The notes under the pieces were generated by a model. The model was given only the letters and a program-made list of their open reading frames with translations, did no database searches and had not been told where the DNA came from. Shown here piece by piece: positions 1 to 64,000 of a DNA stretch of 64,000 nt. A program made the translations under genes and the position numbers. Source of the DNA: Natrinema ejinorense. GTDB taxonomy: Archaea > Halobacteriota > Halobacteria > Halobacteriales > Natrialbaceae. The stretch is from NCBI RefSeq assembly GCF_002494345.1, contig NZ_NXNI01000003.1, positions 1 to 64,000 of the forward strand. The letters run 5' to 3'. Position 1 is the stretch's first letter; every line of letters begins with the position of its first letter.

Positions 1-351
1 ATGACAGATACTACAGAACTACAGCGATCAGTGATACAGGTCCTGCCACCATCGGTCCACGACGACTACGCACTGTCCGAACCGATGCGGGCTCTTGCGG
101 AGGGGAAATATATCATCGTGCTCGAGGAAACAGCCGACGAGAAAGACGGGGCGATTGATCGACTCCGCTCACTTCTCGGGTTTACGACATTGTGTCCGCC
201 ACCGAACGTGTTACTCGAAGGCGGCACCGACGACCACGGCGAACCCATCCACGAGGGTGATATCCTCCGGGTTCAGGGCGAAGAAACGCACCTTGAGAAC
301 ATCTACGACGCCGTCGACGCGACCGTGATGGCGCGGGAGGTAGAGGCGTGA
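1..351 (+). CDS. Hypothetical protein, possibly continuing upstream
   Basis: A 116-aa acidic soluble protein. An ATG sits at base 1 of the window, so a longer N-terminus upstream cannot be excluded. The stretch DDHGEPIHEGDILRV (residues about 77-91) resembles the 'GxxIxEGDIV' motif of YopX-type phage proteins, but this is only a weak resemblance. The stop codon overlaps the GTG of the next gene, so it is the first visible member of a + strand operon. Confidence 0.6.
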   Translation: MTDTTELQRSVIQVLPPSVHDDYALSEPMRALAEGKYIIVLEETADEKDGAIDRLRSLLGFTTLCPPPNVLLEGGTDDHGEPIHEGDILRVQGEETHLENIYDAVDATVMAREVEA

Positions 352-734
352 CCAACACCGACACCGCCGACTCGAGCGACGATCTCCCGATGCCTGTTGC
401 GTTCCCATCGATTAGTCGCAACCCACGGCGAGCGATTCCGATTATCGTCGCGCTGCATGGTCCGTTGGACCTGATAACAGCCTACTGGATGATGAGCGTC
501 CGCGGGCCGGGCGTCGAGTGGAACGCGATCGCGTCGACGGCCTTCGAAGCCGGGCCGCTCGCCTACGCTGCGTTCGGCGTCAGCGGCACCGTGTTGCTGG
601 CGGCTGCACTCTGGTATGGCCGCGGACTATGGGAGGAACGCTGGATGCCGCCGATCGCCGAGATACTGATTCTCATTGGTCTGTTCGGACTCGTCGGAGG
701 GAACACGCTCGCTGCACTGGGGGTGGCGTTCTGA
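348..734 (+). CDS. Small three-helix membrane protein
   Basis: 128 aa starting at a GTG that overlaps the preceding stop. Three hydrophobic segments are visible (about residues 25-50, 65-88 and 98-128), the last running to the C-terminus. The N-terminal 20 residues are acidic and hydrophilic. No family recognised. It overlaps the next ATG at its own TGA, so it is translationally coupled. Confidence 0.65.
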   Translation: MTNTDTADSSDDLPMPVAFPSISRNPRRAIPIIVALHGPLDLITAYWMMSVRGPGVEWNAIASTAFEAGPLAYAAFGVSGTVLLAAALWYGRGLWEERWMPPIAEILILIGLFGLVGGNTLAALGVAF

Positions 735-1168
735 TGTTCGACGTACTTGAGCGCTGCGAGGTCGCCGTCGAACCCGACGCGACGGCAGCCCGAATCCGTG
801 AGTATGCCCGCCAGAACCCAGACGTTCGAAAAGACGAGTACCGAAATCCCGACCACGATGGCACTGTCTACGGCGCGTGTTACGCGCTGAACGAAGCCTA
901 TTGGAACGCTGCGGGTGGGAAAAACGCCGACCTCGGGATCTACTGTCTGTCCTGGGCGGACATCTACGACCACGCGGGCGGCACGCACTGGTATCTCCGC
1001 GACGAGACGACCGGCCAGTGGATCGATCTGAGTATCGAACAGCCGTCGGAGGGGGCGACGATTCCCTACGAGCACGGCCGAAAGCGCGCCTGGATGTACG
1101 GCTACGACCCGGCCGATCGGACGAAACGGATTCTCGAGGCGCTGGAACTCGAGGTGAGTGAGTCGTGA
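734..1168 (+). CDS. Phage-type protein with a Cys-His-Asp arrangement
   Basis: 144 aa; the ATG overlaps the upstream TGA. It carries YGACYALNEAYW, GGTHWYLRDE and WIDLS in that order. This Cys...His-Trp...Asp spacing is typical of a small phage family with a papain/transglutaminase-like arrangement, so an enzymatic role as a cysteine peptidase or amidase is possible but unproven. Found here among small element-borne genes, with no partner that would reveal a substrate. Confidence 0.65.
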   Translation: MFDVLERCEVAVEPDATAARIREYARQNPDVRKDEYRNPDHDGTVYGACYALNEAYWNAAGGKNADLGIYCLSWADIYDHAGGTHWYLRDETTGQWIDLSIEQPSEGATIPYEHGRKRAWMYGYDPADRTKRILEALELEVSES

Positions 1169-1458
1169 CCAAAGACGTCCTCATCTACTCGTCTCGAGAC
1201 GATGTCGAGCACAAACTCGCAGAGAACGTCCCAGACCACCACGACTACGCATTCTGGACGGTCAGCGGGACGCCACGACAGACCGGTCCCGGCGCGTCAG
1301 TGCTGTTCACTGACGGCGATCGCGTCTACGCACGGGGGAGGATCATCGAATGCGCCGAGGGCGAGTTGCGTTTCGAGCCACTCGAGCACGTGAATGAACC
1401 ACTTCCCTGTGAGTCCGTCGCGTATCAGGGGTTCAAGTACGTCGAACCGAGCGCCTGA
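1165..1458 (+). CDS. Hypothetical protein, possible PUA/ASCH-like barrel
   Basis: 97 aa from a GTG overlapping the previous stop. The middle part (ASVLFTDGDRVYARGRIIE) reads like a short beta-barrel of the PUA/ASCH/EVE class that binds RNA or modified bases, judged only from strand pattern. No catalytic residues are evident. Last of the four tightly coupled genes before a 19-bp gap. Confidence 0.55.
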   Translation: MTKDVLIYSSRDDVEHKLAENVPDHHDYAFWTVSGTPRQTGPGASVLFTDGDRVYARGRIIECAEGELRFEPLEHVNEPLPCESVAYQGFKYVEPSA

Positions 1459-1477
1459 CCGACACTGACCACTACCA

Positions 1478-2698
1478 ATGACACTCACAACAGCCGTTAC
1501 CGACGGGTATCGACGCGCAACCGACCGATTCATCGAGACGGACTGGACCCATGCCGCGGGCGTGTTCTTCGCAACACAACTCGCAACCGCGGTCTGGATG
1601 CTGTACCTTCTCGTTACCTTCGAGAACAACGCCGGCACTCTGACCTACAACGAGATTAATTTGGGGTTCTCAAGCGGCCTTTCGAACGGTCTTATCGCCG
1701 CGCTCTTGATCGGTGCCATTCTCGCGCCGGTCACCTACGCGATTTGCTGGCTGGTCTCTCGGCGCTGGTCGGGCTTTCGTCCGCTCGCAACCACGCTCTG
1801 GGTGTTCAGCGGCCCCGTACTGATCTCTGTGGTTATCGTCCGGGCGATCCTCGACCGCGGCCTCGGGGAAACACTCGCCGAACTCCGTGGGGCACCGGGC
1901 GAGGTCGTCTTTGTCATGGCACTGTTCTTCGCGTCCGCCGCGTTGCTGGCCGTACTCGTCGGCGGCACCTACGCACTGGCAACGGGATCGGTCCGTCCCT
2001 CGAGACGCCAGCGCAGAGCGCTCCTTGTCGTTGTGCTCCTCGTTGTCGCCGTGCCGATCGGCGTTGGTGCGGCGTTCCCGATGAACGACGACACCAGCGA
2101 GTACGACCACGACTCGCACACCAACAGCGAGACAGACGCACTCGAGAACGCCGACACCGACACGGACGACGACCCACTGACCGACGAGGAACTGTATGGC
2201 GGCTCACTGACCAACCCCGAGACCTACGATAACGGCCACTACACGCCACGAATCGAGAACGCGACTGCGCTCCCGAACGAGAGCGACGACGTGGCGGTGC
2301 TCCCGGTCGCCGAGGCTGACCGTCCGGCAGCCAATGAATCGGCCTCCTACCCAATCGGGGCCGTCCACGCCGACGGCACGAACGTTTCGGTCTCGAATAT
2401 CGAACTCGAGGTTGGCGGTGAGACGGTCGTTCCGAAAGCGCACTATCACATCACGATCGACGGCGTTGATGAATCGACGGCCTACCAGCTTGGGACTGGG
2501 TCCTACTGGGCGTACAACGAGACGACGGTCCGCGAGAGCGGCCATGCGTTTGCTGGCTCTGGTCCATACGCCGGGCTCGAGGGTGGCTTTTACGTCACGA
2601 TGGAACAGACCGAATCCGCACACGTCTACTTTGATGTCGTGACCGAGGACGGGGAGATCCACCGCTACGTCGTGGAACTCGAGCGAACGGACGTCTAA
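1478..2698 (+). CDS. Polytopic membrane protein with large extracellular domain
   Basis: 406 aa. About five hydrophobic helices lie in residues 30-200, followed by an acidic Thr/Asp-rich linker (DDDTS...DTDTDDD) and a roughly 170-residue beta-rich C-terminal domain likely outside the cell. The domain order suggests a surface sensor or envelope protein. No family name recognised. A short gap separates it from the upstream operon and 4 bp from the next gene. Confidence 0.65.
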   Translation: MTLTTAVTDGYRRATDRFIETDWTHAAGVFFATQLATAVWMLYLLVTFENNAGTLTYNEINLGFSSGLSNGLIAALLIGAILAPVTYAICWLVSRRWSGFRPLATTLWVFSGPVLISVVIVRAILDRGLGETLAELRGAPGEVVFVMALFFASAALLAVLVGGTYALATGSVRPSRRQRRALLVVVLLVVAVPIGVGAAFPMNDDTSEYDHDSHTNSETDALENADTDTDDDPLTDEELYGGSLTNPETYDNGHYTPRIENATALPNESDDVAVLPVAEADRPAANESASYPIGAVHADGTNVSVSNIELEVGGETVVPKAHYHITIDGVDESTAYQLGTGSYWAYNETTVRESGHAFAGSGPYAGLEGGFYVTMEQTESAHVYFDVVTEDGEIHRYVVELERTDV

Positions 2699-2702
2699 CC
2701 CC

Positions 2703-3071
2703 ATGCTCGAGACCGTCGAGACGCTCACTTTCCTCGTCATCGTCGCCGTGATCGCTGCCGCCTCTGTCCGCGATCGGCTCTCGAGTGACAACCAGGACCC
2801 GATCGCCGACGTTCACGACCAGTTCGCCGCAGGCGAGATCGACGAACTGGAACTCGAGCGCCGTCTCGAGTTCCACGTCGACGACCGAAATGAGAAGATC
2901 CGCGCCGTCGTCGAAGACGTCAACGGCGTCGGCAAGGCAACCTCGAAGGCGATCGCCCGAGAGTTCGACTCACTTGATGCACTTCGAGCGGCCGACCAAG
3001 AGCGACTCGAGGACGTGCATGGCGTTGGCGAGAGGACAGCCGAGGCGGTGCTCGGGCGGGTACGTGAGTAG
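2703..3071 (+). CDS. Membrane-anchored SHOCT-like / helix-hairpin-helix protein
   Basis: 122 aa with three parts: an N-terminal hydrophobic helix (residues about 7-22), an amphipathic segment IADVHDQFAAGEIDELELE that matches the SHOCT pattern (residues about 32-52), and a helix-hairpin-helix region with two G-x-G hairpins (NGVGKATSKAIAREF and HGVGERTAEAVLGRV). HhH pairs normally bind DNA non-specifically, so this could tether DNA at the membrane (inference). Last gene on this strand before the integrase block. Confidence 0.65.
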   Translation: MLETVETLTFLVIVAVIAAASVRDRLSSDNQDPIADVHDQFAAGEIDELELERRLEFHVDDRNEKIRAVVEDVNGVGKATSKAIAREFDSLDALRAADQERLEDVHGVGERTAEAVLGRVRE

Positions 3072-3085
3072 TACGTAGGCCCTAT

Positions 3086-3343
3086 CTATCGGAACTGGTA
3101 GAACCACATCCACCATTCGTAGTTCCGCTCGAATTCGTACGAGCGTTCGTATGTCCAGTACTGCAGTTTTGATGCTTCCCGGCCACTCAGTTGGCCCGAA
3201 TGGCTGTGAACACTCGCATCATGGCTCGGTTTTTGGTACTTGTGGTAATTCCGCGCCCGTTTCGCTTTCGACTTTTCTAAAAATTCGCGGTGATACCCGC
3301 ATGAACTGCATGAACACGAGTACGTAGTTCTTGACGCTGGCAT
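3086..3343 (-). CDS. Small Cys/His- and aromatic-rich protein
   Basis: 85 aa from the ATG at 3343; an in-frame GTG at 3352 would add three residues and overlap the integrase stop. The N-terminus has CSCSSCGYH, possibly half of a zinc site, then a basic stretch and a Trp/Tyr-rich C-terminus (YEWWMWFYQF). No family recognised. It is coupled to the integrase gene and could be an accessory factor. Confidence 0.5.
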   Translation of the reverse strand: MPASRTTYSCSCSSCGYHREFLEKSKAKRARNYHKYQKPSHDASVHSHSGQLSGREASKLQYWTYERSYEFERNYEWWMWFYQFR

Positions 3344-3344
3344 A

Positions 3345-4460
3345 TTATTCACGCACCTCGTCGATACTCTCCGCGACGTTTTCGGCCTGGATATCGCTGT
3401 AGGCCTTGTGCGTCGTTTCGATCGACTCGTGGCGCAACGCCTGTTGTGCTAACTCTGAGTGGCCTTTTTCATACAACTCAGCGCCCAACGCCCGGCGTGC
3501 GCCGTGGGGTTGCAGATACTCCGCGTCGCCGTCGACGTCGATCCCGGCCTCCTCGGTCAGTTGTTTCAGGATCTGGCGGCCGGCCTCTTTGGTGATCGAC
3601 GGCGGGGCGACTCGCTTTTCGCGACAGATCGCATCGATATCGCTGCCCGGCTCCGGTCGTTCTCCCGTGGCCGTCTCGACGGCGTCGTACTTGCTCGCAG
3701 CGTGATCCGTCGGGAACAGCGGCCACTCATCGGTCGGTGGCTCTTGGACGCGCTCGAGACGCGAGAGCGCGTCGTGAGCGGCTTCAGTTAGTCCGACGGG
3801 TTCGCGGTCGCGGGACTTGCCAAACACTTCGAGACGGCCACGCTCGAGGTCGATGTCCTCCCATTGGAGCCCCTCGCGGTCGGCGTCATTCCGGTCGCGA
3901 AAGAGTTCCGCGCCCCGAAGCCCGAGTTCGGCGAGCAAGACGACGATGGTGCGGTCGCGATAGGCTCGCTCGAGTGGAACATCGATCACCTCGTCACGGG
4001 CCATACGGACCCGTTCGTCGGCGTACTCGAGAAGCCGGTCGCGTTGGTCGGGCTCCCAGAACTGAGTTTCTGCACTGCCCGTGTCCTCGGGTAAAAATTC
4101 CTCGGCGCGTTCGGTCTGTGCCGGATTAGTGTCGAGCAGCTCGTCGCGAACACAGAACGAGAGGAACGCCCGGACGTAGGCGAAGTACGTGTTCGCCGTC
4201 GAGCCGGCGATCTCGCCGTCGCGGCGACGGTCGTTGAGCCACTCGCCGAAGGTCCGGCAGTCTCCCGAATCGAGATCGGCGACCGAGTCGACGCCTCGGC
4301 TCTCACAGAACGCGGCGAAGTCCTCGAGCACGGGTTTCATCGTCGCGCGGGAGCCGCCGGCCTCGAGTTTCTTCTCGAGGTAGCGTTCAACCGTGTCTTC
4401 GACGGTCTGGCCCTTGGGGTTGCGGTCTCGAGAGTTGCGCGTCTGGTTATTCGAAGTCAT
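3345..4460 (-). CDS. Tyrosine recombinase / integrase (XerC/D-like)
   Basis: 371 aa. The N-terminal half is a SAM-like core-binding domain. The C-terminal half has the catalytic set: Arg in ELGLRGAEL, Lys in GKSRDREP, His-x-x-Arg in PHGARRALG, a later His in ALRHESIETTHKAY and the nucleophilic Tyr in KAYSDI. It would catalyse site-specific integration, excision or dimer resolution. No att core or tRNA target is visible beside it. It lies next to a small membrane-protein gene upstream and a small Cys/His-rich gene downstream. Confidence 0.92.
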   Translation of the reverse strand: MTSNNQTRNSRDRNPKGQTVEDTVERYLEKKLEAGGSRATMKPVLEDFAAFCESRGVDSVADLDSGDCRTFGEWLNDRRRDGEIAGSTANTYFAYVRAFLSFCVRDELLDTNPAQTERAEEFLPEDTGSAETQFWEPDQRDRLLEYADERVRMARDEVIDVPLERAYRDRTIVVLLAELGLRGAELFRDRNDADREGLQWEDIDLERGRLEVFGKSRDREPVGLTEAAHDALSRLERVQEPPTDEWPLFPTDHAASKYDAVETATGERPEPGSDIDAICREKRVAPPSITKEAGRQILKQLTEEAGIDVDGDAEYLQPHGARRALGAELYEKGHSELAQQALRHESIETTHKAYSDIQAENVAESIDEVRE

Positions 4461-4746
4461 AATCCGTTGATTCTCCCAATAGGCCGCGGAGTATGTGAGT
4501 GATTAGTGGAAGCGTTAGAAGGCCACCGACCGCACCCAGTAGAGAGGGGATTGGTGATGGAATTGAGAATACAATCCCGGATGCAACGAGGGCTAACCCG
4601 AGGACTGCGACCGGAACTCGGTGCCTCAATGTCGCTATCCCCACTTTCACCGCCAAACCCCCGGAGTTTCCGTTTTGCATGAACCTCACTGTGGGGTACA
4701 GCATCGACCCTAGTAAAACTACTTGGTCAAACTGGTATTTAGACAA
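4447..4746 (-). CDS. Small two-helix membrane protein
   Basis: 99 aa, overlapping the integrase start by 14 bp. Two hydrophobic stretches lie around residues 45-65 and 66-88. The start is uncertain because internal ATGs would give a shorter protein. No homology recognised. Confidence 0.45.
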   Translation of the reverse strand: MSKYQFDQVVLLGSMLYPTVRFMQNGNSGGLAVKVGIATLRHRVPVAVLGLALVASGIVFSIPSPIPSLLGAVGGLLTLPLITHILRGLLGESTDYDFE

Positions 4747-4952
4747 GTAAGTGGCGTATCGATTCTATCGGCTGTTTGTGGAGGTTTCGAGTGTTCTACC
4801 GGCAGATAGAGCAGTGCTAAATCATATAGCGCTATACAGAACCATCGTGGTTTTAGCTAGAAATGAACCTGGAGAAAAGAGCCGTCTCGAGAACGAACAG
4901 TACGGTTCATCCGGGGGTTTTTATCCAACGCCAAGCGACGAATCTGTGCTGT

Positions 4953-5114
4953 ATGCCCGAAGTGACACGCGACTACTACCATCGGCCAGACTGTGATAAC
5001 GACCTCATGCGGATGATCGGTCACAAAACAGAGACACGCCACGAATCGCCAGCGCAACTCGAGGAGAAGGGCTACGAACCATGCCCCGACTGCTATCCTG
5101 AGCGGGCAGACTGA
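4953..5114 (+). CDS. Small Cys/His protein, probable zinc binder
   Basis: 53 aa from the ATG at 4953 (an upstream ATG exists, but the extension looks non-coding). The protein has YYHRPDCDND and, near the end, EPCPDCYPE, which together could bind one metal ion. Isolated on the + strand between minus-strand genes. Function unknown. Confidence 0.5.
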   Translation: MPEVTRDYYHRPDCDNDLMRMIGHKTETRHESPAQLEEKGYEPCPDCYPERAD

Positions 5115-5665
5115 AAGGCCCCGAGCGCCGCCTGCTCCGGCTCATTCCCGGCCTCACCACCTTCAAGTGCGGCCTTCCGCTCGGCGTGACACGACCGCAC
5201 CCGATGCCCCGACGGGCGCTGGCACTTCCGACCGGCGCTGGCCCCACAGTAGGGACAGGGGACCTTGCGGGCCGCCTCATCCTGTTCGTCGTGTTCCCCG
5301 TCGATCGGACCGGAGGTTCCGTCGGCGAGGCCCTTCGCTCGCTCACGGACCCGGGCACGCCGCTGCGCTCGCGTGCCGGTGTATTCCTCCGGCGGCTCCC
5401 ATGGGTCCACGGCGTACCAGCCGTTCGCACAGTCCTCGAGTCGCAGCCACTCCGATGGACTCGGCGCGTTCGCGTCGATGTTCACGAACTGGTCGGGCGT
5501 CGGGTGGGGACGCTCGTCGGCCTCCGCGAGCGAATCGTCACCACAGGCACACGCGACCACGAAATCGCCGTCGCCGGATTTCATCACCCGGACGTCGTCG
5601 CTCGGGATCGTGTGCGTTCTCCCCGACAGTCGACACTCGTAGGTGACGATCGGGCCGGCGGTCAC
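5093..5665 (-). CDS. Zinc-finger protein with C-terminal CPxC...C...H motif
   Basis: 190 aa. The C-terminal part reads CPYCGASAGRKCQRPSGHR with a later His, the zinc-finger type found in many phage and plasmid proteins with a (C)P-x-C-x-A-x-x-G-x-x-C pattern. The N-terminal half has CRLSGR and CACGDD, possibly a second metal site. It overlaps the 3' end of 4953-5114 tail to tail and is coupled to the methyltransferase upstream by ATGA. Confidence 0.65.
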   Translation of the reverse strand: MTAGPIVTYECRLSGRTHTIPSDDVRVMKSGDGDFVVACACGDDSLAEADERPHPTPDQFVNIDANAPSPSEWLRLEDCANGWYAVDPWEPPEEYTGTRAQRRARVRERAKGLADGTSGPIDGEHDEQDEAARKVPCPYCGASAGRKCQRPSGHRVRSCHAERKAALEGGEAGNEPEQAALGAFQSARSG

Positions 5666-6552
5666 GGCGATGTACCTCCAGTGAACGCCTCGAGTCCGGA
5701 CTGGCGACCGCCGTCCTGATTGCGTCGTTCGCGGTCATCCTTCCATTTGAGCATTTCCTCTGTGAACGCGTGCTCGTCGTAATACCGATCTACCGCGTCG
5801 TCGACGTCGTCGACACCAAGCCCGGAGAGGATCTCTCGGGACTCCCATCCACGCAACGCCTCGAGCCACAGGTGATGGCCCCGCGAGTGGGGCTGTTTCT
5901 CGACGCCGACCATTACGGTCTCGACTTTCTCGGCGAACGTCTCTGGCGGGAGGTAGAAGATCGGTTCAATGAAGTGGTCGCGAAGCTCTTTCCGGAAGGG
6001 TTCGAACGCCGGCACGAGCAGCGCCGGGAGCGGAAGGATGAACAGCAGCGTCCCGCCCGGCTTCAACAATCGCATCGACTGCTCGAAAAACGGGACGAAC
6101 ATGTCGAATTGTCCCTGTGCGATCCGGAACCGCTCACGGTACTGGTCGCGTTTCGCCGCGTCGATGTCCTGGTAGCAGACGAACGGCGGATTCGCGAGTA
6201 CCCAATCGAACTCCCCTTCGGGTGGATCGAGCAGAAAGTCGGCATGGTGGACATCGATCTCCGCGTCCGGATGGCCGGCTTCGAACTCGTCGACCAGCTC
6301 GGAGTTAGTCTCGACGGCGACGCACTCCGGCAGCGGATAGTCGAACTTCCGGGCCGTCGACCATCCGTCGCCGTTCGTACAGTAGCGATGAACGGCATCG
6401 TAGAGATTGCCCGTCCCGAGTCCCGGCAGCAGGAGTCGCCCGCGGCGATCGTCGTCGCCGACATGGCCGGGACGCTCAGCACCGAAGGCCGTCGACGCCG
6501 CGAGGTTGGCGACCGGTTCCGGCGTCGGGACGTAGCCGTTTGCGTCGCTCAT
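5662..6552 (-). CDS. N6-adenine DNA methyltransferase (NPPF type)
   Basis: 296 aa from the ATG at 6552, which overlaps the preceding stop (a GTG 9 bp upstream is the alternative). A degenerate SAM-binding motif I (LLLPGLGTGNL) is followed by the catalytic NPPF in WVLANPPFVCYQD and a LKPGGTLLFILP strand. This is the layout of Eco57I/type I-like adenine methyltransferases without a nuclease. Likely role: self-methylation of the element or epigenetic control. Confidence 0.82.
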   Translation of the reverse strand: MSDANGYVPTPEPVANLAASTAFGAERPGHVGDDDRRGRLLLPGLGTGNLYDAVHRYCTNGDGWSTARKFDYPLPECVAVETNSELVDEFEAGHPDAEIDVHHADFLLDPPEGEFDWVLANPPFVCYQDIDAAKRDQYRERFRIAQGQFDMFVPFFEQSMRLLKPGGTLLFILPLPALLVPAFEPFRKELRDHFIEPIFYLPPETFAEKVETVMVGVEKQPHSRGHHLWLEALRGWESREILSGLGVDDVDDAVDRYYDEHAFTEEMLKWKDDRERRNQDGGRQSGLEAFTGGTSP

Positions 6553-7232
6553 GCCGACCACTCCGTGACGGTCGCCTGTTCGCTCTCTGGATCTCCGGGC
6601 TTGGGGTCGGGTGACCCGGTTTCCTCAGTTGCCTGCTCGAGCCGATCCAGATAGTGCCAGTAGCCGTTCTGGAATATCGTGGTGGTATCACAGCTATCGA
6701 AGCCAGTCTTGTAGGCCCACACGAGACCATCTTTCCCGCCGGGATTCCCGACGTGAGCCCGGAGGTCACGTTCGCGAGCCTCGGCAACGATCTGGTCGCC
6801 ATGCGCCCGGAGCCACCGCTTCGACCCGCCGACGAACACGCCCTGACAGCCTTCGATCGCTTCGAACTGGTCGGCGATCGGCAGTCCCGGTTGAAGAACC
6901 CAGTAGCGCATGATCTCGCCAGCGCCGAGACACATCGGGCGGTCGTAGAGCCATTCCCGGTGCGTCTCGATCGTCGCTTTCGCGTCGCCGGGGACGTCGG
7001 GTAGTACCACGAAATCGGGCTCGGTCGGCATCTCGGTCAGTGCCTCCTCGAGCGTACTGACCCAGACGTCGCCGTCGAAGTGACCACCGTACGCGCCGTT
7101 GTCGAGAAAGTACGGCCCGTCGTGGGGCGTCATCTTTTGGGGCGTCCATCCGTAGCCGTGCGAGTGCGATGGCGCGTGCTCGCGGGCCTTCCGGAGGTTA
7201 TCAGGGGACGCACCGGTGTAGTAGAGCCTCAC
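6549..7232 (-). CDS. DpdA/TGT-like DNA deazaguanine transglycosylase candidate
   Basis: 227 aa from the GTG that overlaps the upstream stop. Motifs in order are YFLDNGAYGG, PDFVVLPDVPGDAKAT, GVFVGGSKRWL, LRAHVGNPGGKDG and a glycine-rich TGFDSCDTTTIF end. This series matches the tRNA-guanine transglycosylase paralogues of phages (DpdA), which exchange guanine in DNA for a 7-deazaguanine. Haloarchaea make preQ0 for archaeosine, so the host could supply substrate (established pathway). Assignment is from recalled motifs; no search was run. Confidence 0.6.
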   Translation of the reverse strand: MRLYYTGASPDNLRKAREHAPSHSHGYGWTPQKMTPHDGPYFLDNGAYGGHFDGDVWVSTLEEALTEMPTEPDFVVLPDVPGDAKATIETHREWLYDRPMCLGAGEIMRYWVLQPGLPIADQFEAIEGCQGVFVGGSKRWLRAHGDQIVAEARERDLRAHVGNPGGKDGLVWAYKTGFDSCDTTTIFQNGYWHYLDRLEQATEETGSPDPKPGDPESEQATVTEWSA

Positions 7233-7876
7233 GGCGACCACCCCTCGGGAATATCTACCCGAAGTTCCTCGAGCGAAAGTCGTGGAACCTCAGCATCGGT
7301 ATAGACCTCGAATGGCGTTCCCATCTTCCGGATTCTGAAAAAGCCACACCGAGTCTCCGCATCGCCTTCGGGCGGCATACCAGCAATGCTGCCACCGTCG
7401 AAGACCTGTTCCTGGTAGTCGTAGTCCTCGCCGCCGACGCCGATCGACAGTGTCTCGTGGAGACTCGTCGTGAGCCCAACGACGCGTTCGTCGACGACCT
7501 CGCGAGCAGCCATGATGCACGCCTCGGCTGCGAATTTCAGATACCGGTCGTCAACGGCAATCGGAGTCGGTGGTTTCACCGATCCGATTTCCTCTCGAGC
7601 GGACAACCACACGCCAGACTCGAGATCGTGTTCGCTCGGCCAGCCGCGTTCGACCGTCTCTGGATCAATGACGATCGAAAATTTGCCCGGAGGAACGAGC
7701 GACTGCGAGTTGTAGCACCCGTCTGCAAACGACTCGAGACCGTGCCAGTAATCATGAATCCGATTGACGCGCCGAAGGTGACCGTCTTCGGGCGGGTTCA
7801 ATTCGACGCCTTCGCGAATATTGTCGGTCGTCCCGTACTCGTCGGCGTACTCTCCGAGGTTGGCCTGTTGGCTCAT
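7229..7876 (-). CDS. Hypothetical protein in DNA-modification cluster
   Basis: 215 aa, soluble, no recognised motif. It lies between the PP-loop gene and the DpdA-like gene, overlapping both by 4 bp, so it is co-translated with them. A role in the same modification pathway is only inferred from position. Confidence 0.6.
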   Translation of the reverse strand: MSQQANLGEYADEYGTTDNIREGVELNPPEDGHLRRVNRIHDYWHGLESFADGCYNSQSLVPPGKFSIVIDPETVERGWPSEHDLESGVWLSAREEIGSVKPPTPIAVDDRYLKFAAEACIMAAREVVDERVVGLTTSLHETLSIGVGGEDYDYQEQVFDGGSIAGMPPEGDAETRCGFFRIRKMGTPFEVYTDAEVPRLSLEELRVDIPEGWSP

Positions 7877-9159
7877 TTCCGCTCACCACCATCGGCCCGT
7901 GCCGGCTCGAGCGCACGATCTTCGACGAGTTCCTGGTGGTCCTCGTAGCCGAGCCGATCGGCGACCTCGTCGAGCGCGTCGTACCCGCGCCGGAGGACGT
8001 CGAGCGGGTGTTCGTCACTGCTGTCAGGGATCGCCTGCGTCAGGTCGAACGCGTCTCGGAACGCCGTTTCCGAGTCGGGGACCTCCGATTCATCCAGTTG
8101 CAACGCGGCTTCGGTGACCGTCTGGAACGCGTCGCCGGATCCGATCCCGGGCGCTGCGGGTTCGCACGCCTGACAGAGCGTCATCTCCCGGTTGCCGAGG
8201 CGCTGGTCTAACTCCCGCTCGGTCGTCGAGCCGTGCCCCCAGAGAACGTAGTCCTCGTAGCTCTCTTTCTTCATGTTCCCGTTGCGGGCCGAATCGATCA
8301 CGCGAGCCTCGAGCGACTGGATGTACGCCCACATGTACGGCCACTCGTCGTGGATCACGTCGAGTTCTAACCACCGGTCGGCGTAGGCCCCACAGAGACA
8401 GTCGCCGCTGTGAGAGAGTTCGTCGACGACCGCAGAGCGCGGGATACCCTGGTCGTCGATGTAGTCCCGCACGTCCGACGGCGTCCACGCAGCTAGCGGC
8501 GACGCATACAGGTGGCCGTCTTTAATCTCGAGTCCGTCGGCGTTGACCTTCTCGTATCGGGCCTCGCTTTCCTCGCGAGTCGCACCGGAGATCAACAGCG
8601 TCGTGCCGTCGAACTGTTGCAGGAGCGTTTGTAACGGCTTGTCCTTGTTGTTGACCCATTCCCACTTGTGGGCCGTTTCGTTCGCGCCGGGGAAGCCGTA
8701 GGTTTCGATCCGTGTGGCGTATTCGTCCTCGTCACGCCGGACGTCTGCCACATGCAACTCGAGTCCGAGATCGTCGGCGAACGCCTCGACGTACTCGGTC
8801 GTCTCTCGCAGCCCGATCGACGTATCGATGTGGATGATCCCATCCAGCGCGAACGGCGCGTTGTGGTAGGTGTAGTAGGCCGCAGCGACCGAGTCGTAGC
8901 CGCCACTGACCAGCGCAAAGGCCTGGTCCCAGTCTCGAGACTGCGCGTCATGCAGGATTTCATCGGGATCGTTGGTCTCGGGTGTGTCCGCCTCGAGCGA
9001 GCCCCACGACTCGGGGGCGTCGTCAGTCCGATCGCCGAGTGACGGTTCCGACGGCCCACTACCGGGGACCGGCGTTGCCGGCTCGGTATCCCCAGCGTCG
9101 GCACACGGCGCGGTACGACCGCACGGACAACGGAAACAGTCGGATGGATCGCAGGTCAC
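7873..9159 (-). CDS. PP-loop ATP pyrophosphatase (PAPS-reductase / QueC / DndC-like)
   Basis: 428 aa from the GTG overlapping the upstream stop. The N-terminus is cysteine-rich (CDPSDCFRCPCGRTAPC). The PP-loop SGGYDSVAAAYY lies near residue 90, and later come SGDCLCGAY and LCQACEPA. PP-loop enzymes adenylate a carbonyl or sulfur acceptor. Candidates are a PAPS-reductase-like phage enzyme, a DndC-like sulfur donor enzyme or a QueC-like preQ0 synthase. The adjacent DpdA-like gene favours base modification (inference). Cysteines suggest a metal or Fe-S site. Confidence 0.75.
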   Translation of the reverse strand: MTCDPSDCFRCPCGRTAPCADAGDTEPATPVPGSGPSEPSLGDRTDDAPESWGSLEADTPETNDPDEILHDAQSRDWDQAFALVSGGYDSVAAAYYTYHNAPFALDGIIHIDTSIGLRETTEYVEAFADDLGLELHVADVRRDEDEYATRIETYGFPGANETAHKWEWVNNKDKPLQTLLQQFDGTTLLISGATREESEARYEKVNADGLEIKDGHLYASPLAAWTPSDVRDYIDDQGIPRSAVVDELSHSGDCLCGAYADRWLELDVIHDEWPYMWAYIQSLEARVIDSARNGNMKKESYEDYVLWGHGSTTERELDQRLGNREMTLCQACEPAAPGIGSGDAFQTVTEAALQLDESEVPDSETAFRDAFDLTQAIPDSSDEHPLDVLRRGYDALDEVADRLGYEDHQELVEDRALEPARADGGERK

Positions 9160-9893
9160 GCCGACCACCTCTCGAGGGCGGCTTGCCCACTCGCGTCGGT
9201 GTCGATCGCGCCGTCGGCGTGCTCACGTGCCCACTGTCGAGCCATCGTAATCGCAACCTCGAGCCCACACTCGCTAGGCGTTTCGACCACAGGCATGACC
9301 TCGGGATGCTTCGAACCCGGCCCGTGGGCGTGGGTCCAGGGTGCGAGTGCGACCGTTGCGTTCCCGCTGCCGTTCCACACGTGGATATAGAGGTACGGCG
9401 CGTTCTCGGGCGTCAGCTTCTCGAGGTCGTCGCCACGGCCGCGTAGGGGACACTCATCGACGTCGTCGCGGGCGTAGTAGACGATCGTCTCTCGGTCGCC
9501 GTGGAAATACCGCTCGAGGTCGTAGCCCGCGGGCATGTCGAACACGGCCTCACAGACTTCGGGATGGGACCACTCCTCAGGAGCGGTCGTTTCCATCCAC
9601 ACGACGGCCTTCTCGACGCCCTCACAGACGGCCGCGCGTTTCGCGTCGGTGTAGGCCGCGCCCGTCACGTCGCCGGTGTCGTACTCGAGTCGGAACAGGT
9701 TCTCGGCGGCCCCCGCGCGGGTGTCGATCACCTTCGCGTAGGTCTCGTCGACGAACTCGTGGACGGCGACACACGCCCGGTCGTCGGCGTCGGCCCAGAC
9801 GTGTGCGTTCCGCGTCGCGTCGGGATCGTAGTGCCAGCCGTTGACTGAGTTGCACAGCTCGTAGCCGTCGGGAAGTGGCGGTTTCGCTGGCAT
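9156..9893 (-). CDS. Hypothetical protein
   Basis: 245 aa, acidic, no transmembrane helix and no motif I recognise. It contains scattered cysteines and histidines. Overlaps the PP-loop gene start by 4 bp and follows the YaaA-like gene by 4 bp, so it is part of the same operon. Confidence 0.6.
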   Translation of the reverse strand: MPAKPPLPDGYELCNSVNGWHYDPDATRNAHVWADADDRACVAVHEFVDETYAKVIDTRAGAAENLFRLEYDTGDVTGAAYTDAKRAAVCEGVEKAVVWMETTAPEEWSHPEVCEAVFDMPAGYDLERYFHGDRETIVYYARDDVDECPLRGRGDDLEKLTPENAPYLYIHVWNGSGNATVALAPWTHAHGPGSKHPEVMPVVETPSECGLEVAITMARQWAREHADGAIDTDASGQAALERWSA

Positions 9894-9897
9894 CGGT

Positions 9898-10407
9898 TTA
9901 CCCCTCCGAGACGACCTCGCCGATTTCGTCGACGCTCGAGACGTTTTCGGGCCAGTTGAGTTCGTCGTTGCACCAGGACATCCCGCGACCGACGCCGGTC
10001 ACGAACTCGGACGTCTGCCACGGTGTGAGGACGTCGGCCGGCAGCCGCTCGAAATGAGGCACGAGCGCGCCGACGTAGGTCTCGCTCCCGATAAGCACGA
10101 CCGCGTCGAAGTCCCCCTCCGCGAGTACGTCCCGGAGATCATCGGCCACGTCCCGGCCCCATGCCCGGACCCGCGTGTCGGTCATGTTGTCGAGCGTGCG
10201 GTCGTACTCGGCGATCTCCGTCCGATGGTGGACCAATCCGTACTCGGCGGACATGATGTAGTAGCCGTCCGAGTGCCGCCCGTAGCGATCCTTACAGGTG
10301 TGAACCGAACTCGAGTAGAGTTCGCGAGCGGGGACCGTCTCGCCGGCGTCGAGATCCTGCTTGCTCTCGCCACAGGAGACGACGGTACACACGCGGGGCC
10401 GGTTCAT
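9898..10407 (-). CDS. YaaA-like / DUF6884-type protein
   Basis: 169 aa. The N-terminal VVSCGESKQDLDAGE and ARELYSSSV, followed by IMSAEYGLV and AEYDRTLDNM, form the typical series of the DUF6884 branch of the YaaA superfamily. Members occur in phages and mobile elements; biochemical role uncertain. Its place in the operon with a DpdA-like enzyme, a PP-loop enzyme and a methyltransferase suggests a DNA-modification link. Confidence 0.68.
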   Translation of the reverse strand: MNRPRVCTVVSCGESKQDLDAGETVPARELYSSSVHTCKDRYGRHSDGYYIMSAEYGLVHHRTEIAEYDRTLDNMTDTRVRAWGRDVADDLRDVLAEGDFDAVVLIGSETYVGALVPHFERLPADVLTPWQTSEFVTGVGRGMSWCNDELNWPENVSSVDEIGEVVSEG

Positions 10408-10892
10408 CGTTCACCTCGAGCGCGGACGGCGTCTTTCCGCGGTGCATCGGCGTAACCGGCGACATGCTCACAACACCACTCACGGGCGGCCTCGATCGAG
10501 TCGAAGACGTCGCTGTCGCGGCACGATCCGATCCGGCTCACCGAGTCGACGTGCTCGCCGGCGTGGAACTGCCGAAGCGTCTCGATGTAGGCGTAGTGGC
10601 GAATCACGACGTACTTGCCGTCGATCGCCTCGCCGGGCCGGTGGGGGTGGACCTGAACGCTCGAGAGGACACGGTCGTCCGCGTCGTCGAAGTCGGCGAA
10701 CGTGATCTCACCGGGAAGGCTGTAGCATTCGCGGCCGTCTCGCGGATCGTACCAGATCGTTTCTGGTTCGTCATGTCCGGCGTATCGGGTGTGCGCTCGG
10801 TGGGTGTGGTTCTCGAGCGTAACGCCGATCTCCGGCGCGTCGGTGCCGGTCAGGTCGGACGTCGTCTCGAGGGTGGACTGGTCGGCGTTCAT
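10404..10892 (-). CDS. Hypothetical protein
   Basis: 162 aa, soluble, acidic N-terminus and basic C-terminus. No recognised motif. Overlaps both neighbours by 4 bp. Confidence 0.58.
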   Translation of the reverse strand: MNADQSTLETTSDLTGTDAPEIGVTLENHTHRAHTRYAGHDEPETIWYDPRDGRECYSLPGEITFADFDDADDRVLSSVQVHPHRPGEAIDGKYVVIRHYAYIETLRQFHAGEHVDSVSRIGSCRDSDVFDSIEAAREWCCEHVAGYADAPRKDAVRARGER

Positions 10893-11182
10893 CGGCTGTC
10901 CTCCGTGAGCCGCCAGCGTGGGCGCTCGCGAAGCTTCACCGTCGACTTGACGACCGTCGCGCCGAAGTCAGGTGCTCGCGGGTGGTCGTTGCCGTGGGTG
11001 ACGGTCAGCGTCACGATGCCGCCCGAGACGTCGTCGACGAGCGCGGTAAAGCGCGGGTGGTCGTCCCACAGGGCGTCACTATGGGGATCGGCCACGGCGT
11101 CAGGGTCGGCCCGCGCTTCGTTGCATCGCCACGTCTGTCCGCGTTCAATCTCGAGTCTGTCTGTCGCAGTCTGTCGTTGCAT
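10889..11182 (-). CDS. Hypothetical protein under leader element A
   Basis: 97 aa. The start is fixed at the ATG at 11182 because it lies one base after the conserved CCCGGTGTTCCCC leader. Longer in-frame readings would run through the hairpin and operator. The beta-rich body (FTALVDDVSGGIVTLTVTHG) has no recognised family. First gene of the 11.2-5.1 kb minus-strand operon, so leader A probably controls the DNA-modification genes. Confidence 0.62.
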   Translation of the reverse strand: MQRQTATDRLEIERGQTWRCNEARADPDAVADPHSDALWDDHPRFTALVDDVSGGIVTLTVTHGNDHPRAPDFGATVVKSTVKLRERPRWRLTEDSR

Positions 11183-11183
11183 T

Positions 11184-11240
11184 GGGGAACACCGGGCGTT
11201 TGCCCGTATCGTAGCATAGTTACGATACGTCATAAAAATA
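11184..11240 (-). promoter_or_regulatory. Promoter/leader element A
   Basis: On the minus strand: TATTTTTATG, then CGTAACTATGCTACG (11224-11210), hairpin CGGGC-AAAC-GCCCG (11206-11193) and GGTGTTCCCC, with the ATG one base further at 11182. Controls the 97-aa gene and probably the operon behind it. Confidence 0.72.
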
Positions 11241-11301
11241 CCGGAGACCAGCGGGTAGGCGACTCGAGTAACGCGAAAAGAACGAAATCGGCAGGCTATG
11301 G

Positions 11302-11991
11302 TTAGTCGTCGAACGCGAGCGTTTCCGAGTTACAGAGGAAACAGCCGCATTTCTCGAGTGGGATTTCACCCGCGCTCGTCGCGACGCCGTCCTCGTCGAT
11401 CGCCTGTTTCACACGCTGTGCTCGCTCGACGATCGCCGCGAAGCGGTCCGGGTCAAACTCGAAGTAGCCGTTCTCGGGGTAGGTGCGAACCTCCATGTCC
11501 TTTTTCGAGACGTAGACGACTTGGCCGTAGTCCGCGCCGGTCGCAGCCATGTAGACGTGAATCTGGTCGAGATGCCGGTCGTTCGGCGGGTTGAAGTTGT
11601 ACCAGCCGCCGCGGGACTTGAAGTCCGTGACCGCGTTTCGGTCCGAGTCGTAGCAGTCGGTGTGGCCGACGAAGCGGACGCCGTCGGTTTCGTACTCGAC
11701 CGGCTTCTCAAATTCGGCGTCGGCGAGCTGTGGGCCAACGTGCTCCTCGATGAACTCGTGGATCAGCGTCCCGGTCTGGAACGTGCCGAGAATGTCGCTG
11801 TGGTCCTTGAGTCCGAGTTTGCCGAGATACGCCTGTCGCTCACACGCGGCGATCTGGGATGGGTGGAAGGTCACGGCGTCGCGTTCGACATGGCTTTCGT
11901 CGTCGTTTGCATCCTCGAGCGCGGTTTGCAGTCGCGTCTCGAAGTCAATCGGTTCGGGTTCGGTCGTCGTCATAGGTTCCTGAGTCGTCAT
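11302..11991 (-). CDS. Cas4/RecB-like PD-(D/E)XK nuclease with 4-Cys cluster
   Basis: 229 aa; start set at the ATG directly after leader element B. Features in order: Cys in IAACERQAYL, His in LIHEFIEEHV, the nuclease core GHTDCYD...AVTDFKSRGG, QIHVYM motif III and the C-terminal CGCFLCN. One early and three late cysteines is the Cas4/AddB pattern that binds a 4Fe-4S cluster. Expected activity is an Fe-S exonuclease used in replication or recombination of the element; no CRISPR is present in this window. Confidence 0.8.
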   Translation of the reverse strand: MTTQEPMTTTEPEPIDFETRLQTALEDANDDESHVERDAVTFHPSQIAACERQAYLGKLGLKDHSDILGTFQTGTLIHEFIEEHVGPQLADAEFEKPVEYETDGVRFVGHTDCYDSDRNAVTDFKSRGGWYNFNPPNDRHLDQIHVYMAATGADYGQVVYVSKKDMEVRTYPENGYFEFDPDRFAAIVERAQRVKQAIDEDGVATSAGEIPLEKCGCFLCNSETLAFDD

Positions 11992-11992
11992 T

Positions 11993-12052
11993 GGGGAACA
12001 CCGGGCCAGTCTCACTGGCCCTAATCGTAGCATAGTTACGGTTAATCATAAA
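11993..12052 (-). promoter_or_regulatory. Promoter/leader element B
   Basis: On the minus strand: TTTTATGATTA, CGTAACTATGCTACG (12040-12026), an 8-bp hairpin GGGCCAGT-GAG-ACTGGCCC (12021-12003) and GGTGTTCCCC, then one A and the ATG of the Cas4-like nuclease. Confidence 0.72.
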
Positions 12053-12094
12053 ACTACCGGAACGACACTGTTGGCACTCCGAAAGTAGTGAAAT

Positions 12095-12149
12095 CGGCGG
12101 CGTCGAGATACCCGGTGTTCCCCAACAACGAGTGTATGCGACGCCGCCG
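12095..12149. ncRNA. Stem-loop carrying the leader 13-mer
   Basis: CGGCGGCGTCG (12095-12105) pairs perfectly with CGACGCCGCCG (12139-12149). The 33-nt loop contains CCCGGTGTTCCCC (12111-12123). Read on the minus strand, the loop would be complementary to the leaders; on the plus strand it would mimic them. No gene overlaps it. Coordinates are secure, the role is inferred. Confidence 0.5.
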
Positions 12150-12255
12150 GTCAACCCTCTGCGACGACGGGTGAAAAAGCCCGCGTTCGATCCCCGTAAT
12201 TCAAATACCCACTCGAGCAGTCGAAATCGATCGCCGTCGTGCGGTTTGATCGGTA

Positions 12256-12316
12256 TCTTTATTATGTATCGTAACTATGTTACGGTTGGGTAGTAGAGAA
12301 CTACCCGGTGTTCCCC
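12256..12316 (+). promoter_or_regulatory. Promoter/leader element C
   Basis: TCTTTATTATG, the perfect palindrome CGTAAC-TAT-GTTACG (12270-12284), a 7-bp hairpin GGGTAGT-AGAGA-ACTACCC (12288-12306), GGTGTTCCCC (12307-12316), AG and the ATG at 12319. Confidence 0.74.
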
Positions 12317-12318
12317 AG

Positions 12319-12627
12319 ATGCACGGCAAACCATCGAATCTGACCGCTGAATCGTACAACGAACAAATCGAAAAACTCGTCGCGCTGAAATCAGCGCTGG
12401 CGAGCGCGACGTGTGTTGAATCGTTCGATGTGAACGTCGGTGAAAACGGCCGCATTCGCGGGCGTGTCTCGCTGCGTCACTCCGAGCCGTTCTACCAGTT
12501 CAACGAAATCGTTCTCGACCACCCGGTCAGTATGGCCGGCGTCTACAGCGAGGACCGCGTCGAGGATACTCCCGACGGTAGCAAGCGCGAGGTTGCCGAA
12601 ATCCGCGTTCTCGTCGTCGAGGAGTAA
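12319..12627 (+). CDS. Hypothetical protein under leader element C
   Basis: 102 aa from the ATG two bases after the conserved leader motif. N-terminal helix, then a beta-rich part (NVGENGRIRGRVSLRHSEP). No recognised family. Single-gene unit: its own promoter/leader in front and a T6 run behind. Confidence 0.62.
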   Translation: MHGKPSNLTAESYNEQIEKLVALKSALASATCVESFDVNVGENGRIRGRVSLRHSEPFYQFNEIVLDHPVSMAGVYSEDRVEDTPDGSKREVAEIRVLVVEE

Positions 12628-12643
12628 GCGAACCGCCACCTGA

Positions 12644-12649
12644 TTTTTT
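12644..12649 (+). terminator. T6 run after the 12.3-kb gene
   Basis: TTTTTT 17 bp after the stop codon; a typical short archaeal terminator separating this gene from leader D. Confidence 0.5.
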
Positions 12650-12677
12650 CGCGCCGGCTCGAGACAGTCAGCGACAG

Positions 12678-12733
12678 CTATTTATAGGGCGTCGTAGCTA
12701 TGCTACGGTACGGGCAAACGCCCGGTGTTCCCC
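12678..12733 (+). promoter_or_regulatory. Promoter/leader element D
   Basis: GCTATTTATAGG, the perfect palindrome CGTAGC-TAT-GCTACG (12693-12707), hairpin CGGGC-AAAC-GCCCG (12711-12724) and GGTGTTCCCC running directly into the ATG at 12734. Heads the HNH-containing operon. Confidence 0.74.
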
Positions 12734-13180
12734 ATGCAAGCATTAGCCGTGAACGAACTACAGTCGCGCTTCGAATGTGTTGCACAGCAAACGGCCCGGT
12801 ATGAGGACGGGTCAGTCAGCGTCTCGGTCAAACGCGCCCTTGACGTACTCGGTCAGACCGGCGTCGCACAGGCGATCCGATTCGCCGAAACCGACGACGT
12901 CTTTCTCGTCGGCGAGCTGGTCGGCAGCGAACTCGACGGGCGGAAGAATCCGATGGGGCGGAATATCAAAGACCCCGGCCACGACTACCGCGTCATGATC
13001 CCACCCGCGGCGTTCGACCACCTCGAGATTGACAAAGAGCAAGTCCAAGCTGGCGAGGCCGATCTCGACGTGTGGGTGTGTACCGACCCGGAGATCGACG
13101 AGTCGGTGATTGCAATTAGTCCGCACATCCGACAGACCTTCATGGTCGACCTCGAGCCGCTACTGGGTGAAGACGAATGA
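12734..13180 (+). CDS. Hypothetical protein; paralogue of the C-terminal half of the HNH gene
   Basis: 148 aa; the ATG immediately follows leader element D. Segments IRFAETDDVFLVGELV, DGRKN, and DLDVWVCTDPEIDESVIAISP line up with the C-terminal domain of the next gene (IRFARSDEFVLTGEVV, DGRKH, DLELWVCADPDEDRHLIAVTP). The shared domain is unnamed to me, compact and beta-rich. Overlaps the HNH gene by ATGA. Confidence 0.65.
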   Translation: MQALAVNELQSRFECVAQQTARYEDGSVSVSVKRALDVLGQTGVAQAIRFAETDDVFLVGELVGSELDGRKNPMGRNIKDPGHDYRVMIPPAAFDHLEIDKEQVQAGEADLDVWVCTDPEIDESVIAISPHIRQTFMVDLEPLLGEDE

Positions 13181-13965
13181 GTCTAAGAGGGCGATCCAGA
13201 CAATTAGCACAAAAACGATTCTGGAAAGAGTACGATCCAGACGAGTACCAGTGTCCCGACTGCAACCGGACGCTCGATGCGATTCCGTCTGACTCTTTCG
13301 AGGTTCACCACAAGAACGGTGACGCATTTAACAACTCGATGGAGAATTTGGTCGGCCTTTGTCCGCTATGCCACAATATTCGCGAAGGGAAGCGTCCCGG
13401 TATTGATTCTGTCAAAGCCCTCCGGAACGTTGTGTTTGCCGCCCGCGACAGTGGGCCAGTAGATCAAGAAGACCGTTCAAATACAAAGGGTGATGCTATC
13501 CAGCCGGCCAGCGATAGATCGGATACATCGGTCAACTCGGGGCACCAACAGGGGCCATCGTTTGAACGGGTGACAGTAGTAACGACACGCGATCAAAAGG
13601 GCTCCATCGTGATTCCGGTCGAGCCCGCAGTGAATCAGTCGGGGAATGCCGGCGGCGACGGGATCCGGTTCGCTCGCAGCGACGAGTTCGTGCTAACCGG
13701 CGAGGTCGTCGACGAGAAGCCTGACGGCCGAAAGCACAAACTCGCGCGAGCGATCAATCGCTTCGGTGCCGGCGGAACCAAATCGGTCGCGATACCGACC
13801 GATGGTCTCGAGCACTTAGGAGTCGGTCGGGATGCGGCCGGCGACGGTGTCGATCTCGAGCTGTGGGTGTGCGCTGACCCCGATGAGGACCGACACCTGA
13901 TTGCTGTGACGCCAGTGATTCAGCGCGAGATGCAGTTTACGACCCCAGAGCGTGGTTCCGAATGA
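13177..13965 (+). CDS. HNH endonuclease fused to a duplicated beta domain
   Basis: 262 aa. Residues about 20-75 form an HNH nuclease: CPDCNRTL, then EVHHKNGDAFNNSMENLVGLC and PLCHNIREGK, with two CxxC pairs for zinc and the His-His-Asn catalytic set. After a Ser/Asp-rich linker, residues about 125-255 repeat the domain of the upstream gene. HNH enzymes nick or cut DNA; the fused domain may give targeting or inhibition (inference). Coupled by ATGA to both neighbours. Confidence 0.78.
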   Translation: MSLRGRSRQLAQKRFWKEYDPDEYQCPDCNRTLDAIPSDSFEVHHKNGDAFNNSMENLVGLCPLCHNIREGKRPGIDSVKALRNVVFAARDSGPVDQEDRSNTKGDAIQPASDRSDTSVNSGHQQGPSFERVTVVTTRDQKGSIVIPVEPAVNQSGNAGGDGIRFARSDEFVLTGEVVDEKPDGRKHKLARAINRFGAGGTKSVAIPTDGLEHLGVGRDAAGDGVDLELWVCADPDEDRHLIAVTPVIQREMQFTTPERGSE

Positions 13966-14231
13966 CCGACCCACGCTCAGCCGCCGACCGGCTCGAGGGA
14001 TTCGCTGCCGAAGCGAATAGTCTCGAGAACGCCGACGCAACGCGCTATGACAGCGAGGTTGCGGTCTCGGTTGTCGGTGACGAGTCAGATCTCGTCGCCG
14101 ACCTCGAGCCGATTTTCGAGACGGCTGTTCGGTATGGGATGGTCCCCTTCGACGGGAGCGCCGGGTCGAACGTGGCCGATCTCCATTTCAAACCCGCGGA
14201 CGTAGTCCTCGGGGACGGTGATTCCGAATGA
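13962..14231 (+). CDS. Hypothetical protein
   Basis: 89 aa acidic protein, no motif recognised. ATGA-coupled to the HNH gene and to the next gene. Confidence 0.55.
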   Translation: MTDPRSAADRLEGFAAEANSLENADATRYDSEVAVSVVGDESDLVADLEPIFETAVRYGMVPFDGSAGSNVADLHFKPADVVLGDGDSE

Positions 14232-14554
14232 GTCCGCGTGTCGATCTCGCCCAGGAGCAGGTCGATCGGACGTCCCTTCGACTGCAGGAGTGTGGGGTCC
14301 ACGACGTCGCGGTCCTCGAGACGCTGGCCGATCTTCCCGATCTCGAGTACGGGAGTGGCGAGTTGCCCGACGAGGTCGCAATCATCTGCCGAAAGTGTGA
14401 CGACGAGATCGGCGACGGCGAAATGATGGGGACGCACTACGGATCGATCTATCACGATGGGTGCGTGCCGGACGTCTCTGAGGGACCGCTCCCGCTCGCG
14501 CAGTATCTGGCAGGCGTCACGGACGGGACTCGCGGACCGGAGGCCACCCGATGA
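14228..14554 (+). CDS. Small zinc-ribbon-like protein
   Basis: 108 aa. IICRKCDDEIGDGE followed by IYHDGC could form a Cys/His zinc site (C-x-x-C...H-x-x-C). N-terminal helix-rich part. Function unknown; ATGA-coupled. Confidence 0.58.
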   Translation: MSPRVDLAQEQVDRTSLRLQECGVHDVAVLETLADLPDLEYGSGELPDEVAIICRKCDDEIGDGEMMGTHYGSIYHDGCVPDVSEGPLPLAQYLAGVTDGTRGPEATR

Positions 14555-14877
14555 GTGACAGCGTCCACGTCGGACCGATCGTCTTCGCCGACGCGATCGC
14601 CCGCGGACAGCTCGTCGAGCACGGCGAGGTCGTCACGTTCCGGACCGACGATCGCACGACCGGCGATACCTGGTGGCGCGAATCGCGACTCGGAGAGAAA
14701 CGGGGCGACTGTCGCGTTGAACACATCGACGCCGTCGATCCCAGCGACGACTCGGCGCTCGAGCCCTACCGCGAACTCTCGGGCTTCGACACGGTCGGCA
14801 ACTGGCAAGACGCGATCCGGGAGTTGAACGGCGCGATGGACGATGGATACCTGTATCGGGTGACGACCGATGAGTGA
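14551..14877 (+). CDS. Hypothetical protein
   Basis: 108 aa, soluble, no known motif. Its reading frame overlaps the previous stop and runs 8 bp into the next gene. Confidence 0.55.
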   Translation: MSDSVHVGPIVFADAIARGQLVEHGEVVTFRTDDRTTGDTWWRESRLGEKRGDCRVEHIDAVDPSDDSALEPYRELSGFDTVGNWQDAIRELNGAMDDGYLYRVTTDE

Positions 14878-15184
14878 AACGATGATCCAGCCCCTCGAGA
14901 TGCACCCGCTTCCGACCGATTACGAGACCGCCCGCGACGTTTTCTCGGATCATCCCTCGTTCGACGATCGTGAGGGTGTCCCCCATCCCGACGTGCTACG
15001 GTCGACGTACATGACCGTCCTCGCGGAGACACACGCGTGGCGCGTGTTCCGCGTGGATCTCTACGGGTTCGGTGGCTGGGTGTTCGTCTGGAACCACCAA
15101 CGCGGCGATGGGTTCCGCATCCCAAACGACGAGGGGCAATTCGAGATGTTGGCCGAAGCGTTAGCACAGACGCTCGAAGACTGA
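14870..15184 (+). CDS. Hypothetical protein
   Basis: 104 aa with aromatic patches (RVDLYGFGGWVFVWNHQRG). No recognised family. Last gene of the run that begins at leader D; a 65-bp gap follows. Confidence 0.55.
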   Translation: MSETMIQPLEMHPLPTDYETARDVFSDHPSFDDREGVPHPDVLRSTYMTVLAETHAWRVFRVDLYGFGGWVFVWNHQRGDGFRIPNDEGQFEMLAEALAQTLED

Positions 15185-15249
15185 TCGGTTCGTTTTACTT
15201 TCACCGCGGTACGGGAACCCTTATTCGTGACACGTTCCTGTACTGGAAT

Positions 15250-15528
15250 GTGGCCCGAGAAGTTGTTTGCGTTACGACCGACGACGCATCGATCCATAAC
15301 GACTGCCGATGTATTGAGACGATCGGCTACCAGATCATCGAGGATAATACGTGGACAAAAACGCCAGCAGAGGTCCACGAAAGTATCGAGGATGGCAAAG
15401 AGTACTACGTCGAGCACAACGGCTCGAAAACCTACCTCGAGCCAGCCGAACGAAACGGGACGAAGTACGTTCGCACAGAGCCCAACGACACGAGCAGGGA
15501 CAACCTGCTCCAGCAGCCGAGTTGCTGA
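15250..15528 (+). CDS. DUF3892-type small protein
   Basis: 92 aa from a GTG at 15250. The pattern IHNDCRCIETIGYQ near the start, EYYVEHNG in the middle and TKYVRTEPNDTSRDNLLQ at the end matches DUF3892, a small domain common in bacteria and haloarchaea with unknown function. The family usually begins close to this point, which supports the GTG start. Confidence 0.62.
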   Translation: MAREVVCVTTDDASIHNDCRCIETIGYQIIEDNTWTKTPAEVHESIEDGKEYYVEHNGSKTYLEPAERNGTKYVRTEPNDTSRDNLLQQPSC

Positions 15529-15539
15529 GCGGCCACCGA

Positions 15540-15827
15540 CTATTCTTCCGGCACGAGCCACTCGTCCAGTTCCTCGAGCGCATCCTCACGAACAACCAGA
15601 TGATCGTATTCGTAGTCGTTCAACACACCGAGGGCGGGTTTGCGAAGTGTGACGAAGAAATGGGTCTCAGACAGCGGCACGGTTTCGCCAGTGGCCGCAC
15701 AGACGCGTGAGCCGCTCTGGTTGGTCGTCCGCCGGGCGACCGTCGAGACCTCCCACTCAGCGTCGCGATCGGGCGGCGAGCGACCACGAAAGCGTTTGGT
15801 TCGGGACTGCTGGTCAGAATCAGACAT
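15540..15827 (-). CDS. Hypothetical protein with CAATGE motif
   Basis: 95 aa. Basic N-terminus (RTKRFRGRSPP) then VCAATGETVPLSETHFFVTLR, a pattern seen in small haloarchaeal proteins of unknown role. Convergent with the DUF3892 gene. Confidence 0.55.
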   Translation of the reverse strand: MSDSDQQSRTKRFRGRSPPDRDAEWEVSTVARRTTNQSGSRVCAATGETVPLSETHFFVTLRKPALGVLNDYEYDHLVVREDALEELDEWLVPEE

Positions 15828-16138
15828 AGCGAACAGCTAGGCCTGGATCGTCGTAGTTCCACCGGCACAAAAGCGAGGATGGGTGCCGTTCACCTGCTTT
15901 CGGTCAGCCTGAGAGCCAACCAGATGGGCGGTCACTCTCCAGACAAATATTGATTGGGAGACCTTCACACAGTGTGCAACGAGGAGACGGTCGAAGGACT
16001 ACGACGGCTGATTTCGGATCTCACACGGCACGCAGAGACCCATCTGTCGAAGGTGTCCTTATCCGTATTACATGTCTATTATTCAGATAGGATTCCGGCC
16101 CGTGACACATGCGATCCCCGCCGGAATCGGTGATTCGA
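15828..16138. other. 311-bp intergenic region
   Basis: No convincing gene. One GTG frame at 15972-16133 (53 aa, starting VCNEETVEGLRRL) has a plausible first half, but its second half runs through an AT-rich promoter-like stretch (TATTACATGTCTATTATTCAG, about 16067-16087), so it may be a fragment. That AT-rich stretch lies about 50 bp before the next gene and is its likely promoter. Confidence 0.4.
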
Positions 16139-16504
16139 ATGAGTACGGACCGACAGACGACGACTGCGATCGCACAGGCACAGCCCACCAGCGACCCACT
16201 GGCCGGCCTCGGCAGTGACGAAGTCCTCCGGTGTCGCGACCCCGAGACCGGATGGACGTGGTTCTACGCACTCGAGACGAACCCCGATCTCGAGCCCGAA
16301 CCCAACACCGAGTTGGCCCGCTTGCTGTGGCACCATCGCGTCGACGGGCGGCCGGTCCCGGTGCGCTATCACGAACGCGACGGCTTCGAGCCCGAATTGG
16401 TGAGTCGGACCGACGTCGCCGAAGTCGTCGGGAGCGAGTACATGCGCGTTGCGAGGGTTGGACAGCGCCACCTGGACCTGCGACGGGGTGGTGACGATGG
16501 GTGA
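16139..16504 (+). CDS. Hypothetical protein
   Basis: 121 aa from the ATG at 16139 (an upstream in-frame ATG at 16109 lies inside the presumed promoter/leader). Tryptophan-rich GWTWFYALE and a basic C-terminus. First gene of the 16.1-20.3 kb operon. Confidence 0.55.
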   Translation: MSTDRQTTTAIAQAQPTSDPLAGLGSDEVLRCRDPETGWTWFYALETNPDLEPEPNTELARLLWHHRVDGRPVPVRYHERDGFEPELVSRTDVAEVVGSEYMRVARVGQRHLDLRRGGDDG

Positions 16505-16769
16505 TGGTGTGGTATCCTCGAGCGGTACTGTACGCGTACCTCGGTACTCGAACGCTCGAGTCAAGGAGTATATCCGAGAAGGGATGCATGAGGACCAAGA
16601 GCGGGTCAAGGTCATCCGTGATAGGACGGTTCTGACGGGAACCCTGACCGGCGAAGGAACGTCGGAGATGACGCACGAGCAGACGTTGGCTGACTTCCCC
16701 GCGACCCACGCCTACAACGTCATGCACGCCCTCGCAGATCACTTCAACTGCGAGGTGGTCGAACGATGA
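16497..16769 (+). CDS. Hypothetical protein
   Basis: 90 aa from the ATG at 16497, overlapping the previous gene by 8 bp. Contains RVPRYSNARVKEYIREGMHED, basic and helical. No family recognised. Confidence 0.52.
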   Translation: MGDGVVSSSGTVRVPRYSNARVKEYIREGMHEDQERVKVIRDRTVLTGTLTGEGTSEMTHEQTLADFPATHAYNVMHALADHFNCEVVER

Positions 16770-17017
16770 GCGGTACAGAACGCGACCGCATCGAACTTGA
16801 GAATGGACTCTACGACCGTGTGGACCTGCGTCTTCAGGATGTTATCCACGCGCTCAACAATGACGATCCAGAGGGCGCTATCGTCAACTTGCATGAAGCG
16901 CAGAACGAACTGCTGAAGAAACATCCAGAGATCCCGAGGGTTCACGTAACCGTCCCTGCTCCGAACATCGAGCGCACAGAAGATTCGGACACTGAACGGG
17001 GTGAGACCGATGAGTAG
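16766..17017 (+). CDS. Hypothetical helical protein
   Basis: 83 aa, two predicted helices, acidic ends, no motif recognised. Coupled by ATGA on its 5' side and 8-bp overlap on its 3' side. Confidence 0.52.
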   Translation: MSGTERDRIELENGLYDRVDLRLQDVIHALNNDDPEGAIVNLHEAQNELLKKHPEIPRVHVTVPAPNIERTEDSDTERGETDE

Positions 17018-17417
17018 CGAGATCGATCGGCCGGAACGCCGAACCAAACCCGCCCCGAACGGCGACACGATCTACGAGGCCGGCGACTGTCGATTCGTGT
17101 CCTCGTCGTCGGGGACTGTCCACGAACGCGCTGCGTGCGACCACGGCGAGTACGAATACGAATATCACCCGAAATGCGGCCAGCGGTTGCCCGCCGGGTC
17201 GCTGTGGTCCCATGTCGATGCCGAGAATCCTGCCGAGGCCGTGTTGAAGTACGACCTCGAGCCCTGTGGGAAGTGTCTCAAGAATAGCTACCGGCTGAGT
17301 AACTACAGGAGCGCGATCCACAGTTCGCTCGCGTACTCGTCGCCGGCGGACGTGCCCGACGATGTCCTTCGACGGGCAGGTCTCGAGCGGTACATCGACG
17401 GGGGTGACGATGAGTAG
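17010..17417 (+). CDS. Zinc-binding hypothetical protein
   Basis: 135 aa from the ATG at 17010. Cysteines and histidines are spaced as H-x4-C-x-H (HERAACDH), HPKCGQ and EPCGKCLKNS, suggesting one metal site similar to the short haloarchaeal proteins with '...EPCGKCL'. Function unknown. Confidence 0.55.
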   Translation: MSSEIDRPERRTKPAPNGDTIYEAGDCRFVSSSSGTVHERAACDHGEYEYEYHPKCGQRLPAGSLWSHVDAENPAEAVLKYDLEPCGKCLKNSYRLSNYRSAIHSSLAYSSPADVPDDVLRRAGLERYIDGGDDE

Positions 17418-17637
17418 TCCCGTCCTTGCCCCCGACGCGACGATGACCGCCCACTGTGAGGACTGCGACTGGGAGTACGAACGCTCGCTCGAAGCCGGCG
17501 ACCTCTCGCCGACAGAGAACCAGGAGATCGCCGAACGCGTCGTCCGCTCGCATCGCTACAAGTGTGCGACGACGGACGACGAGTGGGGCGAGACGGCGAC
17601 CGTCGAGTTCGACGCAAGCGGAGGTGGCGGGGTATGA
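17410..17637 (+). CDS. Small zinc-finger-like protein
   Basis: 75 aa. CEDCDWEYE at the N-terminus and SHRYKC further on form a C-x-x-C...H-x3-C site, like the C2H2-related fingers of haloarchaeal viruses. Possibly DNA- or RNA-binding. Confidence 0.55.
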   Translation: MSSPVLAPDATMTAHCEDCDWEYERSLEAGDLSPTENQEIAERVVRSHRYKCATTDDEWGETATVEFDASGGGGV

Positions 17638-18050
17638 GCAACACCACGAACGAAAAGGGCGACCGGAACGAACGCGAAGCGGCCGATATCCTCGGTCGCG
17701 TCTACGGTAAGGGCAACGTCGACAAGGTCGACGCCTACTCGAATACGGACCCACTCGGATTCGTCGACGTGCTCGCCGCTAAAGATCCGTGGCCCGTGCG
17801 GTTCGTCCAGGTGAAAACAAATCGCTTCCCACCGAAACAGCAACTCGAGTACGCGGCGACGGTCGACAAGTTCGACGAGTCGGTCACACCCGAGGTGTGG
17901 GTCCGCGTCGATCGGGACGGGTGGCGCATGTACGAGTTCGTCGGCGAACCTGACGAGTGGAACTGCTATCTCGAGATGGACACGTGCGACTACGAGGAGA
18001 CGGTCGAAGCCTTCCGCGAGGCCGTCGGCTTCTACGGAGGTGGCACGTAG
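17634..18050 (+). CDS. Hjc/VRR-type PD-(D/E)XK nuclease, possible Holliday junction resolvase
   Basis: 138 aa. The core reads EREAADILGRVYG, then LGFVDVLAAKD and VRFVQVKTNRFP, giving Glu...Asp...Gln-Val-Lys of the PD-(D/E)XK fold in the archaeal Hjc order. Size fits resolvases (about 120-150 aa). Likely role: resolving recombination intermediates during replication of the element. ATGA-coupled to the gene before it. Confidence 0.65.
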   Translation: MSNTTNEKGDRNEREAADILGRVYGKGNVDKVDAYSNTDPLGFVDVLAAKDPWPVRFVQVKTNRFPPKQQLEYAATVDKFDESVTPEVWVRVDRDGWRMYEFVGEPDEWNCYLEMDTCDYEETVEAFREAVGFYGGGT

Positions 18051-18272
18051 ATGTCCTCGAACGAGTGTCCTGCCGACACACTTCCTCACCGACGCGACCG
18101 CCTGCTGGATAGCCCGCCAACCGAACGCGTGACCTACCGGGAACGCACGGGCACGCTCGAGGCGATCGACGCCCTGGTCGATCGTGGAGAGTACCCGAAT
18201 CGGAGCGCGGCGCTGCGTGCGGCGACGCGACAACTCGTTTCAGCGGAACTGCGGGGTGGTGACAATGCCTGA
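18051..18272 (+). CDS. Ribbon-helix-helix DNA-binding protein
   Basis: 73 aa. ERVTYRERTGTLEAIDALVD and NRSAALRAATRQLV fit the RHH (CopG/Arc) fold: a beta strand, then two helices with the Ser-Ala-Ala-Leu turn. Likely a small transcriptional regulator or antitoxin-like protein; no toxin gene is recognisable beside it. Confidence 0.65.
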   Translation: MSSNECPADTLPHRRDRLLDSPPTERVTYRERTGTLEAIDALVDRGEYPNRSAALRAATRQLVSAELRGGDNA

Positions 18273-18447
18273 ATTCGAGGACTATTTCGTCGACTCCGAG
18301 GCCTCCCGTGAGGGCTATCTCTGGAAGTACTACGACAAGCACGGGCAGCCCCAACTGACGTACAACCCGAATACGGTCACGTTTCTGCACGACGTGTTCG
18401 GCCACGAGTATACGATTATCAGCGGTTTCGAGAGTGATTCGGAATGA
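18265..18447 (+). CDS. Small hypothetical protein
   Basis: 60 aa from the ATG at 18265. Aromatic (YLWKYYDKHG); no known motif. Overlaps both neighbours. Confidence 0.5.
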   Translation: MPEFEDYFVDSEASREGYLWKYYDKHGQPQLTYNPNTVTFLHDVFGHEYTIISGFESDSE

Positions 18448-19043
18448 CCGACCGATCCAACACCAAGTACGGCGACCAACTCGAAGACCACGAGTGGGAC
18501 GACTCCGACAGAGAAACCGAACCGGACGCCCTCGATCGCACGTCGGTCGTCGACCACACGATCGACGTGATCTACACGACCGATCCGAGTGAAACGAGAG
18601 GCTACGGTCGCGAGAAGTACTCGGCGACGATTCGGTACGACGACGAGACCGGCGATCCGTACATCCTATTCGTCGTCAAACACCGCTGGAAGGGCAACTA
18701 CTGGCGGGACGTGACCGATCTGGATTGGCGGGATACGCCCGACCCTGTCCGCGAACAGATTGCGGCCGCCCTGCCGGTCGACGGCCCCGACGCGCTGGAT
18801 TCGGGGTCGCGGTTGATCGACGAGGGCGGCGAGAGTCGGTGGGAGAAGTACCACAAGCCCCGCGTCGAAGCGACGAGCGGCGGAGAGATGTGGGGCGTGA
18901 GTTCGCTGAAAGAGGCACTCGAGCGCGCCGAAGCCGCGGCCGAGCAGTTCGATGGCGGGAGCGACGCCGAAGTCCGCGCCGAGAGCGTCGTTGACGAAAT
19001 TCGGGATTCAATCGAAGAAATTCAGGTGAGCGACAGTGAGTGA
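18444..19043 (+). CDS. Hypothetical protein
   Basis: 199 aa, strongly acidic, with a beta-rich centre (YSATIRYDDETGDPYILFVVKH) and a helical C-terminus. No family recognised. Confidence 0.55.
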   Translation: MTDRSNTKYGDQLEDHEWDDSDRETEPDALDRTSVVDHTIDVIYTTDPSETRGYGREKYSATIRYDDETGDPYILFVVKHRWKGNYWRDVTDLDWRDTPDPVREQIAAALPVDGPDALDSGSRLIDEGGESRWEKYHKPRVEATSGGEMWGVSSLKEALERAEAAAEQFDGGSDAEVRAESVVDEIRDSIEEIQVSDSE

Positions 19044-19374
19044 GCGACAAGACCCACTCGACGATCTCGAGCGCCCGACGCTGGCCGAGAAGGTCGGACC
19101 CTATCGAGGTTACGGCGACACCGAGTTGGCGCTGTCCCTGCTCGTGTTTCACCAGAAGTTCGCTGTCGCGGTCGGTGCACTCGGCTCACCAGCCGATCGG
19201 TTGACGTTCGACGTGCGGTGTCGGCCCGCCGATACCGGTGCGGATTACGTCTGTGAACACTGCGAGGAGGCCGTACGTGGCGTCTCGCGGCCCGATGGTG
19301 ACGTGTTGTCCTGCCCGCTATGTGGCGAGACGCCGGGAATGGTAACACTTGGACGGGGTGTTGAAAGCGAATGA
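19036..19374 (+). CDS. Zinc-ribbon hypothetical protein
   Basis: 112 aa from a GTG overlapping the previous gene by 8 bp. The C-terminus has YVCEHCEEAVRG and LSCPLCGETPG, a complete four-cysteine zinc ribbon. Function unknown. Confidence 0.55.
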   Translation: MSERQDPLDDLERPTLAEKVGPYRGYGDTELALSLLVFHQKFAVAVGALGSPADRLTFDVRCRPADTGADYVCEHCEEAVRGVSRPDGDVLSCPLCGETPGMVTLGRGVESE

Positions 19375-20348
19375 CTGAGCCGAAGCCGATCCGCCGCGTC
19401 GAAGACGTCGCGGGCGGCGTCCGCGTCGTCACGCGCAACCTCTCGGACCTGTACGACTACCGATCGGCCAGCATCCTCGAGCGCGAGTATCCAGGTCTGT
19501 TCGTGACGTGTGTCCCCGCAAAGGGTGGCCCCGAGAAAGTCCGAATCGCCAGCGCCGCCCGCTACGGCGACGGTTCCGAGTGGCAGATTCACGGCGCGAA
19601 CGGGATCTATGCAGAGGTGTCGATCGACGAGCGCGAGCTGTCCGACGCCGAACGCGCCTACTGTGACGAGCACACACTCTACCAGGACACCGAGTCGGTA
19701 GTCGAATTTTCGATGCCCCACCCCGGGGAGATTCGGGCGGCGATCGCCGACCACGACCTCGCACGAGTCCACTGTCTTGAGGCCGTGATCGAAGACCATG
19801 ACCGTCGCCACGACGTGCTCAGCGAGATGCAAGAGCGGATCGAGAGCGAGCGTGTGCGAGCGAATCAGTTACACCCACGCGAGGGGATTCTTACTGACGT
19901 GGCCCCGGAGTGGGACCCTAAAAACGACCACAACGACGGGAAGACTCGCGAGAGTCTGTACGATATGGCCCGCTCGCGGAAGGACGCTCACAAACAGGAT
20001 TTCGAGTCCGTCGCCGGCTTCGAATACTGGGCGTTCTGGTACGCCCGTTCGCGGGTGCTTGACTGGTACGAACCCGATCTCGAGCCGTGGGATATCATTG
20101 GCCTCGACGTCGTCGGGAAGGGCGACTGGACCTACTGTCGGGAGTGTGGTGCGGTTGCTCCTGGTGAGACGTTCCTGCATGTCGACCTCGAGCGTATCGA
20201 TCGGACGCGCCGGGTCTGTGAGCGGTGTGCGGATCTGAACGCCGACTCGGACCACTGCAAGACCTACACTCCAGAGAACGTCGCCGAAGCGCGAGATGAG
20301 CGGGCACAGCGCGAGGGCGGTCAGCGAAACCTGAGCGGTGAGTACTGA
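19371..20348 (+). CDS. Hypothetical protein with C-terminal zinc ribbon
   Basis: 325 aa, the largest product of this operon. Helical middle; residues about 255-290 carry TYCRECGAVAPGE and RRVCERCADL, a four-cysteine ribbon. ATGA-coupled to the previous gene. It ends convergently with the ParA operon 2 bp away. Confidence 0.58.
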   Translation: MTEPKPIRRVEDVAGGVRVVTRNLSDLYDYRSASILEREYPGLFVTCVPAKGGPEKVRIASAARYGDGSEWQIHGANGIYAEVSIDERELSDAERAYCDEHTLYQDTESVVEFSMPHPGEIRAAIADHDLARVHCLEAVIEDHDRRHDVLSEMQERIESERVRANQLHPREGILTDVAPEWDPKNDHNDGKTRESLYDMARSRKDAHKQDFESVAGFEYWAFWYARSRVLDWYEPDLEPWDIIGLDVVGKGDWTYCRECGAVAPGETFLHVDLERIDRTRRVCERCADLNADSDHCKTYTPENVAEARDERAQREGGQRNLSGEY

Positions 20349-20350
20349 GT

Positions 20351-20731
20351 CTACGAGTCGCGACGCGCTTCGAGCATGAGTTCGGCGATGCGCTCGGGCT
20401 GTTCGATTCCGAGTTTGACAAGCGCGTCATGAAGCTCGCGCGTTTCTTCGTCGACGACGTCCGCCTCCGCGAGCTTCGGGGCGATCGTCGTCCGGAACGT
20501 CTTCTCAAATTCGTCCCATGTCTCGCCACGAGCATACAGCGGTTTCTGTCGGACCGCGCTGTATTCGAACGCTGGCCCCGTCTCAGACGGGTCGCTCTCG
20601 AGTGTATCGGCGATCTCTCGCTCTGGGTCCGACCCGGCCACATCCTCGCTCTCCGATGGTCCCTTGCGTGGCGTCGTGTCAGGAGCCGTGTCGTCGTCCT
20701 CACTCTCGAGGTCATCAAACGGGTTGCTCAT
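20351..20731 (-). CDS. ParA-associated small protein
   Basis: 126 aa from the ATG overlapping the parA stop. Acidic disordered N-terminal half (ESEDDDTAPDTT) and a helical C-terminus. Position directly behind parA is the place of a ParB or other adaptor, but no ParB motif is visible. Inferred partner in partition. Confidence 0.6.
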   Translation of the reverse strand: MSNPFDDLESEDDDTAPDTTPRKGPSESEDVAGSDPEREIADTLESDPSETGPAFEYSAVRQKPLYARGETWDEFEKTFRTTIAPKLAEADVVDEETRELHDALVKLGIEQPERIAELMLEARRDS

Positions 20732-21615
20732 CGGTCGATCCCTCCGTTCGCGACGATATCGGCGAGTTCGTCGTAATAGGGTATCTGGTCGCACTCTGGG
20801 TCGTAATCCTGCAGTGGCTGATTGTCCTGCAGCGATCGGGAGAGTGCCGCTCGGTGTCGAATTCCTGGTAGTGGTGCCTCAATCTCCTCGCGATCGATCT
20901 GTTCGAACTCATCGGCTGTGATTCGAGCGAAATTCGGAACTGTTTCTTGGAGTGGCTGTCCGGGGTTGACCTCGTAGCTGGCCGTGTTCAGGTTCTCGAG
21001 CAGCTCGCGATCTTCGGTCTGTTGGTCGATCTGGTCGGAGAGTTTGTTCGGCACAACCGCGAGCACGTCGACATCGATGTACTCGCGTGCGGGCTCGATG
21101 AGTCGTTCCATCGTCCGCTTGTAGCCGCCGATCGCACTCGAGCCGGGTTCAATCGGGATCATGACGTTGCCCGTCGCGACGAGCGCATTGTTGTTGAGCA
21201 TTCCCGGATAGGCCGGGCAGTCGAACACGATGTACTCGTACTCGTCGCCAAGCAGCGGGTCGACGATCTTCGATTTGACTCGTGCGGACCCTTGCATCGC
21301 GCCTGCGAGGTCTTTCTCGACATCCTCAAGCGTGTTCGACGACGGCAGGAGATCGAAGCCGTACTCGGTCGGTTGGATGAGGTCGGCGGGCGTCGCCGTT
21401 CCCTCGAGAATCACGTCGCCGAGATTTACGTCGCCCTGGTATGCATCCTCGAAGCCGAGGCCGTTGGTCGCGTGGCCGTTCGGGTCGAGATCGGCAAACA
21501 GGACATCGCCCCGCTCTGCGAGCTGGCGGGCAAGATTCATCGAGGTTGTGCTCTTTCCAACGCCGCCCTTGAGAATGACGACGCTAACCGCACGCGAATC
21601 GTTCGTAGCTACCAT
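20728..21615 (-). CDS. parA: ParA-family partition ATPase
   Basis: 295 aa from the ATG at 21615. Deviant Walker A KGGVGKSTTSMNLA near residue 15, switch-like LFADLDPNGHAT, and Walker B YIVFDCPAYPG. The fold and length match plasmid ParA/Soj proteins, which segregate low-copy DNA on the nucleoid. Upstream lie a 24-bp palindrome and a cluster of related 9-bp motifs that could be operator and centromere sites. Confidence 0.88.
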   Translation of the reverse strand: MVATNDSRAVSVVILKGGVGKSTTSMNLARQLAERGDVLFADLDPNGHATNGLGFEDAYQGDVNLGDVILEGTATPADLIQPTEYGFDLLPSSNTLEDVEKDLAGAMQGSARVKSKIVDPLLGDEYEYIVFDCPAYPGMLNNNALVATGNVMIPIEPGSSAIGGYKRTMERLIEPAREYIDVDVLAVVPNKLSDQIDQQTEDRELLENLNTASYEVNPGQPLQETVPNFARITADEFEQIDREEIEAPLPGIRHRAALSRSLQDNQPLQDYDPECDQIPYYDELADIVANGGIDR

Positions 21616-21631
21616 ATTGTGTGACTCCGCC

Positions 21632-21803
21632 CACTGCAGTAGGCACAATAGGAACCTATTGTGCCGAGTACTGTTTCAGCAGGCGATGTAAGCATAATTC
21701 GGCAGGCCCTTAGTTCTACTGTAATAGGTACAGTAGGTACCTCAGCTAAGGTAGCTACTGTAGCTATTCCACCTATTGTAGGTAGAGTATGTGCAGTAGG
21801 CAC
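21632..21803. repeat. Iteron-like cluster upstream of parA
   Basis: At least eight copies of a degenerate motif around CTACTGTAG / CCTATTGTAG occur in both orientations. Clear copies are CACTGCAGTAGG (21632), CACAATAGG (21644), CCTATTGTG (21655), TTCTACTGTAA (21714), TACAGTAGG (21729), GCTACTGTAGC (21754), ACCTATTGTAGGT (21771) and GTGCAGTAGGCAC (21791). Several are themselves palindromes. The first three are about 11 bp apart, one helical turn. Candidate parS/centromere or origin iterons. Confidence 0.6.
21642..21665. promoter_or_regulatory. Perfect inverted repeat before parA
   Basis: GGCACAATAGG and CCTATTGTGCC are separated by AA, giving 11 paired bases. It begins 27 bp upstream of the parA ATG. 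Likely ParA/partner operator or part of a partition site. Confidence 0.6.
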
Positions 21804-22312
21804 TCGAGATAGTGTAGGAGTCACAGGCGGCAGAGCCGCCCCAGTTGATGCTGGTATTTGGCAGCCGGTCGAGACCGGCACTCGAGAGTAGGAGAGTCGT
21901 AACCAAAGGCGTTGTGTACAGCGGTCGCCCCAACGATTGGTCGGGACGGGAAACCATTCTAAACGACTGGGAATCGGGTAGAAGTTGATAATCGCCGGCC
22001 CGAACAAGACAATGTCGTGTGCACCCACGCGACATGCGATCCAATTACCTACCGACACCCTGCGATGATCCAGGCGGCGGGCACGACCCACCCACCCCAC
22101 CCGCCGCCAGACCATCCGCGATTTGATTCTCGAAATCTGAATAGCGTGCACTCTCCGGCCCAGTTTTGATGCGGTGTGGTGGTGAAATCCTATCTGTCGC
22201 GTGATTCCTGTGCGCGACAACCGTACCGAGTGCTCTGTCATCCATGACTGGTCCCACCATCCCACTCGGTATTTTGAGACACTGTATATGAAGTGAAACC
22301 ACTAGGGGCAAC
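21804..22312. other. Non-coding region between parA iterons and the next operon
   Basis: No supported gene. It contains a 9-bp perfect hairpin, GGCGGCGGG (22073-22081) with CCCGCCGCC (22100-22108), around a C-rich 18-nt loop. Together with the iterons this is about 0.7 kb without genes, which fits a partition or origin site. Confidence 0.45.
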
Positions 22313-22678
22313 TCAACACGTCTCGGAGACGCGAGTAGGAGCGAACGTGAGCCGTTTTCGCGCCCCGAAAGTCACACCCTCGAGTCGCCACCCGGCGCGT
22401 CGCATGAGTGTCAACAGGTCGTTCGTAGCGGTGTGAGACTGCCACGTTTCCTCGAGACACTCGATTTCGATCGTCGTCGGTCGCCACCCCTCATCGGCAC
22501 CGTCGACGTGGACGAACAGGCCCTCGAGCGAACAGAGCATATTCACAAGCTCTTGCATCGTCGGATCGTCGTTCGCGGCTTCGAGGGCTTGCTCGAGTTT
22601 CGAGGGGGCGGGCTTCCACGTGAACAGTTTCGTGGTAGGCTCGAGCGGGTAGACCGGTCGGTCGTCCGATTCGGTCAT
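22313..22678 (-). CDS. Hypothetical protein, last gene of the long minus operon
   Basis: 121 aa, soluble; contains WRPTTIEIECLEETW. No family recognised. Four-base overlap with the gene upstream. Confidence 0.55.
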   Translation of the reverse strand: MTESDDRPVYPLEPTTKLFTWKPAPSKLEQALEAANDDPTMQELVNMLCSLEGLFVHVDGADEGWRPTTIEIECLEETWQSHTATNDLLTLMRRAGWRLEGVTFGARKRLTFAPTRVSETC

Positions 22679-22992
22679 AGCGGGCTGTCACCCCGCGGGA
22701 TGAACTGCAAGCACTGTGGGCGGTCGTCACGGTCGGCGTCGGCGAGGATGCCGTAGGCCTGGTCCTCGTCGTAGGCTCCGACATCGGTCGTCTCCCACAC
22801 GTTGTCGTCGTTGTTGACCTGTACGCAGCCATACCAGCGGCCGTCGACCCATGCGAGATACTCGACCGACCACCAGTACTCGCGGGTGACGCGGGCGACG
22901 AGTTGCGGGTCGCTCGAGGTTCGAAGGCGATCGGCCTGCGATTCGATTTCGGGATTCCGCTCGAGGTAGTCCGATTTGGTGATTCGTTTCAT
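22675..22992 (-). CDS. Hypothetical protein
   Basis: 105 aa from the ATG overlapping the previous stop. Tryptophan-rich (EYWWSVEYLAWVDGRWYG), likely a small beta fold. Unknown function. Confidence 0.52.
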   Translation of the reverse strand: MKRITKSDYLERNPEIESQADRLRTSSDPQLVARVTREYWWSVEYLAWVDGRWYGCVQVNNDDNVWETTDVGAYDEDQAYGILADADRDDRPQCLQFIPRGDSPL

Positions 22993-23393
22993 GGCTCGTA
23001 GGGCGTTGTCTCGAGTCTGATTTCGAAGTCCCACGTCACGGCCTCGGTCGGCCCGAACACGCGCTCATGCTCGGCGTCGGTCGGGCGTTCTTCGATCGGG
23101 ATCTCCTCCTCGGTCATGAGTGTCGTGACCGACGGCTCGTGTGGGTCGTCGGCTTCGAACATCGGTGTCGGCGATTGGAAGACAAGTCCGCTCGGCGCAC
23201 CGAAGTCGCCGTCGAAGCCGATCGCGAACTGTTCCCCAGAGAGCGACATCATGAGGTCGTCGTTGAAGTACGCCCGCACGTGCCCGTCGGGCGTCGGATA
23301 CCAGTCGTCCGCATGGGCGACGTTTCGATCCGCTTCGACCGGCGGGAGGTCGTGCATGTCCCACACCGGCGGAAGGTCGTCGGTCTCACTCAT
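22989..23393 (-). CDS. Hypothetical protein
   Basis: 134 aa from the ATG at 23393, overlapping the upstream gene by 8 bp. Very acidic, no motif recognised. Confidence 0.52.
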   Translation of the reverse strand: MSETDDLPPVWDMHDLPPVEADRNVAHADDWYPTPDGHVRAYFNDDLMMSLSGEQFAIGFDGDFGAPSGLVFQSPTPMFEADDPHEPSVTTLMTEEEIPIEERPTDAEHERVFGPTEAVTWDFEIRLETTPYEP

Positions 23394-23586
23394 GGCTGTC
23401 CCCCATATTCTCGAGTGCGGCCGTGAGCATCCCGCCGCCGAACATTGCGACCGGGAGCGCACAGACGCCGACCAGCAGGCCACGTCTCCAAGTCCGTGAG
23501 CGGGTCGCAGCGACGAAGCCAACGCCGAAGGCAAGCCACGCGATTGTGGCGACATCGGTCTCCGAAAGCTCGTCAGTGCTACTCAT
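23386..23586 (-). CDS. Small membrane protein
   Basis: 66 aa with two hydrophobic helices (VATIAWLAFGVGFVAAT and GLLVGVCALPVAMFGGG). ATG overlaps the preceding gene. Unknown role. Confidence 0.52.
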   Translation of the reverse strand: MSSTDELSETDVATIAWLAFGVGFVAATRSRTWRRGLLVGVCALPVAMFGGGMLTAALENMGDSHE

Positions 23587-23824
23587 CGCAGACCACCTGC
23601 TCGCCGTTGTTCTTGGCGTCGACGGCTCGTGCGAAGTTGGCGATCGCCTCGGCGGGCGAGAAGCCCCGCGCCTCGAGCGTGGCGTCGTCCTGTGTCGCGA
23701 CGTATTCCCGGCCGTCTTCGAAGACAGCGATCGTATAGTGGCCGTCGGCGTCGCGGATATCGCGGTCGGCTTGCGGTGCAACGTGGGCGAAGTCGTCGGG
23801 TCGCTCGGGGATGGTTTCGGTCAT
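23579..23824 (-). CDS. HicB-like small protein (weak)
   Basis: 81 aa. GHYTIAVFEDGREYVATQDD followed by GFSPAEAIANFARAVD has the strand-strand-helix look of a partial RNase-H-like HicB antitoxin domain, without any HicA toxin nearby. Assignment weak. Confidence 0.5.
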   Translation of the reverse strand: MTETIPERPDDFAHVAPQADRDIRDADGHYTIAVFEDGREYVATQDDATLEARGFSPAEAIANFARAVDAKNNGEQVVCDE

Positions 23825-23826
23825 GA

Positions 23827-24282
23827 TTACGCTGGCACCTCCGCGTCCGTCGCGGCCTGGATCTCGACTGTCTCGACGTGATAGACGTCGTCGTAGAGCA
23901 TATCCGAATCGACGGTTCGCTTCCACTCGAGCGTCGGGTCGCGATTGCGACCCTCGGCTTCGTCGTCTCGTTCCCACCGAAGGGTCCGCGATGGGCCGTC
24001 GATTGCTTCGGTGATGAGTTGTCCATCGCCGACCGATTCGATCGGTCCCATGAGTGTCGCCGGCCCCTTTCCGGCGATCACGATTCCGTCGCCGGGCCCG
24101 AGTGACTCGAGGAGATCGATGTACTCGGCGACCTGTCGTGGATCGGGTCGCCACCCAGCGCCGTGGCCTTCGAAACACCGTGTTTCCGGTGGGTAGCCCG
24201 ACGAGCAGTAGACAGCACCACACGTCTTGCACAGCCAATCGATGTTCGGAAAGTCGTAGTCGTCGGTCGTTGCGAGAATCAT
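23827..24282 (-). CDS. Hypothetical protein with N-terminal Cys site
   Basis: 151 aa from the ATG at 24282. LCKTCGAVYCSSGYPPETRCF near the N-terminus could bind zinc; GPGDGIVIAGKGPATLMG further on is a beta hairpin pattern. Function unknown. Confidence 0.55.
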   Translation of the reverse strand: MILATTDDYDFPNIDWLCKTCGAVYCSSGYPPETRCFEGHGAGWRPDPRQVAEYIDLLESLGPGDGIVIAGKGPATLMGPIESVGDGQLITEAIDGPSRTLRWERDDEAEGRNRDPTLEWKRTVDSDMLYDDVYHVETVEIQAATDAEVPA

Positions 24283-24680
24283 CCCACTTTCACCTCGCCG
24301 ACCTGTTCGGATGCTTCGACGCGGCGGACCTCGGGCTTCGATCGAACCCACTCGATCGCCTGTTCTTCAGTCGCGTCGGCTTTGGTGAACGTCTCGTAGC
24401 GTTCGTCAGAGGTCGCCTGTGAATCGGGCACGACCGCCTGGATTTCATACTCGGGGAGTATCACGAACGACTCTTGGTCGGCGGCGTGATCGACCGGCAC
24501 AAACGCCGCGTCCATCAGGTCGAATATCTCGCCCCAGTCGTGGCCCTCGTCGCGGAGTTCCTCGAGCACGCCACGGAACGGGTTGTCCGCGGGGATCTCG
24601 TCGAACACCTCCGCGTCGGGGACGGTGATCGCTTCGGCCTCCGTGGTTTCGGGGTCGGGGAGTCGATCGTCGGTGCTCAT
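24279..24680 (-). CDS. Hypothetical acidic protein
   Basis: 133 aa, acidic, with no motif recognised. Placed directly after the PCNA-like gene with a 4-bp overlap, so co-expressed with it. Confidence 0.55.
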   Translation of the reverse strand: MSTDDRLPDPETTEAEAITVPDAEVFDEIPADNPFRGVLEELRDEGHDWGEIFDLMDAAFVPVDHAADQESFVILPEYEIQAVVPDSQATSDERYETFTKADATEEQAIEWVRSKPEVRRVEASEQVGEVKVG

Positions 24681-25444
24681 TCCGAATCAGCCTCCTTGAA
24701 ATTCGGTGCGAGGACGAACCACATGTGCTCCGTCTCGACTCGCAGCGGGTAGTCCTCGCCAAAGCGCAGCGTCACCTCTGCGCGTGGCGAGAGCGCAGCC
24801 GCGATATCGGTCAGGTAGTCACTCGCGTAGCACGCGGCCACATCCGGTCCGTCGACGGTCGCAGTCCCATCCAGATCGAACGTGTACCAGTCGCCGTCCA
24901 CGCGAGTCGCGACATCCACCCAGTCGTCGGTCGTCGATAGTCGAACGGGCTGGCTCGAGGGACCGGCCACGCCACCGACAGCAGCCTTGAATCGGCTCGC
25001 CGGAGCCGTCACGGTCGTCGGGTACTCGGGTTCGTCCGGCGCGGCCATATCTCGGAGCGAAGTGCGGTCCCGGAGTGGCACGTAATCGATGTACGACGCC
25101 GCCGAGACAGTCAATTCGTCCTCGCCGTCCCGAAGCGTCAGCGTTTGCGTTTCGGGATCATCGAGTTCGATCACACCGCGGTTGAACGCGCTGTGTTCAA
25201 CGGCGATCGTGACCGCCTCGTGGTCCGTTTCGTATTCGACCGGGATCGAAACGCCGCCCGCGATGACGTGTGCCGCGTCGGTGATCGTCGCCTCGATCGC
25301 GTCGGCTTCGAAGCGGAGTGGGTAGGCGTCGACGAACTGACCGAGCGCACCCGTCGCGCGGGTGAGTGCGTTGGTGTTGACCGTCGCCTCGAGTCGGTAC
25401 TGGTACATCTCGAGTCCGCGCGAGAGTGGTTTGGTGGCGCTCAT
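24677..25444 (-). CDS. Divergent PCNA-like sliding clamp
   Basis: 255 aa, the usual PCNA length. Two similar halves are visible. The C-terminal half has YTFDLDGTATVDG, LSPRAEVTLRFGEDYPLRVE and a final LAPNFKE, equivalent to the PCNA strand and the terminal 'LAP' segment. The clamp would tether polymerase, ligase or nuclease to element DNA. It is much diverged from a cellular PCNA (judged by eye). The start overlaps the stop of a 33-aa zinc-finger gene. Confidence 0.72.
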   Translation of the reverse strand: MSATKPLSRGLEMYQYRLEATVNTNALTRATGALGQFVDAYPLRFEADAIEATITDAAHVIAGGVSIPVEYETDHEAVTIAVEHSAFNRGVIELDDPETQTLTLRDGEDELTVSAASYIDYVPLRDRTSLRDMAAPDEPEYPTTVTAPASRFKAAVGGVAGPSSQPVRLSTTDDWVDVATRVDGDWYTFDLDGTATVDGPDVAACYASDYLTDIAAALSPRAEVTLRFGEDYPLRVETEHMWFVLAPNFKEADSE

Positions 25445-25542
25445 AGATGGATTTCTGCCATATGTTCGTGGTGTTGTTCGGGTGTCGCACTCGTCTCGTC
25501 GCACAGCACGCAGTCGATCGATTCGGACAGTTCACGCCTCAC
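25441..25542 (-). CDS. 33-aa C2H2 zinc-finger microprotein
   Basis: Starts at a GTG overlapping the end of the previous gene and ends in an ATGA overlap with the PCNA start. Reads CVLCDETSATPEQHHEHMAEIH: Cys-x2-Cys-x12-His-x4-His, a classical C2H2 finger. The exact fit into the only gap between two operon genes supports it. May bind DNA or the clamp. Confidence 0.55.
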   Translation of the reverse strand: MRRELSESIDCVLCDETSATPEQHHEHMAEIHL

Positions 25543-25933
25543 GGATCGACACCTCGTCAGTACGATCGTCGGTATGCCGGTAGAATGTGAACCAGTAGTC
25601 GCCGTCGCCCCACCGCCATTCGCTATCGGCGACGCTCGATCCCATACCCGTACTCGTCTTCATGACGAACCGGACGCCGTCGAGCGTGAACGTCCACGGC
25701 AGTTTCTTGCCCGCGGCGAGTTTCTGGCCGAGATTCGGGACCGTGCTGCTCTCGACTTCGACCCGGCCCGCACCCGCGTACTCGGCGGCGACTTCGCGTT
25801 GGGCGTCGGTGAGTCCGGGTTCCATCGCGCGGTCGTACTCGGTGGTGTCGATCTCGGCGTCGCCGTCGACGACGGCGAATAGGTTCTCGAGGGCGCTGCC
25901 GAGCGTCGGGCCGTCGATGGTTTCGGTCGACAT
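25532..25933 (-). CDS. Hypothetical protein
   Basis: 133 aa, helical N-terminus and a beta-rich C-terminus (WRWGDGDYWFTFYRH). No recognised family. Confidence 0.54.
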   Translation of the reverse strand: MSTETIDGPTLGSALENLFAVVDGDAEIDTTEYDRAMEPGLTDAQREVAAEYAGAGRVEVESSTVPNLGQKLAAGKKLPWTFTLDGVRFVMKTSTGMGSSVADSEWRWGDGDYWFTFYRHTDDRTDEVSIREA

Positions 25934-26328
25934 TACGCACGCACCTCCACATCCGGGTTGTCGGTCGAATCATGGTCGGGGTGGACCGTTCGAAGCAGGT
26001 CTGCAAGCCCCTCGAGTTCGCCGTCCGAAAGCACAACTCTGTGGTGCAGGCGGTCTTTCTGTATGTCGAGTTCCCACGTGTCCTCTGCCGTCGGCGGGGC
26101 GGCATCGATCGCAACCGACCCGCCGTCGATCTCACAGTCAGCCGGTTCGGAGTTGGCCGCGACTTTCGTGACGAGTGCCAGCACGCTCTCGAAGTCGTGG
26201 CGAGACAGTCGCAGTTCGCCGAAGCTGTGTTTCGTCGCGACCTGGATTCGTGCGGGGAAGTCGTCGTCCGAGTCAGTCAGCACCGGGCCAGCCGCGTTGT
26301 AGTCGGCGTCAATCCGGTAGACGCTCAT
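25933..26328 (-). CDS. Hypothetical protein
   Basis: 131 aa, acidic, single-domain. No recognised motif. Overlaps both neighbours by 1-4 bp. Confidence 0.54.
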   Translation of the reverse strand: MSVYRIDADYNAAGPVLTDSDDDFPARIQVATKHSFGELRLSRHDFESVLALVTKVAANSEPADCEIDGGSVAIDAAPPTAEDTWELDIQKDRLHHRVVLSDGELEGLADLLRTVHPDHDSTDNPDVEVRA

Positions 26329-26639
26329 GCATCCACCTCCGTACCGGACTCGAGATTCGTATGTTCGATCACGGTTTTGTTCGCCCGGAGATAGTGGGTT
26401 TTCGAACTGTAGACGAACGGTCGAATCGTTCCGTCGTCGCCGGTCGGCCAGCGCTCGAGCACGAACCGCGTCTCGGTGTCGAGTTGGTCGGCATCGACGC
26501 CTGCATCCTCAAAGTTGACTGGGTGGGGCACCAGTGCGGGGAGCACGCGGGCCGCCGTCTCGGATAGGTCCTCGTCGTCGCGCTGGTAGGCCGTCAGCAG
26601 GTCGTGGGCGTCACCCTCGAGTTCGATCGTTGCGGGCAT
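26325..26639 (-). CDS. Hypothetical protein, possible small regulator
   Basis: 104 aa from the ATG at 26639. The first 35 residues (ATIELEGDAHDLLTAYQRDD) have a strand-helix pattern reminiscent of ribbon-helix-helix proteins. The remainder is unrecognised. ATG overlaps the PadR stop. Confidence 0.52.
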   Translation of the reverse strand: MPATIELEGDAHDLLTAYQRDDEDLSETAARVLPALVPHPVNFEDAGVDADQLDTETRFVLERWPTGDDGTIRPFVYSSKTHYLRANKTVIEHTNLESGTEVDA

Positions 26640-26974
26640 TACGCATCCCCTTCCGGGAGCCGTTCGGCTTCCCACTCGCGGCGTTCCTCGAGTGCCTGTC
26701 GACCGGCGTCGGTCAGCTCGTAGGAGTTGGTTCGGTCGTCGATCTCCCCCTTTTCGACGAGGCCGTCATCGACGAGTGCATCGAGATTCGGGTACAGCCG
26801 CCCGTGGTTGATCTCTTTGGCGTAGTAGGCCTCGATCTCAGCCTGAACATCCTGGCCGCTGGCCGGGCCAACGTCGGCGATCACGAACAGCAGGTCGCGT
26901 CGGAAGTGCGGGTATTCAGGGTACTTCGGGTTCTCATCGGTCGTCGTCTCGGTCTGGCGTTTGGCGAGTGCCAT
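26639..26974 (-). CDS. PadR-family transcriptional regulator
   Basis: 111 aa. FRRDLLFVIADVGPASGQDV, then AEIEAYYAKEINHGRLYPNLDALVDDGLVEKG and DRTNSYELTDAGRQAL make a complete PadR winged helix. It lies at the head of the PCNA-zinc finger set, about 110 bp after the HerA gene, and a promoter in that gap could make it autoregulated (inference). A second PadR gene lies at 45.1 kb. Confidence 0.85.
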   Translation of the reverse strand: MALAKRQTETTTDENPKYPEYPHFRRDLLFVIADVGPASGQDVQAEIEAYYAKEINHGRLYPNLDALVDDGLVEKGEIDDRTNSYELTDAGRQALEERREWEAERLPEGDA

Positions 26975-27087
26975 GTGTCATCGATTGATGTTATATAGTA
27001 AGACCGTCTCGCCGACAGACTGGTTTCTGAGAACGAAGGTCGCAAAACAGCCGCGTGTGACGCTACCGCCAGTCTTCGAGATCAGCC

Positions 27088-28764
27088 TCAGAACTGGTCC
27101 ATCAATTCCTCGGTCCGCTCCTTGCGCGCTTGCTGTTCGTGGATTTCGCGGACGTTCTCGAGGTGGAAATCGATTTGCTTCCCCGGGCCGGTCCCGTCGG
27201 TCGTCACGATCCCACGCTCGGCCAGTGGCCTGATCCCCTTCTCGATATTCGAGTCCGACTGGATATCGATGTCACGGGCGATATCTTCGCGTGTAACCGG
27301 GCCGCCACGACGGAGAACCCCAGCGATGACCGCCCGGACATACCGCGGGGAGCCCTCGTCTTTGGCCTCCTCGATCGCCACTTGGACGTACTCGTCGTCG
27401 ACGAACGATTCGTAGTCGTCCGGTGCGTCGACGGTCGGCTGGTTGGTCTCGAGGTCCGCGATGCGCTCTTGTGCGGCTTCGTACTTTCGCCGCCACTTGC
27501 CCGACTCGTCGCCGGTTGTGACGCCGACGGCTTCCGCGAGGCGTTCGGTCGCTTCGCGAGCCGTCTCGAGGTCGGCGTCGGTCGGCCGGTCGGCCAACTC
27601 CTCGCGGAGAGATTCGACTTCAGACTCTAACCCGGCGATCCGATCCTCCCGTTCTGCGAGGTCGCGCTCGAGTCGATTCTTCTCGGCGACGAGCTGTTCG
27701 ACGTTTTCGCCGGGGCCGTCGTCGGACTGGCCGTTTTGAAGGGCATCGGCCATCTGCCCCGCGAGATCGCGCAGGTCGCGAGCGTTCTCGAGTTCCTGTT
27801 CCAAGTCGTCGATTCGTTCCTCGCGGTCCGCAAGCTCTCGCTCGAGGTCAGCGATCCGATCCTGCCGGCGCTGTTCTTGCTCGCTGATTTCCTCGAGATC
27901 GGCGACGAGATCGTCACTGATCGATTTCAGTTCGGGACGGTCGAAGTCCTCGAGTCCTGGCGTCGCACCCGCGTCGAACGTGCGCTTGCGTCGGAACTGC
28001 ACCCGCTCGATGCGCTCGCCCCAGTCGGTTTGGACGAACGCCTCACCATCGTCTAACTCGGCGATCGCGTCGCGGTAGTCGTTCCCGAGAACGCGCCCAG
28101 CAACCTTCGTATCGTTATCCCACGTGAGCCGGTGCCAGACGAGCCAGTTGGCCTGCGTAATGAAGTCCTTCTTGACATCGGCGGGCCGCTGGCTGATCCC
28201 GACGAGGCCGAGGCCGTGTTTGCGGCCACGCTTGGCGATCTTGACGAGCATCTGCCCCGTCTCATCGAGACCGCCCGATTCGGGGATATACTCGTGGATC
28301 TCCTCGACGACCAGCAAGAACGGCTTTTTCAGGCGTTTCTCTTTGGCGAACAGGTGCCGGGCCGTCTCCCGGATCAGGTCGTTCGCGTCGTCGGCATCCA
28401 AAAACCCAGAGACATCGAGGATGATCGGAACGTTGTCCTCGAGTGCCAGCATCGCCAGTTTTTCCGCGTGTTCAGGCCCAACGCGGAGGTCACACTGTTC
28501 GTCCGCCCCGACATGGAGTAGTTCGTACTGCTCTTTCAGGCCGTAGTACTCGCCGTCCGTATCGACAATCAGTGTTGGGTAACCCGCCTCAAGGAGTTCT
28601 TCGATCACGACGCTTGCGGTGTTGGACTTTCCACTCCCGGATTTGCCGGTGATGAACGCACGGCCCGTGAGTACTTCGACCGTCGGAAGCGAAAAGTCGT
28701 TCTCGCCGACGGGGAGCTGTTCGTCCATCGAATCGTCGGTCGGCTGTTCGGTTTCCGTGTGCAT
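27088..28764 (-). CDS. HerA/DUF87-type ATPase with coiled coil and winged-helix tail
   Basis: 558 aa. Residues about 30-260 form the ATPase: Walker A GKSGSGKSNTASV, Walker B LLVVEEIHEYIPES, and the sensor ISQRPADVKKD. A long heptad coiled coil covers about 290-440. The last 90 residues look like a winged helix (GGPVTREDIARDIDIQSDSN). HerA-like motors pump or process DNA, for example in end resection, packaging or transfer. The coiled-coil insertion is unusual and may mediate partner contacts. Confidence 0.8.
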   Translation of the reverse strand: MHTETEQPTDDSMDEQLPVGENDFSLPTVEVLTGRAFITGKSGSGKSNTASVVIEELLEAGYPTLIVDTDGEYYGLKEQYELLHVGADEQCDLRVGPEHAEKLAMLALEDNVPIILDVSGFLDADDANDLIRETARHLFAKEKRLKKPFLLVVEEIHEYIPESGGLDETGQMLVKIAKRGRKHGLGLVGISQRPADVKKDFITQANWLVWHRLTWDNDTKVAGRVLGNDYRDAIAELDDGEAFVQTDWGERIERVQFRRKRTFDAGATPGLEDFDRPELKSISDDLVADLEEISEQEQRRQDRIADLERELADREERIDDLEQELENARDLRDLAGQMADALQNGQSDDGPGENVEQLVAEKNRLERDLAEREDRIAGLESEVESLREELADRPTDADLETAREATERLAEAVGVTTGDESGKWRRKYEAAQERIADLETNQPTVDAPDDYESFVDDEYVQVAIEEAKDEGSPRYVRAVIAGVLRRGGPVTREDIARDIDIQSDSNIEKGIRPLAERGIVTTDGTGPGKQIDFHLENVREIHEQQARKERTEELMDQF

Positions 28765-28767
28765 GGG

Positions 28768-28989
28768 TTATCGCCACCCCGTGAGGTCGCAGGCGTCGGC
28801 AACGTCGATCGTGAGCCACGTCGTGAGCACGCCCGGTTCGGTATCGATCGGCGTCACCGCGTACTCGTCCGGGTGGTGATCGTGTTCGACCAGGGCGTGC
28901 TCGAGGGTGTAGTCGGGCAGAGCGGGCTGTTGGGGCTCGAGGTCGTCGCAGCCAGGATACTCGAACGGGTCGGATTCGTTGCTACTCAC
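28768..28989 (-). CDS. Small hypothetical protein
   Basis: 73 aa from a GTG overlapping the preceding gene by 8 bp. Very acidic; no motif recognised. Confidence 0.5.
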   Translation of the reverse strand: MSSNESDPFEYPGCDDLEPQQPALPDYTLEHALVEHDHHPDEYAVTPIDTEPGVLTTWLTIDVADACDLTGWR

Positions 28990-29533
28990 AGTCAATCGCC
29001 TCATGTAGATCAGCTTTCGACCATCGTTTTCGGCCGCTATAGGCAGCGTCCCGGCGGGCAGTCAGTTCCCGCCGGGCGGCTTCGAAGGCCAGCGCCATGC
29101 CCCGGTGGACGTCGTCGTCCCGATCGGCATGGGCATCGACCCACTCCTCGAGTTGATTCACGACTGGTGGGAACACCGCGGCCCGGTGGGGATCGGCGTG
29201 GCGTTTGCGAGCGCGGATCGCCGCGGATACGTCGTCCCGATCGGGCAAGTCGACCTCGTAGTAGGTCTCGCCGTCGATCTTGGTCGGATCGGCGTACATC
29301 GCTCCCACGGGCGCGTAGTTGCAGAACGTGATCTCGTTGCGTCCCGCGCCGTCGGACGTATCGGTCGCCATCGAGACGCCGAGATAGGCGACGTAGCTAC
29401 CGTCGGGGAGTCGTTCGACTGCGTGGACGTACAGCCGATTCCCGAGTCGAAGCGACGCGATACCGCGGAGTTTCTCGAGGTCGGCGATCACCGGCGGGTC
29501 GCCACGGAGATCGACGTGTTCGGGGACGGTCAT
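28982..29533 (-). CDS. Hypothetical protein
   Basis: 183 aa. Beta-rich N-terminal half, helical Arg-rich C-terminal half (AARRELTARRDAAYSGRKR). No recognised family. Confidence 0.56.
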   Translation of the reverse strand: MTVPEHVDLRGDPPVIADLEKLRGIASLRLGNRLYVHAVERLPDGSYVAYLGVSMATDTSDGAGRNEITFCNYAPVGAMYADPTKIDGETYYEVDLPDRDDVSAAIRARKRHADPHRAAVFPPVVNQLEEWVDAHADRDDDVHRGMALAFEAARRELTARRDAAYSGRKRWSKADLHEAIDCE

Positions 29534-29534
29534 T

Positions 29535-29744
29535 CTAACACCTCGCTGGGTTCGTCCTTCCGAACGAACCCGATCGATTCACCACACTTCGAAACTCGCC
29601 GAACGCCTCTTTCGCGGTCTCGACAAGTTTGTCGACGGATTCCTCGCGACCTTCGCTCTCGATTTCGAACGACTGACAGCCGTTCGGACAGCCCGCGACG
29701 ACGACGGTTTGCTTCCGATCGGTTGCGTGACGATGGTCGCTCAT
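29535..29744 (-). CDS. Small hypothetical protein
   Basis: 69 aa; VVAGCPNGCQSFEIESEG could be half a zinc site. Ends 2 bp before the next start. Confidence 0.5.
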   Translation of the reverse strand: MSDHRHATDRKQTVVVAGCPNGCQSFEIESEGREESVDKLVETAKEAFGEFRSVVNRSGSFGRTNPARC

Positions 29745-29843
29745 TCGCTATCACGCACCATGTCCGTGCTGAATGGTCGAACACGGGGAGACCCTAACCA
29801 AGCAGGGACTACGGGGATATTGACAGCCGATTGCAGGAGTGAT

Positions 29844-29999
29844 ATGAGAGCCACACAGAAAGCAAACCGAATTGTGGCCGTCTGTACCGACTGTAGTTCG
29901 ACGTACGCTGCTCGCCTCTGGCCAGATGGAGAAATTCGGTTCATTGGAACGGGGGCAGACTGTCCCTGTGGCGGGACAGACCTTCGACAAATCAAGTGA
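29844..29999 (+). CDS. Zinc-ribbon microprotein on the opposite strand
   Basis: 51 aa. VAVCTDCSSTYA and DCPCGGTDLR provide four cysteines. The ATG at 29844 is preceded by GGAGTGAT, a plausible ribosome-binding site. It interrupts the long minus-strand operon. Function unknown. Confidence 0.5.
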   Translation: MRATQKANRIVAVCTDCSSTYAARLWPDGEIRFIGTGADCPCGGTDLRQIK

Positions 30000-30011
30000 T
30001 CACTCCCGTCG

Positions 30012-30410
30012 CTACTCATTGTGATCACACTCTATGTCGCGTTGCCGTTCAGCATCCCTACTTCGCGGAGGATTCAGCCGCTCAGCGAGTTCCTCTAACT
30101 CGCTCGGGATCTCCTCAACCGGCATCTCCCGGATCTCGTCGACGCGATCTGCTAGCGACTCGTCGATACCTCCGAGAGTAACTGTCTCGGATCTCGCCGT
30201 GTTTATCGCCCCTATCGGCTGTTCCTCGCCCCCGATGTAGATCTCAGCCAACATTGGGATGTGGCGGTCCTTCTGGAATATTTTGAGTTGGGTGCCATTG
30301 ATATCGATTGTCGCTCCGTCGGCAGCGTTGCTCGTGACCTGGACATCCATCTGACGATGCTTCTCGAACGACCGTTCCCAACTGCCGCGGTCAGTATCGT
30401 CGCTACTCAT
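30012..30410 (-). CDS. Hypothetical protein
   Basis: 132 aa, mixed alpha/beta, acidic. No recognised motif. ATGA-coupled to the gene upstream. Confidence 0.54.
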   Translation of the reverse strand: MSSDDTDRGSWERSFEKHRQMDVQVTSNAADGATIDINGTQLKIFQKDRHIPMLAEIYIGGEEQPIGAINTARSETVTLGGIDESLADRVDEIREMPVEEIPSELEELAERLNPPRSRDAERQRDIECDHNE

Positions 30411-31027
30411 TCCGAATCGGCCTCCTCGAGTTCGTCGACGGCCTCGAGCGCCGATTCGAGATTCGCCCGGACGTTTCCCCAGTTCTCGTTTCGCGACTCC
30501 GAGACGACCGTCCGAAGGTGATTCGAGAGTCGGTCGTCATCGATCGTCCGCGGGTCGTACACCTCGTCGTGTGCCTGCCACGCGTCTTGGAGATCGCCGA
30601 GCCACTTGCGCTGGTTCTCGGTCAGCCCGTGGCGTTCGATCTGTTCCGCGCCGTACGTGTCCGGCGTCGCGTACAGGTACTCGTGGCGATTCTTCTCGAG
30701 TAGTTGGATCGCCAGGTAGTACACCGGACCGTCGTAAATCTCGTCGAAGCGGTCGGCGTGTTCGCTCGTAATCTCGCGGGGCATTGCCCGCCCGTGGCCG
30801 TCGCGACGAGCGGTGATCGCCTGTTCAACTTGGGCGATCGCCCGGTTCGTGTTCGCGAGCGTTGTGCAGAGATCCGAGTGGGCCATCCGAAGCGAGGCCG
30901 TCGGACCCGCGTTCGATTCTATCCCTGCGAGTTGGGAGACGGCTTTCGCAGCGCGTTCGTTGACCTCCGCAACGCGATTCTGGGCGTACTCGAGGTCCTG
31001 TCGATCGTCGGTGTCTTGGTGGCTCAT
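30407..31027 (-). CDS. Hypothetical helical protein
   Basis: 206 aa from the ATG at 31027. N-terminal helices of coiled-coil type (AQNRVAEVNERAAKAVSQLA). No recognised family. ATG overlaps the stop of a 30-aa gene. Confidence 0.56.
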   Translation of the reverse strand: MSHQDTDDRQDLEYAQNRVAEVNERAAKAVSQLAGIESNAGPTASLRMAHSDLCTTLANTNRAIAQVEQAITARRDGHGRAMPREITSEHADRFDEIYDGPVYYLAIQLLEKNRHEYLYATPDTYGAEQIERHGLTENQRKWLGDLQDAWQAHDEVYDPRTIDDDRLSNHLRTVVSESRNENWGNVRANLESALEAVDELEEADSE

Positions 31028-31116
31028 TGGATGTACCTCGGGTTCTCCTCGTTTTCGTCGCCGTGCTCGAGCTGGTAGATCGCCTTCCGAACGTCCGCGT
31101 CGTCGGCTTCGATCAT
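31024..31116 (-). CDS. 30-aa microprotein
   Basis: MIEADDADVRKAIYQLEHGD plus ten more residues, with ATGA overlaps on both sides. Fills a gap between two operon genes exactly, which is the main support. Probably one amphipathic helix. Confidence 0.48.
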   Translation of the reverse strand: MIEADDADVRKAIYQLEHGDENEENPRYIQ

Positions 31117-31682
31117 GCCCGAACCCTCCGTTCCTCGCGGTCGTCGGTCTCGGTCGATAGATCCAACTCGTCGGGGTCCATCGCCGCGAGTTTGTCTTGG
31201 GCCGACTCCTGGTGCAGTCCAAAGCGGTGCAGCCGCTCGGCGACCGTCTCCGAACTGACCTGTCCGTCGCAGGCCGTCTCGGCGATTTCGGTGGTCGAGT
31301 AGCCCCGCTCGTCGTAGAGTTCGGCGAGCGCCCGGTAGTCGTCATGCGGTTGCAGGTGGCCCGCCCGTCGCAGTCGATCGGCCACTGCCGAGCGCTCGAG
31401 ACCGAGGTCGATCGCGATCTCGAGTGGGAAGTAGCCCCGCTCGTAGAACGTCGCGAGTTCGTCGTCGGTCCACCCATCGTCGCCGGTGAGTTTCACGAGT
31501 CGCGTGTCGACGTCGTCGTCGTCGTCGAGTTCGTCGGGTCGGCAGCCCTCGGTGTCGGAAGTGCCGGGATCGGGGAACGCGGCAGTGTGATCGTAGGCCG
31601 AAAGCGTCAGTTGGTCGTCGGTACTGTCGGTCGGGGTTGGGTTGCGTGTCGCCATGGGTCGGGTCGTGTGCTGGGTGGTCAT
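31113..31682 (-). CDS. Tandem helix-turn-helix protein
   Basis: 189 aa. Two HTH-like repeats: WTDDELATFYERGYFPLEIA with LERSAVADRLRRAG, then LAELYDERGYSTTEIAE with SSETVAERLHRFG. The N-terminal 65 residues are Thr/Asp-rich and probably disordered. Likely a DNA-binding regulator. Coupled to the m4C methyltransferase. Confidence 0.64.
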   Translation of the reverse strand: MTTQHTTRPMATRNPTPTDSTDDQLTLSAYDHTAAFPDPGTSDTEGCRPDELDDDDDVDTRLVKLTGDDGWTDDELATFYERGYFPLEIAIDLGLERSAVADRLRRAGHLQPHDDYRALAELYDERGYSTTEIAETACDGQVSSETVAERLHRFGLHQESAQDKLAAMDPDELDLSTETDDREERRVRA

Positions 31683-32950
31683 CGGTCCGATTCTGCCGGA
31701 GTGCCGCCATCAGTGAATGCGGTAAGACTCGTCTCGCCGTCCTCGAGTAGCCGGTCGGGTTCGTCGACCGTGACGCCGATCCGTTTCTGTGCCAGCGCCA
31801 CGTAGTCGGGGTTCAGTTCCGTCCCGATGAACCGGCGGCCGAGACGCTTGGCGACGAGACAGGTTGTGCCAGCACCCGCGAACGGGTCGAGGACGATCCC
31901 GGACTCGGTCGTGTCAGTGTTGCAGTCACAGGCTTGCTCGAAACCGTCCGGTTCGGTTTTCGTCGTCGCGAACTCGCGGAAGTAGCCATCCAACACAGCT
32001 TTCGCTTCGGCCGCGAGTTCTTCGACTCGAGACGTGTTGTTGCCCGTGCCAGTCTGACAGTTCTTCCCGTGGCCGGCGTCGGCGAATCCGAGTGCGCGGG
32101 AGGCTTCAAGATGTTCCGGCGTCAGATCGGAGCGGTGGTAGAGTTTGAGCGCGCGTTTCAGTTGCGGTCGGTCAACATCGTCGGGTGAGAGGTCCCACGG
32201 CTCGATCTCCTCGGTCGCACGGCGGTAGGGTGTTCCACACTCCGCGCAGACCTCCGGCGGGCACGAGAGTCTAACCGCCCGCCGCGGGAGCGCTTCGGGA
32301 AAAGTTGCGAAGTGAGCTTCTGGGTACGGTTTCGGGTAGATTTCCCACACGTCCGGGACAGGTTTGCCGTCAGGATTCACACCGTAGGTATCGTACCAGT
32401 AGCCGTCGGCAGGTACGAGGTGGTAGATCATCTCATGGCTTTTCGTCGCCCGATCCGTGACGGGTTCGGGAACGCCGCCGCCCTTTTTCATCCAGACGAT
32501 ATCATTGCGGAGTATCCAACCCGCCTCGAGTAGTGCGAGCGAAACGCGCTGTGGGATCTGAAGTTTTGACTTTTCGGGGACGCCAACGCCGCGCTTGTCC
32601 TTGACGTCACCACCAGTCTCGGTTTGGTGCGAGCCGTTGATCATACTCGTCGAGTCGTCGCCCGGATTGCCGCGTGGTTTCGACACATACGAGTCGCCAA
32701 GATTGAGCCACCAACTTCCGTCGTCGCGAAGGACGCGCCTGATTTGGTCGCCGATCTCGACGATCGAAGCGACGTAGTCCTCTGGCGCTGGTTCTTGACC
32801 GAGTTGGTCTGCCATATTGTAGTCTCGGAGTTTCCAATACGGCGGGCTCGTGACCACGCAATGAACCGAAGACTCGGGCATCTCCGCAAGTCGGTCGGCG
32901 GCGTCGCCTTGATGGATGTCGTTCGTGTAGGCGTCGATCTCGGTGGTCAT
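31679..32950 (-). CDS. N4-cytosine (or N6-adenine) DNA methyltransferase, SPPYW type
   Basis: 423 aa from the ATG at 32950. The catalytic TSPPYWKLRDYNM comes first and the SAM-binding LDPFAGAGTTCLVAKRLG comes near the end, the permuted beta-class order. SPPY is typical of m4C enzymes, though some beta-class m6A enzymes share it. A CAECGTPYR segment and an insert of about 120 residues lie between the motifs. No restriction nuclease is beside it. Confidence 0.84.
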   Translation of the reverse strand: MTTEIDAYTNDIHQGDAADRLAEMPESSVHCVVTSPPYWKLRDYNMADQLGQEPAPEDYVASIVEIGDQIRRVLRDDGSWWLNLGDSYVSKPRGNPGDDSTSMINGSHQTETGGDVKDKRGVGVPEKSKLQIPQRVSLALLEAGWILRNDIVWMKKGGGVPEPVTDRATKSHEMIYHLVPADGYWYDTYGVNPDGKPVPDVWEIYPKPYPEAHFATFPEALPRRAVRLSCPPEVCAECGTPYRRATEEIEPWDLSPDDVDRPQLKRALKLYHRSDLTPEHLEASRALGFADAGHGKNCQTGTGNNTSRVEELAAEAKAVLDGYFREFATTKTEPDGFEQACDCNTDTTESGIVLDPFAGAGTTCLVAKRLGRRFIGTELNPDYVALAQKRIGVTVDEPDRLLEDGETSLTAFTDGGTPAESDR

Positions 32951-33279
32951 CGGTCCGATCCCTCCGGAGTGCCGCCGTCGGCGCGGGCGCGGTCCCACGA
33001 CGGCGCGTCCGCAACCGTCGTGTAGGCCGTTTTTGGGCTGTACTCCCCGCCGAGGCGAACCGTCTCACAGACGAGGTCGATCTCTTGAAGATCGTTGAGA
33101 CACCGGTAGGCCGTCGCGTTCGAACAGCCGAGTGCGTCCTCGAGTTCGGTGGCAGTCAGCGGCCCGTCGGCACGCTCGAGGGCGATGTATGCACGGGCGC
33201 GGTTCGGTTTCACGAACGCCAGCGCGTCGGGGAGGTCGCCGCGGCCGTCGAACTCGTCGGAGGTTGGAACCTCAGTCAT
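32947..33279 (-). CDS. Winged-helix DNA-binding protein
   Basis: 110 aa. ADGPLTATELEDALGCSNATAYRCLNDLQEIDLVCE is a clear winged helix of ArsR/MarR character. It lies between the m5C and m4C methyltransferases with 4-8 bp overlaps, so it could regulate them. Confidence 0.72.
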   Translation of the reverse strand: MTEVPTSDEFDGRGDLPDALAFVKPNRARAYIALERADGPLTATELEDALGCSNATAYRCLNDLQEIDLVCETVRLGGEYSPKTAYTTVADAPSWDRARADGGTPEGSDR

Positions 33280-35236
33280 CGCTCTCGATCACCTCCGAGT
33301 ACTCAGGGACCTCAGCGTCGGGGTCGGCTGTGACGCCGCCACCGAACGTCGACAGGCTTGGCGTCTCGTCGACCAGGAGATGCCGGCACAGCGCCCGGGC
33401 GAGGTTGACCGGGACGGCGTTGCCGATCTGTTCGGTGACGGCCTTCTTGGTGCCGCCCGCGAGCTCGTAGTCAGCCGGGAAGCCCTGTGCCTGTTTGAGT
33501 TCGTCGGGCTCGAGCATCCGGTAGCGCACGTCGAGTCCGTAGGGGAACACCTCGGGGACACACAGCGCGAAGCGGTCCCGTTTCGTAACCGTCGGGAGTG
33601 GATCGACGACGTCGTTCGGCGTCGCGTTGCCGTAGTACTCGACGAGGAACGGTTCCGGCGTCGCAAGGCAGGCGGGTGCAGATTTCCGCGCCGTCACCGT
33701 CATAAGTGGTCGGTCCACCCTGCGGGTTCGCGGAGCCTGTCCGCTGAAGCTATTGTACAGCGGGCAGAGATACGGACTCGAGAGTGCGAACGCGCCGCCC
33801 TTCTCGGTCGCGATCGTCGGCAGGACATCGTCCGTCGGGTCCCGCAGCGCCCCGCCATGTGAGTAGTGGATCAGCGTCGGCGTCACGAGGTGGCCGTCGT
33901 GGTTGCTCGCCGTGACCGTGTGCAGTGGGCGCGAGTCGGCCTCGTACAGCGGGTTCGAATGGAGGCCGCGGCGCGCACCGTTGCGCGGCTTGATGAGCGG
34001 CGTCGCCTCCGCGGTCGCCACGGAGATCGCGCCCTTCGTCGCGACGGTCGGGAGTGGCCGGTCTGTCGCCGCCGGAACGCCACCGGACTGCTGGCGAAGG
34101 CAGAACGTCTCCGGGCTCGAGAGTTGCAGTTTTCCACCCGTCGCGACGGTTGGGGCCGGTCGTTCGGAGACATCGCGAGCGACCGAGTTGCTGTGCTGTC
34201 CGAGTATCTGCGGCGTCGCGAGCGTCGTCCGGCCGCCCGGAACACGCACGAGGAACGGTCGGTCGACGGCCGCTGCGACCGTCGCCGCGTGTTCGGCTGG
34301 AACGACCGTCTCGCGAAGCGCTCGGAGTTCGTCCTTGCCGATCGTCTCGAGGGCGTCGGCCAGTGGCGTCAGTCGGTCGTCGCAGTGGCGTCGCAGACCC
34401 TCGGCGATACGGGCCATCGTGTTCGTCGAGAGTGGCTGCACACGCGGGTTCTCGAGATCCCGCGTCCACAGCGAGTCGCCAAGATCCGACCAGTCGATGA
34501 TATCTGCCGCGGTTCGGCGATCGGGCTTGTCGGGATCGCCGTTGACGTGCGTCGGTTCGGGTGCGGTCGGTCGCGTGTCCTTCGAGCCCATGATGAACAG
34601 GCGCTTTCGGGACTGTGCCTCGCCGTAGTCGGCGGCGTTCAGGACCGATCCGTAGTCCTCGTCTTCGTCGTCGTACAGCACCGAGTAGCCAAGCGCCTCG
34701 AGCATCCCGATCCAGCGCTGGAAGATCGACCCATCGCGGGTGGACTGGCCGTCGACGACAGGAGCCCAGTCGCGGAACTCGGGGACGTTCTCGAGGAGGA
34801 TATGCTCGGGCTGGAGGTGTTCGATCCAGTGCAGGACGTGCCACCCGCTCGCGCGTTTCTGTTCGTTGACCGGCTTCCCACCGCGAGCCTTGGAATGATG
34901 GGTGCACGAGGGGCCGCCGACCAGGAGGTCGACCTCGCCCGGCGAAACGACGTCCGGCGGGTGTAGTTCCTCGATTTTGGCGTGGTAGTGTTCGGCCCAC
35001 GGGTGGTTCTGTTCGTGCGTGGCAATCGCCGGTTCCCAGTGGTTGACTGCGTGCAGTTCGACGTTCTCGGCGAGCCACCAGTGAACGCGGGTGTGACTCA
35101 TCGTGATCTCGGTGGGTGTGAGTCCGGTTTCGTGGGCGATCGTCTCCGCGTGCGTGTCGATGATCGCCTTGACGAGTCCCGTCGAGAGTCCGCCAGCGCC
35201 TGCGAACAGGTCGACCGCGACGAACGTGTCGGTCAT
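33272..35236 (-). CDS. C5-cytosine DNA methyltransferase with six internal repeats
   Basis: 654 aa. Motif I DLFAGAGGLSTG, motif IV GGPSCTHHSKARGG with the Pro-Cys nucleophile, motif VI LLENVPEF and motif IX/X RMLEPDELKQAQGFPADY are all present. Between them, residues about 355-560 hold six roughly 36-residue repeats marked by PTVATGG, PTVATKG, HTVTASN, PTIATEK, MTVTARK and PTVTKRD, probably forming the target-recognition region. Ordinary m5C enzymes are nearer 350-450 aa. Confidence 0.88.
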   Translation of the reverse strand: MTDTFVAVDLFAGAGGLSTGLVKAIIDTHAETIAHETGLTPTEITMSHTRVHWWLAENVELHAVNHWEPAIATHEQNHPWAEHYHAKIEELHPPDVVSPGEVDLLVGGPSCTHHSKARGGKPVNEQKRASGWHVLHWIEHLQPEHILLENVPEFRDWAPVVDGQSTRDGSIFQRWIGMLEALGYSVLYDDEDEDYGSVLNAADYGEAQSRKRLFIMGSKDTRPTAPEPTHVNGDPDKPDRRTAADIIDWSDLGDSLWTRDLENPRVQPLSTNTMARIAEGLRRHCDDRLTPLADALETIGKDELRALRETVVPAEHAATVAAAVDRPFLVRVPGGRTTLATPQILGQHSNSVARDVSERPAPTVATGGKLQLSSPETFCLRQQSGGVPAATDRPLPTVATKGAISVATAEATPLIKPRNGARRGLHSNPLYEADSRPLHTVTASNHDGHLVTPTLIHYSHGGALRDPTDDVLPTIATEKGGAFALSSPYLCPLYNSFSGQAPRTRRVDRPLMTVTARKSAPACLATPEPFLVEYYGNATPNDVVDPLPTVTKRDRFALCVPEVFPYGLDVRYRMLEPDELKQAQGFPADYELAGGTKKAVTEQIGNAVPVNLARALCRHLLVDETPSLSTFGGGVTADPDAEVPEYSEVIESDD

Positions 35237-36012
35237 CGCAGCCCTCCGTCAGGCAGGACAAGCGCCTGTCGTGCCCTTCTCGTCGATTCAGGCAGGTTCG
35301 GGAGTTCCGTGAACTGCCGTCGGACGCCGTCCTCACAGCGAAGATACGGCTCGGTCTCGTTTCGATAGGCAGCGCTCTGTTTGAAAAAGAACGCCGCGCC
35401 GACGCGCCGGCACGCATCCCGAATCGGCCAGACCCACTCGTGAGCCATGTCGCGGTAGTCCGGGCCGGACTCGCCACCGACGATCGCCCAGTCGATCCCC
35501 TCAAGGGATACGTCGCCGACCGGCCCGATCAACGGCTCGAAGCTCACGAACCGCGTGTGAGCGTCCGTCTCGCGGAGCATATCGATGCGGTCGGTCACGC
35601 GGTCGTCTTCGACCGATGTCCCCATCCAGACGTTTTCGGGCCACTCGAGTTCCATGTGGGCCGCCCGTCCGGGGCGCTTCGTCAGCACCTGAAAGACGTG
35701 TTCCGGGCAGTTTCGCATGACCGCAAACACGTCCCGGATGAACGACTCGGAGACCTCTGCATGGAACAGATCGCTCATCGAGTTGACGAAGATCCGCTTC
35801 GGTTCGTCGAGTTTGTAAGGCTCCTCGAGTTTGTCGGGGCGCTCGGTGACGTTCTCGGCGGCGTGCTCGTTGGTCCACTCATGATCGGTGTGGTTGTACT
35901 GGCGGCTGATTCGTTCGGCGTAGCAGTTCTCACAGCCCGCCGAGACCTTCGAACAGCCGTGGACGGGGTTCCACGACTCGTCAGTCCACGCGATGTTGGT
36001 ATCGCTGTTCAT
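35233..36012 (-). CDS. DUF5131 / phage Gp37-Gp68 family protein
   Basis: 259 aa. NIAWTDESWNPVHGCSKVSAGCENCYAERIS is the signature N-terminus, with a three-cysteine CxxxxxGCxxCY cluster resembling radical-SAM Fe-S sites. FQVLTKRPGR, FVSFEPLIGPV and IVGGESGP complete the family series. The biochemical function is not established. Its start region is carried twice because of a 127-bp tandem duplication. Confidence 0.82.
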   Translation of the reverse strand: MNSDTNIAWTDESWNPVHGCSKVSAGCENCYAERISRQYNHTDHEWTNEHAAENVTERPDKLEEPYKLDEPKRIFVNSMSDLFHAEVSESFIRDVFAVMRNCPEHVFQVLTKRPGRAAHMELEWPENVWMGTSVEDDRVTDRIDMLRETDAHTRFVSFEPLIGPVGDVSLEGIDWAIVGGESGPDYRDMAHEWVWPIRDACRRVGAAFFFKQSAAYRNETEPYLRCEDGVRRQFTELPNLPESTRRARQALVLPDGGLR

Positions 36013-36230
36013 CGGAGTCCCCCGCCGGCGTTGGCGGCTTCACGTGCCAGATGTCGATTATCAGTACAGTCGGGACAAGCGTTCGCAGTATCGCTGTTGT
36101 CCCCTCGTCAGTCCACGCGATGTTGGTATCGCTGTTCATCGGAGTCCCCCGCCGGCGTTGGCGGCTTCACGTGCCAGATGTCGATTATCAGTACAGTCGG
36201 GACAAGCGTTCGCAGTATCGCTGTTGTCCC
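35977..36230. repeat. Perfect 127-bp tandem duplication
   Basis: Bases 35977-36103 are repeated without a difference at 36104-36230. Each unit holds the 3' end of the zinc-ribbon gene, the ATGA junction and the first codons of the DUF5131 gene. Identity implies a very recent event or an assembly artefact. Confidence 0.9.
35981..36139 (-). pseudogene. Duplicated, aborted DUF5131 start
   Basis: The upstream copy of the duplication starts MNSDTNIAWTDE like the intact gene, then crosses the junction and ends after 52 codons. It would be translated in place of, or before, the intact copy by coupling from the zinc-ribbon gene. Confidence 0.6.
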
Positions 36231-36339
36231 CGAAGACACGGGCAAACTGTTGGGTGACCTGCGCGCCACAGTTCTGACAGCGCGGCGCGGTCGTCGTAGA
36301 CTCGGTCGTCGGCGTCCACCGTGGACGATCAGTGCTCAT
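36136..36339 (-). CDS. Small zinc-ribbon protein
   Basis: 67 aa from the ATG overlapping the upstream stop. PRCQNCGAQV and ANACPDCTDN provide two CxxC pairs. Its last 31 codons are copied again downstream by the tandem duplication. Confidence 0.6.
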   Translation of the reverse strand: MSTDRPRWTPTTESTTTAPRCQNCGAQVTQQFARVFGDNSDTANACPDCTDNRHLAREAANAGGGLR

Positions 36340-37499
36340 CGTTCGCCCTCCGCGTCGAGTTCGGTCGCATCCCACGGCTCTGGCTCGGCGTCTTTCGGCT
36401 GGTAGAGCGGATGCACCGGGTGGCCTGCTTTCGTCGTGTCAAGCGCGTAGAGGTCCGTCTCGAGAGATTTAGCCACTGCTCGAGCGCGGTCCTGTAGCGA
36501 GCCGTTCGCACCCCACGCGGCGACGACCTGCGCGGCGTCGGTGCACACATCCCGAAGGTGGTCGTCGTTGTCTGGACCGATCGGGTTGGGATGGTCACGA
36601 AGGTTCGACGGGTCGGGCGTGCGGAGGCCGAACAGATTCGCGACGACGAGCGAGCCGTAGCCCCAGTCCTTGGCGAAGCCAAGACAGCGCCGGATCGTCG
36701 GGTCGTCTTCGGATGCATCCGCCGTGCTCGGGTTGAGCATGAGGAACGCGACGGTCGGCTTCGCAGCGTCCCAGGTGCGCGTGAGTCGGTAGCGGTACTC
36801 GCCGTCGTCGCTCAGAACCGCGTCGCTTCGGTTGTCTTGGAGTAGGGGTGAGTCGTCGGTGCCGCCGTCGGCCCGAAGCTCCCGATCGTCGCTCGGCGGC
36901 GTTCGCTGCCAGTCGGTCGATTCGCCGCAGGTCAGACAGCGCCCGCTCGGAGCGTCGTCGGAGTGGACGTGGCGATGTTCGCCACAGTCGGGACAGTACC
37001 AATCGGTCGGTGGGGTGCCGCCGTCGGTCATGACGACCGGCTTCGTCTCGACGGTCTCGAAGTCGGCCGTCTGGAGGTAGTGCTTCGTGTCCGTTTTGGC
37101 GTGGGTCCAAACGTGCTCGCACTCGAGACACATCACGTTGTATTTGTCCTGCTGTTGCAGCTCGCCGCCGCAGTCGCGCGGGCAGTCCTCGCCGTCCCAG
37201 AAGTACCCGCCACCGTCGGTCACGAGCCGTTTCTCGTCAGCGGTCGCCGGTCGGTAGCCGGGTCGTTTCTGGCCGTCGTCCTCGAATCCCCAATCGCGCT
37301 CGAGGTCGCCCTTGTCAGCGAGATCGCGGAGACGGCCCTTCGCGGTCTCGGGGACGATCGGGAGTCCGGCAGCGACCATTTCGGCCGTGACGCCGCCGGC
37401 CGCGAGCGTGTCGCCGTTCTCGTAGCACTCCCTGACGCGCTCGCGGAGTTCGGCGTCAGAAACCTTCTGCGTATTGTAGTGATTCGGGTGGCGATCCAT
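36336..37499 (-). CDS. Winged helix - zinc ribbon - DUF1643 fusion
   Basis: 387 aa from the ATG at 37499 (a GTG at 37511 would overlap the preceding gene). N-terminal HTH (GGVTAEMVAAGLPIV...GRLRDLADKGDLERDWGF), two cysteine-pair ribbons (CLECEHVW, CPDCGEHRH/CLTCGES), then DUF1643 (VAFLMLNPSTADASEDDPTI, CLGFAKDWGYGSLVVANLFG). DUF1643 is a common phage domain of unknown function; the fusion to DNA-binding modules is unusual. Confidence 0.72.
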   Translation of the reverse strand: MDRHPNHYNTQKVSDAELRERVRECYENGDTLAAGGVTAEMVAAGLPIVPETAKGRLRDLADKGDLERDWGFEDDGQKRPGYRPATADEKRLVTDGGGYFWDGEDCPRDCGGELQQQDKYNVMCLECEHVWTHAKTDTKHYLQTADFETVETKPVVMTDGGTPPTDWYCPDCGEHRHVHSDDAPSGRCLTCGESTDWQRTPPSDDRELRADGGTDDSPLLQDNRSDAVLSDDGEYRYRLTRTWDAAKPTVAFLMLNPSTADASEDDPTIRRCLGFAKDWGYGSLVVANLFGLRTPDPSNLRDHPNPIGPDNDDHLRDVCTDAAQVVAAWGANGSLQDRARAVAKSLETDLYALDTTKAGHPVHPLYQPKDAEPEPWDATELDAEGER

Positions 37500-37500
37500 C

Positions 37501-38208
37501 TTACTCGCCACCCCCGTTCGTTGCCGCGTTCGCAGGTGGTCGCACGTCGGTTGCTGTGAGTGGCGACGGGTCGGGGCTTCCCTCGAGTCGCGCGAGAATA
37601 CGGTCGAACGTGAGTTGCTCGACCGTCTCGTCGGTCTCGGTCCGAAGGAGGTACGGCGCGTCGGCCTGCGTGGTCGCTGGGAAGATGTATTCCGTTGGCT
37701 CGACGCGCTCGAGGACCAGGACTTCGCCAGCGTCGAGTCCTTTCACGTCGGGGTGGAGAGTGTCGGCGTCGTCCGCGTCGTCTCGTTTCACCGGGACGCG
37801 AACGGGCGTGTGTGGGATGTTGAAAACCGGGTGTGGCTCATCGTGGTCGTCTTCGTGAGCCACGATTTCGTCGCGCGTGGCCGATTCAGTGACGGTCTTG
37901 CCGCCATCCGTAGCCGGGACGGGTTCGGCCGTGGCGTTGGGTGTCTGCCCGTCGGTCAGCTCGCGCTCGCGTTGGTCGATGTACTTGTGGACCTTCGTCT
38001 TGTTGTAGCGGCCGTCGATGTGGCGCTTCTCGGCCTGCCGGTAGGCTTCGAGCCGATCGAGGTCGTCGATCCCGTCGATCATGCCCTGCCAGACGAAGTC
38101 GTCGTTGTGGGTCTCGAGGAATCGAACCGGGTTTTCGGGCGCGGCCGCGAGAATGTCGTCGTCGCACTCGTAGCGGTCGCTCGAGGCGTTGTAGGCGTTG
38201 ACCGTCAT
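37501..38208 (-). CDS. Hypothetical protein
   Basis: 235 aa. Residues about 25-85 contain EAYRQAEKRHIDGRYNKTKVHKYIDQRERE, seen in haloarchaeal element proteins of unknown function. The rest is acidic and low-complexity. Overlaps the gene upstream by 4 bp. Confidence 0.56.
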   Translation of the reverse strand: MTVNAYNASSDRYECDDDILAAAPENPVRFLETHNDDFVWQGMIDGIDDLDRLEAYRQAEKRHIDGRYNKTKVHKYIDQRERELTDGQTPNATAEPVPATDGGKTVTESATRDEIVAHEDDHDEPHPVFNIPHTPVRVPVKRDDADDADTLHPDVKGLDAGEVLVLERVEPTEYIFPATTQADAPYLLRTETDETVEQLTFDRILARLEGSPDPSPLTATDVRPPANAATNGGGE

Positions 38209-38390
38209 CGGCGAACAGCCTCCTCGAGAGTAAGTAGCTGGTCGTACGCGCGATCGTAGGCTGGTTCGGCTGCGAGCGCGACCTCCTCGGACGTGTGCCG
38301 GTCGCGTGGCTGACGCGTGGTCTGTGAACGATTCTCCGACTGCGTTTCGGTCCGACTAGATTTAAGTCGGTTACGCTGTAACTGTCGCAT
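38205..38390 (-). CDS. Small basic protein, first gene of the long minus operon
   Basis: 61 aa; Arg-rich N-terminus (RQLQRNRLKSSRTETQSENR) and an acidic helix behind. Its ATG lies 9 bp after the shared 17-mer TCCACTGGGAAGTGAAT. No family recognised. Confidence 0.52.
   Translation of the reverse strand: MRQLQRNRLKSSRTETQSENRSQTTRQPRDRHTSEEVALAAEPAYDRAYDQLLTLEEAVRR
38352..38370. promoter_or_regulatory. Palindrome CCGACT-N7-AGTCGG, copy 1
   Basis: CCGACTAGATTTAAGTCGG, six-base arms around seven bases, inside the first codons of the minus-strand gene. A nearly identical copy, differing at one arm base, lies near the RepH gene. Confidence 0.45.
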
Positions 38391-38399
38391 GGTTCGCTA

Positions 38400-38452
38400 A
38401 TTCACTTCCCAGTGGACCACGAACCACATCGCACCATGCCCAAACATGGTGC
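38400..38452 (-). promoter_or_regulatory. Shared 17-mer and CCCAAA-loop hairpin, operon side
   Basis: ATTCACTTCCCAGTGGA (38400-38416) is identical to 42816-42832. Beside it lies GCACCATG-CCCAAA-CATGGTGC (38431-38452), an 8-bp perfect stem. Both are within 65 bp upstream of the first gene of the long minus operon, so they are leader RNA or operator elements. Confidence 0.55.
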
Positions 38453-38529
38453 TTCTCCGATGGACCAACCATCTAGAGAGTGATTCGTGCTGATTGAAAC
38501 ATACAGTTGAGATTACTTAGTTGTTCGCA

Positions 38530-38567
38530 TTGTGCAGTTGCACAACGTACATTGTGCATCTGCATAA
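38530..38567. promoter_or_regulatory. Two tandem palindromic operators
   Basis: TTGTGCAGTTGCACAA (38530-38545, perfect 7-bp arms) and TTGTGCATCTGCATAA (38552-38567, one mismatch). The centres are 22 bp apart, two helical turns. They lie between a TATA-like TTACTTA and the HTH gene start, so the HTH protein probably autoregulates. Confidence 0.6.
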
Positions 38568-38599
38568 CGCTTTTCCCGCCGGCCGATAAGAAACAATCA

Positions 38600-38833
38600 G
38601 TGCCATCTGACCGCTTCCAACACGATTCTAGTTCTGGCGATTTCTCCCCACAGACATCTTCAGGAAAGATTTTGCGTGTTGTTCGACGGCTTGAGCCCGC
38701 GTCAACGGGTGAGATCGCAGACGAACTGGAGGTACATCGAAACACGGCCCGATATCGATTAAAGAAACTCGAGGATCAACGGAAGGTCGAAAAAGAAGAA
38801 ATTGGCGGAGCGTTCGTTTGGCGGTCGAATTAA
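38600..38833 (+). CDS. Small HTH transcriptional regulator
   Basis: 77 aa from the GTG at 38600; the in-frame region upstream covers the operators and is non-coding. GKILRVVRRLEPASTGEIADELEVHRNTARYRLKKLEDQRKVEKE is a winged HTH. Likely local regulator of replication genes. Confidence 0.66.
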   Translation: MPSDRFQHDSSSGDFSPQTSSGKILRVVRRLEPASTGEIADELEVHRNTARYRLKKLEDQRKVEKEEIGGAFVWRSN

Positions 38834-38893
38834 GCTTCATTTCTGGTTGTCGGGAAAGGGTTTATACTCCTGTCTGTTGTAATACCTGTCATA

Positions 38894-39394
38894 ATGGCCG
38901 CTAATTCTGAACACGCACCAAGCGGCGGGATGGGCAGTCAAACTGGCAAATCCGAACGGTATCAGAGGGTCGATGATCGACAATCTGAGATATCCTCGGC
39001 GATCGCCGATCTCGAAGCAGAGGCCGCGAACGAACAGGTCGAACAATTGGTTGCCGTTCTCGATTCGATGAGTATGGAACTGCGACGACTCGAAGCTCGA
39101 AACCGGAAACTCACGAGAAAACTCGCCGATCTCGATCGGCGTGTACCCGACGGCGGAATCAAAGCCGACAGTAGTACCGGCGGCACGAGCCCGCGCGACC
39201 AAGCTGTTCTCGACGTGCTCGCCGAGCGCGGCCCCTGTAAGATCGAAGTGAGTGAGTTGAAGCAACTGTATCGACGCCACACCGATATCAAGAACTCGCG
39301 GACGCTCGACGACCGGGTGAAACACCTGACGAGAGACGGTCCCTTTGAGTTCGTCAGTCCGGCCCTCTGGGAGTACGTTCCCGATTCGAGTTAG
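38894..39394 (+). CDS. Coiled-coil / winged-helix protein, RepH companion
   Basis: 166 aa. N-terminal Gly/Ser tail, coiled coil at about 30-90 (EAEAANEQVEQLVAVLDSMS...RRLEARNRKLTRKLADLD), and a C-terminal winged helix (AVLDVLAERGPCKIEVSEL). It ends 4 bp inside the RepH gene, tail to tail. Position beside a RepH-type initiator suggests a replication or copy-control partner. Confidence 0.62.
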   Translation: MAANSEHAPSGGMGSQTGKSERYQRVDDRQSEISSAIADLEAEAANEQVEQLVAVLDSMSMELRRLEARNRKLTRKLADLDRRVPDGGIKADSSTGGTSPRDQAVLDVLAERGPCKIEVSELKQLYRRHTDIKNSRTLDDRVKHLTRDGPFEFVSPALWEYVPDSS

Positions 39395-42300
39395 TCGGCC
39401 GCTGCCTGTGTGATCGGTTGCTGCGTGACGGTTGGCCCCATCGAGACACGTTTTTCCGGTTTCTCCTCGGCCTCATCACCCATGAGTCGGATTGCAACCG
39501 TCATCCACGGTTGGAACTCGCCAATCTCGAGTAACGCCCACGGGTCTTGTGGCCAGTACAACACCCCGCCAGCCGGGTCGTCGGGGTCGGCGTAGCGGTC
39601 GGGCGGGAGCATCGACTCGAGCAGCGGGTCAGTCGTGTCAAGTAGCCGGCCGTCGTCAGTCGTAAGCGTCGGTACAACGGGCTCGTGGCGCTCGCTCCGC
39701 GTGGGGAACGAAATGCTGAGTCGCCACCCCTCGCGACTGTGGGAAACCAGCGAGAGGGCTGTCAGCCGGTCAGCGTGATTTCGAACGGTACGGGCTGTTA
39801 CGTCGGCCAGGTCGGCGAGTTGTTTCTGCGAGAGTGGTTCGTCTGCCTCAAGAAGGATCGAGAGGAGTTTGCCGACCGATCGCGGGAGATCGGGGACAAG
39901 TGCATCAGCGTCGACGCCGCGCAGCGCCACGCGAAGTTCGTCCGGTCGGATACGGCGTGGATCGTCCTCCGAACCGAGACGGCGTTGCAGAGCGTGAGCC
40001 GCGTCGTGGGGTGTCGCGACGAGAGCGTGCAGGATCGATACTGCACGATCCGTCAGTCCGATGTTCTTCTCGCGAAGAATACGCGCTGTCATCCGGCCGA
40101 AATCGGCACGTTTCGGGTCACGAACGCGAATATCAATCGAGAACGGCGGTGCGTCCTCGAGCGTTTCGCGCGGTGCCTCGAGGAAGTGCTCGAGGTCCTC
40201 GCGGAAGCGGTGGACGTCGGGACCACGGATCACGAACGACCCGATGAGTTCTCCAGTCGGCATTTCGGCGTCGATCGACGCGGCCACCGGTGGCCGGTCA
40301 CAGTTCGGCACGTCGAACAGTTGCCGGTAAGGTGCGAACTTGCGGTACTCAGACTGGATGGCTGCCGAGATCCCAATCGATTTCGCCAGCGGTCGGAGCT
40401 GTGTCTCGAGATTTCGGCCACCAGGAACGCGTATCTCCCGGACGAGGTCGACGCCGACTGTCTCGAGCAAATGGACGATCGACCCGGCAAGGCCGTGTGC
40501 CGATCGGATGATCGACGCCCGGAATCGGTCGCGGTCTTGGTAGTCTTCGTTCCGAAGCGCCGTCGTCATATCCTGGACTTGCCGCCCCCACTCGACGAGA
40601 TTGTCCCGAAGCTTCTGTGGGTCCGATGCGGCATGGGCCGAGAGACCGCCGATATTCCGCACATCACGAAGCAGTGACGGCGGTTCCGTGATATCCCCGA
40701 GTCGATCAACTGGGAGGGCACGGTCTAAAAATTCCTCGCTCGCTAATGCGGCTGCAAGCGTCGTCGTGTATGGTAACGGCTCGGCGGCCCGCACTGCCAC
40801 AACGGCCTCGTCGCGTTCATCGTCGTAGCTTACCAGCCGTACTTTTCCATTGCGGCCGTTTTCGTCCTCTATGTCGCCGCGCACTACCGTCACCGCACCG
40901 CTGCGGGCGCACGCGGCGGCTGCGTGGTGCGTGCTGGGGCTGGCATACTCCGTGCGGTAAGGCCGTTCCCCTGGCGGCTGGTCGGCCTCGCCGTCCTCCC
41001 CACCCACTCCCTCCTGCGGGGTTACACGGCACTTGGTAGAGGAATTTCCGGAAAAAAATTCCAGATCGTTGATGTTTGCTTGGCGTCCCGATTCCGCGAG
41101 GATCTTCTCGAGCGCGAGTCGACCAGCGGCCTGTAGAGAAACCATCTGACTGCCGTCAGGCCCGTAGGTCGTAACGAGCCCAAGCTCAATCAATGAGTTC
41201 TCGTCGTTCCGAATGAGTTGCGAAATACGGCCACTTGTCACGTCGTGGTCGGCTTCGATATCGGCGCGAGCGAGCACGTCGTCGGGTTGTGCGGCCAGTT
41301 GGCGCAGTATTTGGACCTTCCGACCGTCGGGATCAAGCACCCGGCGGGCAGCGTTCGCAGTCTCCTCGACTCGTTCGCTGCGACGGTCTTGATTGCACCA
41401 TTCGCTAAACCCATCGAGATCCGATCGGTGCCGGTCAGCGAACCGTTGGAGCGTGGTTGGCGAGCCGATAACGCGGACATCCAGTGCCGACGCGAGCACG
41501 CCTAGCAAGTCACAGATATCGATCCGCTGGTCGCGTCGTATTTGCTCGGGATCGACGAACGAATCACGAACGATAACGCCGACGGTCGGCGCGTCCTCGA
41601 GTGCATCGAACAGACTCGCAACGGTCAACAGATCTTCGACGGCGGTCAGTGGATTCGTTGCCATCTCCGGAATCAACTCGGAGACGAGCTGCCAGATCGA
41701 TTTGGTCTGTCCGGCGACGGCCGTCGCGATCGGGGTCCGTAACCAGAACGGAACGCCCGCGTCACGGAGCGCATTGTAACACTCGTCGGTTCCCATGCCG
41801 CCGAATCGATCGCCGATCGCCGTTGCAAGCGCCTGTTGGAACTCCGACTCGCCAAATAGGTCGGCCCAAACGTCGGTGATCGGCGTCGCGTCGAGTTCGA
41901 TAGTCGCGATCGCTGATGCTGGTTTCGTCTCGGTGACTGTCACCGCGCCGCGGATGTGGCTCTCCCGATCGGGACGGTCGGCCCATCCCTCGAGTGTCTC
42001 GTCGACGTACTCACGGCAAATCCCGTGTTCGGAGTTTTCGAGTGAGACCTGGTCGGCGAACACGTTCTCGCCGATCCCGCTGTACTCGTCGGCCCACTGC
42101 GAGAACTTTGCATCCTCGGCCGCGAAGGTGTGTTCGGCGAGGTCTGCGTACCGATCGGATCCGATCGGCTTGAGGTCCATCTTATCGGCGTCGGTTGTCA
42201 TCGACGCGGTTCGGAACTCGACTTCCTCGCGCTGGGATTGGAACGAACCGAACTCAGAGAGGATCTCGTTGTACTCGTCGGTCGCACCTTGTCGGTTAGC

Positions 42301-42489
42301 GAGCCGCCGGGCTCGCAGTTCGGCCGCACCGTCGGCGGTTTCGTGGTGATCGAGCGCCTTGAGTCGCGATGTCTTGTGATCGTGCCCGCACGTGGGGCAG
42401 CGGGCGGCGTAGTTCGTCTTGCGGTCGTGAGTCTCGAGTATCCAAAGGTTCGAACACTGGTTGCAGCCGACGACGTCGAAACCGCTCAT
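39391..42489 (-). CDS. RepH-type plasmid replication protein
   Basis: 1032 aa from the ATG at 42489 (a longer frame to 42597 lacks support). The N-terminus MSGFDVVGCNQCSNLW...RCPTCGHDHKTSRLKAL is a zinc ribbon typical of large haloarchaeal RepH/RepA replication proteins. Two winged-helix segments follow, at about residues 430-490 (ARADIEADHDVTSGRISQLI) and 880-940 (LSQKQLADLADVTARTVRNH). Length fits the roughly 1000-residue RepH class. It probably initiates replication from the 450-bp region upstream. Confidence 0.72.
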   Translation of the reverse strand: MSGFDVVGCNQCSNLWILETHDRKTNYAARCPTCGHDHKTSRLKALDHHETADGAAELRARRLANRQGATDEYNEILSEFGSFQSQREEVEFRTASMTTDADKMDLKPIGSDRYADLAEHTFAAEDAKFSQWADEYSGIGENVFADQVSLENSEHGICREYVDETLEGWADRPDRESHIRGAVTVTETKPASAIATIELDATPITDVWADLFGESEFQQALATAIGDRFGGMGTDECYNALRDAGVPFWLRTPIATAVAGQTKSIWQLVSELIPEMATNPLTAVEDLLTVASLFDALEDAPTVGVIVRDSFVDPEQIRRDQRIDICDLLGVLASALDVRVIGSPTTLQRFADRHRSDLDGFSEWCNQDRRSERVEETANAARRVLDPDGRKVQILRQLAAQPDDVLARADIEADHDVTSGRISQLIRNDENSLIELGLVTTYGPDGSQMVSLQAAGRLALEKILAESGRQANINDLEFFSGNSSTKCRVTPQEGVGGEDGEADQPPGERPYRTEYASPSTHHAAAACARSGAVTVVRGDIEDENGRNGKVRLVSYDDERDEAVVAVRAAEPLPYTTTLAAALASEEFLDRALPVDRLGDITEPPSLLRDVRNIGGLSAHAASDPQKLRDNLVEWGRQVQDMTTALRNEDYQDRDRFRASIIRSAHGLAGSIVHLLETVGVDLVREIRVPGGRNLETQLRPLAKSIGISAAIQSEYRKFAPYRQLFDVPNCDRPPVAASIDAEMPTGELIGSFVIRGPDVHRFREDLEHFLEAPRETLEDAPPFSIDIRVRDPKRADFGRMTARILREKNIGLTDRAVSILHALVATPHDAAHALQRRLGSEDDPRRIRPDELRVALRGVDADALVPDLPRSVGKLLSILLEADEPLSQKQLADLADVTARTVRNHADRLTALSLVSHSREGWRLSISFPTRSERHEPVVPTLTTDDGRLLDTTDPLLESMLPPDRYADPDDPAGGVLYWPQDPWALLEIGEFQPWMTVAIRLMGDEAEEKPEKRVSMGPTVTQQPITQAAAD

Positions 42490-42934
42490 TGGAAAATCAC
42501 CGCACCATCGGCTATCTGCGTCTGGAAAATCGCACTCTCTGCGGGGGGTATGGATGCGTGGCTCATGCGTTGACAGCTCCGACCGCAGGATACGCACTCA
42601 CCACTACACAACCGATAGCGGACTTACGAACGCGAGTCTCGCCAGTGGTCGTGGGGGAAAGCTTAAGACGAAGCCCGAACAACAAGGGAGTATCCAGCTT
42701 CCTTGTGTCGGGGCTTCCGCCTCGCACCCTGCGGTTGATTTTCCTTAGCTGTGCATATCCGAAACGAACGAACTGGCCCGTCTTAAATCTAGTCGGACTG
42801 TCTGACGTTGTATTCATTCACTTCCCAGTGGATTGAGCTGGCAGAGTGCCAGCCGGCGACTGCCCAAACAGCCGCCAGAGTCTCCTGCGCCCGCTGCCCA
42901 AACAGCGAGGACCCGATACTCGCACGCGACATGA
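42490..42934 (-). promoter_or_regulatory. RepH upstream region, candidate origin and copy-control locus
   Basis: A 445-bp region without genes. It contains the palindrome CCGTCTTAAATCTAGTCGG (42778-42796), the shared 17-mer (42816-42832), a 7-bp hairpin GCTGGCA-gag-TGCCAGC (42837-42853), and two CCCAAA-loop hairpins at 42855-42876 (GGCGaCTG/CAGcCGCC) and 42892-42907 (CGCTG/CAGCG). The same parts precede the operon at 38.4 kb. Confidence 0.5.
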
Positions 42935-43246
42935 CTACAGCGCGACCTCCGTGACGCCGACCGTCTGACAGACTGGTTCTAACCAATCGGGCATCGTCTC
43001 CGGTTTCGAGGTTGGGCCCTCCGAGTCGTAGACGCCCTCGAGTTCGCCCGTCGCGAGGACGACGTCGACGACCCAGGTCGTATCGACGATCTCGATTTGG
43101 AGCTGTGCGCTCGCGTCAACATCGCCGACGACCGTCACCTCGCAGGTTGCGACGGCCTCGGGGAGTCGTTCGGCCCCGAGATCGCGGAGATCGATGTGAT
43201 GGATCTGTTCGGTCGGGTCGTCGGTGTCGGGTTCTGTGACTGCCAT
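42935..43246 (-). CDS. Hypothetical protein upstream of RepH
   Basis: 103 aa from the ATG at 43246. Beta-rich (QLQIEIVDTTWVVDVVLATG). No recognised family. It ends just before the CCCAAA hairpins. Confidence 0.52.
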   Translation of the reverse strand: MAVTEPDTDDPTEQIHHIDLRDLGAERLPEAVATCEVTVVGDVDASAQLQIEIVDTTWVVDVVLATGELEGVYDSEGPTSKPETMPDWLEPVCQTVGVTEVAL

Positions 43247-43641
43247 AGGTGTGGGAACGAACGGGAGCCACTTAGTGAGGGGAGGGTAGCTTCCACCCGT
43301 TCCACCCTCTGCCGTCGGGCGATTTTTGTCTTCCACCCAGTGTCGGGACACTGTCGCTGCCCGATCGTGTGCAGAAGGTCTTTGGTCGCGCGCGGTGTCT
43401 GTCTCTCGTGTTGGCATAGCGATCGTCAACAGTGTCGCCCTGGGCGGCGTGGCCTTAGCACGCCCGTCCGCTTCGTTTTACGGACAGGTTACCCCGCCAG
43501 AGCGTCGCGTCTGTTGACAGCACCCTCTTTAGGCCCACTACACTTAAAACTTGACACGCTGTAGTCCCAAATAGGATCTATGGAATACCAGCACGCTAAC
43601 ACATCGTTGTGCCTTTATCCGCAGTGGGTGAGTGCCAGACA
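43247..43641. other. 395-bp divergent intergenic region with a structured element
   Basis: No gene. GTCAACAG (43425-43432) pairs with CTGTTGAC (43511-43518) and encloses two hairpins, GGCGTG-loop-CACGCC (43446-43464) and GTCCG-loop-CGGAC (43466-43485). The + strand promoter of the repressor gene is probably CTTAAAACTT near 43545. Confidence 0.5.
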
Positions 43642-43932
43642 ATGGGTAACCGTCGGCGAAAGCGAGGTGCGTGGATGAACGTAGCCGCCGACCCAATCCT
43701 TGAATTTCTCGACGAGCATGAGATTGCAGTCCCAAAAGGCGTCTTTGATAACGAACTCGGCGCATCTGCATCATCGATTGCTCGAGCTTTGGACGATCTC
43801 GAAGCCCGAGGATTAATTGAACGAGACGACAATTTTTCGTCGTACTACCGACTAACCGACAAGGGACGCGCCTATCTCAGTGGCGAACTCGACGCAAGCG
43901 AGCTTGAAGCCGATTCGGGCAACGAGGGATGA
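43642..43932 (+). CDS. PhiH1-repressor-like winged-helix protein
   Basis: 96 aa. MGNRRRKRGAWMNVAADPIL followed by EFLDEHEIAVPKGVFDN and a winged helix ending YYRLTDKGRAYLSG matches the many haloarchaeal repressor-like proteins related to the phiH1 repressor. ATGA-coupled to a membrane protein. Confidence 0.72.
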   Translation: MGNRRRKRGAWMNVAADPILEFLDEHEIAVPKGVFDNELGASASSIARALDDLEARGLIERDDNFSSYYRLTDKGRAYLSGELDASELEADSGNEG

Positions 43933-44531
43933 CGGGCGAGCGCGAGGATGCGATTGAGCGGTATGAACGCACAATTGATCATCAGATCGCACTTCTGGAT
44001 GGCATCGACGACAAAGCACAGAAGGTAGTCCAATATACTGGCGCTGTGCTCGGGCTAGTGCTGACGGCCATTTCGATCATACCACGAGTAGAAGGGATTA
44101 CGTTTGGCGATATACCGCTCGCTTCACAGACAACACTCATTCTCGGTATTTTTGCGTTATTGGGGGCTATCGCGCTGGGGATGATAACCTATCTGAGCAG
44201 TGTAATTGAGTACGGACTTGGGGGCGAGTTTGGACATTCGGTTGCAGCTGGTGATATTGAATCGCCAGTTTATGAAGAAGTGATTTTAAACTCGTACTCT
44301 ACTACCGTGGAGAATAACCGCGAAGTAATAAATACGAACGCAATTAGATTCCGTTGGACACTGGAGGCACTTATTACAGGTATTGCTCTGTTGGTCCTTT
44401 CTGGTCTCTACTTTCTCTTTCAGGTCCCACTATTGCACGCAGTAGGTGTTGCAATCTTGTATTCCCTTCTCTTAGGCCGACTACTCCTCTATATCCACAG
44501 GGAAGAGTTTTTAGTGTTGGATCGGGAATGA
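43929..44531 (+). CDS. Four-helix membrane protein with SLATT/Pycsar-TM-like look
   Basis: 200 aa. The N-terminal helix ERTIDHQIALLDGIDDKAQK leads into four hydrophobic helices in two pairs (about 37-52, 65-90, 145-165, 168-190). The 'DxKA' turn before the first helix recalls small membrane effectors of the SLATT or Pycsar-TM type, a weak resemblance. GC content is visibly lower than in neighbouring genes. ATGA-coupled to the repressor, so the pair may be a regulated membrane effector. Confidence 0.58.
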   Translation: MTGEREDAIERYERTIDHQIALLDGIDDKAQKVVQYTGAVLGLVLTAISIIPRVEGITFGDIPLASQTTLILGIFALLGAIALGMITYLSSVIEYGLGGEFGHSVAAGDIESPVYEEVILNSYSTTVENNREVINTNAIRFRWTLEALITGIALLVLSGLYFLFQVPLLHAVGVAILYSLLLGRLLLYIHREEFLVLDRE

Positions 44532-44537
44532 TATGAT

Positions 44538-44666
44538 ATGAGTGAATCGGAGGCCCAAAAGCGGGAGTTGGCTGAAAAAACCGAAGGGCTCTTCGTTGAT
44601 GATGATGGCCGTATCCGCGCAAAGATGGTCAAAAACTCGAAAGGCGGGATCTCGTCGGACGAATAA
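44538..44666 (+). CDS. SKGG microprotein 1
   Basis: 42 aa. The C-terminal part DDDGRIRAKMVKNSKGGISS is shared with two further copies downstream. Six bases after the membrane-protein stop. Function unknown. Confidence 0.55.
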   Translation: MSESEAQKRELAEKTEGLFVDDDGRIRAKMVKNSKGGISSDE

Positions 44667-44689
44667 TTTCCTTTCCAGGCGGTAGCTTG

Positions 44690-44826
44690 ACTTTGACGAT
44701 ACTCGTTCGGATCGAGACGAGAAACCCTTCGTCCGGCTCGCGGATACGAAAGCCACAACGACGGATGAAGATGGCAACTCCCGAGCCCGAATGGCAACAC
44801 TCAGCAAGGGCGGTGAACGAGACTAG
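44690..44826 (+). pseudogene. SKGG microprotein 2, apparently without start codon
   Basis: The open stretch ends DEDGNSRARMATLSKGGERD, matching the family, but no ATG, GTG or TTG is in frame between the preceding stop and the conserved part. Likely a decayed tandem copy. Confidence 0.45.
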
Positions 44827-44832
44827 ATATCT

Positions 44833-44958
44833 ATGAGCGAACCTGAGTCAGACAATTCTGAAGACACAAAGCCGAGTGGTGTGGAAGAAAATGATGATGG
44901 CCGAGTGTCTGCCAAGACAGTCGCCAACTCGAAAGGCGGCTCGACATCGAACGAATAA
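44833..44958 (+). CDS. SKGG microprotein 3
   Basis: 41 aa: an acidic variable N-terminus then NDDGRVSAKTVANSKGGSTS. The conserved core DDGRxxAKxVxNSKGG is shared with copy 1 despite different N-termini, which argues for selection on the C-terminal core. Confidence 0.55.
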   Translation: MSEPESDNSEDTKPSGVEENDDGRVSAKTVANSKGGSTSNE

Positions 44959-45102
44959 TCGTTGTCACCGATCTCGAGACGAGCGAGCTTGAGGACAATT
45001 CGATAGCGAAGACTAACAACTGATTTCACGAAAACCGGTAGCTATAACCACTGTCTCGCTGCTTCTCGCTACCCTTATATTCTGACAAGACACAAAACAG
45101 AT

Positions 45103-45393
45103 ATGTACGATTTAACGGGGTTTCAGCGCGACCTGCTATACGTAATCGCCGGGCAGGACGAACCCCATGGCCTCGCGATCAAAGACGAACTCGAGAACTA
45201 CTACGAGAAAGAGATCCACCACGGGCGACTGTATCCGAATCTCGATACGGTCGTTGACAAGGGGCTCGTCGAGAAAGGGAAAGCCGATCGGCGGACGAAC
45301 TACTACACGATCACTGGCCGCGGGGAACGGGAGCTCGAAGCGCGTCGAGAGTGGGAGGAACAGTACGTCGGCGAACTACTGTCTGACTCGTAG
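45103..45393 (+). CDS. PadR-family transcriptional regulator
   Basis: 96 aa. FQRDLLYVIAGQDEPHGLAI, YYEKEIHHGRLYPNLDTVVDKGLVEKG and DRRTNYYTITGRGERELEARRE form a complete winged helix, closely similar to the 26.6-kb PadR protein. TTATATTC about 30 bp before the ATG is a likely TATA box. Confidence 0.85.
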   Translation: MYDLTGFQRDLLYVIAGQDEPHGLAIKDELENYYEKEIHHGRLYPNLDTVVDKGLVEKGKADRRTNYYTITGRGERELEARREWEEQYVGELLSDS

Positions 45394-45445
45394 GTGATGA
45401 TCGATAATTGCTCGGCTACGCCGACCACTCGTATTCTGGCGGCTT

Positions 45446-46483
45446 CTACGTCACAATCCCGAGTTCCTCGAGCACCACATCCGACACCTCGTATTTTGGT
45501 TCGTGAGCCGGGCCGGACTTTGTGATGAACCCATACCGTTCGAATTTCGGGAGCCACCCCCGAAGCGCACGCGTCGTGACTGGATCGTCCGCGCGGTCGC
45601 GATAGACGTCGTAAATCTCGCTGCTGGTTGCCGGCCCCACGTCGGCCGCGGCCTCGAGCGCAAGCCGCTGGTCACGCGAGCAATCCGAGAGTCGGGAGCG
45701 AATCACGTCCTGGTCGGCGTCGCCACGCGAGCGGCCGATGATCGATTTCGTGACTGTATCCCGCCCGTCGTGATCGGCGTTCCGAACGCTGTGATAGAGT
45801 AACGCAATCGCGTCCCGTGCGTCCGAATCCGCACACCGAGCGATATACCGGAGTTCGTTGGTCCCGACCACGCCGGGTTCGACACCAATCTGTGCGCGTT
45901 TCTCGAGAATGGAGACGAGTTCAGAATCGCTGTAGGCGGCGAATTTGATATCCTCGAGCGCGCCGATGCGGGAATCCAATCGGGTCGCTTCTTTGTCGAA
46001 GCGTTCGAGATCGAACGCCGGCCACGGATCGTTCGAAATCAAAATGAGTGTCACGTCGTCGATCGCGTACAGCTCGTGCAAGACAGTAATCTCATCGAGT
46101 TGGTCGGCTTCGTCCAAGACGATCACCGTCGGCCCGTCGACGGCCCGCTCGATCGCGGCGGCCAGGTCATCCGTCGACACGGATCGGCGCTCAAGTGCCG
46201 ATCCCGCGCCGAGTCCCTCGAGCACGCGGTTGAGAACTGACCGGCGTGCGTGCGAGGAGAGACAGTTGATAAACACCGAGCGCGGGAGTTCTTCAATCAC
46301 ACATCGGACTGCACAGGTCTTGCCCGCACCCGATGGGCCGTAAATGAATGCGCCGTTGGGTGCGATGCCGTGGGTGATCGGCTTGAGGACCGACGTGAGA
46401 TGGTCGATCTCACCATCGCGTTGCGTGACCACCTCCCGATCGGGCTGGATGTCCGTCTGAAGGACTTCGTAATCCGTAATCAT
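45446..46483 (-). CDS. Orc1/Cdc6-family AAA+ ATPase
   Basis: 345 aa. Walker A YGPSGAGKTCAVRCV, Walker B VIVLDEADQLDE, sensor 1 TLILISND and the C-terminal winged helix (PVTTRALRGWLPKFERYGF). This is the archaeal origin-recognition family; element-borne copies often diverge. It may act at a second origin or with RepH. The 146-bp region upstream to the pilin gene has no clear origin-recognition repeats that I can see. Confidence 0.83.
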   Translation of the reverse strand: MITDYEVLQTDIQPDREVVTQRDGEIDHLTSVLKPITHGIAPNGAFIYGPSGAGKTCAVRCVIEELPRSVFINCLSSHARRSVLNRVLEGLGAGSALERRSVSTDDLAAAIERAVDGPTVIVLDEADQLDEITVLHELYAIDDVTLILISNDPWPAFDLERFDKEATRLDSRIGALEDIKFAAYSDSELVSILEKRAQIGVEPGVVGTNELRYIARCADSDARDAIALLYHSVRNADHDGRDTVTKSIIGRSRGDADQDVIRSRLSDCSRDQRLALEAAADVGPATSSEIYDVYRDRADDPVTTRALRGWLPKFERYGFITKSGPAHEPKYEVSDVVLEELGIVT

Positions 46484-46629
46484 ACGTGACTGTTCGGCTG
46501 ACGGGACTATAGTACCGACGGGGCGGGTTCCAACAGTTCCGATAGCGGCTGCTAGACTAGTCGAACTGAATTCTATAGTTGAACCTACTCGGGTAGATGA
46601 CCGACCAAATAATTGAAAGAGCGGTTAGA

Positions 46630-47136
46630 TTACGGACTCCAGTCGAGGTCGTAATCTTCGCTTGCGACAGATGTCTCAGTTTCGTCAGATTCGATTACTG
46701 CGACAACCGAGACTGTACCCGACTCATAGTCACTGACGCTTGAATAGCTACTGTCTATCTGGACGTCAGCACTAGAATCGGTTGAGATTGTGACTACGTC
46801 ACCTACACTGAGGCGAGAAAGCTCCCCTTCGGCAGAACTCCAGTCGGGATTATAGAGATCATCATTCCCTTTGTCCCGGGGCGTACCAGTGATATTGACG
46901 TAATCTGAGTTTCCAAGCGATGTGACCTCAACTCGGATTTCATCGGCTTGTTCGTCGACACTAACTGTGACACCTGCCTGTGCTTCTTGCCCAACACTCC
47001 CGCCGAGGTCGAGCACGAAGGCAGCGATCACTGCTGCAAGAATCACAGTAATGGCTACCATGAGTATGACACCTATGACAGGTGACACTGCGCGTTCTTC
47101 CTCGTCACCAACTAGTTTTGATTTAACATCCATCAT
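46630..47136 (-). CDS. Type IV pilin-like protein 2
   Basis: 168 aa. The N-terminus [20 protein letters not shown] followed by [16 protein letters not shown] is the haloarchaeal pilin class III signal and H-domain, processed by PibD just before the hydrophobic helix. ATGA-coupled to pilin 1, with which it shares the first 60 residues. The C-terminal beta domain differs. Confidence 0.85.
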
Positions 47137-47600
47137 GGAGTGCTAAATCCTTCATATTCTGCGCTGGAAACCTGCGTGCGCGTTTCACTTTCCTGAATAA
47201 CCGCGACAGCCGTTACAGTCCCGCTGGAGCCACTGAGGCCACTGCTCTGATTAAGTCTAACAGTATCACCGACGCCCAGCTTCAGGTCTGCGATAGTGGT
47301 TGTTCCAGTTGAGGAAGCAGCCGCAGTTGTACCAACGTCTCCACTCAGTTCAACGTGGTCGGAATTACCCAACGAAGTCACTTCGACGGTGACGTTTCCG
47401 TTAGCCGTTTCATCAACCTCCATATTCACGCCGGCCTGTGCCTCCTGACCGACACTCCCGCCAAGGTCGAGTACGAACGCAGCAATAACGGCGGCGAGAA
47501 TAACCGTGATCGCCACCATAAGTATGACCCCTATGACAGGGGAGACCGCTCGTTCGTCGTTTCCACCAATCAGCTTCGCGCGATATTCTTTCAAATCCAT
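47133..47600 (-). CDS. Type IV pilin-like protein 1
   Basis: 155 aa with the same class III signal ([20 protein letters not shown]) and a different Ser/Thr-rich C-terminal domain. Surface adhesion or assembly filament subunit; no PilB or PilC gene is in the window, so assembly would need host machinery. Confidence 0.85.
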
Positions 47601-47606
47601 GTGTTC

Positions 47607-47624
47607 TCACACACCGGTGTGTGA
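47607..47624. promoter_or_regulatory. 18-bp perfect palindrome before the pilins
   Basis: TCACACACCGGTGTGTGA, 6 bp upstream of the first pilin ATG. Likely operator or leader hairpin controlling both pilins. A TGATAAGC box about 15 bp further upstream could be the promoter. Confidence 0.55.
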
Positions 47625-47919
47625 ACGGTGAGAAAGCTTATCAGCGTCCTCGTCAAATCGAGGACTGCGGACAGGGGTTGGAATCCACCACGTCCCCGCT
47701 TTCTCGAGCCGTCGTCACCGATGCTAATTCGTCAGAGGACACTGGGTATATATAAACATACCTGATAGTCAGGATTCGTTCTCCGAGAAAGGCTTTCAGA
47801 ATTGATAACCAGCCCGTCGTGGAAGCCCTACAGCACCCTCTTGAAGCGCTGCCGTCGGGCGATTTTCCCTATTTTCTTCAAAGCGGTACGGATTTGATCG
47901 TTCAATCCGTTTGCCCTGT
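47625..47919. other. Intergenic region between pilins and the 47.9-kb gene
   Basis: No gene. GGTATATATAAACATA near 47747 is a strong TATA-like element that could serve either direction. Confidence 0.45.
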
Positions 47920-48714
47920 ATGTCCGATGTCGAGCCACTGGTCTCGGAGCGTGCGCTTGCACGCACCTACAATCATCCCTCGTATAGCGATCCCGCCGAC
48001 GCGGTTGACGACTACCGCCGCGTGCTGGCCTACGCGAGTCGCCACCCATCACAGGGCTCGAGTGCGATCGCATCGGCGCTGGATCTCCCACGGGGTCGCA
48101 TTCGGCCGTGGCTCGACGGGGGTGCGCCGGATGCTGTCAACGCAATCGACACCGCGCGCGAACACGGCTGGTTGCAAGCGGAGTTTGACGATCCCGAATT
48201 TACGGGTCTGAATACCCTCGTTGCGAATGTCTTTTCGGGCGGATCAATCGCCGACGAATACTACCGGCCGTCGTTTGTCCTCAACCATCGCGGGGAGGAC
48301 AGCCACGTGATCGACGCCCTTGAGCTGGCCCGCGTCGACTACGAAGTGATCGATGATCGCGACGGCCGGGGCGATGAGGCCCGCCCCACAGAGGATAGCA
48401 CTGTTCTGGGCCGGGTCCTCGCAGTCCTCGGCGCTCCGGTCGGCGCGAAAAGCAACCAACGACTGTCTCTACCGTCGTATCTCGAGGAGGCACCCGACGA
48501 CGTCCGCGAGCAATTTGCCTACGCCTATCTGGAGAACCGCGCGATTGAACACGAGGGCAAAGCAACGCTGACAGTGCGCGAGGATCGAAATCGGACGTAT
48601 CTCGAGGATCTGGCGGCGTTGATCGACGATGTGGCTGGCGGTGGCGTCGAGTTTCGCGAACGCGATATTGTTGTTTCGGCCGACGCGGCCCGTCAACTCG
48701 GTACGGTCCGCTAA
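47920..48714 (+). CDS. HTH / LAGLIDADG-like protein
   Basis: 264 aa from the ATG at 47920. HTH in SAIASALDLPRGRIRPWLDGG; then LNTLVANVFSGGSIADEYYRPSFVLNH, a pattern seen in haloarchaeal proteins with a LAGLIDADG-like fold and no obvious homing activity. Probably a sequence-specific regulator. Confidence 0.6.
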   Translation: MSDVEPLVSERALARTYNHPSYSDPADAVDDYRRVLAYASRHPSQGSSAIASALDLPRGRIRPWLDGGAPDAVNAIDTAREHGWLQAEFDDPEFTGLNTLVANVFSGGSIADEYYRPSFVLNHRGEDSHVIDALELARVDYEVIDDRDGRGDEARPTEDSTVLGRVLAVLGAPVGAKSNQRLSLPSYLEEAPDDVREQFAYAYLENRAIEHEGKATLTVREDRNRTYLEDLAALIDDVAGGGVEFRERDIVVSADAARQLGTVR

Positions 48715-49015
48715 TCTCAACCGCGTGCGTTCGGTCCTGGCCCTTCTATCGATCTGTTTTGCAGGCGAGTGAATGGCTACAATGGTCCGTACTCGAGCCG
48801 CCGGGATTCGGATCTGAAAATCACATATTCAATCTGGCATCTCATACTCGAAAACGCTACCCGGTAACTGTTTGAACCATAGTAAAGAAAGTGGAACTAT
48901 CCCCAAAGCTATAAGTGGTCGGCTAGCTAGGCACTAGACGAACTCAGGTTACGCCGTCGCAGAAACGGCCGCGTGCTGTAACACGCGACCTGCGTTCCCC
49001 CAGATGTGAGAGAAC
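48715..49015. promoter_or_regulatory. Promoter and leader element E
   Basis: 301 bp without a gene. GCTATAAGTGG near 48909 is TATA-like. Further on, CGCGTG-CTGTAA-CACGCG (48970-48987) is a 6-bp hairpin followed by GCGTTCCCCCAG and an ATG at 49004, the same order as leaders A-D. That ATG is followed directly by TGA; the gene starts in frame 12 bp later. Confidence 0.55.
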
Positions 49016-49468
49016 ATGAGTACGAAACCCGCAGACGTTGATAAACGTACCGACCGCAAACCATCCGACCCGATCGACCTCCTCCGGGAAGTCGAAGGCA
49101 GCCGGACGACCGTTCGCCGCGTTCGCGAGCTACTCGAGGGCGATCGCGACCCTTCCCAAATCAAAGCCGGCGACTGGTTCAAGGCGATCGAATACGTCCG
49201 CGAGGAAACGGGCGTTGAACTGGTTCTCTACACCGAACACACGTACGCCGACGCGCCCGACGAGGCGTGCATCAAATCGCTGGCCGACGACGGCGTCTGG
49301 TGCATCCTCGCTGGCTGGTCCAAACGCGCCGGGTTCTCGACCGACAAACTGGCGCGCTTCGACGTTGAAGAAACGCTGCGCTTCAAGCAGTCGACCGACC
49401 CGATCCCGGAACTAATCGAACTCGAGACCGCGAAAGCGCGCGTGAAAGCGTTCGCGGGCGAGCGATGA
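49016..49468 (+). CDS. Hypothetical protein under leader element E
   Basis: 150 aa, soluble, mixed alpha/beta with GVELVLYTEHTYAD and GVWCILAGWSKRAG. No recognised family. ATGA-coupled to the next gene. Confidence 0.58.
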   Translation: MSTKPADVDKRTDRKPSDPIDLLREVEGSRTTVRRVRELLEGDRDPSQIKAGDWFKAIEYVREETGVELVLYTEHTYADAPDEACIKSLADDGVWCILAGWSKRAGFSTDKLARFDVEETLRFKQSTDPIPELIELETAKARVKAFAGER

Positions 49469-49779
49469 CACTCTCGCTTGAGGAGGCCTTGCTGTCGGGG
49501 CTCCCGATCGGCGTCGGCCAGCTCGCACACTGCGATTGTTGCGGCGCGTGCCTCCGACCGAATCATCGCGTCGAAGTCCTGGTGACGATCGCCGGCACCG
49601 AGATCGATCCAGCGACGACTCGATGTCTCTCGTGTGCTCGTGGTTCGATCAATCCCGAAACTGAGCGCCCGTGTCTGTTAGCGCAGGGTCGCGTTGCCGG
49701 CACCGTCGACGGCGCGGGCCACTCGCAGTTGATTCTCTCGAGTGCGATCGTGATCGACCGCTTAGAACCCGACGAGTGA
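49465..49779 (+). CDS. Zinc-binding hypothetical protein
   Basis: 104 aa. HCDCCGACLRPNH and RCLSCARGS give a plausible four-cysteine site. Unknown function. Confidence 0.55.
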   Translation: MTLSLEEALLSGLPIGVGQLAHCDCCGACLRPNHRVEVLVTIAGTEIDPATTRCLSCARGSINPETERPCLLAQGRVAGTVDGAGHSQLILSSAIVIDRLEPDE

Positions 49780-49834
49780 CTACGCCTGCCAACCGAACAC
49801 TCTAGTTCTTTCACCAACGACAAAGATACTACGA

Positions 49835-50185
49835 ATGATCCAATTCGAAACCTCGGACCTTGTGGATATCGCACATCACGATGCCGAATCGTCTGAGATA
49901 GATTCCGACGCATGCGTTGCGTATGTCGGAAACCGTCCACAACCAATGGTTGCGATCCATCTGTATCTCGGAGGCGAGTGGCTTCTCGAGTATACGATCA
50001 CAGACTCGGATTCCGCATTTGTTGCCATCGAGTTTAGCGATGATACGCTCGTCGTGGCGGACGAATCAGGGACAGTCTGGGTGTATGAAATTGACACATG
50101 GGATCTTATCGACACCCACGATTTCGACGGCCTAATCACCGACAACTCATCACTCAGGGCAATCGGGCGGCTGTACGAACAGTAG
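49835..50185 (+). CDS. Hypothetical protein with propeller-blade-like segment
   Basis: 116 aa. FSDDTLVVADESGTVWVYEIDTWDLIDTH resembles a single WD40/PQQ blade, but a single blade cannot make a propeller, so it may be a truncated remnant. No partner evident. Confidence 0.52.
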   Translation: MIQFETSDLVDIAHHDAESSEIDSDACVAYVGNRPQPMVAIHLYLGGEWLLEYTITDSDSAFVAIEFSDDTLVVADESGTVWVYEIDTWDLIDTHDFDGLITDNSSLRAIGRLYEQ

Positions 50186-50269
50186 CACCCCACCGAACTC
50201 TTTTCGTTCCTGGCGAGCGTAGCCACTCTTGAACCCCGTCCCGGCCAAGGTCACGGGGGCTCGCGCGGC
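50186..50269. other. Structured convergent intergenic spacer
   Basis: GCGAGC (50213-50218) and CCCCGT (50234-50239) pair with the continuous 3' strand ACGGGG-GCTCGC (50253-50264). May act as a two-sided terminator between convergent genes. Confidence 0.4.
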
Positions 50270-50464
50270 CTATCGGTTTTTGACGACGGTGTACTCGTCG
50301 GCTTCGTCGAGTTCGATCTGTGTGTAGATTGCTCGTTCCATCGCGTCCTGGTAGTCGCCGTCGACCGGCCCGTTCTCGAGCAACCGGTCGAGTGTCGCTT
50401 TCGGCAGCGTAATACTCACACGCTCTGTTTCCGACGAGTCGTCACCGTCGGGCTCGTCGCCCAT
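50270..50464 (-). CDS. Ribbon-helix-helix protein
   Basis: 64 aa from the ATG at 50464. ERVSITLPKATLDRLLENGP then DYQDAMERAIYTQIE fits an RHH dimer protein. Likely a small regulator; autoregulation is probable but unseen. Confidence 0.62.
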   Translation of the reverse strand: MGDEPDGDDSSETERVSITLPKATLDRLLENGPVDGDYQDAMERAIYTQIELDEADEYTVVKNR

Positions 50465-50766
50465 ACCCACACCGTGACACGGCCGCTCCAATAATGTATG
50501 GCATTTTGTGTACCGAAATGAATGCACAGTAGCTCGCACCTACTCGCAGAAATGCTCGTATCCGCGCGAACACTCGCGAAAACGCGACTGTGAGGGTAAG
50601 CTACAAGTATGCGGCCGTGTAGGTTTCTAGTAACACTCGGATCGGGTTCGGCCCGGCGACGCACCGCCGGATAGGTCACGTTTGACCAACGTCATCGCGA
50701 CGGCCGCTCGCCGATTTCGAGACATAGTCGATTCTATCGCAAACGCCGTGACAACCCTCGAGAGCC

Positions 50767-51528
50767 ATGAGTACGCCACAATCCGCCCTCGGAAGCCGGG
50801 AGAATTTCTGGTACGACGAGTCGACACCGCTCGACGAACTCAAAGAGACGTCGGTGGGCCAGTTGAACGCTCACGAACTCCGGCGACTGATCCGTGAGAC
50901 AACGCCGTTCAACATCGCCGTCGACGCGATGGGAGAACCCGAACTCCGAAAGTGGGTTCGGGATCGCCGCGAGAATCCCAACCGCCCATCGGAGTGTGTT
51001 ACCGAGTACGAACGCGCTCGGTGGAAATCACACAAAGTTCTCCGCGAGGTCGCCACACCGGTCTCGAAAACGGCGAAACACGCCCCACCCGACCGCGGCC
51101 TCGAGCCGCTGTTTGCGTGGCTGTTCGCTGACTCACACCAGGATCTAATCACGGACCATGACCCACTGTCAGTCCACACTGAACGGTGCGAGGTCGAACT
51201 AACGCGGCCGGTCGAGCACGTTCCGCGGGAGTACAGCGGCGCGGAGTTTGGCGTCACCGAGTACGGCCAGAAACGATTCCGACGGCGCTTCGATCCCGAA
51301 CATGGCTATCTCGGTGGCGTTGACTTCGAGGACCTGTCGCTACGGAAGTTCATGGAGGTTACCGAGGATGTCCTTGGCGATCTCCAAGTGAGACACTCGT
51401 TCCGGCAGTCACGAATCGACGAGCTGCTCGAGGACGCAAAGACTCTCAAAAGCAAGCAGGAGAAGACTGACCAGGATGTCCTGACCGAAATCCTGTTTCG
51501 AGTCTTCATGGACGCTGCCGATCACTGA
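50767..51528 (+). CDS. Hypothetical protein before the surface module
   Basis: 253 aa, basic/acidic mixed, helical C-terminus (SRIDELLEDAKTLKSKQEKT). Arg- and Trp-rich N-terminus. No recognised family. It ends 13 bp before the large surface-protein gene, so it may head that operon. The 300 bp upstream hold no gene apart from the RHH gene's upstream region. Confidence 0.58.
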   Translation: MSTPQSALGSRENFWYDESTPLDELKETSVGQLNAHELRRLIRETTPFNIAVDAMGEPELRKWVRDRRENPNRPSECVTEYERARWKSHKVLREVATPVSKTAKHAPPDRGLEPLFAWLFADSHQDLITDHDPLSVHTERCEVELTRPVEHVPREYSGAEFGVTEYGQKRFRRRFDPEHGYLGGVDFEDLSLRKFMEVTEDVLGDLQVRHSFRQSRIDELLEDAKTLKSKQEKTDQDVLTEILFRVFMDAADH

Positions 51529-51541
51529 GGTTTGATTTTCA

Positions 51542-54500
51542 ATGACAAACCAAACCGACGCACGAGCGACGCATAGCCTCGCGACCATCACCAACGCCGC
51601 CCGTTCGCACCCGCTCCGAGTCACCGAAGCGATCTCGTTGATCGCACTCACGCTGACGTTTGCAGCGACACTCACTGCACTCGAGGCCCAAATCGGCGTT
51701 GAAGGCCACGGCCTCACGGCGTGGCTGTTCGATTCGGTGGGCTACCACGCGACCGCCGGCCTCTACGTAGCCGCCTATATCGGTGGCTTCCGATTGCTCG
51801 AGTGGCTGGACCGCGAGCAAATCCCATACATCACGACCGGGGCAACAATCATCACAGTCGCGACGATCGCGAACGCGGTCAACGACCTGCTGGTGGTCAT
51901 GAGCTATTCTGGCGAGTTCGTCGTTCCCTCGCCAGTCCGTGGCGAGGTTGTCGCTGGCCTTGCGCTCGTGACCTTCCTTTGGACAGCACGCGATCACCTC
52001 CGCGCGATCGATCTATCCATGCTGTCGGTCACGCGCGGACAGGCTCAAGCGCTGCTGTTCGCGTTCATGATGCTCTCGAGCGTGGCCGCGATGCCGCTGG
52101 CAGCAAGTAATGTCGCCGCGAACACATCGGGCTCTGACATCAATCCATCGTTCACCACGACAACCCAATCAACAGATAATAGTACAGTATATATCGGCAC
52201 ACAAAATGGTATTGTCAAGGCCATTGATGCTGCAACTGGAACTGAAGTATGGAATGTCTCTGAGGGAGTTACAATTCGGGCAACGGCGCTCTCGGAAGAT
52301 GAGGAACTAATATATGCGACTGTTGGAACCGAAGTAAAAGCATATGATGCAGGAACTGGTGACCAGGTCTGGGTATCGGAATCGGGCGGCCCACGGTCTT
52401 TAGCCCCAACGGCTGATAATGAACTCCTGTATGCTGGCGACGGCAATGGCGGTGTTTGGGCTTTCGATGCAAAAACTGGTGACAAGCTTTGGGATGTTTC
52501 TGTCCACTCAAACACTGTCAATTCGCTATCTGCATCGGCTGACGGGGGAAGTGTTTACACGGCATCTGGAGATAATACGGTCAAAAAATTAGACCGATCA
52601 TCTGGCGTTGTCGAATGGACATTTGAGGGCCATACTGGCACTGTATACGGTGTGACGACAAACCCAGATGGAACTGTCTATTCAGGGTCTGAAGACAATT
52701 CAGTCAGAGCGATCAACCCCGATACTGGTAGCGAAATCTGGAATGTAACTGACTATACAAATGCAATCCGATCTATATCGGCATCACCAGACGGCGACTC
52801 AATCTATACTGGCACTGATTCGACATCGAATACAGTCAGAGCAATTAGTGCATCCGACGGCACCGAACAGTGGGTGTACGAGGGTCACACTGACAGCGTC
52901 CTCTCTGTTGGTACTTCGTCAGGTGGCAATTATGTTTATTCTGGCAGTTCGGATAATACTGCAAAAGCAATTGATGCGGAAACTGGTAGTGAAGTATGGA
53001 GTTCGTCGGAAAGCTCGACTGTGTGGTCTGTCAATTCTGGTGGTTGGCTTGGTGGTGTCGGTGATCCAATTACCGGCACTGTCCAAGACCAAACTGGTAC
53101 TCCAGTGGCGAACGCGAGCGTCGAAATCTGGGGACCAACGGAATCGGCGTTTGACACGACCGATGCCCAAGAACTCGAGCGCGAGGCCCAACAACTTCGA
53201 ACCGAACTCGCAGATCCACTCCCCGAGAACTTCGACAGCGATCTCGAGCCAACGAATTACATCGAAAACCGCGACGACAATGGCGCGGGTGGGTACGTCG
53301 CGGTCCACCAAGCCGATGACTGGAATCCGATTATCTACCCGTCGACGACGATCCGAAGTCCGGACTCGGTCGGCCCGCCACGGCTGACGACGGCCGACGA
53401 CCAACAGATCATCCTCTCGGCGTGGGATCTCGACGAAAGCCGATCGAACAACCAGATCGACACCTCGCTGCCTGGTGCAACGCGTACCAGTGAGTACGAA
53501 CTCACCGTGCAGTCGCTCTCACCGACGGGCGAAGTAACGAGTGAGACGACCCGGACTGCACAGCCAGTCGCAACGACCACTGGCGGCCGGGTCGCCACGC
53601 TCCAGGGCGAGCGCGAACACTACGCCGTCCGAACCCGCCTCTCACCGGGCGTTTACCGGGCCTACGTCGGTGATAGCTGGGAGAGTTCCGAGTCCCAGAG
53701 CTATTACTTCACCGTCGGCGACCCTGAAGACCTCGCGAAAGCCTTTGAGCGCGATCTCCGAGAACAAACCGGCTCGCTGACCGAGCGCGCCCAACGCATC
53801 CGCGACCTCGTGAGCCAGGAGGGCACGATCGTCCGCACGACGGCGACCACCGACGCAAACGGAGAGTTCACGGCCGAGATCGACAACAGCGTCGTCTCCG
53901 CATCGGTCACGGCCTACAAGGCTCCCGACTCACAACTCTCGTCGATCGGCACTGACCCGACGAACGTCTCAATCAGTGACATCCGGGCGATGTACGAGCT
54001 GACCGATTACAACGGCTCGGTCGTACTGTCGACGACGCCAACCAGCGCTACACCGCCGGAGTCAAACGTTACCGTCGAGACGCGCCGGATCACCGCCCCA
54101 TCGCACACGAACCAGGAAGTCTACCAGCGTCTCCAGGACCGTCTCGACGAACTCGAGAACGAAACGCGCGTCGACGAACAAGCGATCATCGACGAGACGG
54201 TCACGAGCATCGAGGAAGGTCGGCTCCAGAACATGACCGACGACCTCGATGGGATCATTGAGGGCAACGACAGACTGGAGAATCGCACCGACACGCTGCT
54301 CGATGAGTTCAACACGACGCGCGGGAATCTCAGCACGCTCGAGAAAAAGGCACTCGCACAAGAGCAAGCAATCGCAGAGTTGGCGAACAACACTGACACG
54401 CTCACGTCGACGGTTTCGGGGCTCGAGGAAGGCCAAACCGACACCGGCGCGGTCGACGGCCTGGCCTGCGATCTCGGCCTCGAAAGCCGGTGTGCCGAGG

Positions 54501-56146
54501 ATGACTTCACCGGGCTCGCAGAGGATCGCTTCGAGACATCCGACGACTGGGAAATCAGTAACGTAGACGCTGGGCCACCGGAGACGATCCACAAGCAAAA
54601 CGACACGGACATCCAGGTCAGACACGAGTACACCAATATCGGCGAGAACGCTTCGAACGAGGACTTCGAGTACGCGCTCGTCAAAAGCGAGGGCCGTGCG
54701 ACGATCCAAGAAGCGTTCTTCGCCGCTCCGATCGACCCGAACGAATCCCAATCGCTTGGTGTCTCGCTAAACACGGACGCGAACCCGATCAACGTCGATC
54801 CCGGAGCCTACGACTTCGTAATCTTGGACGCCGACGGCGACCGAATCGCCGGCAGCACAACGCAAGTCGAGATCGTCTCCGAGACGACCGGCACGGAGGT
54901 CGAACTCGCCGACGACTCACCACTCGGCAACGCGATCTCTGGCCCTGATTGGGACGAGGAAGACCTGACCGTCCACGTTGACTACCCCGGCGCGGGACAG
55001 AACAACTCGACGGTCACACAGCCACTGCCCGACGACGAGTGGGAGTACGACGACGGCAACGTCAGCGTCCCGTCCTACGATCCACAGCCGTTCAACCTCT
55101 CGATTGGCGGCGAGAACGTCACTGTCGACCCGACCAACGAGTCCGAACTGAGCTTCAACATCATCGGCGCGAACGGCGACGAAGTGATTCACGAGGAAGT
55201 GGACGTCGAGAATCCGAACTTCGCGGGCGGACCGATCAACATTCGAAGCATCCGCGCGAACACGTTGCGACCGGGCGAAGACACCGTGATGGGTGGCGAG
55301 GTCCGTTTTAGCGAAAACGCGGGCTACGAGTTGACTAATATCACGGCCTACAGCCCAACGGGACAGACACTCTCGGATGCGCGAGCCAACGTCACAGGGA
55401 CCAACGAGTTCACCGTCCATCCGTCCGAAAGCGGCACCCATCTCGTCGAACTCCGCTTCGAAGACGACGAGGGCAACGGCCACACGGAAAGCATGCGCGT
55501 CCACGCGGGCGAGGATTCGTACAATCTCAATCCGACCCTCCGGGGCCTCCCGACCGACCAGACTCAGCCGGCCGCACTCGTCGGGGACGGACTCGAGGAC
55601 GGCGAGATCACCGTCGAGGACCAGGGCAGCGAAGTCGACGTGAGCGTCGTTGTGCCGGCCGACGAGCACGTCCCATCGGAGGTTCACCTCAGAATGAGAG
55701 AGATCGTAAACACCGAAGACCAAGACATCAATATCCAACTCGAGCGCGAGACGCCAACCGGTACGGAGTCCCTCGAGCGTCGTGTCGGGATCGTCTTGCA
55801 CGATACCAAACTCCCCTCGAGTGCGGGTCTGCTAAGTGGCGGCTCGACAGTCTATCGTTCGACGGGCGACACGACGGAACCGATCGCGGCTGGCCTCCCC
55901 GGTGGCGAACGCGAGGACAGCAACGCTGGCACGCGGATTCGAACCTTCACGGGCGTGGACGGCAGCGTGACTATCTCCCAAGACTCCAATGCGGGCCGCC
56001 TCGAGCGGCTGGATTGGTGGTTCGATACCAACCTCGGGCCGTCGCTCTCGTGGGTCCCCACGCCATTCTCGGCTGCCGGTGGAATCGGCGGCCTGGCCGG
56101 ATTGGCCGGCCTTGTCGTCGGCCGCCGACGGGGGTGGTTTCTATGA
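51542..56146 (+). CDS. Giant membrane/surface protein with 7-bladed PQQ/WD-like propeller
   Basis: 1534 aa. Five hydrophobic helices (about 26-185) are followed by seven propeller repeats (about 214-496; for example NGIVKAIDAATGTEVWN, DNTVKKLDRSSGVVEWT, DNSVRAINPDTGSEIWN). Then come a carboxypeptidase-regulatory-like domain (about 515-540, GTVQDQTGTPVANASVEIWG), beta domains, a coiled coil (about 850-975), more Ig-like domains and a C-terminal helix followed by GRRRGWFL. The propeller DNA is much more AT-rich than the rest. Candidate receptor, adhesin or particle spike. Confidence 0.85.
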   Translation: MTNQTDARATHSLATITNAARSHPLRVTEAISLIALTLTFAATLTALEAQIGVEGHGLTAWLFDSVGYHATAGLYVAAYIGGFRLLEWLDREQIPYITTGATIITVATIANAVNDLLVVMSYSGEFVVPSPVRGEVVAGLALVTFLWTARDHLRAIDLSMLSVTRGQAQALLFAFMMLSSVAAMPLAASNVAANTSGSDINPSFTTTTQSTDNSTVYIGTQNGIVKAIDAATGTEVWNVSEGVTIRATALSEDEELIYATVGTEVKAYDAGTGDQVWVSESGGPRSLAPTADNELLYAGDGNGGVWAFDAKTGDKLWDVSVHSNTVNSLSASADGGSVYTASGDNTVKKLDRSSGVVEWTFEGHTGTVYGVTTNPDGTVYSGSEDNSVRAINPDTGSEIWNVTDYTNAIRSISASPDGDSIYTGTDSTSNTVRAISASDGTEQWVYEGHTDSVLSVGTSSGGNYVYSGSSDNTAKAIDAETGSEVWSSSESSTVWSVNSGGWLGGVGDPITGTVQDQTGTPVANASVEIWGPTESAFDTTDAQELEREAQQLRTELADPLPENFDSDLEPTNYIENRDDNGAGGYVAVHQADDWNPIIYPSTTIRSPDSVGPPRLTTADDQQIILSAWDLDESRSNNQIDTSLPGATRTSEYELTVQSLSPTGEVTSETTRTAQPVATTTGGRVATLQGEREHYAVRTRLSPGVYRAYVGDSWESSESQSYYFTVGDPEDLAKAFERDLREQTGSLTERAQRIRDLVSQEGTIVRTTATTDANGEFTAEIDNSVVSASVTAYKAPDSQLSSIGTDPTNVSISDIRAMYELTDYNGSVVLSTTPTSATPPESNVTVETRRITAPSHTNQEVYQRLQDRLDELENETRVDEQAIIDETVTSIEEGRLQNMTDDLDGIIEGNDRLENRTDTLLDEFNTTRGNLSTLEKKALAQEQAIAELANNTDTLTSTVSGLEEGQTDTGAVDGLACDLGLESRCAEDDFTGLAEDRFETSDDWEISNVDAGPPETIHKQNDTDIQVRHEYTNIGENASNEDFEYALVKSEGRATIQEAFFAAPIDPNESQSLGVSLNTDANPINVDPGAYDFVILDADGDRIAGSTTQVEIVSETTGTEVELADDSPLGNAISGPDWDEEDLTVHVDYPGAGQNNSTVTQPLPDDEWEYDDGNVSVPSYDPQPFNLSIGGENVTVDPTNESELSFNIIGANGDEVIHEEVDVENPNFAGGPINIRSIRANTLRPGEDTVMGGEVRFSENAGYELTNITAYSPTGQTLSDARANVTGTNEFTVHPSESGTHLVELRFEDDEGNGHTESMRVHAGEDSYNLNPTLRGLPTDQTQPAALVGDGLEDGEITVEDQGSEVDVSVVVPADEHVPSEVHLRMREIVNTEDQDINIQLERETPTGTESLERRVGIVLHDTKLPSSAGLLSGGSTVYRSTGDTTEPIAAGLPGGEREDSNAGTRIRTFTGVDGSVTISQDSNAGRLERLDWWFDTNLGPSLSWVPTPFSAAGGIGGLAGLAGLVVGRRRGWFL

Positions 56147-57699
56147 GGCGTCGTGAGCTGCTCCGATCGACCGCGGGCGTTGGGGCACTGGCACTGTCGT
56201 TCCCTTCGTTCCGCGTGGGCGGCTCGGACACGGCGACGCCGGCCGCGTTCGATGCCGACGCGATTACGAGTGGCTCGACACCGACGTGGCTGGTCAAATA
56301 CGATACCGACCGCAAGGGCAGTCTAACCGAGTGGCTCGACGGCCACGAGGATCGTATTCAGCGTCGCGATCTCGACGGGCTCGACATGATGGTGATCGAA
56401 GCGCCCCGAAGCGAGATCGGCTTAGGCCAGCTCGACCTCTTACTCGGCAACGGACTTCAATCGCGGAGCTACGTCAAGTGGATCGACGTGAATCTCCGGA
56501 TGCAATATGCCGACCCGATCACCTCACTCGAGTCCGACGACGTCTGGGAGCACGACCTGTCCGCGTGGCAGTCGTTCCGCGTGGGATCGTCGACCGGGTC
56601 GCTGGCCGACGCTGGAGTCGCGTTTGACGAAGACACCGAGGAGACCACGATGGCCGACGCGAAGTGGCTGACCAACTCCGAGACGATCATCGACGACGGG
56701 TCGGGCCTTACGGTCGCGATCATCGATTCAGGCTGCAACACGGGCGGTGGGATCTTCGAGGACGCTGACGGCAACACGCGCATCCTCGATGCAAGCGAGG
56801 ACTTCGTCGCCGGCGAGACGGTCGCCGAGGACGGCCTCGATGCCGTGGCCGATCCGAACGGCCATGGAACGTGGGTTGCGTCGGCGATCGCCGCCAACCC
56901 GCCGGACAGTGCCGATGTCGAGCACATGGGCTACCTGCCGGGGGCAGACCTGCTTATCTGTCGAGCCCTCGACTCCAAAGGCAGCGGGTCGACGGAAGCG
57001 ATCGCCGCGGCGATCGACCACGCCGCAGCCAACGGGGCCGACCTCCTGTGCATGAGTCTCGGGAGCGTCACGTGGTCGGCTGCACTCGATGACGCACTCG
57101 CGAGCGCGAAAGACCAGGGTATGGCAGCTTTCGTCGCCGCCGGCAACGACCGATTCGGCTCGACGTGGGTCAACTCGCCGGCCGATTCCGAGCACGCGCT
57201 CGCGGTCGGCGCGACGAACGTTGCCGTCGACGACCGCCAAAACGTCAAACCGGCGTACTTCCACAATGTCGGGGACGATCCGGGAACGACCGATCTCTCG
57301 GGTGGCGAATCCGCTGGTGCGATGGTGGACATCACCGCACCCGGCATGGCGATGACGACACTCACGCCCCGGACAACTGGCAGCGTGATCGAACGCACAC
57401 TCTCGGGCACCAGCATGGCAACGCCGTGTGTCGTCGGCTGTGCGGGGCTCGTGCTCGCGTCGAACCCTGACCTCGAGCCCGACGAACTCCATGATCGACT
57501 GACCACGTACGCGCGGCCGGTCGAAAACGTCGCTGTCGTGGAAGCCGAACACGGCCTCGTCGACGCACAGGCGGCGATCGAGAAAACCGAACGCGAGGAC
57601 ACGCAGGGAGACGTGATGAACGACGAGGCGACGAGTCGTGACGCCGCCTACCGGGCGCTTTCGTCGGCCTCTGGTGGTTTCTTCACGGGACTGTTCTGA
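56143..57699 (+). CDS. Tat-exported subtilisin-like serine protease
   Basis: 518 aa. Twin-arginine signal MRRRELLRSTAGVGALALS. The S8 triad is complete: Asp in VAIIDSGCN, His in GHGTWVASAIAA, Ser in GTSMATPCVVG. It overlaps the giant surface-protein gene by ATGA, so it may process that protein or another exported protein (inference). The C-terminus lacks an anchor. Confidence 0.88.
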   Translation: MRRRELLRSTAGVGALALSFPSFRVGGSDTATPAAFDADAITSGSTPTWLVKYDTDRKGSLTEWLDGHEDRIQRRDLDGLDMMVIEAPRSEIGLGQLDLLLGNGLQSRSYVKWIDVNLRMQYADPITSLESDDVWEHDLSAWQSFRVGSSTGSLADAGVAFDEDTEETTMADAKWLTNSETIIDDGSGLTVAIIDSGCNTGGGIFEDADGNTRILDASEDFVAGETVAEDGLDAVADPNGHGTWVASAIAANPPDSADVEHMGYLPGADLLICRALDSKGSGSTEAIAAAIDHAAANGADLLCMSLGSVTWSAALDDALASAKDQGMAAFVAAGNDRFGSTWVNSPADSEHALAVGATNVAVDDRQNVKPAYFHNVGDDPGTTDLSGGESAGAMVDITAPGMAMTTLTPRTTGSVIERTLSGTSMATPCVVGCAGLVLASNPDLEPDELHDRLTTYARPVENVAVVEAEHGLVDAQAAIEKTEREDTQGDVMNDEATSRDAAYRALSSASGGFFTGLF

Positions 57700-57702
57700 A
57701 CC

Positions 57703-58491
57703 ATGCACTCGAGACGCGACGTGCTTGCTGGCCTCGGAGCCGTGGCCGTGGGCGGGCTCTCGGCAACCACGGCGACGGCCCAAACCGACGGCTCCTACCC
57801 GCACGCCGACGCCAAGCCGGCCGGTGCCACAATCGAGTTCGATGAGGCGTGGCTCGAGTCCTACCAGCCACTCTTGCGGACGGACTTGCTCGAGGTGACG
57901 CCGACCTCGCTGTACGGTTTCCGTGCCCGATCGGAGGGCGAAGCGACGGACGTGGCAGTGTTTTTCGCGCACTATCCGACCCAGCGGGGCGTCACAAACC
58001 GTGACTCGCACTATCTCGACCGCGAGCCGTTCTACGTGTTCGTGGATAGCGAGACGGGCGAAATCGACTCGGTCGCCTACTCGGCATACCATTGGCTCGC
58101 AAACGTCGAACAGCGGCCACCGACGTACTCGAGCGAAACGGGCGAGCACCCGACGGCGCTGGTCGTCACCAACTGGCACCACTACGTGCTCGACTCGAGC
58201 TACTGGGTGTTTGACGATTCGAGACGGGACTTCCTCGAGATCCGAGATCTGCAGAGCGTGCACTCGCCTCATCTCGAGGACGGCTCGACGGCGTGGCTCG
58301 ACAACGGGTGGGCTGACACACTCCGCGTCGGTGCAGTACTCGACCCGTGGATCATGCAGGACGCGCCGGACTGGTGGCAAGACGATATCGGTCGGTTCTC
58401 CGTCGAAGCACTGGCCCGAAGGGCGTATCTCGCGGCCTCACGAACGCCGGGTATCAACATCGCCGGTGCCGGTCAGACGGACCTCCAATAG
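57703..58491 (+). CDS. Tat-exported hypothetical protein
   Basis: 262 aa. Signal SRRDVLAGLGAVAVGGLSAT ends ATAQT. The mature part is rich in Trp and Tyr (YWVFDD, PDWWQDD) with no known domain. No anchor, so probably periplasm-like or surface-bound. Confidence 0.7.
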   Translation: MHSRRDVLAGLGAVAVGGLSATTATAQTDGSYPHADAKPAGATIEFDEAWLESYQPLLRTDLLEVTPTSLYGFRARSEGEATDVAVFFAHYPTQRGVTNRDSHYLDREPFYVFVDSETGEIDSVAYSAYHWLANVEQRPPTYSSETGEHPTALVVTNWHHYVLDSSYWVFDDSRRDFLEIRDLQSVHSPHLEDGSTAWLDNGWADTLRVGAVLDPWIMQDAPDWWQDDIGRFSVEALARRAYLAASRTPGINIAGAGQTDLQ

Positions 58492-58495
58492 AGCC

Positions 58496-58597
58496 ATGAT
58501 GGACAACGCAATTCGGTGGACATCCGGAGGAGGGGTACCACCGCCCCCATCGGTTCCACCGCCACGATTTCCGGCAGCCGCATCGCCCGCTCAATAA
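58496..58597 (+). CDS. 33-aa proline-rich microprotein
   Basis: MMDNAIRWTSGGGVPPPPSV plus a PPPRFPAAASPAQ tail. Fits between two operon genes with a start 5 bp after the preceding stop. Coding status uncertain. Confidence 0.4.
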   Translation: MMDNAIRWTSGGGVPPPPSVPPPRFPAAASPAQ

Positions 58598-58616
58598 CCA
58601 ATCATCCTCAACTACA

Positions 58617-60047
58617 ATGACACCACAACTCAAGCGAGTCGCAACGCTGTTCCTGACGCTCGCCCTCGTCACGTCCGTTTTCGCGGGCGCGTTCGCGGGC
58701 AGCGCGGCAGCGATCACCGCACCGACCGTAACCGCAACCGACGACGGCACCGGGGCAACGACCGATCATACGATCTCAACCGACTACGACAACACCGACT
58801 CACCATCACTCAAAGAGATCACCCTCAACTACCAAGCAGGGAATCTCTCGGGGCTGACCGCCAGTGACGCCACCGTGAGCGTCGCGGGCACGAGTCAAAC
58901 TGTCTCGGCGGTCTCCGTGTCCGGCGAAACGACCGTTACCGTGACGCTCGATTCCACCGTGACGCTCTCGGATACCGAAACCATCGAAGTCACGCTCAGC
59001 GGTGTCGAGAACCCCCACAACGCGGGGAGCTACGATGTTGGCGTCGACCTCATCGATGGCACCGGCACGTCCTTCGACAGCGCTCCGGGCACTGACGCAC
59101 TGACGATCGTCGTCGGAGACACGCCCTCGGTGACGGCCACCTCCGATCTCTCGGAGGGGACCAACGTGACCGGCTACAACGGCTCCGCTGACATGGCTGA
59201 AACCATCGAGGTCGAAGCCTATACTGACAATCTCGAGGCCGACATCATGACCGCCGACGGCTCGCGAACGCTGACGACGGTCAACGATGTGACGGCCGTC
59301 TCCGCGGCCGACTCGGGTACCAGCACGCCAGGGACCTACCAACTCGAGGTCAACCACTCCGAGCTGCGAACGCTCGAGATGGGCGTCAACGAGATGACCG
59401 ACCTGCAGGTTGCCGTCGAGAACCTCGATGCTGGTGCGCCGGCAAACGACTTCAACGCGACGCTCGAGAATACTGACGAGGTCTCACAGCTACACATCGC
59501 CGCTGACGACACGCGCGCGGAAATCGAGGACAACTCGATTTCGGTGTTCAATCGGACTCTCTGGGACCGCACCGACGCCGAAATCGATGACACGCGCGAC
59601 GTGACCGGCAACACGTCGACGATCTACGTCTCGGCGGAAAACGAGACGTTCAGCGACGAGGTCGACGCCGCGATCCCGGACAGTGCGGAAGCCGGAGACA
59701 GACTCGGACTCATGATGTCCTCGAGCGTCGATGAGGGCCTCGTGTACGTGTTCTACGACGAGCCTGGTGACGATGTCACGGGCAGCGAGGTTGACCCCGT
59801 CGATGATACGTACATCGTCCTCAACGACAACGAGCCCCACATGATTAATCTGGCCGACGGCACGACCCAAGACGGCGGAACGCTCGATGTCTCGCTCGTG
59901 GCTAACGACGCGCCGAGTCCGGGCGACCTGCGTGACGACCTCGATTACGGGTGGGTCGATTCCTTCGCCGTCTTCCAGTACAGCATCCCCTTCGTTGGGG
60001 CCGGGTTGATCCTCATTGGCTCTCGCCGCCGACTCGGAGGAGCGTGA
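58617..60047 (+). CDS. Surface glycoprotein-like protein with Sec signal and C-terminal anchor
   Basis: 476 aa. Signal peptide RVATLFLTLALVTSVFAGAF with AAA cleavage site; Thr/Asp-rich beta domains with several Asn-x-Ser/Thr glycosylation sites; C-terminal helix FVGAGLILIGSRRRLGGA as anchor. Layout is that of S-layer-related or spike proteins. Confidence 0.78.
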   Translation: MTPQLKRVATLFLTLALVTSVFAGAFAGSAAAITAPTVTATDDGTGATTDHTISTDYDNTDSPSLKEITLNYQAGNLSGLTASDATVSVAGTSQTVSAVSVSGETTVTVTLDSTVTLSDTETIEVTLSGVENPHNAGSYDVGVDLIDGTGTSFDSAPGTDALTIVVGDTPSVTATSDLSEGTNVTGYNGSADMAETIEVEAYTDNLEADIMTADGSRTLTTVNDVTAVSAADSGTSTPGTYQLEVNHSELRTLEMGVNEMTDLQVAVENLDAGAPANDFNATLENTDEVSQLHIAADDTRAEIEDNSISVFNRTLWDRTDAEIDDTRDVTGNTSTIYVSAENETFSDEVDAAIPDSAEAGDRLGLMMSSSVDEGLVYVFYDEPGDDVTGSEVDPVDDTYIVLNDNEPHMINLADGTTQDGGTLDVSLVANDAPSPGDLRDDLDYGWVDSFAVFQYSIPFVGAGLILIGSRRRLGGA

Positions 60048-60052
60048 TCATA

Positions 60053-60325
60053 ATGGTAACACTCTCAAGACTCGGGTTACAGGCAATCGCACTCGCATGG
60101 GCCTGGACTGGCGGACTCCTTATCGGAGCCGTCTTCTTGATGCTCGCGTCGCTGTTCGCAATTTTGGACCTTGTGTCGAGGGCAATCGGCGGTGATCGCG
60201 TCAGCCCAGGAGTAACGGTCTGGGTTCGTGAGTGGCTTTCGTGGGAGTACAACCAAAACAAGTTCGCGCTCACGGGCGGTCGAAAATCGGACTTCGACCC
60301 GACGCCACCTGTACCGGACCTGTAG
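60053..60325 (+). CDS. Small membrane protein
   Basis: 90 aa from the ATG at 60053 (GTG at 60044 is an alternative). One or two hydrophobic helices (about 9-42), then a polar C-terminus ending DPTPPVPDL. Confidence 0.64.
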   Translation: MVTLSRLGLQAIALAWAWTGGLLIGAVFLMLASLFAILDLVSRAIGGDRVSPGVTVWVREWLSWEYNQNKFALTGGRKSDFDPTPPVPDL

Positions 60326-60363
60326 TAGGCCCACACCAGTAGCGGCTCACGGCTAACCCTCGA

Positions 60364-60368
60364 TTTTT
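60364..60368 (+). terminator. T5 run before tRNA-like element 1
   Basis: TTTTT lies directly before the structured element and 38 bp after the membrane-protein stop. Could end or attenuate transcription. Confidence 0.3.
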
Positions 60369-60408
60369 GCTCGCGCTGGCACACGACGGTTCGATTCCGT
60401 CGGCGAGC
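60369..60408 (+). ncRNA. tRNA-like acceptor/T-arm element 1
   Basis: GCTCGC (60369-60374) pairs with GCGAGC (60403-60408). Between them, linker GCTGGCACA is followed by CGACGG-TTCGATT-CCGTCG. The two helices are contiguous on the 3' side, giving 12 stacked base pairs, the same number as tRNA acceptor plus T stem. The loop equals the tRNA T-loop consensus. No D or anticodon arm. The next ATG is 5 bp downstream. Confidence 0.6.
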
Positions 60409-60412
60409 CTCT

Positions 60413-60790
60413 ATGGCAACCAACTCACGACTTGAGTCACAACTCTCAGACATCGGCGTTGCACGCTCCGGGCCGGCGGGCTACCCGATGGTGACGCGCC
60501 GGCTCGAGGCAATCGTCGGCACGCGATCGGAGCCGTTCGAAGTCCTGCGGGATGCACTCGACCTCGAGTCACGACTCCGCGTCAACCCACCCGGAGAGTG
60601 GCGCGCCGAAAAGCGAACGGTGACCGAACGCTCGTGGACGGGCTACGGGTCGGTGGTTCGACTGACCAAACAGGGCCGCTTCGGCTCGTGGACAGTCTCG
60701 CTTGACGGCGACGTGATCCTCTCGGATGTCGACCGACGCGAGGCTTTCGAGACGGCCGCCGAACGGATGCGAGCGATCGCCCACTGGTAA
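60413..60790 (+). CDS. Hypothetical soluble protein in the surface module
   Basis: 125 aa, basic, alpha/beta (SWTGYGSVVRLTKQGRFGSW). No recognised family. It is bracketed by tRNA-like elements 1 and 2. Confidence 0.64.
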   Translation: MATNSRLESQLSDIGVARSGPAGYPMVTRRLEAIVGTRSEPFEVLRDALDLESRLRVNPPGEWRAEKRTVTERSWTGYGSVVRLTKQGRFGSWTVSLDGDVILSDVDRREAFETAAERMRAIAHW

Positions 60791-60830
60791 CCCGCGCTGG
60801 TGTTTGTCGGGGTTCGATTCCTCGAGCGGG
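60791..60830 (+). ncRNA. tRNA-like acceptor/T-arm element 2
   Basis: Immediately after the stop codon: CCCGC (60791-60795), linker GCTGGTGTTTG, then TCGGGG-TTCGATT-CCTCGA (one G-U pair) and GCGGG (60826-60830). Same layout as element 1 with different paired bases. The next ATG is 4 bp downstream. Confidence 0.6.
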
Positions 60831-60834
60831 CGTT

Positions 60835-61161
60835 ATGGACATGGATGCCTACGACGATGGGGAGTTCGTCGACCTCGAAACAGCCACCGACGATCAGGCC
60901 GGCGACTTCGATGAGTCGGCACTGTTCGATTTCAACGTGATGTGGGTGCTCAACACTGCGGTTGGTCTTCTCGGTGGGGTGTTGTTCATGATGGGGTGGT
61001 ACGGCGTGCTGGCCGCTCGCTACGTCCCTCGGGTGGTTATCGGCGCTGTTGCTACTGGCCTGGTTGTCCTCGGTTCGATCGGGCTGTACTGGATACTTCG
61101 GGACGACTACCCGGATGTGTTCTCACAACTGCGACAGATTCCCAGCCGCATAGACGATTGA
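60835..61161 (+). CDS. Two-helix membrane protein
   Basis: 108 aa with an acidic N-terminus and two hydrophobic helices (VLNTAVGLLGGVLFMMGWY and VVIGAVATGLVVLGSIGLYW). No recognised family. Confidence 0.66.
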   Translation: MDMDAYDDGEFVDLETATDDQAGDFDESALFDFNVMWVLNTAVGLLGGVLFMMGWYGVLAARYVPRVVIGAVATGLVVLGSIGLYWILRDDYPDVFSQLRQIPSRIDD

Positions 61162-61199
61162 CCCACGGTGGCGAACTACGGTTCGATTCCGTAGGTGGG
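61162..61199 (+). ncRNA. tRNA-like acceptor/T-arm element 3
   Basis: Directly after the TGA stop: CCCAC (61162-61166), linker GGTGGCGAA, CTACGG-TTCGATT-CCGTAG, then GTGGG (61195-61199). Both helices have compensatory changes relative to elements 1 and 2. Confidence 0.6.
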
Positions 61200-61201
61200 C
61201 C

Positions 61202-61263
61202 TGCCCGGCACTGACCGGGCACCTGAGAGTAGCAGCTCCGGGGCGCTTTCCTCGCCTCGGAGC
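61202..61263 (+). promoter_or_regulatory. Two further leader hairpins
   Basis: TGCCCGG-CACTGA-CCGGGCA (61202-61221) and an 11-bp stem from 61235 to 61263 (GCTCCGGGGCG with CGCCTCGGAGC, one G-U pair). With element 3 they fill the 143-bp spacer before the Tat gene. Confidence 0.5.
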
Positions 61264-61304
61264 CTCCAGACCTCCCCGACACAACCCCTTTCAGTACGAT
61301 ACTC

Positions 61305-61997
61305 ATGACACACTCAGACCCACAGACGAGACGCCGATTCCTTCGGGCGTCGGGGGCGACCCTGGCGGCCGCCGGGTCGGCCGGTCTCGCAACGACAACG
61401 GCAAGCGCACAGACCAACTCACAGGGCATACTCGCCGACGGCGTCGGAGAAGGCGGCGACTTCATGGCGTTCATTCGTGGTCGGATCGACGGCTACGGGC
61501 TTGCTGGCGCACCCGAGACGGCCGCAACACTCGCCGATCGCCTTCGAAACGAGTTCAACGCCAATAGCGAACACTGGATCAACTACGGAAACTGGTTGAT
61601 CGATGAGGGTGGCGTCACAGCACTCGGCGATACCGTCGTCGGCGTCGATGTCGCGATCGACTGGACGCGCTGGCCGACACGCTCGGAATCGGTCGCGACG
61701 ACAATCGACGCCGGCTACGATACCGACACTGACGAGTTTACGTCACTCGAGTGGCGACTCGAGGAAGCCACTGACCCCGATTACCAGGCGACGATCAAAA
61801 ACGAGGCCGCCGAAAACGGGGCCGACGAGCTGGCAGAGTTTCGCCGTGAGTTCATCGACACTGACGGGAACGGTAACCACGAGATCCCCTCGAGCGAGTA
61901 CGTGAGCCACCATGTCGGGAAGTACTCGAGTGCGATCGAACTCGGCAAGGAGGGCCGCAGCGTCTTGGAACTCCTCCTCGGGAGGGTCGAGCTATGA
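61305..61997 (+). CDS. Tat-exported hypothetical protein
   Basis: 230 aa. Tat signal RRRFLRASGATLAAAGSAGL with ASA cleavage. The mature part is alpha-rich, acidic and without known domain; it ends LELLLGRVEL. ATGA-coupled to the next membrane gene. Confidence 0.7.
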   Translation: MTHSDPQTRRRFLRASGATLAAAGSAGLATTTASAQTNSQGILADGVGEGGDFMAFIRGRIDGYGLAGAPETAATLADRLRNEFNANSEHWINYGNWLIDEGGVTALGDTVVGVDVAIDWTRWPTRSESVATTIDAGYDTDTDEFTSLEWRLEEATDPDYQATIKNEAAENGADELAEFRREFIDTDGNGNHEIPSSEYVSHHVGKYSSAIELGKEGRSVLELLLGRVEL

Positions 61998-62243
61998 GTG
62001 CCGTGCCAGGTGCCGATAGTATCCTTCCGGAGGACCCGCTGGATTGGCTCTTTGCACGGCTGCAACAGGTGGTGTGGGCTGACAAGCCACGGGACCAGGT
62101 CGCCGCGAACCTCCTGTTGTTCACGGTCGCACTCATATCGAATTTCGTCACGCTGGGGGCAACGATCATTTTCACGGTCATATTCGGCGTGTTCGGGCTC
62201 GTTGGCATCGTCCGACTACTCTGGCAGGTCATTCGGGGTAACC
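61994..62243 (+). CDS. Two-helix membrane protein, reading frame without its own stop
   Basis: About 83 aa up to the start of the overlapping gene. Two hydrophobic helices cover NLLLFTVALISNFVTLGATI and FTVIFGVFGLVGIVRLLW. The frame has no stop until 63442: it continues through an Arg-rich stretch under the next gene and then into the gene after it. A one-base indel in the GGGG run near 62235 would restore a TAA directly after it. Confidence 0.5.
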
Positions 62244-62498
62244 ATGGTCTCGATACCAACACCGATTCCGAAGACACTCGTGCGGGTCGTTCGCCGGGGG
62301 TTCAGCGGCAGTGTGCTCGACATTCTGTGGAAACTCGGCGTCGTGACCGTCCTCGTGATGGCCGCCTACGCGCTCGCCCTCCTCGGCGTCGTTGGCGCGG
62401 CGATCTCCGGAGTGATACTCGCATCGCTCGTGACCGAACCCGTCCGGAACGCTATCAGAGACGTTTGGAACCGGAATTTCTGGGTGTTCAGAACATGA
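62244..62498 (+). CDS. Small membrane protein
   Basis: 84 aa in another frame. Basic N-terminus (PKTLVRVVRRGFSG) and two hydrophobic helices (LGVVTVLVMAAYALALLGVV, AAISGVILASLV). Overlaps the next ATG by 4 bp. Confidence 0.62.
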   Translation: MVSIPTPIPKTLVRVVRRGFSGSVLDILWKLGVVTVLVMAAYALALLGVVGAAISGVILASLVTEPVRNAIRDVWNRNFWVFRT

Positions 62499-63442
62499 TC
62501 GGGGATACACGCGCGACGCTGGTGTTCGTCGCCGTGCTCGTGTGTTCGCTGCCCGCTGGGGTTGGGTTCGGTGCAGCGACGACCTCGGGCGACACCGTCA
62601 CGCTCGACGACGATACCGCACTGACGGCAAACAGCACGATCGAGAACTTCGAGACTGAGGGCATCGCCACGGCGAACCCGACATATCCAAACATGACGAT
62701 CACCGTCGCCGATAGCGCCACAGACGTCGGCGTTGATGGACTCCGGTACACGGACTTCGATACGACGTACCTTCGTGTTGATTACGACGAGTCAATCGAG
62801 CGCACGATTCGGTTCTACGTCCCGAAGGCCTACTGGCACCCACACCCAGACGAACCCGACGCGATCGACGGTGAGACGACGGCTACGTTCGAACCGACCG
62901 AGGGATCGAACTACACGGCAGTCGAGATGCACCTCTCTGGCGAGACCGACGCAGTCTTCGAGATTAAACAACAGGCGTCGGTCGTCTTCTCGGTCCGAGA
63001 GTACGGCTCGGAGTGGCTCGAGGACGAAATCGGCGTCGACATGCCCTCAACCAACGGCGCAAGCGAACAGTGGGAATACGTGCCGACGGCAGAACTGACT
63101 GGCGACAATCCCACGTTCGGCATCGACACCGACGGCGAGGACGTAACACTTCAGTACGACGCGGCGAAGACAGCCGACCCAGCAAGCAAGGAGTGGCGGA
63201 CTGTCCCGGAGTGTGCGGACTCGAGTGGGGCCGATGCGCCGGTCTGTACGTTCACGAAGGACAACAGCACAGAGACAGTTCATATTCTCGCACAGACCGA
63301 CGATCCACCCGATGTCCGATTCAAGTACGGGAGCGGGTGGCTTGCGAACATTCGGAGTTCGATCGGCGAACTGCTGAACGACATTCCCCGCGACTTGGTT
63401 AGGGATGCACGCGATATCGTTGATGGGGTGTTCAATCGATGA
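62495..63442 (+). CDS. Secreted protein with Sec signal
   Basis: 315 aa from the ATG at 62495. Signal TLVFVAVLVCSLPAGVGFGA; beta-rich mature domain with several N-glycosylation motifs; amphipathic C-terminal helix (IRSSIGELLNDIPRDLVRDA) rather than a clear anchor. The longer frame from 61994 also reaches this stop. Confidence 0.68.
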   Translation: MIGDTRATLVFVAVLVCSLPAGVGFGAATTSGDTVTLDDDTALTANSTIENFETEGIATANPTYPNMTITVADSATDVGVDGLRYTDFDTTYLRVDYDESIERTIRFYVPKAYWHPHPDEPDAIDGETTATFEPTEGSNYTAVEMHLSGETDAVFEIKQQASVVFSVREYGSEWLEDEIGVDMPSTNGASEQWEYVPTAELTGDNPTFGIDTDGEDVTLQYDAAKTADPASKEWRTVPECADSSGADAPVCTFTKDNSTETVHILAQTDDPPDVRFKYGSGWLANIRSSIGELLNDIPRDLVRDARDIVDGVFNR

Positions 63443-63654
63443 GCTTACTACAGACACCACGGACGGGCAAAGGCGTCTTGATCGCGCTTGGGGTCGTCGG
63501 CGTCGTCATCGTCTGGTTGTACGCCACGACGCTGTTGACGGTCGTCATCGGGGCGACTATCATTGCGGTCGTACTGTACGTTCTCTACGTCCTCCTGTAC
63601 CGGCTCAATCGGATGCTTCGTGACAAACGCATCCTCGGCGGTGGTCGGCGATGA
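63439..63654 (+). CDS. Small membrane protein
   Basis: 71 aa with two adjacent hydrophobic helices (GVLIALGVVGVVIVWLYATT, VVIGATIIAVVLYVLYVLLY) and a basic tail. ATGA-coupled on both sides. Confidence 0.66.
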   Translation: MSLLQTPRTGKGVLIALGVVGVVIVWLYATTLLTVVIGATIIAVVLYVLYVLLYRLNRMLRDKRILGGGRR

Positions 63655-63908
63655 GCGCGATTCTCATGCTACTGGCAATCGTCGCACTCGCGGTGATCGT
63701 GGCCTACTGGTTCCCCGATGCAACGATGCGGTGGACGCGACGGATTATCTTCGCGCGGAAGGTGCTATTCTCAGTCGCGGCACTTGTGATCGGCTTCGTC
63801 CTTATCGGGACGGGACTGTGGTATCTCGTCTTGCTCGGCGGATTCACGTATCTTATCGCCGCGTGGGTCGGCTACTTCCAATTCTACAAAGGCGAGGACC
63901 TCATCTAA
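63651..63908 (+). CDS. Small membrane protein
   Basis: 85 aa with three hydrophobic helices, the last ones VLFSVAALVIGFVLIGTGLW and LVLLGGFTYLIAAWVGYF. Unknown function. Confidence 0.66.
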   Translation: MSAILMLLAIVALAVIVAYWFPDATMRWTRRIIFARKVLFSVAALVIGFVLIGTGLWYLVLLGGFTYLIAAWVGYFQFYKGEDLI

Positions 63909-63910
63909 CC

Positions 63911-64000
63911 ATGTCATCAAATCACCAGAAACTCCGCGACGATGCGTACCGTGCGTTCAAGCGTAACTCACTCGACCCAGAGGTGCAACTCGCACTGGAC
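63911..64000 (+). CDS. Hypothetical protein, cut by window end
   Basis: Starts at the ATG at 63911 (MSSNHQKLRDDAYRAFKRNS) and is open to the last base. Helical so far; too short to assign. Confidence 0.5.
   Translation, partial: MSSNHQKLRDDAYRAFKRNSLDPEVQLALD

Follow-up and report, generated by a model that had tools for sequence, protein, structure and literature searches.

A plasmid stem-loop of Natrinema ejinorense probably encodes a small antisense RNA for a leader common to four genes

Why should a short sequence that stands directly before the start codons of four genes recur, with no gene of its own, in the loop of a hairpin lying between two of them? The question arises at a locus of Natrinema ejinorense, within a 64,000-nucleotide stretch of DNA (the window) that makes up bases 1–64000 of the 72,059-bp contig C3. 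This contig has genes for an integrase, an Orc1/Cdc6-like protein, DNA methyltransferases, a replication protein and a terminase-like protein. Two plasmids of ~70 kb, pNPA70 (Natrinema pallidum BOL6-1) and pHALXA03 (Halopiger xanaduensis SH-6), are the closest relatives that have names. Comparison of the locus (12095–12149) with related elements leads us to regard it as probably the gene of a small trans-acting antisense RNA, read from the minus strand, for four genes of the plasmid. Two other features of the window were recorded in passing: the plasmid-like replicon encodes both an integrase and the terminase-like protein (27088–28764, minus strand) and may be a virus-plasmid hybrid, and a stretch at 35990–36180 contains CCCGCCGGCGTTGGCGGCTTCACGTGCCAGATG twice, 127 bp apart.

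A 13-nt sequence common to four leaders and one stem-loop

The exact sequence CCCGGTGTTCCCC occurs five times in the window, at 11184–11196 and 11993–12005 on the minus strand and at 12111–12123, 12304–12316 and 12721–12733 on the plus strand; the copy at 12111–12123 forms part of a loop, and the other four end 0–2 nt upstream of an ATG. With up to two mismatches allowed, seven copies were observed versus 2.5 expected, and no shuffle gave seven. Throughout the whole 4.48-Mb genome the 12-mer CCGGTGTTCCCC has just two further exact sites, which we rejected as leaders upon inspection, both being apparently coding and lacking the hairpin-ATG context.

The sequence-only reading had described an 11-bp stem, a 33-nt loop holding the 13-mer, and a geneless gap between divergent leader genes, and every part of this description proved correct. 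The perfect stem (12095–12105 with 12139–12149) lies between the Cas4-like gene (ATG at 11991, minus strand) and the 102-aa gene (ATG at 12319, plus strand), in a region with neither operator, leader hairpin nor gene. Its fold z-scores of −4.1 (plus strand) and −3.7 (minus strand) were not equalled by any of 200 shuffles, and none of 1000 shuffled leaders fully matched any stem-loop in the window. The stem-loop reaches no curated Rfam family threshold, the single match being at chance level and elsewhere in the region, and our search of the window for a consensus terminator for its RNA found none. The features assigned to the predicted RNA are:

12095–12149, minus strand: predicted antisense RNA stem-loop, its loop presenting 5′-CUCGUUGUUGGGGAACACCGGGUA-3′; conserved in relatives
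12172–12178, minus strand: putative TATA-like box TTTTTCA of a candidate promoter, starting 29 nt before the stem base
12083–12094, minus strand: T-containing stretch ATTTCACTACTT 3′ of the stem, a possible 3′ end

The four leaders follow one layout, in which a TATA-like box, the palindrome CGTARCTATGYTACG, a hairpin and GGTGTTCCCC are followed after 0–2 nt by ATG. The 3′ arm of the hairpin ends in CCC and directly abuts GGTGTTCCCC; its arms vary by gene (GGGTAGT, GGGCCAGT, CGGGC), with pairing always kept. The operator-like palindromes stand in all four leader promoters and are absent from the putative promoter of the RNA itself. The leaders and their genes are:

11993–12005, minus strand: leader target of the Cas4-like gene (ATG at 11991; hairpin GGGCCAGTGAGACTGGCCC at 12003–12021)
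12026–12040, no strand assigned: operator-like palindrome CGTAGCATAGTTACG in the Cas4-like gene promoter, recognised by sequence (direct repeat D1)
11302–11991, minus strand: regulated gene for a PD-(D/E)XK / Cas4-like exonuclease (Pfam PF12705, 1.8e-6; PHROG 1706, 7e-26)
11184–11196, minus strand: leader target of the 97-aa gene (ATG at 11182; hairpin CGGGCAAACGCCCG; operator at 11210–11224)
10889–11182, minus strand: regulated gene for a 97-aa uncharacterised protein
12304–12316, plus strand: leader target of the 102-aa gene (ATG at 12319; hairpin at 12288–12306; operator at 12270–12284)
12319–12627, plus strand: regulated gene for a 102-aa uncharacterised protein, with homologues in the elements G046, G005 and G206
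12721–12733, plus strand: leader target of the 148-aa gene (ATG at 12734; hairpin CGGGCAAACGCCCG; operator at 12693–12707)
12734–13180, plus strand: regulated gene for a 148-aa uncharacterised protein, heading a gene run, with an HNH endonuclease gene after it

By eye the 148-aa protein had seemed to have an AbrB-like fold, an idea that drew no support from a PDB sequence search and was dropped. Elsewhere in the window, two type IV pilin-like genes (47061–47539, minus strand) have similar hairpin-like sequence near their ATG codons; these genes, at 47.0 and 47.5 kb, were also set aside, the hairpin before the ATG being conserved coding sequence.

Loops and leaders change together among related elements

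Protein searches identified homologous gene sets in N. gari (G159, L138), Halopiger (G285, L137), N. pallidum DSM 3751 (G079, L139/L161) and pNPA70 (L143) and, outside the family, in G046, G005 and G206. Halococcus dombrowskii plasmid unnamed3 (L164) was reached via the SWIM-like gene of G046, and G069 via a profile built from three SWIM-like genes. In the N. gari contig (L138:1500–1680) we noted a direct duplication with N within the Cas4-like gene, probably an assembly fault. The leader layout is identical in every relative element, apart from a few single leaders that miss the hairpin (e.g. individual genes in G005, G206 and G069), and the sequence after the hairpin varies:

GGTGTTCCCC: the window, pNPA70, Halopiger and N. 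gari
GGTGCTTCC: N. pallidum DSM 3751 (four leaders and the loop)
GTGACTCCCTAC: G046 (two leaders matched by the loop)
GGWGAACACCTATGG: G005 (18 leaders)
AAACACC(T)ATG: G206 (three of four read CCAAACACC)
CCCGACTATGAC: Halococcus (8 leaders)
ATCTACCCTATGG: G069

The G005 set (contig C29, 50000–68000; L159) has its 18 GGWGAACACCTATGG leaders under two palindromes, CCGACCGTATATTGGT and CTACAATGTAGATA, and GGTG alternates there with GGAG, both Shine-Dalgarno pieces.

Our strict detector required that two or more start codons of a locus be preceded by a common sequence, and that the reverse complement of this sequence form part of the loop of a perfect stem (7 bp or longer). Eight copies, spanning five leader types (Natrinema/Halopiger, N. 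pallidum DSM 3751, G046, G005 and Halococcus), each gave a single strong intergenic match. In these eight, the loop complements the element's own leaders over 14–19 nt, which 0 of 1000 shuffled leaders equalled; the distinct leaders of G046, G005 and Halococcus are matched by their loops over 15, 18 and 19 nt, respectively. In two further cases the match is shorter, 12 nt in G206, whose stem includes G-U pairs, and 11 nt in G069, whose stem is weaker; both came from a targeted search and fail the strict test.

N. pallidum DSM 3751 gives the closest comparison, as the sequence is replaced in all four leaders found, in the loop and in the palindrome (AATACACTGTATT). Its 102-aa protein is 67–68% identical to that of the window versus 62–63% for Halopiger, which retains GGTGTTCCCC. 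Stem pairs 1, 6 and 9 show double changes between the window and N. pallidum DSM 3751, with pairing kept. Predicted duplex energies tell the same story: each loop RNA pairs best with its own leader type (means of −31 to −45 kcal/mol, against −13 to −30 for other types), while shuffled-leader duplexes lie at about −17 to −20 kcal/mol and 0 of 500 reach the own-leader mean in nine of the ten copies.

The sequence-only reading had proposed, as a check, to look in related elements for conservation of the loop 13-mer together with leader changes, and had held that relatives whose leaders had changed while the loop had not would speak against it. In every relative found to bear the stem-loop, the loop complements the element's own leaders, and the opposite situation is absent from all of them. 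Pairing kept by coordinated change, a mark of trans-acting antisense small RNAs, is found in five types with the strict detector and in two weaker ones, and the joint replacement of the leader sequence, before the genes and in the hairpin alike, suggests that the plasmid's own gene set has an RNA switch dedicated to it.

Common leaders sometimes come without such an RNA, since G072 has a regulon-wide common leader, yet no anti-leader stem-loop was detected in the 57 kb of it that were read. Many genes there (contig C5, 46000–103000; L221/L200/L222) have a common promoter block CCGGCG..GTATGCAAAAG..CTTAA and the leader GGTCCCTT....GTACGATGG, with no complementary stem-loop found, which makes them a large co-regulated set, either of a different kind or incomplete. 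Among twenty SWIM-gene loci, a clear common-leader set was seen only in G069 and G072, where the strict detector gave no comparable intergenic stem-loop. Searches in other collections added little: the exact leader pattern hit 111 stretches of viral contigs, in none of which leaders were repeated or the hairpin context present; viral and genome contigs scanned with single proteins and by alignment gave nothing beyond two Natrinema contigs already in the set; phage records held no match to the 102-aa or SWIM-like proteins; and across 125 genomes of the family, the leader hairpin pattern was found only in three Natrinema elements.

Strand of the predicted RNA

Joint change of loop and leader is accounted for equally well if the plus strand is transcribed, giving a sense copy of the leader that titrates a leader-binding protein or RNA. 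The sequence-only reading had left both strands in play; the antisense half of that proposal is well supported, by complementarity to the own leaders and by the position of an AT-rich box, and the decoy half has become unlikely. On the anti-leader strand this box starts ~29–37 nt before the stem base in 10 of 10 copies, with its spacing kept in all five Natrialbaceae copies, whereas no suitably placed promoter-like box is seen on the sense strand, where the AT score is lower in nine of the ten copies and tied in one. As four of these copies are closely homologous to one another, about seven of the ten can be counted as independent. The boxes read TTTTTCA in the window, CTTTAT in Halopiger, TATTTAA in G206 and TTTTATAA in Halococcus; G206 and Halococcus thus have a canonical TATA at this position, and the window has a weak TTTTTC only, for which conservation and the better boxes at the same place elsewhere argue as a putative promoter element.

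The stem itself points in the same direction. In G206 the G-U pairs are possible only on the anti-leader strand (−30.6 vs −22.9 kcal/mol), leaving a far weaker stem for a sense-strand decoy. Such a decoy would also lack the 5′ hairpin present in nearly every real leader, and no leader-binding factor is known. Several Ts follow the stem on the anti-leader strand in most copies. Mismatches just beside the core are more often of the type that leaves a G-U pair (24 versus 8 others), an excess given little weight, as the A/C-rich sense strand of the loop makes it partly an effect of composition.

Predicted pairing with the mRNAs and further explanations

For the minus-strand RNA, pairing with the bases before the start codons of all four genes had been claimed, and predicted complementarity of 15–22 nt bears this out. 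The match between the loop and the Cas4-like leader is 22 nt long, with two G-U pairs over the ATG, and corresponds to the 21-nt inverted repeat I2; for the other three window leaders it is 15–18 nt. The start codon falls within the exact loop complement in G005, in Halococcus and in three of the four G206 leaders. Full-length co-folding gave a clearly favourable −15.6 kcal/mol with the Cas4-like mRNA and −1.6 to −6.6 with the others, the weakness of the latter being due to the strong stem of the RNA itself; since the 148-aa gene's mRNA reached only −1.6, strong control of all four genes is uncertain. Loop-linear pairing with the stem left closed is the likelier mode. The stem-loop overlaps none of the four genes, which sets it apart from cis-encoded antisense RNAs of the Tant or RNAII type, and its separate location with complementarity to translation start regions is that of a trans-acting antisense small RNA.

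The leaders lie in promoters that also bear palindromic operators, as would be expected if stem-loop and leaders were binding or recombination sites of a DNA-binding protein with no RNA role. We consider this improbable: the operator palindrome is distinct from the 13-mer and absent at the stem-loop, the 13-mer follows the expected transcription start and runs up to the ATG, the complement reaches into or beyond the start codon in G005 and Halococcus, and a DNA site could do without the 11-bp stem and the oriented AT box. It is very improbable that the fifth 13-mer is a remnant of a lost fifth regulon gene caught in an unrelated hairpin. A duplicated leader would indeed be a simple source of the loop, as the 21-nt inverted repeat with the Cas4-like leader suggests, but the loop copy has no accompanying operator or leader hairpin, and the intergenic stem-loop is kept in eight copies of five leader types, tracking the leaders. 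Least credible is a guide RNA directing an RNA-guided protein (CRISPR-type or resembling transposon-derived ones) to leader DNA or RNA, given that the lineage-specific complementary segment within a structured RNA, and the nucleases among the regulated genes, are offset by the segment's position inside the loop instead of at an end, by the lack of any visible repeat array and by the lack of an Rfam match.

Proposed mechanism

The preferred reading, an antisense RNA from the minus strand, builds on features seen directly in the sequence: the stem-loop, the repeated leaders, the covariation of loop and leader, and the oriented AT box. Transcription would start at the stem base, with the TATA-like box ~29 nt upstream, yielding an RNA of roughly 60–70 nt whose large loop would offer the reverse complement of the leader common to four genes of one plasmid. 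Because the TATA-like box of each gene places the mRNA start near the hairpin, the region available for pairing would be the single strand between hairpin and coding region together with the hairpin edge. Pairing would cover GGUGUUCCCC as well as the 3′ edge of the 5′ hairpin of each mRNA, and in two of the four mRNAs would extend over the start codon by way of G-U pairs. It would thereby be expected to block ribosome loading and translation initiation, possibly with added mRNA cleavage or decay.

The palindromic operator in each target promoter would add transcriptional control by a putative repressor. Since it stands on the targets and not before the stem-loop, the simplest circuit would be a constitutive RNA that damps leaky transcripts; once repression is relieved, target transcripts would swamp the RNA, placing one gene set under two-layer control. 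We infer the transcription, the translational block, the repressor and this constitutive/leak model from the arrangement of these elements.

Relation to known systems and significance

Several described systems share parts of this arrangement. In halovirus phiH, the antisense RNA Tant and a repressor limit early genes (Stolt and Zillig 1993, as described in PMC4284463); like the stem-loop RNA, Tant belongs to a haloarchaeal mobile element, and its outcome, in that account, involves loss of ribosome-binding sites. It is encoded opposite a single target, T1, whereas the stem-loop RNA is located away from its targets and matches between two (G046) and eighteen (G005) separate leaders. The Methanosarcina mazei RNAs sRNA162 (PMC3510493), sRNA154 and sRNA41 (PMC5867862) are trans-acting archaeal RNAs that mask ribosome-binding sites, and loop 2 of sRNA154 is an anti-RBS loop resembling the role proposed here (PMC5867862); these are methanoarchaeal RNAs of metabolic regulation, for which the cited passages describe no identical-leader target set or joint turnover of leader and loop. 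Plasmid pMV158 combines the CopG repressor with antisense RNAII, a small single-hairpin RNA that blocks translation and for which loop-linear pairing has been proposed (PMC4485353). RNAII is likewise plasmid-encoded with a target also under a transcriptional repressor (PMC4485353), but it is bacterial, lies opposite a single target, repB, and controls copy number, while the stem-loop RNA would serve a dispersed gene set. Haloferax volcanii s479 and sRNA132 (PMC8155600, PMC6560208) are haloarchaeal intergenic small RNAs that act in trans on mRNAs; they differ in being host RNAs, with limited seed pairing (s479) and no tie to a mobile element's common 5′ leader. In the open-access literature searched we found no case of a single RNA that serves a set of genes on its own element via an identical leader and whose loop is replaced jointly with that leader between elements.

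To our knowledge, few archaeal small RNAs have a known target logic. Here the targets are on the same plasmid and natural orthogonal variants exist, so that simple swaps would suffice to test the pairing, the strand and the effect. We also entertain, tentatively and with some doubt, that the leader-loop pair may act as a plasmid identity code, each element having its own leader and operator and an antisense RNA that silences only that element's genes, or else the early genes of a like plasmid entering the cell. The joint replacement of leader, loop and operator, with the proteins staying homologous, would then be explained by diversifying selection for orthogonal codes. Should that be so, it would amount to RNA-based immunity or incompatibility between plasmids. 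If the antisense reading is true, the variants would supply archaeal genetics with RNA switches that are ready for use and do not cross-react, and haloarchaeal plasmids would control a dispersed gene set (up to ~18 leaders) via a dedicated antisense RNA and a common leader.

Follow-up and report, generated by a model that had tools for sequence, protein, structure and literature searches.

What do three small tRNA-like structures do between the genes of a haloarchaeal plasmid? The window analysed here, a stretch of 64,000 nucleotides from Natrinema ejinorense, carries them on its + strand between small genes close to its end (contig C3, 72,059 bp). They were first described from the letters of the DNA, and both inspection and a strict descriptor confirmed all three at the places given in that sequence-only reading (E1–E3, Table 1). 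Each consists of acceptor positions 1–7 and 66–72 and a complete T arm with a TTCGATT loop, and a linker of 9–11 nt replaces the D and anticodon arms. The stems, described at first as an outer helix of 5–6 bp on an inner helix of 6 bp, are real but divide differently in tRNA numbering, with a T stem of 5 bp and an acceptor of seven positions that includes mismatches. These mismatches lie at 7-66 in all three elements and at 1-72 (A.C) in E2 and E3, so that E1 has six contiguous acceptor pairs and E2 and E3 only five, a point against a processing role, though the 5S rRNA elements described below do not differ in this; the T stem of E2 contains one G-U pair.

Table 1. Elements and neighbouring genes, with positions in the window. 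Elements are written in tRNA numbering as acceptor 5' strand / linker / T stem.loop.T stem / acceptor 3' strand.
Feature	Position	Strand	Score	Description
Surface glycoprotein-like ORF, 476 aa	58617..60047	+		DUF2808; sub-threshold halo_sig_pep; upstream, same gene run
Gene b, 90 aa	60053..60325	+		no Pfam match; upstream of E1
E1 mini-tRNA element	60369..60408	+	CM 52.2 bits	GCTCGCG/ctggcacac/GACGG.TTCGATT.CCGTC/GGCGAGC; N73 = C60409
E1 acceptor 5' strand	60369-60375	+
E1 linker	60376-60384	+
E1 T arm	60385-60401	+
E1 acceptor 3' strand	60402-60408	+
Gene c, 125 aa	60413..60790	+		no Pfam or NCBIfam match; downstream of E1
E2 mini-tRNA element	60790..60831	+	CM 38.1 bits	ACCCGCG/ctggtgtttgt/CGGGG.TTCGATT.CCTCG/AGCGGGC; found by the strict descriptor; N73 = G60832
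Gene d, 108 aa	60835..61161	+		no Pfam match; between E2 and E3
E3 mini-tRNA element	61161..61200	+	CM 49.3 bits	ACCCACG/gtggcgaac/TACGG.TTCGATT.CCGTA/GGTGGGC; N73 = C61201
Structured leader of gene e	61202..61304	+		as read from the sequence
Gene e, 230 aa	61305..61997	+		Tat-type signal (MTHSDPQTRRRFLRASG); downstream of E3

E2 and E3 begin at a stop codon, exactly as first described, position 1 being the last base of the gene c TAA (60790) and of the gene d TGA (61161). E1 and E2 had been said to end 4–5 bp before a start codon; the computed gap is indeed 4 nt for E1 (ATG 60413) but 3 nt for E2 (ATG 60835). E3 is not near a start, and the next gene begins at 61305. Homologues of gene c were found on six named plasmids and those of gene e on 11 named Natrialbaceae plasmids, and the product of gene d is an apparent membrane protein, judging from its hydrophobic stretches. 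The leader of gene e holds a TGCCCGG/CCGGGCA hairpin, a hairpin around CTTTCCT and the motif TTTCAGTACGA before the ATG. These leader features recur in L001, L002, L004, L011, L012 and L017, some of these loci lacking one or more of the three; the motif, TTTCAGTACRA-like in this set, stands a few nt 5' of the gene e ATG.

The strict descriptor (loop TTCGATT, five T-stem pairs, acceptor pairs 2–6, linker 8–12) finds exactly E1–E3 on both strands of the 64 kb, as compared to 0.008 matches per 64 kb in order-1 Markov (dinucleotide-random) sequence. With any TTCRANN loop the chance expectation is 0.09 (64 kb, both strands), and a reversed-sequence control of 571 kb gave one weak match. Folding energies are not decisive: the MFE z-scores of E1, E2 and E3 are −1.75, −0.25 and −1.67, E2 is not singled out, and for E3 the MFE calculation yields a competing structure. 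It is the comparative evidence that decides. No Rfam family matched the window and four loci at gathering score, and ARAGORN called no tRNA in the window and 13 loci, in agreement with the lack of a cloverleaf with an anticodon arm in E1–E3. Close-relative scans with the gene c protein of GTDB contigs and IMG/VR gave no confirmed match, and a phage collection gave none for DNA or protein.

Searches by DNA similarity, by tblastn (queries: genes c and e) and through whole genomes turned up related operons, all of them in Natrialbaceae. An element precedes gene c or its positional counterpart in 14/14 operons where the region could be examined (the window, L001, L002, L003, L011, L012, L013, L014, L015, L016, L017, L018, L020 and L028), two of which are represented by weak model matches, L012 with a bulged T stem (24.2 bits, supported also by inspection) and L028 (22.8 bits). 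The L014 element has one T-stem mismatch. A scanner loosened to a 4-bp T stem and a looser loop was swamped by background and was applied to syntenic cases only. A second set of elements 5' of gene e, in L002, L004, L011, L012, L014 and L028, comprises the counterparts of E3. The sequence-only reading had staked its case on homologous operons, and there the copies are present and their stems keep pairing. In two loci the element disagrees with the annotation: in L001 it points to an ATG at 5869, 63 nt upstream of the annotated start at 5932, and in L013 it ends at an in-frame GTG (5087) away from the annotated ATG. The annotated starts of these two gene c homologues are probably wrong. Linkers in the plasmid operons range from 9 to 41 nt, frequently with an additional hairpin. 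At the upper end, L016 (6153-6224) and L017 (6055-6126) have 41-nt linkers and form 72-nt near-cloverleaves that are not called as tRNAs and are perhaps near the ancestral form. A T-run lies immediately 5' of the gene c element in the window (60364-60368) and in L003, L015, L016 and L017.

The first description took the RNA fold to be the conserved feature, and covariation bears this out. In an alignment of 18 elements whose linkers were cut back to 9 nt, standard pairs fill 92.6% of pair cells, compared to 63.6% after shuffling and at most 49.1% after sliding, and 11/12 pairs show changes on both sides. This alignment is by itself partly circular, since many of its elements were chosen by a scanner that demands pairing; the positional conservation, the blind model search and the 5S and DUF5658 tests are free of that circularity. 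Among 77 model matches, 89.4% of pair cells are paired (68.4% shuffled), with a covariation score of 0.559 (0.144 shuffled), and position 1-72 is unpaired in 32. A GG near the linker start, for which a D-loop role had been proposed, is present in 76/77 model-aligned elements including those of 5S and DUF5658, a figure inflated by the training of the model on such sequences. This near-invariance speaks for the proposal and fits a G18G19-like docking on the T loop.

A covariance-model search, the check put forward with the first description, did find further copies. A scan of IMG/VR for two exact consensus strings found none; such strings overlook divergent copies, and these scans give no evidence of viral occurrence. 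The model (R1) was trained on plasmid elements only and run on six whole genomes, where it recovered the flanks of 5S rRNA genes, with no 5S elements in its training, and a new chromosomal family. In 391 Halobacteria genomes there were matches at E ≤ 0.003 in 150 genomes and 54/86 genera, with about one chance match expected by E-value. The elements are thus widespread on Halobacterial chromosomes and are no peculiarity of plasmids or viruses, which the sequence-only reading had missed. By inspection, the four non-Halobacterial matches from a phylum sample are full tRNA genes. Sixty of the matches in the Halobacteria genomes were fetched: 14 are at 5S rRNA, 11 end ≤10 nt before an ORF start, 24 at 11–45 nt and four at 46–70 nt, and seven are placed otherwise. 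Random positions under the same loose rule fall into the three start classes at 7.3%, 22.2% and 12.6% (0.8%, 3.2% and 2.0% if an ATG is strictly required). Enrichment is clear for the ≤10 nt class (11/46 non-5S matches); in the 11–45 nt class a recurring protein family weighs more than the count. L183, L189, L207 and L231 represent further gene families with an element 4–9 nt 5' of the ATG (e.g. MTRWAIVGCGSQKLDLSGDKGPVAISRLY in L183), which suggests that the target set is wider.

The 5S rRNA genes provide the link to a known activity. In the window's own genome an element lies directly 5' of all four (4/4), with the form ACCGATA/ttggaatgac/GACGG.TTCGATT.CCGTT/GATCGGC/A followed by mature 5S, or a close variant. 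These elements have the T-arm core GGTTCGATTCC of E1–E3, a 10-nt GG linker and, like E2 and E3, an A1.C72 mismatch, and mature 5S apparently starts after position 73. E1–E3 combine an acceptor helix and a T arm with the tRNA T-loop consensus in the architecture of the 5S-flanking element of their host, which makes them likely 't-elements'. The genome encodes RNase Z (340 bits). In Haloferax, tRNase Z cleaves a tRNA-like element 5' of 5S and so forms the 5' end of the 5S rRNA (PMC3296008, PMC4326828; both cite Hoelzle 2008, RNA 14:928, and 2012, Biochimie 94:940); the element also functions in designed constructs (PMC4946936), and in engineered strains tRNA-like elements release crRNAs (PMC4326828, PMC4946936). 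Among the roles first suggested, an RNase Z site is the best reading of E1–E3, because their architecture recurs in this genome 5' of 5S rRNA, a position at which tRNase Z is known to act on it in Haloferax.

At the DUF5658 genes, as at E1 and E2, the spacing to the start codon would suit a product that starts just past position 73. In 29/30 homologues, picked by protein similarity alone and with many from one genus and so not independent, the element ends exactly 2 nt before the ATG, and the thirtieth retains the T arm; the control rate is 147/20,000 random positions. The spacing is fixed while the linker varies from 6 to 36 nt, an arrangement that cleavage at position 73 would favour, as it leaves U-AUG. 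Most of these elements (L237–L266) have a near-invariant CATAACAATA about 31 nt upstream, usually after CTACGCCTG or similar, which is possibly a promoter feature. The DUF5658 element seems to lie in a single-gene leader with no polycistron to split, and this counts against the processing reading.

A search of an 84,980-species genome collection for the exact 24-nt consensus gave 65 stretches, 64 of them haloarchaeal by title; the sole exception, a Spirochaetes MAG, resembles a complete tRNA in which the linker is 41 nt long. Downstream genes encode products with SipW-type signals or with weak TafA/TafE/TafC and DUF1102 matches, the Taf matches being sub-threshold, and several of these secreted-protein operons have 2–4 elements 5' of successive genes. 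In the SipW/Taf-type operons the ATG is mostly 20–27 nt after the element. Of 85 predicted 5' ends, 70 open with a hairpin of 4 bp or more (21.7 expected), which is typically CCCC/GGGG. The 5' acceptor strand in this set was sought at linkers of 3–48 nt, and some acceptor assignments by the scanner are poor. In L112–L176, the first 26 nt past the element hold the CCCC/GGGG-type hairpin at the 5' terminus of the predicted leader, and its G-rich 3' strand could be SD-like.

With a probability of about 75%, E1–E3 serve as tRNase Z (RNase Z) processing sites within mRNAs, that is, haloarchaeal 't-elements', whose cleavage we infer, and the cell probably reuses its tRNA-processing machinery to shape mRNAs. 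By stacking an acceptor-like helix on a T arm whose loop reads TTCRANN, the element would mimic the coaxial tRNA half recognised by tRNase Z, and the linker GG could dock on the T loop as a D-loop stand-in. The enzyme would bind acceptor and T arm and cut 3' of position 73 (the discriminator). The predicted cuts at 60409/60410 (E1) and 60832/60833 (E2) would leave leaders of TCT (3 nt) and TT (2 nt) before the ATG, and hence near-leaderless mRNAs, which are well translated in haloarchaea. The upstream message would keep its whole stop codon and end in a stable mini-tRNA. At E3 a predicted cut at 61201/61202 would free the long structured leader of gene e, 103 nt before its ATG. Cleavage in vivo, near-leaderless products and any effect on expression or translation are predictions made from the sequence. 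Making leaderless mRNA is not a general rule, because no start codon lies directly beside E3 or the secreted-protein elements. We lean slightly towards a Halobacteria-wide code, in which gene-border mini-tRNAs cut by tRNase Z would mature the mRNAs of SipW/Taf-type secreted or fimbrial, DUF5658 and plasmid surface gene sets, giving leaderless or hairpin-led messages, protected upstream 3' ends and separate dosage from one transcript.

The tight AUG spacing in E1, E2 and DUF5658, the occurrence in single-gene leaders and the second hairpin, with a G-rich 3' strand, before the ATG of secreted-protein genes would also suit a cis-regulatory leader, in which the mini-tRNA binds a tRNA-interacting protein (a non-cutting tRNase Z, a synthetase or a tRNA-modifying enzyme) or blocks or admits the ribosome at the AUG, and so controls the translation of surface genes. 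We consider this unlikely given that the start following E3 is 103 nt away and that the same element stands 5' of the untranslated 5S rRNA, where its known role is processing (PMC3296008). Excision of the elements as small RNAs by RNase P, acting by itself or together with tRNase Z, which would set the upstream mRNA 3' end as in plant mitochondrial t-elements, is improbable. The geometry does include a tRNA-like 5' end and both enzymes cut Haloferax t-element constructs (PMC4326828), but position 1-72 is often unpaired, and at E2 and E3 the RNase P processing first suggested would fall inside the stop codon, a cut 5' of position 1 removing the last stop base of genes c and d and leaving non-stop messages. 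We consider it very improbable that the element, the preceding T-run and the following hairpin form a terminator/promoter boundary: the T-runs that immediately precede E1 and several of its homologues, the hairpins after secreted-protein elements and the conserved motif upstream of DUF5658 elements point that way, but linkers of 6–41 nt would shift any promoter spacing, and a terminator was rejected as leaving the exact tRNA T loop, the GG linker and the 5S copies unexplained. DNA-level relics, either attachment sites or tRNA gene fragments left by integrases, were suggested by the plasmid on which the elements were first seen and by archaeal attachment sites being commonly tRNA 3' halves, and are dismissed: the stems are independent, covary and are not tRNA gene copies, the elements hold a fixed place before the same genes across species and are repeated within operons, and ARAGORN finds no tRNA.

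The initial statement that no such family had been described was too strong, as the literature already describes tRNA-like 't-elements' at the 5S rRNA of haloarchaea. Like the Haloferax volcanii 5S t-element, the present elements have a tRNA-like fold with an RNA product that would begin right after a tRNase Z cut; here, in contrast, the product would be an mRNA, one operon can hold several elements, the linker can be as long as 41 nt and cleavage is predicted. Hoelzle 2012 reportedly lists further tRNA-like elements in H. volcanii, which may overlap with ours. The mascRNA/menRNA family (RF01684) shares a reduced tRNA-like fold processed by RNase P and RNase Z; it belongs to animal nuclear lncRNAs, and L011 (22.3 bits) and E2 (15.9 bits) score below its gathering score of 42.5 bits. 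Canonical tRNA genes share the T arm and acceptor 3' strand, and the model also matches true tRNAs outside Halobacteria, but the short forms lack an anticodon or D arm and abut stop and start codons. Plant mitochondrial t-elements, for which we know of no near-leaderless geometry, are likewise tRNA mimics beside protein genes that set mRNA ends through tRNA-processing enzymes. They differ in belonging to another domain of life and in that RNase P (PRORP) is the enzyme reported for tRNA-like structures there (PMC10941002). The kind of element is thus already known from 5S, plant mitochondria and mascRNA, and its broad deployment upstream of protein genes in haloarchaea seems not to have been described. 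In the open-access literature searched we found no account of systematic placement before Halobacterial protein genes or of a geometry that would give near-leaderless mRNAs; some of these elements may be among those in Hoelzle 2012.

Archaeal leaderless mRNAs are normally explained by transcription start at the AUG. The elements suggest a second, post-transcriptional route to them, by a tRNA-processing enzyme and inside operons. If this is true, tRNase Z gains a defined set of mRNA targets, and the element a use as a portable processing tag, as tRNA-like elements are already exploited in Haloferax CRISPR tools (PMC4326828, PMC4946936). Polycistronic surface and fimbrial operons could then yield messages that behave differently from one another.
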